Part shown: piece by piece, positions 1 through 22,629 of the stretch | Layout of the letters: each line of letters opens with the position of its first letter | Position numbering within the stretch: position 1 is the stretch's first letter | Origin: a virus | Strand: one strand, 5' to 3' | DNA length: 22,629 bases | IMG/VR virus record: IMGVR_UViG_3300030331_005503 | Coordinates: 1 to 22,629 of that record | Position numbers and translations under genes: made by a program | The notes under the pieces: generated by a model | Databases searched by the model: none | Seen by the model: the letters and a program-made list of their open reading frames with translations, nothing else | Told to the model about the DNA's origin: nothing

Positions 1-1
1 A

Positions 2-232
2 AACGATGATGTTGTAAGAAATCAATTCCTTTCATTAGTTAATCCAATATTGGATAATATTAGAAAAGAGAGAGGTTTAACTGACTTTAGAGTAGTGTTA
101 GATGATACACCAGAATCTATTGACAGAAATGAATTAAACGGTAGAATATTCATTAAACCAACAAGATCTTTAGAATACATTAGTATTGAATTTAATATTA
201 CTAATACTGGTGCATCTTTTGATGATATCTAA
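2..232 (+). CDS. Tail sheath protein, C-terminal end (T4 gp18-like), partial
   Basis: This frame is open from the window edge, so the gene begins upstream and only about 76 codons are visible; the TTG at 50 is internal and not a start. The visible part contains DFRVVLDDTPESIDRNEL, then FIKPTRSLEYISIEFNIT, and ends GASFDDI. This is the characteristic end of contractile-tail sheath proteins of the T4 gp18 family, in which the conserved C-terminal domain packs against the tail tube and neighbouring sheath subunits. The sheath contracts to drive the tube through the host envelope. The gene is followed 20 bases later by a strong terminator. Its position immediately before the tube gene region agrees with T4 order (18 then 19). 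The family call is from pattern recognition and is fairly secure. Confidence 0.85.
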   Translation, partial: NDDVVRNQFLSLVNPILDNIRKERGLTDFRVVLDDTPESIDRNELNGRIFIKPTRSLEYISIEFNITNTGASFDDI

Positions 233-252
233 AATAAATAAAATATAATAAT

Positions 253-280
253 AAGGTGGGATAATTCCCACCTTTTTTTT
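253..280 (+). terminator. Rho-independent terminator after the sheath gene
   Basis: A perfect 9-bp stem (253-261 with 266-274, core GGTGGGA/TCCCACC) closes a TAAT loop and runs into eight T residues at 273-280. It is the expected end of the sheath transcript. The T-tract ends only four bases before the ATG at 285 of the next gene. Confidence 0.9.
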
Positions 281-284
281 GTCT

Positions 285-1103
285 ATGAAAATAAAATTAA
301 ATCAATACCAAAAAAGTTTACTTTTGGAATTTAAAAAAAGAGCATATTCATTTGACTGGGATGATAACATTTTATTTATGCCTACACAAATTTATTTAGA
401 TAAAAAGGTTGGTGACGAATGGATTCCTGTTTTAGTTGGTACTGAAGAATTTAGAGAAATAAGGAATAAAATAGGTAAAGAATTTAGATATGGTAATAAC
501 GACTTATATTATGCATTCAAAGATTTCAGAGATTACGATGCATTTATAAGAGATACCAAAGAAGCTTTAAGAAAAAAATCATTCGGACCTAGTTTTAATA
601 AATTTATTGAGGCATTATTATATGGTAACGATTTTTCTATCATAACTGCTAGAGGAAACCCACCTAAAGCAATAAAAGATGGTATTAAAGTAATAATTGA
701 CACTATTTTTACTGAAGAACAAAAAGAAGAAATGTTATCTAACTTATATGGTACAACTATAGAACAATATTTAAACTTACAGGACTACTATCCTGTGACT
801 TCTGATGAGTTTGTTAAGGAATTTGATACGGATGTAAGTGTGACTAATCCAGAAGTCGGTAAAATGATTGCATTGAAGACTTTTGTGGATAGAGTAGTAA
901 GTGCAGTTAAAGAAATGAAAGATAACCCTAATTATTCAGGTATGAGTATAGGTTTTAGTGATGATGATCTAGGTAATATTGAAAGTGCGGAAAAATATAT
1001 AGAAGAGGAATTAAAAAGATTATATCCTGATGTTAGGTTTTTAGTGTATGATACATCTGACCCTAATAACCCAAAGAAAAAAAGAATTATCATCAAAAAA
1101 TAA
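285..1103 (+). CDS. HAD-superfamily phosphatase-like protein
   Basis: The product has 272 residues when started at the ATG at 285; a TTG two codons earlier is the alternative. HAD-type motifs are visible in order. Motif I is FDWDDN, with D24 and D26 as likely nucleophile and general acid. Motif II is SIITARG with T121. K128 or K131 could be the motif III lysine. Motif IV is GFSDDD around residues 223-228. HAD enzymes of this kind are Mg-dependent phosphohydrolases, but the substrate cannot be read from the sequence. No signal peptide or membrane segment is seen. The gene lies between sheath and tube genes, an unusual place for an enzyme. It starts immediately behind a terminator with no room for a promoter, so it probably relies on read-through. 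It could be a structural or regulatory protein using the fold. Confidence 0.75.
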   Translation: MKIKLNQYQKSLLLEFKKRAYSFDWDDNILFMPTQIYLDKKVGDEWIPVLVGTEEFREIRNKIGKEFRYGNNDLYYAFKDFRDYDAFIRDTKEALRKKSFGPSFNKFIEALLYGNDFSIITARGNPPKAIKDGIKVIIDTIFTEEQKEEMLSNLYGTTIEQYLNLQDYYPVTSDEFVKEFDTDVSVTNPEVGKMIALKTFVDRVVSAVKEMKDNPNYSGMSIGFSDDDLGNIESAEKYIEEELKRLYPDVRFLVYDTSDPNNPKKKRIIIKK

Positions 1104-1120
1104 ATTTTTTTCAAAAACTG

Positions 1121-1130
1121 AATATTTATA
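1121..1130 (+). promoter_or_regulatory. Putative late-promoter motif ATATTTATW upstream of the tail tube gene
   Basis: AATATTTATA lies 38 bases before the tube ATG. The same 9-mer ATATTTATW occurs upstream of five other genes in this window, in the same orientation. Role inferred from recurrence and position only. Confidence 0.45.
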
Positions 1131-1167
1131 ATTAAAGAATAAAACAACAATATAAAAAAAAGAAATT

Positions 1168-1656
1168 ATGGCAGATTTATTAATGAGAATGCCGGTCCCT
1201 TATGAACCGTTAAGAAAGAATAGATGGATTCTTAGATTTCCAGACGATTTAGGTATTCAAGAATGGTGGATTTCTACTGCCAGTAGACCTAAATATACTA
1301 GTGATGAAGTATCAATACCATTTTTAAATACTGAGACTTATGTTATCGGTAGATTTAGATGGGAAACAATCTCTGTAACATTTAGAGATCCAATTGGTCC
1401 TTCTGCAACACAAGCATTGATGGAATGGGTGAGATTACACTCTGAATCAGTAACTGGTAGACAAGGTTATGCGGCAGGTTACAAAAAGAACGTAGAGTTA
1501 GAGATGTTAGATCCAACAGGTGTAGTAGTTCAAAAATGGATTTTAGAGGGAACACAACTTAATGACGCTGACTTTGGTGGGTTAGATTATAGTTCTTCTG
1601 ATTTAGCAGACATTACTTGTACATTGAGGTTCGATAGAGCAATCAACGTATTTTAA
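1168..1656 (+). CDS. Tail tube protein (T4 gp19-like)
   Basis: The 162-residue product matches the size of T4 gp19 (163 residues) and has the family look. The N-terminus (RMPVPYEPLRKNRWILRFP) is followed by a mixed beta pattern with YVIGRFRWETISVTFRDPIG, then a long helix region (QALMEWVRLHSES), a GYAAGYKK turn, and a C-terminal strand ending CTLRFDRAINVF. Tube proteins of this family stack as hexameric rings inside the sheath and form the DNA channel. The start context is AAATTATGGCA with no clear Shine-Dalgarno sequence. The gene is flanked by a putative late motif upstream and a strong terminator downstream, so it is probably transcribed as a short abundant message. This is one of the best-supported calls in the window. 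Confidence 0.9.
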   Translation: MADLLMRMPVPYEPLRKNRWILRFPDDLGIQEWWISTASRPKYTSDEVSIPFLNTETYVIGRFRWETISVTFRDPIGPSATQALMEWVRLHSESVTGRQGYAAGYKKNVELEMLDPTGVVVQKWILEGTQLNDADFGGLDYSSSDLADITCTLRFDRAINVF

Positions 1657-1681
1657 TATACCCCCCACATATATTACTATT

Positions 1682-1706
1682 AAAAGTCGCTTTTATGCGA
1701 CTTTTT
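1682..1706 (+). terminator. Rho-independent terminator after the tail tube gene
   Basis: A perfect 9-bp stem AAAAGTCGC (1682-1690) / GCGACTTTT (1697-1705) with loop TTTTAT is followed by a short T-run. It separates the tube gene from the cargo-like operon that begins at 1743. The A/T-rich lower stem makes it partly usable in both directions. Confidence 0.88.
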
Positions 1707-1717
1707 CTATGCTTTTA

Positions 1718-1727
1718 AATATTTATT
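1718..1727 (+). promoter_or_regulatory. Putative late-promoter motif ATATTTATW at the head of the four-gene operon
   Basis: AATATTTATT sits between the terminator at 1682-1706 and the ATG at 1743, 15 bases before the start codon. Because a terminator lies directly upstream, some promoter is needed here, and this is the only recurrent motif in the gap. Confidence 0.5.
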
Positions 1728-1742
1728 AAAAAATACTCTTTC

Positions 1743-2585
1743 ATGAAGAAAAACTATAAAAACATTAAAGAACAATCTGAGAGAATAAAATCTTTATTTA
1801 ATGAAGAAAGGTTGTTTGGTAATTTGGTTGAACAGTCTACTAATAAAGAATGTAAAACACAATTGGAAAAAGATGGGTATGAAGTTATAGCACCTTATCA
1901 AGTTGCAGGTAAATATAGGGCACAAAATTTAAAAAATTGTTTAGAGTTCGTAAATCCTGACCCCAATTCTACTGAAGCTATGCCTACATCTTTAGGTAAA
2001 TTATATCTTTTTATAAAAGATAAAGTTCATTCAGATGTTGAAATTACCTTTGACACTAAAGGTTCTGAATGTGTTATGTATTATAAAAATAAAACATGTA
2101 CATCTAGTCAAGATCAACTAATTGTTTCTATATATGGTGGTAATCCCACTGGTTTAGAATTTAATTTACAAGTTTTAGTGGAGTTTACTACACCGGTTGG
2201 GCCTCTGGCAACTTATTTGTTAGGTAAAATAAAATATGCAAGATATGAAGGTAAGATTACTATGGTTGAAAATAGCGATGGGGTTGTAACAGGAGTGAGT
2301 TACAGTGATTTAAAAATAAATGATAAACCAAATGGTCTTTACAGTCCCCTAAAAACAGTTATAACTGCTGCAAGTACAATACAAAGTGATTACGCAGAAG
2401 ATTTTAGATTTTACTCTTCTGATGGAACGTTAACGGGTACTATGTTCCCTATACAAGATATTTTATTTGAACTTTGGGAAACGGGAATTAGTAGTTCAGG
2501 TAATTTTGAGGATTTAGTTAATTCTAAAGGTGCGGGACTATGTAGATCAAATATAGGTACATATAAAAGGATACCAGCAAGTTAA
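1743..2585 (+). CDS. Unknown virion-cargo candidate with cleavable-looking N-terminal tag (type A)
   Basis: The 280-residue product is not recognised by family. The first 31 residues form a lysine/glutamate-rich helix of the same pattern as the next gene: K..EQ..R(I/M)KSL...EERL(F/Y)GN. It ends at NLVEQ, so L-V-E30/Q31 fits the T4 prohead-protease rule (L/I)-x-E. The rest looks like a soluble, mostly beta protein with five cysteines before residue 130 and one near the C-terminus. No membrane segment is visible. The gene leads a compact operon; the next start is 13 bases after its stop. The start at 1743 is the first ATG after the terminator and keeps the shared N-terminal motif. The tag suggests packaging into the head and proteolytic trimming during maturation, by analogy with T4 internal proteins. 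That role is inference; existence of the gene is near certain. Confidence 0.6.
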   Translation: MKKNYKNIKEQSERIKSLFNEERLFGNLVEQSTNKECKTQLEKDGYEVIAPYQVAGKYRAQNLKNCLEFVNPDPNSTEAMPTSLGKLYLFIKDKVHSDVEITFDTKGSECVMYYKNKTCTSSQDQLIVSIYGGNPTGLEFNLQVLVEFTTPVGPLATYLLGKIKYARYEGKITMVENSDGVVTGVSYSDLKINDKPNGLYSPLKTVITAASTIQSDYAEDFRFYSSDGTLTGTMFPIQDILFELWETGISSSGNFEDLVNSKGAGLCRSNIGTYKRIPAS

Positions 2586-2598
2586 AAATAAATAAATT

Positions 2599-5109
2599 AT
2601 GAGGAAAATTAAGACATTAGAAGAACAAATGGCAAGAATGAAGTCTCTTATGACAGAAGAAAGACTTTATGGTAATATGATTGATAATATAGAGGTCGTT
2701 GAAGAAAAACCTGTCATTAATGAACAATCTAAAAGATTGAAAAACATAGGTAGTAAAGTACTTAAAGCTTTAAGGTCGGCAACTAAAAATGAAAAAGTGG
2801 CATTTGATAAAATTACTAATGCTATAAATGATGAGGTCGATAAGGCGTATAAATTATTTTCTTCTGACCCCCCTAAGTTATCTAAAGTAGATTATGGAAA
2901 AATTATAAGACAACAAGGTGCAAAACTTAGTCAGGAAAGTCATAGAAATAACGTAAGAAATTTAATTGAATTACAAATCAAAAGTGGTGCTATAGATGTT
3001 ACAAATAAAAATAAAGATAAAATTGTTGAGAAATTGGTTGACTTCTACATTAACTCTCAAAGACTAGCACTTATTGCTTTAAGTGAACAAAAGTCGATTG
3101 ATGATTTACTAAAAAAATATTCGGGTAGTTTAAGTAGGTCTGATATTGAAACCGCAATAAGTATATCTCTACATAATAAACCTAAATTAAGACAATCTTT
3201 AAACTTTGATGTTGCTGACTCAAAAAATGTATTTACAGGTGATCAGTTTAGTAGTGACCCATCTAAGTTGGTTGACACTAAAATTATTAGGGGTTGGGAA
3301 AAAGAATTAAAAGAATTAAAAATTAAGAATAAAGGTGTAGACGACCCTAAAATTCAAAGTCAAATTGATGAGTTGAATTCTAAAATTATAGACGCTAAAA
3401 GAAAAAATAAAACGGTTTTTAATTTAGCGAAAAAAGCTGCCGGTGGAATTAAAGCAACTAAATCAAAACAATGGAAAAAGGTAGGTGATGAAATAGAATT
3501 AGAATGGAAAAAAATGGATGATATAGGTGAAAAAGTAGAAAATCCTATTGAGGACGGTATAAAAGGTGGTATTAAAGGTGACGGTGGAAAAGGTCCTACT
3601 ATGCCAGATATTGAAGATCAGATCAAGAAAGGTATACTTAGTACTTCAATTTATTATAGAATAGCTAGGGGTGTTGGTTGGTTTGCAAATAATTTGTGGT
3701 GGAGATTAACTTTTTTACCTAAAGGTTGGACATCAATTAGATTTGGGAGAAGAATACCAACTAGTAAATTAAGATTGGGAGCGTTTCCATGGTCAAAAGC
3801 TAGTGGCGAAACAATAAGAGGATTCGGTTTGGATAATATACCTGCACTTATGGGTGCATTTTACGCAGCCAAAATGGGTTATGCAACTATTGATTGTTCA
3901 GAAGCAAATTTTTCTATAGAAGCTGCGAAACAAGGAGATTTGACTTTTGGGTGTAAATTTTCAGTACCTGATAAAGACGCATTAAACTATAATGATATGG
4001 GTGTAACAAAACAATTTAAAGAATCAGGATTTTTAGGTTGGGGTAAGAATATGGCAGAAGAATGGTTAAAGAATACACCATTAATGTGGGCAGGTAACAC
4101 AACTGTTGTGAAACCAATTAAGAGGGGTTTTAAAACTGAAGCAGATATTTGGTTAGAGAGGACTATGAAAATGATTAATAACATGACTATGTGTTGTAAG
4201 GCACAGAAACAACTACCAACAACTATTGCGGATGGTGCTAAAGATTTAACAGAAGCGGCAGCAAATCTGGCCTTCAATGCTAGAAGTTGGAAACCCGAAG
4301 ATGAATGTGGTAGTGACATTCAACCTCAAGGTTGTAAATTTCCTAATGGTAGACCTACTTGTGCTGAATTTGAGAATTTTGTTTTTAATGACCCAACTTT
4401 TTTAGATGACGTATGGAAAAAGGGTAATGAAAAAGGTGACTTTGCACCTCAGAACAATTGGCTTGAAAAGACAATTAGGTGGGGAATAAAAAAAGTATCT
4501 TTTGGTACGGTTGATCTTGATGTTACAGGAACTAGTGAAGCGAAGGATAGTGATAACTTAAAAGAACACTTTAAAAAATTACTTAAAAATTATTTTAAAT
4601 CACAGAGAGGAGAATTTTGTAAAAGTATGGCAGAAGCGGATCCATCAAGTGTTAAAGAAGCAATAACACCAATAGTTGAAAATGTTACTCAATCACTCAT
4701 TGAAAATTTTAAAGAGGCAAAATTTGAGGTACAAGTTGGGATGGTTGTCGGTCCGGATGCATATGTTATACATAAGGAAATTACCAATCAGATTAAAGGT
4801 GGTAAATTAGATTGTTCAGATTGGAAAAGGAGCCCAATGATGACAAATAATCAATACGATAAAAGTTTATCTGATGAAGAACAACCTAATAAAAGTATAT
4901 TGATGATGTATAAAGATTATGATGATGGATCTAATGGGTTGGCAAAATCTTGGTGTTCAACAGGAAATATGAATGATCAGATTTTGGATGTTGATGTGTG
5001 TATGACTAGTGTTAAAGCAGCTTGTGAAGGAAAAACTTATGAAGAACTTGTTAATATTTTCGCTGAAAAATATGATATTTCAGCGGATAATGCAAAATTT
5101 AATAAATAA
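2599..5109 (+). CDS. Unknown large virion-cargo candidate (836 residues) with type A N-terminal tag
   Basis: The N-terminus repeats the type A tag of the upstream gene (EEQMARMKSLMTEERLYGN, residues 8-26). The first good (I/L)-x-E/Q site is VINEQ, I40-N41-E42/Q43. Residues 43 to about 310 are lysine-rich and helical. A glycine-rich linker with repeated KGG/GDGG follows near 320. A Trp-rich hydrophobic stretch (GWFANNLWWRLTFLPKGW) lies near 355-375 and a small-residue hydrophobic patch (ALMGAFYAAKMGYATI) near 416-431. The second half has many cysteines, including MTMCCKAQ and a C-x-x-x-x-x-x-x-C-x-x-x-x-x-x-x-C cluster around 572-588. This many cysteines is unusual for a phage structural protein. 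No catalytic motif is recognised. The next gene starts three bases after this stop, so translation may be coupled. Internal head protein, ejection protein or injected effector are all possible. Confidence 0.6.
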   Translation: MRKIKTLEEQMARMKSLMTEERLYGNMIDNIEVVEEKPVINEQSKRLKNIGSKVLKALRSATKNEKVAFDKITNAINDEVDKAYKLFSSDPPKLSKVDYGKIIRQQGAKLSQESHRNNVRNLIELQIKSGAIDVTNKNKDKIVEKLVDFYINSQRLALIALSEQKSIDDLLKKYSGSLSRSDIETAISISLHNKPKLRQSLNFDVADSKNVFTGDQFSSDPSKLVDTKIIRGWEKELKELKIKNKGVDDPKIQSQIDELNSKIIDAKRKNKTVFNLAKKAAGGIKATKSKQWKKVGDEIELEWKKMDDIGEKVENPIEDGIKGGIKGDGGKGPTMPDIEDQIKKGILSTSIYYRIARGVGWFANNLWWRLTFLPKGWTSIRFGRRIPTSKLRLGAFPWSKASGETIRGFGLDNIPALMGAFYAAKMGYATIDCSEANFSIEAAKQGDLTFGCKFSVPDKDALNYNDMGVTKQFKESGFLGWGKNMAEEWLKNTPLMWAGNTTVVKPIKRGFKTEADIWLERTMKMINNMTMCCKAQKQLPTTIADGAKDLTEAAANLAFNARSWKPEDECGSDIQPQGCKFPNGRPTCAEFENFVFNDPTFLDDVWKKGNEKGDFAPQNNWLEKTIRWGIKKVSFGTVDLDVTGTSEAKDSDNLKEHFKKLLKNYFKSQRGEFCKSMAEADPSSVKEAITPIVENVTQSLIENFKEAKFEVQVGMVVGPDAYVIHKEITNQIKGGKLDCSDWKRSPMMTNNQYDKSLSDEEQPNKSILMMYKDYDDGSNGLAKSWCSTGNMNDQILDVDVCMTSVKAACEGKTYEELVNIFAEKYDISADNAKFNK

Positions 5110-5112
5110 ATT

Positions 5113-6297
5113 ATGAAAGTAATTGTTATAACAGAATCACAATATGGTAGATTATTTTTAAGTGAACAAACTGCATATGAACGTCACTTAGATAGGGCAT
5201 ATAGTACACCAGAAGGTGCTAGAAGACAAAATCAAGCCAATAGAGAAATGGTTTATGCACTATCTAAGTTTTGGGAAAATCATAAACACGATATCATAGA
5301 TGTTGCAGCTATTGCCGTATTATTTATACCGGTTGCAGGACCATTTATTTCAATGGGACTAGAATTAGTAAATGCTGGATTATATTATACAGAAGGATCA
5401 GAAGGTATGGCAACATTCGCAGCATTATTGGCAGTAGTTCCTGGTGGTATGGCGATTAGAAGAAGTATGAAAGCCAGTAAAATTTTAAAAGGGGTGGATA
5501 AGGCAACCCAAAGTGTTATTGCGGCACAAAAAGCGGGTAAAGAAGTTAGTAAAGAAGCTTTAGAGAAAAAAATAAAGAGTGAGATTGGTGAAAAAGCATT
5601 TAAAAAAAATCAAGAAGTTATAGTTAAATATTTTGATGAGGTTATACCTGCAATGACTAGACAGTCAGTACAAGCTAGTTCTAAAGCTTTAGATGAGTTA
5701 ATTTCTAAAACTAGTAAATTTTGGTTACAATTTATAGAATCAAAACAATTTACTAAGTTATTAGCAAAAAATGGTGACGATATGTTTAAGGCTTATTTAG
5801 CATATTTAAGACGTTTAGCAGTATTAGATGGTAGTATTGCAGGATTACTAATGGGGACACTTCTTTATTATGAAGATGAAGTTGCAGATGGTATTAATTT
5901 TACTTTAACTGAAGTACCAGGAATTTCTGACGCAGTTAACTGGTATATGAATAAAAGATTATCTGATGATGCCGATAAAGGAAATATTGCAAGTATAATT
6001 AAGAGAGACGGTTTCGATTTTAATCAGGTTAAAGAAATATTTATGGTTACACCATATAAAGAAAATAAAGAACAAAATTTTGACGATAATATATTACTTA
6101 AAAAAGCTTGGAAATCGGGTTGGAGACCAGATAAGAATCCAATGGTTCCAGAAAAATACCAAACAGAAAAATATAAAGAGTGGTTTAACGAAAATTTTGG
6201 TGGGTTGATGTCAATTGATACTGATAAAATGGGTGATTCAATTGAAGCCTTATCAAACGATGAACTTACTAAGGAATTGTCTAACGCATTTAATTAA
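5113..6297 (+). CDS. Membrane-active ejection-protein candidate, paralogue 1, with type B N-terminal tag
   Basis: The 394-residue product begins MKVIVITESQYGRLFLSEQ; L16-S17-E18/Q19 fits the T4 gp21-type cleavage rule. After a charged segment come about 55 hydrophobic, glycine-rich residues (roughly 59-117), starting HDIIDVAAIAVLFIPVAGPF and containing VPGGMAIRR, that could insert in or fuse with a membrane. The middle is helical and lysine-rich. The C-terminal third contains KAYLAYLRR, YEDEVADGI and a conserved block EIFMVTPYKENKEQNFDDN. The next gene encodes a full-length paralogue with the same architecture, so the pair arose by tandem duplication. No enzyme family is recognised. Head-packaged proteins that carry a cleavable tag plus a hydrophobic domain would be suited to assist DNA passage across the host envelope, but that is inference. 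Confidence 0.6.
   Translation: MKVIVITESQYGRLFLSEQTAYERHLDRAYSTPEGARRQNQANREMVYALSKFWENHKHDIIDVAAIAVLFIPVAGPFISMGLELVNAGLYYTEGSEGMATFAALLAVVPGGMAIRRSMKASKILKGVDKATQSVIAAQKAGKEVSKEALEKKIKSEIGEKAFKKNQEVIVKYFDEVIPAMTRQSVQASSKALDELISKTSKFWLQFIESKQFTKLLAKNGDDMFKAYLAYLRRLAVLDGSIAGLLMGTLLYYEDEVADGINFTLTEVPGISDAVNWYMNKRLSDDADKGNIASIIKRDGFDFNQVKEIFMVTPYKENKEQNFDDNILLKKAWKSGWRPDKNPMVPEKYQTEKYKEWFNENFGGLMSIDTDKMGDSIEALSNDELTKELSNAFN
6032..6130 (+). repeat. 99-bp near-identical direct repeat, copy 1 (partner at 7216-7314)
   Basis: Offset by 1184 bases, this tract matches 7216-7314 at 98 of 99 positions; the single difference is G at 6070 against C at 7254. It lies inside the two paralogous genes and encodes the block EIFMVTPYKENK through GWRP. 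Flanking sequence is far more diverged. Confidence 0.95.
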
Positions 6298-6308
6298 TAA
6301 TATTCATT

Positions 6309-7580
6309 ATGAAAGTTATTTTAATAACCGAGAATCAATATCAAAGAATATTTTTAAGGGAACAAGGAGAGGGTTATAATATGAGTTGGGAGTGGCCAAG
6401 TCAAACTATGTCTCGAAATACATATAACACTGTAAATGCAGCAATAGATCAAACAGTAGAAAAAATAAGTGAATTAGATAAACACGATGTATTAGATTTT
6501 TTATCTGTTGCTTCATTACTAATACCAGGTGTAGGACCTGCCGTTTCTACTGGATTAGAGGTAATTAATTCTGCACTTTATTTTTATGAAGGAGAAAAAG
6601 CAATGGGTTTTTTTACATTAGGGTTATCACTTATTCCTCAGGGTATGGTTCTTAGGAGAGCAGCTAAAACTAGAGGTGTTTTAAAACATATTGATAGTGC
6701 AACTGATTGGGCATTAAAATCGAAAAATGTTACTAAAAAAGAAATGAATAAAAAATTAATATCATTAATGGGTAAACAAAAGTTTTTAAAAAATCAATCT
6801 TTCATTAATAAGTATTTTGATGAGGCATTACCATTACTTAAAGGTGATACAATGAAAGAAGCAACAAAAAAATTAGATAAACTAATAAATATTACACCTA
6901 TCGGATGGAAGTCTTTTTTAGCATCTAAAAATATGAAAAAATTAGTTACTAAAAATAATGGTAATGTAATGAAAGCTTATTTAGCATATTTAAGACGAAT
7001 AGCTAAGATGGATACTGCTATTGCCGGCACACTAATGGGTTTATTGGTGAAATATGAAGATGAAGTTGCAGATGGTATTTCATTTGCGTTAACAGAAGTA
7101 CCATACTTAAAAGATTTAACTAAATGGGTAATGCAAATTAATTTAAGAGATTCTGCTAAAAGAGGAGATATATGTAGTATAATTAAATTAGATGGTTACA
7201 ATTGTAAAGAAGTACAAGAAATATTTATGGTTACACCATATAAAGAAAATAAACAACAAAATTTTGACGATAATATATTACTTAAAAAAGCTTGGAAATC
7301 GGGTTGGAGACCAGGTGAAACTGATTGGTATGGTATGTATGATATACCAGAAAAATTTCGTACAGAAAAATATAAAAAATATTATGAAGAGCGTATGAAA
7401 GAAATTAATGGTGGTGAGATGAACAACTTACTAAAACAATCTCCTGAAACTATAGAAAGATTATCAGATTCTGAATTGACTAATTTTTTAGATAGTGCAT
7501 TAACTTCACCAGCAACAATGTCTAATCCCGAAATGCAAGATATGGTAAATAGGGCACACGAACTAATTGGGGATAAGTAA
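6309..7580 (+). CDS. Membrane-active ejection-protein candidate, paralogue 2, with type B N-terminal tag
   Basis: The 423-residue product starts MKVILITENQYQRIFLREQ; L16-R17-E18/Q19 is at exactly the same position as in the upstream paralogue. The hydrophobic region (about 58-115) begins HDVLDFLSVASLLIPGVGPA. The two proteins share order and spacing of all recognisable blocks but differ at many residues, apart from one tract (7216-7314) that is nearly identical in DNA to 6032-6130. This copy has a longer C-terminus with extra Met/Asn-rich residues. Its start is 11 bases after the previous stop, and its last 18 bases overlap the convergent minus-strand gene. Function is unknown; see the upstream paralogue. 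Diversification after duplication suggests the two work together or on different targets. Confidence 0.6.
   Translation: MKVILITENQYQRIFLREQGEGYNMSWEWPSQTMSRNTYNTVNAAIDQTVEKISELDKHDVLDFLSVASLLIPGVGPAVSTGLEVINSALYFYEGEKAMGFFTLGLSLIPQGMVLRRAAKTRGVLKHIDSATDWALKSKNVTKKEMNKKLISLMGKQKFLKNQSFINKYFDEALPLLKGDTMKEATKKLDKLINITPIGWKSFLASKNMKKLVTKNNGNVMKAYLAYLRRIAKMDTAIAGTLMGLLVKYEDEVADGISFALTEVPYLKDLTKWVMQINLRDSAKRGDICSIIKLDGYNCKEVQEIFMVTPYKENKQQNFDDNILLKKAWKSGWRPGETDWYGMYDIPEKFRTEKYKKYYEERMKEINGGEMNNLLKQSPETIERLSDSELTNFLDSALTSPATMSNPEMQDMVNRAHELIGDK
7216..7314 (+). repeat. 99-bp near-identical direct repeat, copy 2 (partner at 6032-6130)
   Basis: Second copy of the tract described at 6032-6130. Identity breaks sharply just after the codons for GWRP at the right edge, and just before the codons for EIFMV at the left edge. 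Confidence 0.95.
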
Positions 7581-7793
7581 ACCAATATCCTCTTTTTTAT
7601 GGTTAGGTGGTATTAATAACCCAACATCTTTTTTATCTACATTAGATATTTCTTTAGTTTTAGTTTTAATTTTAAATTCTATATGTATATTTGACAATTC
7701 ATTTTTTACGATATTATATCCACCAATTACAATCTGCGGACAAAAACAATAAAGTATAAAAATAATAAGTGCTAATTTTCCAATAGTTTTCAT
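7563..7793 (-). CDS. Small exported protein, minus-strand moron-like gene
   Basis: This is the only credible minus-strand gene in the window. The 76-residue product starts with a positively charged, hydrophobic segment (MKTIGKLALIIFILYCFCPQ) that looks like a signal peptide or single membrane anchor. A lysine-rich middle follows, then an internal duplication near the C-terminus: DVGLLIPPN and DIGLLIPN. Codon use reads like a real gene, and it fills an otherwise empty 328-base gap between two operons. The lipobox is not canonical (ILYC with Tyr before Cys), so a lipoprotein is doubtful. Its 3' end overlaps the convergent gene by 18 bases. No clear promoter was found upstream. It resembles single-gene insertions (morons) that act on the host surface, for example in exclusion or lysis, but no specific function can be assigned. 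Confidence 0.5.
   Translation of the reverse strand: MKTIGKLALIIFILYCFCPQIVIGGYNIVKNELSNIHIEFKIKTKTKEISNVDKKDVGLLIPPNHKKEDIGLLIPN
7571..7597 (+). terminator. Weak terminator candidate at the end of the cargo operon
   Basis: GGATA (7571-7575) can pair with TATCC (7586-7590) across a 10-base loop, followed by TCTTTTTT. The stem is only five base pairs, and an alternative TTGG/CCAA pairing competes. It lies where the convergent genes meet, so a terminator is plausible but not strongly supported. Confidence 0.3.
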
Positions 7794-7871
7794 AGTTGTT
7801 TAATTTTGATATTACTAAATTACAAAAAATATTTTAAACCACCAAATTATTTACTAAAAACTTTAAATTTT

Positions 7872-7881
7872 TATATTTATT
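7872..7881 (+). promoter_or_regulatory. Putative late-promoter motif ATATTTATW before the gp26-like gene
   Basis: TATATTTATT ends 27 bases before the ATG at 7909 in an AT-rich gap that follows a strand switch, where a + strand promoter is required. Same 9-mer as at 1121, 1718, 8847, 11627 and 22036. Confidence 0.45.
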
Positions 7882-7908
7882 AGTATATTAGTATTAAAAT
7901 AAAGTTTT

Positions 7909-8691
7909 ATGGAAAATCAACACATACCACAAATAGATCCGACACATATACCTGCGGAATATCAAGTACCTTATGATGTAATAGACTTACCCTCACAAGG
8001 TTTACTATACCCAAATAAAAAAAGTAACGTTAAAGTTGAGTATTTAACTGCTTTTGATGAAACAGTACTTTCTTCCCCAAACATTTCTTCTAATGGTGGG
8101 ATTATGGATATTTTGATTGAGAGAAAAGTTAAAGATCTTGGATTCGATAGTTTAGATTTACTTTATAGTGATAGAGTAGCAATTTTATTATATCTTAGAA
8201 CTACCGCATTTGGTCCTGAATATACACAATTAGTTTATAATGAAGATACAAAAAAATTAGAAGAGGGTATTATTGATTTATCTAAATTAAAACAAAAAAA
8301 ATTAACTGTTAAACCAGACGAAAATAACCTTTTTGATTTTACCTTACCTCAATGCGGTAAAAATGTTAAATTTAGATTTTTAACTGGTAGAGATGAAAAA
8401 GATATGGATATATTAGATAAAAACTATATGGAAAAAAATAAAACTGACATATCTAATAGATTATTTTTTAGAATGGAAAAACAAGTTATGTCAATCGATG
8501 GTGAAACAGATAAAATTAGAATATCTAATTTATTAAAGAATTTATCTATAATGGATTCTAGAAAATTAAGAAAATATATTGGTGATATTGAGTCTGGAAT
8601 AGATTTCCAAACTGAAGCACGGATGCCGGGGGGAGCATCCGTAAGTTGCTTTCTTAGATTTAACACATCTTTTTTCTTTCCTGAACTCTAA
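7909..8691 (+). CDS. T4 gp26-like baseplate hub / assembly protein
   Basis: The 260-residue in-frame product carries the marks of the T4-type baseplate protein family (gp26-like). These are DLPSQGLLYP at residues 26-35, a following YLTAFDETVLSSPN segment and GIMDILIERKVKD, then a central region with FRFLTGRDEKDMDIL and a C-terminus ending TSFFFPEL. T4 gp26 (208 residues) takes part in assembling the central hub. The position just ahead of the tape measure region agrees with T4 order 25-26-51-27-28-29. The reading frame stops at 8689-8691, but the +1 frame continues with sequence that looks like the natural C-terminal tail (to 8845), so the full product may be about 310 residues made by frameshifting. 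A GC-rich hairpin lies 48 bases before the stop. Confidence 0.7.
   Translation: MENQHIPQIDPTHIPAEYQVPYDVIDLPSQGLLYPNKKSNVKVEYLTAFDETVLSSPNISSNGGIMDILIERKVKDLGFDSLDLLYSDRVAILLYLRTTAFGPEYTQLVYNEDTKKLEEGIIDLSKLKQKKLTVKPDENNLFDFTLPQCGKNVKFRFLTGRDEKDMDILDKNYMEKNKTDISNRLFFRMEKQVMSIDGETDKIRISNLLKNLSIMDSRKLRKYIGDIESGIDFQTEARMPGGASVSCFLRFNTSFFFPEL
8620..8641 (+). other. GC-rich stem-loop inside the gp26-like gene
   Basis: CGGATGC (8620-8626) pairs perfectly with GCATCCG (8635-8641) around an 8-base loop containing six G residues. It stands out in this very AT-rich DNA. It ends three bases before the point (8645) from which the +1 frame is open, so it may influence frameshifting, although stimulatory structures usually lie downstream of the slip site. 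Confidence 0.6.
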
Positions 8692-8845
8692 TCATTTAAC
8701 TTCAATACATAAACACGTAGGGTTTTTAGGTAAATATTATAATTTTAGTTATAGTGATGTTATGAAAATGCCTACATTTTCTAGAGTTATGTTTATTCAA
8801 CAAGCAAATGAAGAAATAGAAAAATCAAACGAAAAGAAAAAATAA
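8645..8845 (+). CDS. Out-of-frame C-terminal extension of the gp26-like protein (+1 frame)
   Basis: The +1 frame is open from 8645 to a TAA at 8843-8845. From about 8681 it reads LNSNHLTSIHKHVGFLGKYY, then FSYSDVMKMPTFSRVMFIQQ, and ends with a Lys/Glu-rich tail. The FSYSDV..MP pattern looks like the conserved end of phage baseplate proteins of this type. There is no ATG until 8762, too late to include the conserved part, so translation by frameshift from the upstream gene is the simplest reading. Possible slip points are the run TCTTTTTTCTTTCC (8668-8681) and the CTC TAA at the zero-frame stop. A single-base sequencing error in the T-run would produce the same picture. A separate short protein resembling T4 gp51 by position is the remaining alternative. 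Confidence 0.5.
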   Translation, partial: VAFLDLTHLFSFLNSNHLTSIHKHVGFLGKYYNFSYSDVMKMPTFSRVMFIQQANEEIEKSNEKKK

Positions 8846-8846
8846 T

Positions 8847-8856
8847 GATATTTATT
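8847..8856 (+). promoter_or_regulatory. Putative late-promoter motif ATATTTATW before the 8871 gene
   Basis: GATATTTATT begins two bases after the out-of-frame TAA and ends 14 bases before the ATG at 8871. Confidence 0.45.
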
Positions 8857-8870
8857 AATAAAATATTATT

Positions 8871-9491
8871 ATGAAAAAATTTACCGACAAAGATATTGTA
8901 GAGATAATTGAAATATTAGATAATCAATTAAATGAAATAGATACTTCTAAAGTTAAATATTCACCTGATAGTCCAAGCCAATCACAAAAGGATTTTGCTA
9001 AAACTATGGCGGGAGATGCAGATGCACTTATTAAAACAACACAACAAAAATTAAAAAGTAGTAATCAAACAATTAAATCTAAACTAGGACAATATAAAAG
9101 AATGAAAGATCAAACTTCTGATAATACTGTAACATCATCTACTCCAGCTCAAAAATTTAAATTAAAACAAGGAAATAATGATTTTACTATTAATTTTAGT
9201 ACTATTAATTCGATGACAGGAACTGTAACATTTGATGCTGAGGGTATTACTAAAGATGTTACAGGAAATAGTAATGGTAATAAATTTGAAATAAAAACTA
9301 TTAGTTCTAATGCAGTAAAATGTGAAGGTAAGGCTGGAGAGGTCTCTGGTAAATTTTGGTTAATCTCTTTTGAAAAAGAAGTTAAAAATAACGCAAGGAA
9401 TAGTGGAATGATAAGTTTATACAAAGATAGTTCAAGTGATAAAAAATCAGTGCCATTGGCATGGTCAGGTGAAATGCAGAATATAAAATAG
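8871..9491 (+). CDS. Unknown protein between the gp26-like and tape measure genes
   Basis: The 206-residue product is not recognised. The first 22 residues form an acidic/hydrophobic helix (VEIIEILDNQLNE) ending in L20-N21-E22, which also fits the (L/I)-x-E rule but is followed by Ile rather than Gln, so membership in the tagged set is uncertain. Residues 30-100 are polar, Gln/Ser/Lys-rich and probably flexible or helical. Residues 110-206 look like a compact beta domain with regularly alternating strands (FTINFSTINSMTGTVTFDAE) and a single Cys at about 151. No signal peptide or membrane segment follows. The gene lies 25 bases after the frameshifted gp26 tail and 19 bases before the tape measure start, so it belongs to the baseplate operon. 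A minor hub or chaperone role is possible but cannot be shown. Confidence 0.55.
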   Translation: MKKFTDKDIVEIIEILDNQLNEIDTSKVKYSPDSPSQSQKDFAKTMAGDADALIKTTQQKLKSSNQTIKSKLGQYKRMKDQTSDNTVTSSTPAQKFKLKQGNNDFTINFSTINSMTGTVTFDAEGITKDVTGNSNGNKFEIKTISSNAVKCEGKAGEVSGKFWLISFEKEVKNNARNSGMISLYKDSSSDKKSVPLAWSGEMQNIK

Positions 9492-9510
9492 TAAATATTA
9501 ATTTCAAATT

Positions 9511-11454
9511 ATGGGTACTAACGATGAGTTAAAAGAACAAATTAAGTTAAATAAAGAACTTTTAAAAGATCTTAATAGGCAAACTGGTTTCTATAACGAA
9601 ATAAAAGGTGCGTCTAGAGAAACTAGAAGGGCTATAGAAGAACAATTAAAAGCAACTCAGGCGTTAATTGATCAGTTAGAAAAAATACCGGCAGGTACAA
9701 TGACTGCCGAACAAGAAGAATCATTAAAACTTTTAAAAGAGCAAAGAGAACAACAAAAAGACCTTAATAGAGAGTATAGAAAAACTTTCACTATTGCCGG
9801 AAGGATTACTGGTGAATTTGCAACTCAGAGACAACTTTCTTTGGAGTTTGTTCAAACTCAAGCAGCAATTTTTAATTATTCAGAAAAAATTGCACATGAA
9901 TATAGAGACATTGCAAGAGATATAGGGTTAACTAGAGATCAAGCACACGGTGTTGGGGTAGCATTTAGAGCTGCTTTACCAGAAGTTTTAGCTATGGGTG
10001 GGGAAATGACAGATATTACTAACCTTTATACTTCATTTTCACAACAAAGTGGTAGATTAAGATTCTTTAATGAAGAAGACATTATAACTATGGATGCTTT
10101 GTCCAGAGCAACTAAAATGATGCCTAGTGAGGTTGCCGGAATTGCAGAAACATTCGATTTAATGGGTGTTGGTGTAGAATCTATGAATGAAACTTTAGTA
10201 GATGTATATGATGCATCACAAAAGGCTGGTTTGAACTCTACAAAGGTTATTAAGACGTTACAAAGTAATATTAAACAGATGAGTTCATTTTCTTTTGTTA
10301 ATGGTGTTAGGGGAATGACTGAAATGGCAAGACAGGCAGTTAAGATGAGAATTGATGTAAGTGATGTACTTTCTATGGCTGATAAATTTTATCAGCCAGA
10401 AGCGGCAATAGAAGCTGCAGCAAACCTACAAATGTTAGGTGGTGATATCGCACAAGCGTTTGGGGATCCTTTTGAGACAATGTATTTAGCAAGAAACAAA
10501 CCAGAGGAGTTAGCTAAAAAATTACAAGATATGACTGAAAATATGTTGCAATTTAATGAAGAATCTGGTGAGTTTGAATTACCTGCAGAAGCAAGAATGC
10601 AACTTAAATCCGCAGGTGAACAGTTAGGTATTAACGTTGATAAAATGACAGAAATGGCACGTCAATCTTCTAAAATAGGTAAAATTAAGATGGAGATTGA
10701 TGGTAATGCTTTTGACGATGAAGTTAGGGAAGGTATTGCTGGTATGGCTAAAATGAAAGATGGTAAATGGGTTGTAGATTTTTCTTCACCATCTGGAGAA
10801 AAAATGGAAATTGATATTAATAATACTGAACAATTAAGAGAAGCAGTTGATCAAGGATTATTAGATACTCAAAAAAGCGATACTGATTTGTTTAGAGATA
10901 TTGCAATGAATACACAAACAATGTCAGAAAGAATGACAAGTATGGGTGAAGCGACTAGAGCAACTGCAGTTCAAGCAACAGATTTTCACCAACTATATGA
11001 AGAAGCTATGGGTCCTACGATAGAAGCAATGGAAAAATCAACTATGAGAACAGTTTCTGCAATGATGGCAAATAACAACCCTAACGTTACGGCAAATAAA
11101 GGATTGGCAGAATTACAAAAATGGGCACAGGGTTTAAGTGTTATGGATCCTAATAATTTAAATATTAACTTAATAACGGGTGGTTCTTTAAATATACCCG
11201 GTGCACCACCTGGAAGTAGCCCATTAAATACTGGTGGAGGTGTTACACCAGCGTCAATAGCTGCAGCAAATAGTAATGTTTCATATAATGGTAATTTAAA
11301 TGTAAGTGTAAATGTAAATGCACCTGCTAATAGTGCAATTGATAAAGCATTCTTAACCCAAACTGTCGCAACTATGTTAGAAAAACAATTATCTAATGGA
11401 TTAGAAGTTGTTACTGATGGTACAAATATTAATGTTGTATTAAAAAATCCATAA
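9511..11454 (+). CDS. Tail tape measure protein (T4 gp29-like role)
   Basis: The 647-residue product begins with about 120 residues of strongly charged coiled coil (DELKEQIKLNKELLKDLNRQ onward). A long, largely helical central part follows, with phrases typical of tail tape measure proteins (MTDITNLYTSFSQQ, EEDIITMDALSRATKMMPSE, MARQAVKMRIDVSDVLSMAD). The C-terminus is Gly/Asn-rich and ends in a small beta segment (NGNLNVSVNVNAP) and a final helix. Tape measure proteins fix tail length and are ejected during infection. T4 gp29 has 590 residues, so this length suggests a tail roughly as long as that of T4. The gene sits between the gp26-like gene and the gp48/54-like gene, the T4 position of gene 29. 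No clear membrane segment was seen. The call rests on composition, length and synteny. Confidence 0.7.
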   Translation: MGTNDELKEQIKLNKELLKDLNRQTGFYNEIKGASRETRRAIEEQLKATQALIDQLEKIPAGTMTAEQEESLKLLKEQREQQKDLNREYRKTFTIAGRITGEFATQRQLSLEFVQTQAAIFNYSEKIAHEYRDIARDIGLTRDQAHGVGVAFRAALPEVLAMGGEMTDITNLYTSFSQQSGRLRFFNEEDIITMDALSRATKMMPSEVAGIAETFDLMGVGVESMNETLVDVYDASQKAGLNSTKVIKTLQSNIKQMSSFSFVNGVRGMTEMARQAVKMRIDVSDVLSMADKFYQPEAAIEAAANLQMLGGDIAQAFGDPFETMYLARNKPEELAKKLQDMTENMLQFNEESGEFELPAEARMQLKSAGEQLGINVDKMTEMARQSSKIGKIKMEIDGNAFDDEVREGIAGMAKMKDGKWVVDFSSPSGEKMEIDINNTEQLREAVDQGLLDTQKSDTDLFRDIAMNTQTMSERMTSMGEATRATAVQATDFHQLYEEAMGPTIEAMEKSTMRTVSAMMANNNPNVTANKGLAELQKWAQGLSVMDPNNLNINLITGGSLNIPGAPPGSSPLNTGGGVTPASIAAANSNVSYNGNLNVSVNVNAPANSAIDKAFLTQTVATMLEKQLSNGLEVVTDGTNINVVLKNP

Positions 11455-11471
11455 AAAAAATAATTTTACTA

Positions 11472-11502
11472 TTGACTTTTTGAAGTTTATTTTTTATATT
11501 TG
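11472..11502 (+). promoter_or_regulatory. Bacteroidota-type vegetative promoter
   Basis: TTG at 11472-11474 is followed by a 20-base spacer and TATATTTG at 11495-11502, an exact fit to the TAnnTTTG -7 box and the TTG -33 element of Bacteroidota primary-sigma promoters. Transcription should begin near 11507, giving a leader of about 140 bases before the ATG at 11651. Confidence 0.75.
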
Positions 11503-11581
11503 ACCAGAAATAGACCTTAAAAATTATAAATAATTATTAAAACTAGAATAAATATAATTAAAAAACTAGTAATAATCTACT

Positions 11582-11602
11582 AATTATATATAATATATAA
11601 TT
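11582..11602. repeat. AT-only inverted repeat in the leader of the 11651 gene
   Basis: AATTATATA (11582-11590) and TATATAATT (11594-11602) are perfect inverted arms around TAA. It could be a weak hairpin or a dimeric-protein site. In such AT-rich DNA it may also be chance. Confidence 0.35.
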
Positions 11603-11626
11603 TTATCTCCTGAAATTTATGCTTTA

Positions 11627-11636
11627 AATATTTATA
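11627..11636 (+). promoter_or_regulatory. Putative late-promoter motif ATATTTATW before the 11651 gene
   Basis: AATATTTATA ends 14 bases before the ATG. Together with the host-type promoter at 11472-11502, this gene appears to have two kinds of promoter. Confidence 0.45.
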
Positions 11637-11650
11637 TAGAAAGAATATTT

Positions 11651-14600
11651 ATGGCAGGAATTTTAAATCAAACATTATACACAAGTAATTTTGGAGTTTT
11701 AACAACTGAAGATTTAAGAAATGACTTGCTTAGTCGTAATTTACCTCCTCCAACTAATAGAACATTAACCGAAGGTGGATTAACTTCCAAACTAGACGAT
11801 ATAGGTAGAGTAATAAATGTACCTATAGGTGGTAGTCAAAATGAAAATACAGTCGTATCATACAATGAAGAAGGTAATATTATTACTGAAGGTGAAACAT
11901 TTAGAGATACTCAAAATGTAAACAATAACCGATATATACCTCAATCTGATGAATATAATGAATATGGTGTAATTATTCCCTCTGAACCTTATCCTGATTC
12001 GGGAAATAAAGAAAGAAGACCATACCCTACAGATTCAACCATTAATAAATTTAGTTTATTAAGTAGTGGAGATGATTCATATGTTTCATTTCCATTTGAT
12101 GTTATAGATAAAATATCTTCACTTACATTTGATAATGAAACCCCTTTAGGAATAATTGGTGCCAATATTATGGAGACAAATGTAATCGGTAAAGTTTCTC
12201 AGATTCAAAAAAAATTAACAAGTGATTTAATTAATTTTGCTATAACTTATTTTCAACCACCCGAAGAAGAACCTAGTGACTTTGAAGATAGGATGAGAGG
12301 TCAGTTGAGTAGCCAAAATGGTTTACCAAATGAAGCGGTAGGTTGGCAAGAGTATAACACTAGATTAAAAACTAATAAATTAGGTAAATCGTCAAATAAT
12401 AGTCAAAGTAACCCAATAATTACTACTGAACAAAGGAATAATACTTTAATTAGTAATACAGGAATAAACCAAACAACATTTTTATTTAATGCGTTAGGAT
12501 TAAATCTTTATGTACCTGATTATAGTGACAGAAGATTATCTTCAACATCAGACGCAGGTACTAATAGTAGATATTATATAGGGAGTGAAAGAACTACCAA
12601 TAGAGGTAGTAAAATAATGACAACATTTACCTCCGATGAATTTAATGGTGCAGATGGTATTAATTCAGCACAAGTAGGACAAACCACAGTAGATGAAAAT
12701 TATTATTGGGAATTTAACGATAATAATAATTTTAATAATAAAACCATTTTATCTGAAACACAAGACTTAGTAAATAATTTTTCTGAGGATGTTTTTATTG
12801 ATCAGACTAAAAAGTTTTTTAAAGATAGAGTTAAAGGTAGATTAATAAGTAGAGGTAGTGCAATTAGTAGTGAATCTTTTGAATCCGCAATAAAAAACGG
12901 TAAATTTTGTAGAGTATGGACACCTAAAGACCCATATAAATATCAAAACGCAATTAGAAAAAGTGGTTTATTTAGCTCTGATAGTAAAACTAAACCAGGA
13001 TTTTCAGTTACTTCGGACAATGCATCTTTAAGTGTATTACAAAGTAATGGTTTTCCAAAAACACATTCAACAGAAATAGATAGGACTACTTCCTTTAAAA
13101 AATATATGTTGTCTCTAGAAAATTTAGCGTGGTCAGATAACTTAGCTGATTTAAGTTTAGATGAAATTGGACCTGGTGATCCTTTAAGTAGGAATAAAGG
13201 TAGAATTATGTGGTTTCCTCCATATGATTTAGGTTTTGACGAAAGTATGAGTGCTAATTGGACAAAAACTGATTTTATAGGTAGAGGTGAACCTGTTTAT
13301 ACATATAATAACTCTACTAGAACAGGACAATTAAAATTTAAAGTATTAGTTGATCACCCTAAAGTTATTAATGCATATAGAGGAAGAAGAACTAATGAGA
13401 TAGAAAGGTTTTTTGCTGGATGTATTTCTCCAGAAGAATTTTTAAGTTTATTAGATAATAGCCAAGGTGTTAGTATCAACACAAAAAAAGAAATAGAAAA
13501 AAAATTAAATTTACAACAACAACAATCAACGGCATCTAATTATAGTGCTAGTGAAAAATATACACTATTATTTCAAAAAGATAGTGACTCAGGAGTATCT
13601 ATAGATAGTTTAAGTATTACTAATTTTTTGAACCAACAAAAAACAAGTGATAAAACAGTTAAAATTATTATAAATGGATATGCATCAAAAGACGAAACAA
13701 ATGCAAATACATTAGCAACTAATAGAGCAAATGATATTAAAACACAAGTTGAGAGTGTAGTAAATTCGATTAGTAACGTAAAATCAAGTACTGTAGTAAA
13801 ATCACAAGTTATTGATATAAGTGGTGATGAAAATAGTAGAAGAGTGGATATAAATATAAGTTATGATGCAATTAACGATAATACTGCACAACATAAAAAA
13901 ACTGATATGGATAGTAATTTAGTTAGTTTACCATTAGACTCTCAAATAATCGATAATTTGAGAATAGATGAAACAAGGTATTTTGATTTTATAGGTGAAG
14001 AGTATCCTGAATATTTTGAAACCATTTCAGAAAAAATTAAATATTTTCATCCAGGTTTTCATTCTACCACACCTGAAGGTTTAAATACAAGATTAACATT
14101 TCTACAACAATGTGTAAGACAAGGACCAAGTATATATGATAAATCAGATTCTAATGGTATAAAACCACAAAATTTAGCATTTGGTAGACCACCAGTTTGT
14201 ATTTTGAGAATCGGTGATTACATCAACACTAAAGTATGTATAAATAGTATTAATATTACGTATCAATCAGGAAACGCACCTCAATGGGATTTAAATCCTG
14301 AAGGTATTGGTGTACAACCTATGATGGCAGATGTAACTCTTTCTTTAGATATTATAGGTGGACAATCACTACAAGGCCCAATAAGTAGATTACAAAATGC
14401 ATTATCATTTAATTATTATGCAAATACAGAGATGTATGAAAGAAGAAGTGATAGATTAGAAGTGGACGCTTTTATAGGTGCTAGAATAGTTAACGGTAGA
14501 AATAGTTTATTTAGTGAATTATTACCGGGCGTTGCAAACATAGCTCAAAAAATATCTTTGATTGGCGACTCACCTAATAATACTTTAAAACAGGAAGTCC

Positions 14601-15115
14601 CCCTTAATCAATCTAGTGAGAATAATGATAGTTCCCAACCCCCAATTCCTGTGGATATTATAACTATCAATATTAATTGTAATAATCAAAACATTATTGT
14701 TGAAACATTAGTAAATGGTTTATTAAAACCATTAGATACCCCTTTTAATGTTACTATTACAGATAATATAACTTCTTTTGTACATAAAGATGAACCTTTT
14801 GTAGGTGAAAGTGTTACTATAAATTTAAATGATGTATCTTTCTTTAATGCGGCGTTTTCTAAAAGTAAAACAATAAAAGATAATCAAGATGAGATATCTA
14901 TATTACAAACTGAGTTTGATTCCTTATCTAATAATAGTGCATACAACATAAATAGAAAAGGTGAAATACAAAACGAAATTAGTGAATTAATTGAAGAAAT
15001 AACGGAAATACGTGAAACAATACCTAATGTTAATGTTAATGTAAAATATGAGTTAGAAGGTCAAGACTTATTCCGTAATCAAACATTTACTATTTCAAAT
15101 AATGAATTAATTTAA
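11651..15115 (+). CDS. Baseplate/tail-tube adapter (gp48/54 or CIS-tube-like) with OmpA-like insertion
   Basis: The 1154-residue product has a long polar N-terminus (1-500). Residues 518-578 contain MWFPPYDLGFDESMSANW, FIGRGEPVYTYNN and RTGQLKFKVLVDHPKV, the pattern of contractile-injection tube/baseplate proteins. The matching second half begins near 847 (PPVCILRIGDYINTKVCINS) and includes WDLNPEGIGVQPMMADVTLS and a GPISRLQNALSFNYYANT block. Between the halves, residues about 636-740 look like an OmpA C-terminal domain. It has GYASKD (676-681), then N..LATNRA with R692, then SRRVDINIS (729-737). OmpA domains bind peptidoglycan; the canonical Asp after GH/GY is absent here, as in GYAS variants, but the Arg remains. 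The C-terminal 150 residues include a coiled coil. T4 proteins gp48 and gp54 start the tail tube on the baseplate, which fits the position after the tape measure gene. Confidence 0.6.
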   Translation: MAGILNQTLYTSNFGVLTTEDLRNDLLSRNLPPPTNRTLTEGGLTSKLDDIGRVINVPIGGSQNENTVVSYNEEGNIITEGETFRDTQNVNNNRYIPQSDEYNEYGVIIPSEPYPDSGNKERRPYPTDSTINKFSLLSSGDDSYVSFPFDVIDKISSLTFDNETPLGIIGANIMETNVIGKVSQIQKKLTSDLINFAITYFQPPEEEPSDFEDRMRGQLSSQNGLPNEAVGWQEYNTRLKTNKLGKSSNNSQSNPIITTEQRNNTLISNTGINQTTFLFNALGLNLYVPDYSDRRLSSTSDAGTNSRYYIGSERTTNRGSKIMTTFTSDEFNGADGINSAQVGQTTVDENYYWEFNDNNNFNNKTILSETQDLVNNFSEDVFIDQTKKFFKDRVKGRLISRGSAISSESFESAIKNGKFCRVWTPKDPYKYQNAIRKSGLFSSDSKTKPGFSVTSDNASLSVLQSNGFPKTHSTEIDRTTSFKKYMLSLENLAWSDNLADLSLDEIGPGDPLSRNKGRIMWFPPYDLGFDESMSANWTKTDFIGRGEPVYTYNNSTRTGQLKFKVLVDHPKVINAYRGRRTNEIERFFAGCISPEEFLSLLDNSQGVSINTKKEIEKKLNLQQQQSTASNYSASEKYTLLFQKDSDSGVSIDSLSITNFLNQQKTSDKTVKIIINGYASKDETNANTLATNRANDIKTQVESVVNSISNVKSSTVVKSQVIDISGDENSRRVDINISYDAINDNTAQHKKTDMDSNLVSLPLDSQIIDNLRIDETRYFDFIGEEYPEYFETISEKIKYFHPGFHSTTPEGLNTRLTFLQQCVRQGPSIYDKSDSNGIKPQNLAFGRPPVCILRIGDYINTKVCINSINITYQSGNAPQWDLNPEGIGVQPMMADVTLSLDIIGGQSLQGPISRLQNALSFNYYANTEMYERRSDRLEVDAFIGARIVNGRNSLFSELLPGVANIAQKISLIGDSPNNTLKQEVPLNQSSENNDSSQPPIPVDIITININCNNQNIIVETLVNGLLKPLDTPFNVTITDNITSFVHKDEPFVGESVTINLNDVSFFNAAFSKSKTIKDNQDEISILQTEFDSLSNNSAYNINRKGEIQNEISELIEEITEIRETIPNVNVNVKYELEGQDLFRNQTFTISNNELI

Positions 15116-15120
15116 CTAAA

Positions 15121-15447
15121 ATGAGCACAGAATATTATAACCGATATCAAAAATTTAATTTTAATGGGAAATATAAACCATTACCATTCATTAAAATTGA
15201 ACCAAAATCTACGGATAAAACAGTATTGTATAGACAAACCCAAAGTAGAATGGATAAATTAAGTCAAGAATACTATGGTAATCCTTATCATGGTTGGTTA
15301 ATTATGTTAGCAAACCCACAATATGGTGGTGTAGAAGAATCTATACCTAACAATGAAATAATAAGAATACCTTTTCCATTTAAGGACAGTTTACAACAAT
15401 ATATTTCTGAGGTACAAAGATATCAAAAATTAAACGGTACTGGATAA
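15121..15447 (+). CDS. Baseplate wedge protein with LysM-like domain (gp53-like)
   Basis: The 108-residue product is mostly one LysM-like fold. It has a short N-terminal arm (YYNRYQKFNFNGKYKPLPFI), then RMDKLSQEYYGNPYHGWLIM (43-62), with the D-x-(L/I)-x..YYG....WLI..AN core, then IPNNEIIRIPFPF. T4 gp53 is a wedge protein with a C-terminal LysM-type domain, and short gp53-like LysM proteins are common in contractile tails, where they hold baseplate parts together rather than bind cell wall. The gene begins five bases after the preceding stop and ends 11 bases before the hub gene, so all three are probably translated from one message. Its length is shorter than T4 gp53 (196 residues), as if only the LysM part is kept. 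Confidence 0.7.
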   Translation: MSTEYYNRYQKFNFNGKYKPLPFIKIEPKSTDKTVLYRQTQSRMDKLSQEYYGNPYHGWLIMLANPQYGGVEESIPNNEIIRIPFPFKDSLQQYISEVQRYQKLNGTG

Positions 15448-15458
15448 AGTTTTATTTT

Positions 15459-18400
15459 ATGGGTGAAGAAGAAAATAAAGATGTTAAACAAGTAGGTGCA
15501 GGATTAATGTTAATTGATCCCAATCCATCAGGTAGAAATGTTTTACCTGCGGAAGATATGTTTATATATGTTAGTTTGACTGCAGAAGAAAGAAGTAGAG
15601 GGGTTATAACTGTAGGTGAAAATGAAAATGAATTTGAAGAAAGTAGGTTTGGTGTAATTGAATTTGTTGCAACTGAAATAAAATATAATCAAGCTGGCGA
15701 ACCTATGAAAGATATTATGGGTGATGTTAAATCTTACGCCACTACTAATTATACCAACATTGGAGGAATACAAAATTCTTTTGGTAGTGGTATGTTAGAG
15801 GGTTTTGGTATATCCTCAATAAATATTAAATATAATACAAGTTTAGTACCACAAGTAGATATTGATTTTATAGATGTAAGAGGAAGTGGTTTATTTGATG
15901 TTATAGAACAAGATAATAGAAAGTCACCATATAGTATCTTCTTTAAGATGCCTTATCCTATATTTACGTTAACTGTTAAAGGTTATTTTGGTAAACCTGT
16001 GGAATACTGTTTAAATTTAGTTACGTGGACATCTAAATTTGATCCTACATCAGGAAATTTTAATATATCGGCTAACTTTGTAGGATTCCAGCAAGCATTT
16101 TTAGCGGATTTAACTATAGGTGATATAATTGGTGTAGTTGGTACGGACAGAGGTTTAAATAATTTAAATAAATTACCTTTAACAGTAGGTAGTGAAACAA
16201 TATTAAATCAAACACCTAAATTAGATAAATTCGTAAAAGATATAAGTAAATTACAAATAGACTTAGAGGCACTTAAAATTGATAGTGATTTTTATAAAAA
16301 ATTAAGAGTTCTAAACACACAAGAAAAAAAATTAGAAGATATTAGGGGGTTTATTGGGTTTCCAATAGGTAAAGAATATTCTGATACTACTACTGAAAAT
16401 ACACCATATTTAAAAAAAATTAATGATCCAAAACAAATAGAGGGTAGTAGTATAAGATCAGAGAACTTAAAAAAGTTAAAAGAATATATTTCGATAAGAG
16501 ATTTATTATTTTTTAAAACAACTAATATACAGTCTGTTAATACATATATGACAGATTTATTTAATAAAATAAATGATTATGTTAAATTTTATCAAGAAAA
16601 TAAAAACCAAATAAATAATAGTGATGATTATATTGCTTCTAAAGCACCTGTAGCTGGAGGTTATCAATTTAACCAACAATATTGGAAATTTATTGCAAAC
16701 CTTAATGGACAAGATATAAATTATGATGCTTTTAAATTAATTGTTAGTGATACTAGTGGTGGTAACGATGGTTATACCTTAACGTTATTACAATTTATTG
16801 ATTTGTTAAGAACAGAAGATAGTATTTTAAAAAGTAATAATCCGGAACAATATAAATCTTGTAATCAAAATTTTGATGTTTCTAAAGTAGATATAAGTTT
16901 TTTTTCTAAAACCGATCAAAAAGATCCTATCGACTCTAGTAAAACAATATCGGGTAATAAAAATAGTGAATTTACCGACACTACAGTAGGTTTTGTAATG
17001 GATTTCAGAGCAATAAGGATGTTAGTTAATGACATGATAATATCCATTAAAGAAGAAAAAAAGAAAATAGAAGAAAAAGTAGTAGAAGAACTAAATAATG
17101 AACTATCTAAACAATTAGGATATAAACCAACTATTGGAACTGTTTTTCAGATATTATGTAATAATGCACAAGCATTTTTACAAACTATTTACGAAGTTTC
17201 AAAGTCAGCAGAAGAAAAAAATAGAGACAGACAAAAGGCATTAAGTAAGGCTAGTGTAACTTCTGATTTACAATTAAAAGAAGAATTTGATTTTAAAAGT
17301 CAAACTATATATGCGTTTCCTTCATTATATGTAAAAGAAAAAGGTGGTTTTGTTGAGAAATATATTGGTGCGGAGGGAATTTTTCCTCCCGGAGACAAAG
17401 ATTCAATTAATGCTTTTCCTGAAATACCTTTTATTGATGAAATGATAAAAAAATTAGTAATACAAGAAAGTACATTAAAAAGAATAACTTCACAAGTTGT
17501 AAAAGCTAAAAAATCTAAAGGTGGTAGTGATACAGATAACTGGATACCTATAAATCCTATAGATTATGAGACAAATCCTTTTTTCTTATTAAACTCTGCA
17601 CAATCCGAAACTGCGGAAGGTAAAGACATATTATATAAAAAATTTATAAATATTTTAGTAGAAAGGTTTTTAATTTTAAAATACTATAGTTTTCCTGGAG
17701 ATGTTACAACACCTTATATATATGGTACATGGGATGGGATATTAGCTAAAATATCTTTTATTGATGACACAATTAAAAGGACATTACAAACTTTTTTAAA
17801 AGAAGATGAATTTCAAGACAAAAGAACTCAATTATTTAAAGAAGCAATAAATGAAATACCATTTAAAAATGTAAAAGATGATGATTATGATTTTTTAATT
17901 GTAGGTAGTAGTAATAAAGGTAGAGGAATTTTAGGAAATAATTTAAAATTAGTTGATGAACAAAAAGACAATCAATACCAAATAATATTTGTTGATAATC
18001 CCGTTACAAAATCATCTAAAAAGGCAGATTTTTTAGAATGGAATGGTACTAATGGGAATCTTACACATAATTTATGTTACAAAGTATGGCCTACACCGAT
18101 TGAAAATAGATTGACATCAAAATTTACTAATCCTAGTATTAATTTTTATATAAATAATGATAATATAACTTTGATTGATGGTGGTGTAACACCAGGATTA
18201 AATAGTGGTACTAATACAATACCTAAAACAAATTATATTAATCTATATAATGGGTTACCAGGAAATATAGATACATTACCTTCAGAAGGTATCCCACAAG
18301 CAATTCTACAAGTAGAAAGATTTTTAACTGATTCACAATTCTATGATGATAATAGTACTTTGTCAAAAGCACTACTATTGTTAGCAACGTTTCCGTTCCA

Positions 18401-20993
18401 AAAATGGGAATCAGTATATAAATTCATAAAAAAAGACGCAGCAACCATAGTAAGTTTACCTAAATACTTTTTATTATTTATTGGTGGCACTTTATGGAGA
18501 ACACCTGAAATTTCCCCTACAGATCCAATTGATTGGACAAATTATAGTGGAACAACTAATATACCTAATCAAGAACAATATCTTACACCATTTATCGCAC
18601 CTGCAGGTGTTTCTAGAGGTGAGATTGAATCTACTTTACTAAACTTACCTAAAAAAACTAAACAAAATTTAGTCGATTTTTTTATTAAATGGGCACAAGG
18701 TAATGGTTTTAAAAATTTAGAAAAACAAGTTCTAGATTATTCTGATATTGATTTAACTATAGAAAAAAAATATAAAAAAGGTCAAGTATTGACTCAATCT
18801 ATAAAAGAGGTAGAAAAACTAATAATTGTTGCACCAAAAGTATTTAATCCAGATCCTAATTTAGGTGTAAATTTAGCTGGTTTTGAGCAGTGGTATTATA
18901 CAGGATTTAGAGAGGCGTTTATTGGTAATACTTCTAAAAACACCACACAAAAATCTAATGATAAAACTGATGAACAAACAAAAGATATGGAAAATATCAA
19001 ACAAAGTGCATATAATAGTTTAAAAAATGTTTATGATAGGTGGGTTGCGGGTAGTACAGATACTAAACTAGCATTTAATGCATGCGGATCTGGAGGTGTA
19101 CCTTTATTTGATTATTTCCGATTTGTTGATAGAGGGTTTAATGACATTGGAGATACTGCAGTAATAAATTTAGATAGTGTTTTAACCTTAAGTGAAAATA
19201 TGACAACTAATTTGTATTTCTTTATGTCTAAATTATTAAGAGACAGTAATTTTTTATTACAAATATTACCCAACTATATAAATTATAAAGATCCTGAAGA
19301 AGTTTCTACAATGTTTAAACCAATTACTAATATTACAGATAGGAATGATAATTCCGGTCCAACTTATTTATGTATATATGCTGGTGGAACATCACAAGTA
19401 TTAAATATTGAGGAACAAAATAGGTATACATTTAAAAACGATGGGTTTAATTTAGATTTTCCACCTAGTGATATATCAAGTAAAAATAATGATACTGATT
19501 TTAATTTAGTTGGTTTTAGAGTTTCCTTCGGTACTGAAAATCAAACAGTATTTAAAAGTGTATCTTTAAATCAACAAGAACATAAAGATACTAGTGAATA
19601 TCATAAAGCGTTAACTGATTTAATTGATAAGAGAGGAGGTACAAGTCGAACATTTCAAGGTACAGATTTATATAAGATGTTTAGATCTCGTTCATATACG
19701 TGTAATATAGAAGCATTAGGGTGTATGAACATACAACCAATGATGTACTTCCAATTAGATAATGTTCCATTTTTTGATGGTGCCTATATGATACTTAATG
19801 TTACTCATAATATAACCCCTAACCATATGACTACTTCTTTTACTGGTGTAAGACAAAGTAAATATATAACACCTGTTGTTGATAAATTAACAACTTTTTT
19901 AAATATTGGATTGGACGATGATTTAGATACCGAACCGGTATTTGAGAGTAGTTCTGTGTTAAACACAGTAGATTATAATACTGGAATCCCACAAGATAAG
20001 GGTCCTAACAATCAGTTTAATTTCGATTCATTAACTCAAAGTAGTTTAATTAATATAGGAGTTAAACCTAAATTTGCTACTGCAGATTTAGTTACTAACC
20101 TAAAAACTGAGTTGAAAAATGGTGGAATAACTAGTAATTCACAAGTTACTATGTTTTTAGCAAATGCATTAACTAAATCAGATAATTTTTCTCAAACTGT
20201 AGATACTTGGAATGATCCTACAGATAAAAGTGGTAAAGCTAAATATTGTGAATATGGTAACCCTTTTGGTAATGGTAGTTATGCATCTGACGAAAGTGTT
20301 AATATTGCAGCTGCTTACCTAACTAGACCAAGAGGATATATTCCAATAATAGGGGTTGATCAATACCAAAGATTTTCTAAAGATAAATCCATACCTATGA
20401 CTCAATTAACGGGAAACACTATAACGACTAAAATAGCATGTCAAATGTCTGTGTGGAGATGGAATAATTATCCTTATAGAAAGAGCTACCAAAATGGGAA
20501 AACTATGAATGAATTATATAGAAAAATTAAAACTATTGAAGCAGAAATAGAGGAATTCTTAAAACTTTCACCAGCAGAACAATTATTAGAATCAGATCCC
20601 GCTTCACCTATCGATCCTTTAACTCAACTACGATTGAATGAGAAACAATTAAATGAACAAATATTAAAATTAGGTCAACAAGAAGATCCTATGCTTAAAT
20701 CTGAAAAAAATTATCCACCTGGTGGTTATGCTAATGGGGGTAATTCGAAGAACTTTAACCAAACAGTGGAGTTATTAAATTTTGCAGACGGTAAAGATGT
20801 TCAACTATCGTTTGAAAATTTTACTAAAGTATTAAACGAGTACCCTACTAAAAATGGTGAAAGCAATTTATTAGGTACTACTGCAGGAAAGGGAGAAAAA
20901 TTCAAAAAGAAAAGAAATATTAATATATATACTACTAAAGAAAAAGAAAATATTTCTGACCTTATTACATCAGTAGGTACAGTAGCACCATAA
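15459..20993 (+). CDS. Giant baseplate hub protein (gp27/gp5-like role) with degenerate GH19-like domain
   Basis: The 1844-residue product is the largest in the window. The N-terminus (about 80-215) has the blocks GISSINIKYNTSLVPQVDID and SPYSIFFKMPYPIFTLTVKG, typical of large phage hub or baseplate proteins. Residues 215-1400 have no family I recognise, with a coiled coil near 530-560. Residues 1411-1468 (SYTCNIEALGCMNIQPMMYF, then NVTHNITPNHMTTSFTGVRQ) match the end of a gp27/gpD-like hub domain. Residues 1560-1690 resemble a GH19 lysozyme. They have FLANALTKSDNF where such enzymes have the HES.F motif, then GNGSYASDES, RPRGYIPIIGVDQY (from 1623) and VWRWNN. The catalytic Glu position is K1573, so the domain is probably inactive. 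A coiled coil (1683-1744) and a Lys-rich tail end the protein. T4 splits hub (gp27) and lysozyme (gp5); here they may be fused. Confidence 0.6.
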   Translation: MGEEENKDVKQVGAGLMLIDPNPSGRNVLPAEDMFIYVSLTAEERSRGVITVGENENEFEESRFGVIEFVATEIKYNQAGEPMKDIMGDVKSYATTNYTNIGGIQNSFGSGMLEGFGISSINIKYNTSLVPQVDIDFIDVRGSGLFDVIEQDNRKSPYSIFFKMPYPIFTLTVKGYFGKPVEYCLNLVTWTSKFDPTSGNFNISANFVGFQQAFLADLTIGDIIGVVGTDRGLNNLNKLPLTVGSETILNQTPKLDKFVKDISKLQIDLEALKIDSDFYKKLRVLNTQEKKLEDIRGFIGFPIGKEYSDTTTENTPYLKKINDPKQIEGSSIRSENLKKLKEYISIRDLLFFKTTNIQSVNTYMTDLFNKINDYVKFYQENKNQINNSDDYIASKAPVAGGYQFNQQYWKFIANLNGQDINYDAFKLIVSDTSGGNDGYTLTLLQFIDLLRTEDSILKSNNPEQYKSCNQNFDVSKVDISFFSKTDQKDPIDSSKTISGNKNSEFTDTTVGFVMDFRAIRMLVNDMIISIKEEKKKIEEKVVEELNNELSKQLGYKPTIGTVFQILCNNAQAFLQTIYEVSKSAEEKNRDRQKALSKASVTSDLQLKEEFDFKSQTIYAFPSLYVKEKGGFVEKYIGAEGIFPPGDKDSINAFPEIPFIDEMIKKLVIQESTLKRITSQVVKAKKSKGGSDTDNWIPINPIDYETNPFFLLNSAQSETAEGKDILYKKFINILVERFLILKYYSFPGDVTTPYIYGTWDGILAKISFIDDTIKRTLQTFLKEDEFQDKRTQLFKEAINEIPFKNVKDDDYDFLIVGSSNKGRGILGNNLKLVDEQKDNQYQIIFVDNPVTKSSKKADFLEWNGTNGNLTHNLCYKVWPTPIENRLTSKFTNPSINFYINNDNITLIDGGVTPGLNSGTNTIPKTNYINLYNGLPGNIDTLPSEGIPQAILQVERFLTDSQFYDDNSTLSKALLLLATFPFQKWESVYKFIKKDAATIVSLPKYFLLFIGGTLWRTPEISPTDPIDWTNYSGTTNIPNQEQYLTPFIAPAGVSRGEIESTLLNLPKKTKQNLVDFFIKWAQGNGFKNLEKQVLDYSDIDLTIEKKYKKGQVLTQSIKEVEKLIIVAPKVFNPDPNLGVNLAGFEQWYYTGFREAFIGNTSKNTTQKSNDKTDEQTKDMENIKQSAYNSLKNVYDRWVAGSTDTKLAFNACGSGGVPLFDYFRFVDRGFNDIGDTAVINLDSVLTLSENMTTNLYFFMSKLLRDSNFLLQILPNYINYKDPEEVSTMFKPITNITDRNDNSGPTYLCIYAGGTSQVLNIEEQNRYTFKNDGFNLDFPPSDISSKNNDTDFNLVGFRVSFGTENQTVFKSVSLNQQEHKDTSEYHKALTDLIDKRGGTSRTFQGTDLYKMFRSRSYTCNIEALGCMNIQPMMYFQLDNVPFFDGAYMILNVTHNITPNHMTTSFTGVRQSKYITPVVDKLTTFLNIGLDDDLDTEPVFESSSVLNTVDYNTGIPQDKGPNNQFNFDSLTQSSLINIGVKPKFATADLVTNLKTELKNGGITSNSQVTMFLANALTKSDNFSQTVDTWNDPTDKSGKAKYCEYGNPFGNGSYASDESVNIAAAYLTRPRGYIPIIGVDQYQRFSKDKSIPMTQLTGNTITTKIACQMSVWRWNNYPYRKSYQNGKTMNELYRKIKTIEAEIEEFLKLSPAEQLLESDPASPIDPLTQLRLNEKQLNEQILKLGQQEDPMLKSEKNYPPGGYANGGNSKNFNQTVELLNFADGKDVQLSFENFTKVLNEYPTKNGESNLLGTTAGKGEKFKKKRNINIYTTKEKENISDLITSVGTVAP

Positions 20994-20999
20994 GGTTAA

Positions 21000-21031
21000 T
21001 TTGTTTTTACAATAAAAAAATAGTATATTTG
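21000..21031 (+). promoter_or_regulatory. Bacteroidota-type vegetative promoter before the 21036 gene
   Basis: TTTG at 21000-21003, a 20-base spacer and TATATTTG at 21024-21031 give the same arrangement as at 11472-11502. The expected start of transcription falls at about 21035-21038, essentially on the ATG at 21036. Confidence 0.78.
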
Positions 21032-21035
21032 TAAT

Positions 21036-21662
21036 ATGTATATTGGGAATATAGTAACTAAAGATAAAATTTCAGATGAAAAATATAATGTTTGTGACGA
21101 TATAACACAAATAAATAAAAATTTTCTCACAATTATTGTGGGATGGGGATTAGTAAAAGAAATTTATGGTGAAGAAAATGTATCTATTTTGAATAAAAAA
21201 ATAGATGATAATACTTATTGGACTTTTGATAATAAAGAAAGAAAAGTAGATTTAGAAATAGATATAAAAAAATTCCAATCTAAATGTATAGAATATATAG
21301 AAAATAAAATTACATATATTTTTATAGATGTTTTACATGATAATACTAAAAAAGTTAAAAAAATATTAAAAAAAATATATTCTTTAAGTAATTTAATTAC
21401 ATTTTCTCATAACAAAATGATTTATTTATTTGAGGATAATTTAGTTTTTGGATTGGATTTGAATGCTTTACATTTTATTGGTTTAGATGTAGATAAAATT
21501 AGGTATAAAGTTAAGGGTATATCAAAGGTAACTTTAACTGAAAATGAAATATTTAATAAATGTAGTAGGTATATAAAAAATAATAAACAAAAAATTATAC
21601 CTTACATTTATAGATATGGAACAACGAACAAAAATAATCACATTAGCGTCATTCGTAGTTGA
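21036..21662 (+). CDS. Unknown protein under a host-type promoter, possibly leaderless
   Basis: The 208-residue product is not recognised. It is rich in Lys, Ile and Asn. It has mixed alpha/beta character, with hydrophobic strands FLTIIVGWG near 31-38 and ITYIFIDVLHD near 88-98, and a Lys-rich helix between 100 and 115. There is no signal peptide, membrane span or known catalytic motif. No other Met occurs before about residue 128, so the ATG at 21036 is the only likely start even though it is five bases after the -7 box; this predicts a leaderless message. It overlaps the next gene by 47 bases in the +1 frame, implying coupled expression. Its promoter differs from the putative late motif used by neighbours, so it may be expressed earlier than the tail genes. 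Confidence 0.55.
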   Translation: MYIGNIVTKDKISDEKYNVCDDITQINKNFLTIIVGWGLVKEIYGEENVSILNKKIDDNTYWTFDNKERKVDLEIDIKKFQSKCIEYIENKITYIFIDVLHDNTKKVKKILKKIYSLSNLITFSHNKMIYLFEDNLVFGLDLNALHFIGLDVDKIRYKVKGISKVTLTENEIFNKCSRYIKNNKQKIIPYIYRYGTTNKNNHISVIRS

Positions 21663-22029
21663 GGATAAAGTAGAGGGTTTTAGTGATTACATTAAAAAAA
21701 GATTTAAAATACCCAAAGAAAAATTATTTATATATACATCACCACAAGAAGAAGGTAAAAAAATAGTTACGTTTAGATTATTTCTAAGGGATGGTAAGAA
21801 GATAAATACCAAATCATTTTTTCCAACTACCATAATAACTCACAAAAAAGGTGAGTGTTTTTATACAATTAACGCACTTAATAAATTAATTGAAGAGGAA
21901 CTTAAGGGTGATACGGGTAATTTAAATCATAAAGAATATAAGATAGATTGGGATAGTTACCAAAATAAAATGTTAATAACTAAAAAAAATGAATTAACTA
22001 TTATAGATATTAAACGTAATTTTTCTTAA
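21616..22029 (+). CDS. Unknown small protein overlapping the 21036 gene
   Basis: The 137-residue product starts MEQRTKIITLASFVVEDKVE. It has a short alpha/beta pattern with YIKKRFKIPKEKLFIYTSP, a basic beta hairpin (VTFRLFLRDGKKINTKSFFP) and a C-terminal strand (KMLITKKNELTIIDIKRNF). No family is recognised. The ATG lies 47 bases inside the upstream gene in another frame. The next possible start would remove the conserved-looking N-terminal strand, so the overlap is accepted. Translation is probably coupled to the upstream gene. Basic surface residues could bind nucleic acid, but nothing specific supports that. Confidence 0.55.
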   Translation: MEQRTKIITLASFVVEDKVEGFSDYIKKRFKIPKEKLFIYTSPQEEGKKIVTFRLFLRDGKKINTKSFFPTTIITHKKGECFYTINALNKLIEEELKGDTGNLNHKEYKIDWDSYQNKMLITKKNELTIIDIKRNFS

Positions 22030-22035
22030 AATTCT

Positions 22036-22045
22036 TATATTTATA
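22036..22045 (+). promoter_or_regulatory. Putative late-promoter motif ATATTTATW before the 22061 gene
   Basis: TATATTTATA ends 15 bases before the ATG at 22061, in the only gap between the unknown pair and the acidic proteins. Same 9-mer as upstream of five other genes. Confidence 0.5.
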
Positions 22046-22060
22046 ATAAAAGACCTAAAG

Positions 22061-22243
22061 ATGGATAACAAAAAAGACATAAAAAAAACTAAAGATTTAG
22101 AAGATTCACTTAACGAATTTCTTAAAGTTAATGAAGAAAATGAATGTGAAGGAGAAGAATGTTTAATTAACGATGGTAAAGAAATTGTAGAAAGGGTTAA
22201 TAAAGTTTACAAAACTACTGACGGAAGACAATTATTAATATAA
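22061..22243 (+). CDS. Small acidic protein, possibly head-core related
   Basis: The 60-residue product is highly charged (MDNKKDIKKTKDLEDSLNEF at the N-terminus). It has two cysteines close together (ECEGEEC) and a C-terminal block ERVNKVYKTTDGRQLLI that looks like a conserved end. It is preceded by a putative late motif, and the next start lies five bases after its stop, so it is co-expressed with the acidic protein downstream. Small acidic late proteins next to another acidic protein recall the T4 prohead core genes 67/68, but sequence similarity to them is not evident. Function unknown. Confidence 0.5.
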   Translation: MDNKKDIKKTKDLEDSLNEFLKVNEENECEGEECLINDGKEIVERVNKVYKTTDGRQLLI

Positions 22244-22248
22244 AAAAA

Positions 22249-22629
22249 ATGGATAAGAAAAATTTAATATCGGAAGAGTTAAAAAGACATATGGAACTAT
22301 TAGAATATACGTTCTATATGGAAGATAAGGTGTCTGATGATGAGACTGAAGATCTTTTATTAGGAGCTAAAAAACTTTATGAACAAGATCCTATACCAGG
22401 GGAAGAGTCTGGTGAAACAGAAGAAGAAACACTAAATTTAGGAACTGAGGAGTCTGGTGAAACAGAAGAAGAGACATCAGATTTAGGAACTGAGGAGTCT
22501 GGTGAAACTGATCCATTTGCTGCTGAAGGAGGAATGGAAATAGAAGATGAATTTGCAACTGAAGAAGGTGGTGGAGAAACTGTGGAAGTAGATGTTACAG
22601 ATATTGTAGATAAAGCAGAACAAACTAGA
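22249..22629 (+). CDS. Acidic structural protein with N-terminal processing site, partial
   Basis: The frame is open from the ATG at 22249 to the window end (127 codons, C-terminus missing). The N-terminal 45 residues are helical and end LLLGAKKLYEQD; L43-Y44-E45/Q46 fits the prohead-protease rule seen in the four cargo genes. After it comes an extremely acidic, low-complexity stretch built from a 15-residue repeat containing EESGETEEET, two full copies and a partial third. It then continues with VEVDVTDIVDKAEQTR, which looks like the start of a helical domain. Acidic, cleaved, late proteins are typical of prohead scaffolds or internal core proteins, and T4 core proteins are cut by gp21 at such sites. 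A core/scaffold or decoration role is likely but unproven without the C-terminus. Confidence 0.55.
   Translation, partial: MDKKNLISEELKRHMELLEYTFYMEDKVSDDETEDLLLGAKKLYEQDPIPGEESGETEEETLNLGTEESGETEEETSDLGTEESGETDPFAAEGGMEIEDEFATEEGGGETVEVDVTDIVDKAEQTR
22402..22512 (+). repeat. 45-bp in-frame tandem repeat (about 2.5 copies)
   Basis: Units 22402-22446 and 22447-22491 differ at only a few positions, and a partial third covers 22492-22512. Each encodes (E)ESGETEEET plus (N/D)LGTE. Because 45 is a multiple of three, copy number can change without breaking the gene. Confidence 0.9.

Follow-up and report, generated by a model that had tools for sequence, protein, structure and literature searches.

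We have identified an OmpA_C-like domain (PF00691 superfamily) that is inserted into the conserved core of a protein whose gene lies in the baseplate cluster of a T4-like phage family. Bacteria hold onto their own cell wall with domains of this type. The phage copies lack the Asp of the canonical ligand pocket, and the remaining pocket residues are mostly kept. The protein was found in the window, that is, the whole stretch of DNA analysed, a 22.6-kb fragment from an IMG/VR virus record. The first-pass annotation of the window had proposed that a baseplate-region protein contains an OmpA-type domain, and this is supported by fold, homology and gene context. Coordinates of the relevant features are collected in Table 1.

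Table 1 Features of the 22.6-kb window and of the protein with the OmpA-like domain (residue numbers refer to that protein)
Feature	Residues	Position	Strand	Basis
gp19-like tail tube gene (context)		1168..1656	+	phrog_4542, 4.5e-24
Baseplate-hub-like gene (context)		7909..8691	+	phrog_150, 6.8e-5
Baseplate-region protein with OmpA-like domain (main ORF)	1154 aa	11651..15115	+	Full-length homologues 83-45% identical, same start Met
N-terminal core half (GRIMWFPPYD...FIGRGEPVYTYNN.TR.G.L.FK)	~470-574	13058..13372	+	Invariant columns in alignment A2; hhalign to un-inserted relatives
Insertion: helical flanks and OmpA-like domain	~575-796	13373..14038	+	hhalign bridge to un-inserted relatives
OmpA_C-like domain	~633-740	13547..13870	+	Pfam, PDB profile search, AF2 model, Foldseek, VIA
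Putative pocket Phe by position (PorE Phe541)	F641	13571..13573	+	Inferred equivalence
Ser at DAP-binding Asp position (OmpA Asp271, PorE Asp576)	S679	13685..13687	+	Alignment
Pocket Leu (TagL Leu497 position)	L688	13712..13714	+	Alignment
Arg at DAP-carboxylate Arg position (OmpA Arg286, PorE Arg591, TagL Arg501)	R692	13724..13726	+	Alignment
C-terminal core half (TPEGLNTRLTFLQQC ... NLAFGRPPVCILRIGDY ... DLNPEGIGVQP)	~797-935	14039..14455	+	Invariant columns in alignment A2; hhalign
C-terminal Ig/FN3-like sandwich with long coiled-coil excursion	~1003-1150	14657..15100	+	pLDDT ~75-95
Small gp53-like baseplate protein, directly 3' of main ORF		15121..15447	+	phrog_7145 baseplate wedge, 9.3e-6; PF11246, 0.007

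The identity of the domain is certain because the evidence of the family adds to that of a single, sub-threshold sequence. The window sequence alone scored 15.3 bits against PF00691 (E 4.2e-4), below the cut-off of 27.2, and a search of the whole 1154-aa protein against Pfam gave no match. Alignment A1 comprises 49 homologous segments of the domain with a mean column identity of 18%, and 22 of these segments matched Pfam OmpA (best 6.5e-10). When the segment profile was compared with PDB chains, Pal (1.6e-8) and OprF (2.9e-7) were recovered together with YiaD, OmpA, MotB and TagL, and hardly any unrelated chains appeared at E < 1e-3. An AF2 model of the domain has the order beta-alpha-beta-alpha-beta-beta with a core pLDDT of ~80-89. 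It matched OprF-C in Foldseek (1.3e-5) and A. baumannii OmpA-C (3td3) in VIA with a Z of 10.4 and an rmsd of 3.1 over 106 residues; region 628-740 of the full-length model gave a VIA Z of 10.3. Residues ~633-740 are an OmpA_C-like domain, and the OmpA C-terminal signature that had been noticed at ~636-740 is thereby confirmed by the profile match to Pal, the PF00691 matches and the comparison of the predicted structure with OmpA.

The boundaries of the insertion were derived from relatives that do not carry it. The family alignment shows strong conservation on either side (~395-590 and ~774-940) of a middle stretch that varies in length from ~105 to >500 aa. A whole-family profile detected relatives in Flavobacterium phage immuto (E 6.7e-5), LR756508 (0.004) and Microcystis phage Mel-JY01 (0.01), in which '...GR.d..y.Y.g..R.i.f.f' strands run straight into a '...kLnyLas' helix. 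Using hhalign, the unedited core aligned to these un-inserted relatives over its first half only (probability 95%, E 2e-8). With the insert columns omitted, both core halves aligned (97%, E 6.5e-11), establishing that the hypothetical proteins of immuto and Mel-JY01 are homologous in the core and differ in having neither the insertion nor an OmpA domain. Since the un-inserted relatives align over both halves, residues ~575-796 (~220 residues) constitute an insertion, as had been suggested for the domain from the sequence of the window. Among 104 unique family members, 16 have only 119-185 aa at the insertion site with no OmpA similarity, and all except one of these fall in a single group (15/16). 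On the midpoint-rooted tree, the insertion is most simply explained as a gain in this family, followed by loss of the OmpA part at two places. In three relatives (L073, L077 and L079), the insert is very large (401-949 aa by alignment anchors), keeps an OmpA-like motif with its Arg and contains extra segments.

The nature of the core itself is a separate question. It had been read as two halves of a CIS-tube/gp48-54-like fold, and our comparisons gave this assignment no support: hhalign of the core against T4 gp48, T4 gp54 and Pfam CIS_tube (PF19266) returned probabilities below 1% throughout, and the un-inserted relatives displayed only a weak collinear trend with CIS_tube. Searches of PHROGs, Pfam and NCBIfam with the core and the un-inserted relatives, and a PDB profile search with the latter, gave no match. 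In the full-length model, the core pLDDT is mostly 40-80. In Foldseek and VIA searches with that model, most matches were to the OmpA domain and the C-terminal sandwich; no tube protein was among them, the core being too weakly modelled to judge. The C-terminal sandwich gave a VIA Z of 10.1 to the Bacteroides DUF3244 protein 3sd2.

The protein is widespread in viromes. Two scans of IMG/VR yielded at least 597 and at least 594 confirmed stretches with relatives, and tblastn against the 50,697 catalogued phage records of INPHARED gave no match. GTDB genomes contributed five loci, including contigs of rumen Bacteroidales/Paludibacteraceae MAGs and a Prochlorococcus single-cell contig. The latter (L081; QCKH01000012.1) is 51 kb in length and encodes a protein with 76% identity, which hints that the window's clade infects Prochlorococcus. 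Long family contigs encode a gp23-type capsid protein (PF07068; L002 at 7e-62, also L024 and L147), and the nearest catalogued phages by capsid are immuto and Mel-JY01. The family thus belongs to the T4-like (gp23-bearing) phages, and the window itself is a fragment. When other phage tails were searched for the domain, most matches were bacterial outer-membrane proteins in records resembling bacterial DNA; Cellulophaga phage phi14:2 contributed a stand-alone protein.

In OmpA, Pal, MotB, PorE and TagL, the ligand pocket accommodates the diaminopimelate (DAP) of the stem peptide of peptidoglycan. PorE holds DAP by the side chains of Arg591, Asn584 and Asp576, by main-chain amides and by Phe541 (PMC7192894). 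In TagL, cell-wall binding is abolished by mutation of Asn494, Leu497 or Arg501 (PMC8253398), and the DAP-binding pair of A. baumannii OmpA is Asp271/Arg286 (PMC12108004), with the Asp at the amine and the Arg at the carboxylate. Set against the PorE and TagL contacts, the phage domain usually retains three out of four named pocket residues. In 86 aligned phage copies, which share ancestry and so do not represent independent events, the Asp position is never Asp and is occupied by Ser in 73, Gly in 8 and Thr in 3. The pocket Arg is kept in 84 of these copies and the Leu in 77, and an Asn lies seven residues before the Arg in 65. The full Ser-Asn-Leu-Arg pattern occurs in 63/86, mostly with the loop length of E. 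coli OmpA and Pal, which have both the Asp and the Arg in the same alignment. The earlier observation that the canonical ligand Asp is missing and R692 is kept therefore extends to the whole family. When 204 columns were ranked by conservation, R692 came first, followed by R730, with F641 third and L688 seventh. At the Asn position the window has Ala, with Asn on either side; the loop of its own clade is two residues shorter, and its Asn is off register, and this clade is the more derived.

Substitution of the Asp by Ser also occurs in cellular proteins. Of the 39 cellular OmpA domains that were aligned, nearly all of them from Bacteroidia, 24 carry Asp and 14 Ser, and every one carries the Arg; these are the best-scoring loci rather than a random sample, and the 14 Ser rows include the window. 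Ser variant motifs in the cellular Bacteroidia domains include GYASPEG and GYCSPLAS. Proteins with these motifs share with the phage copies the Ser for Asp and the retained Asn, Leu and Arg, and differ in being cellular. Compared with OmpA_C, Pal, MotB, PorE and TagL (PF00691), the phage domain has the same fold, strand and helix order and RRV strand motif, together with the pocket Phe, Leu and Arg, usually the Asn and, in most copies, the loop length. It differs in that every phage copy is without the pocket Asp, and in that it is nested in a structural protein, whereas the others are periplasmic or membrane proteins. The conservation of the pocket fits a retained ligand function.

We consider the prospect to be nearly even that the domain is an accessory module on the baseplate or tube base that would contact the cell wall through its altered pocket. 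The insertion would display the domain on the rim of the ring that initiates or supports the tail tube. Contraction would carry this part of the baseplate towards the periplasm, where the domain could touch the cell wall, specifically the stem peptide, by an altered contact. Such a contact may steady or position the tube base while the wall is locally opened. The domain is regarded as accessory because one marine clade does without it, and its dispensability and the tolerance of insert size suit an accessory contact. The pocket residues are the most constrained part of the domain although its mean column identity is low, which argues for wall contact, as do the Ser variant shared with cellular Bacteroidia domains and the baseplate gene context; the absence of the Asp from every copy, the shorter loop of the window's clade, with its displaced Asn, and the structural role of LysM domains in other baseplates argue against it. 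The conserved pocket Arg and Asn could be structural instead.

A somewhat less probable, though still serious, explanation is that a wall-binding fold was co-opted as a structural clamp that joins the tube initiator or hub to the wedges with no peptidoglycan contact, in which case a peptide from a partner protein may occupy the former ligand pocket. LysM domains, another peptidoglycan-binding fold, offer a precedent from tube initiators within the baseplate (PMC8894135, PMC11915804, PMC10966104): that of Alg7 extends to the wedges (PMC8894135), and those of Mu gp43 (PMC11915804), A-1(L) gp16 and T4 gp53 (PMC10966104) are structural. Milano gp25 is a further such case. Loss of the ligand Asp in every phage copy and the position of the main gene directly before a gp53-like gene would also agree with a clamp. 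However, conservation within the domain is highest at the pocket residues, the adjacent gene already supplies a gp53-like protein, and loss of the domain in 16/104 members, with inserts of 119 to >500 aa, would be odd for an obligatory clamp. We regard as improbable the idea that the domain binds another envelope part or a different glycan or peptide (an outer-membrane ligand, for instance, or a stem peptide in modified form) through a pocket that the Ser has reshaped. The Asp-to-Ser change is fixed, the remaining pocket is kept across deep divergence, and the Ser signature recurs in a cellular subfamily, but the present analysis identified no such ligand. To our knowledge, no ligand is known for the Ser subfamily of OmpA domains. 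Finally, a non-functional passenger domain or a chance resemblance is very hard to credit and already contradicted, for although the window sequence alone falls below the PF00691 threshold, the family profile and model match the OmpA family almost exclusively and the pocket is under strong constraint.

The wall-contact reading had originally included the proposal that the domain replaces a separate cell-wall-binding part, and the neighboring genes do not bear this out. The gp53-like gene adjoins the main ORF in 132 of 153 loci; its product in the window matches T4 gp53 47-82 weakly and has a LysM-like motif by eye. T4 gp53 has a LysM domain (PMC10966104). A substitution of the OmpA-like domain for gp53/LysM was rejected given the gp53-like gene next door. 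After this gene comes a 1844-aa ORF, the counterpart of which was found in 149 related loci; it contains an endolysin-like stretch (window 19971-20465; phrog_181, 2.7e-5). In the OmpA-less group, a ~370-aa ORF (L039 7160-8251, L048 7219-8340 and counterparts) intervenes between the core gene and the gp53-like gene. This ORF was considered as a substitute for the OmpA domain and rejected, since it has no OmpA similarity and occurs in fused form in the OmpA-bearing L136 and L140. In these two loci, a profile of the ~370-aa ORF finds its match within the ~1570-aa main ORF, so the arrangement reflects gene split or fusion. On the 5' side of the main ORF, an AT-rich gap of 196 bases (window 11455-11650) precedes a run of tightly spaced genes and is a possible promoter region.

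Searches of open-licence papers turned up no account of a phage baseplate with an OmpA domain. What is already known comprises LysM wall-binding folds in baseplates and OmpA_C anchors on the firing side (TagL, TssL). The LysM baseplate proteins (Alg7, Mu gp43, Milano gp25, A-1(L) gp16 and T4 gp53) likewise place a wall-binding fold in a baseplate protein. Theirs is LysM, present as a terminal or helical-domain module, whereas here an OmpA_C domain is nested in a core. The type VI secretion anchors share the use of an OmpA_C domain by a contractile machine (PMC8253398), with a fold match to 5m38 at Z 9.1. TagL and TssL, in contrast, anchor the membrane complex of the firing cell, and the domain described here is part of a phage tail.

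Taken further, these data raise the possibility, which we hold tentatively and well short of even confidence, that a deep T4-like lineage has equipped the ring at its tail-tube base with a module for gripping the wall, the stem-peptide pocket of which is re-tuned to Ser-Asn-Leu-Arg. The penetrating tube would then dock on peptidoglycan through a contact of the OmpA type, a form of cell-wall recognition that has been described for no phage tail. In solved contractile baseplates, LysM folds act as structural parts. An independent capture of OmpA_C, with the pocket as its most constrained part, would point to a reason for the recruitment of wall-binding folds to the baseplate. Abundant in public viromes and unmatched among catalogued phages, the family is a marker for a large unsampled T4-like group.
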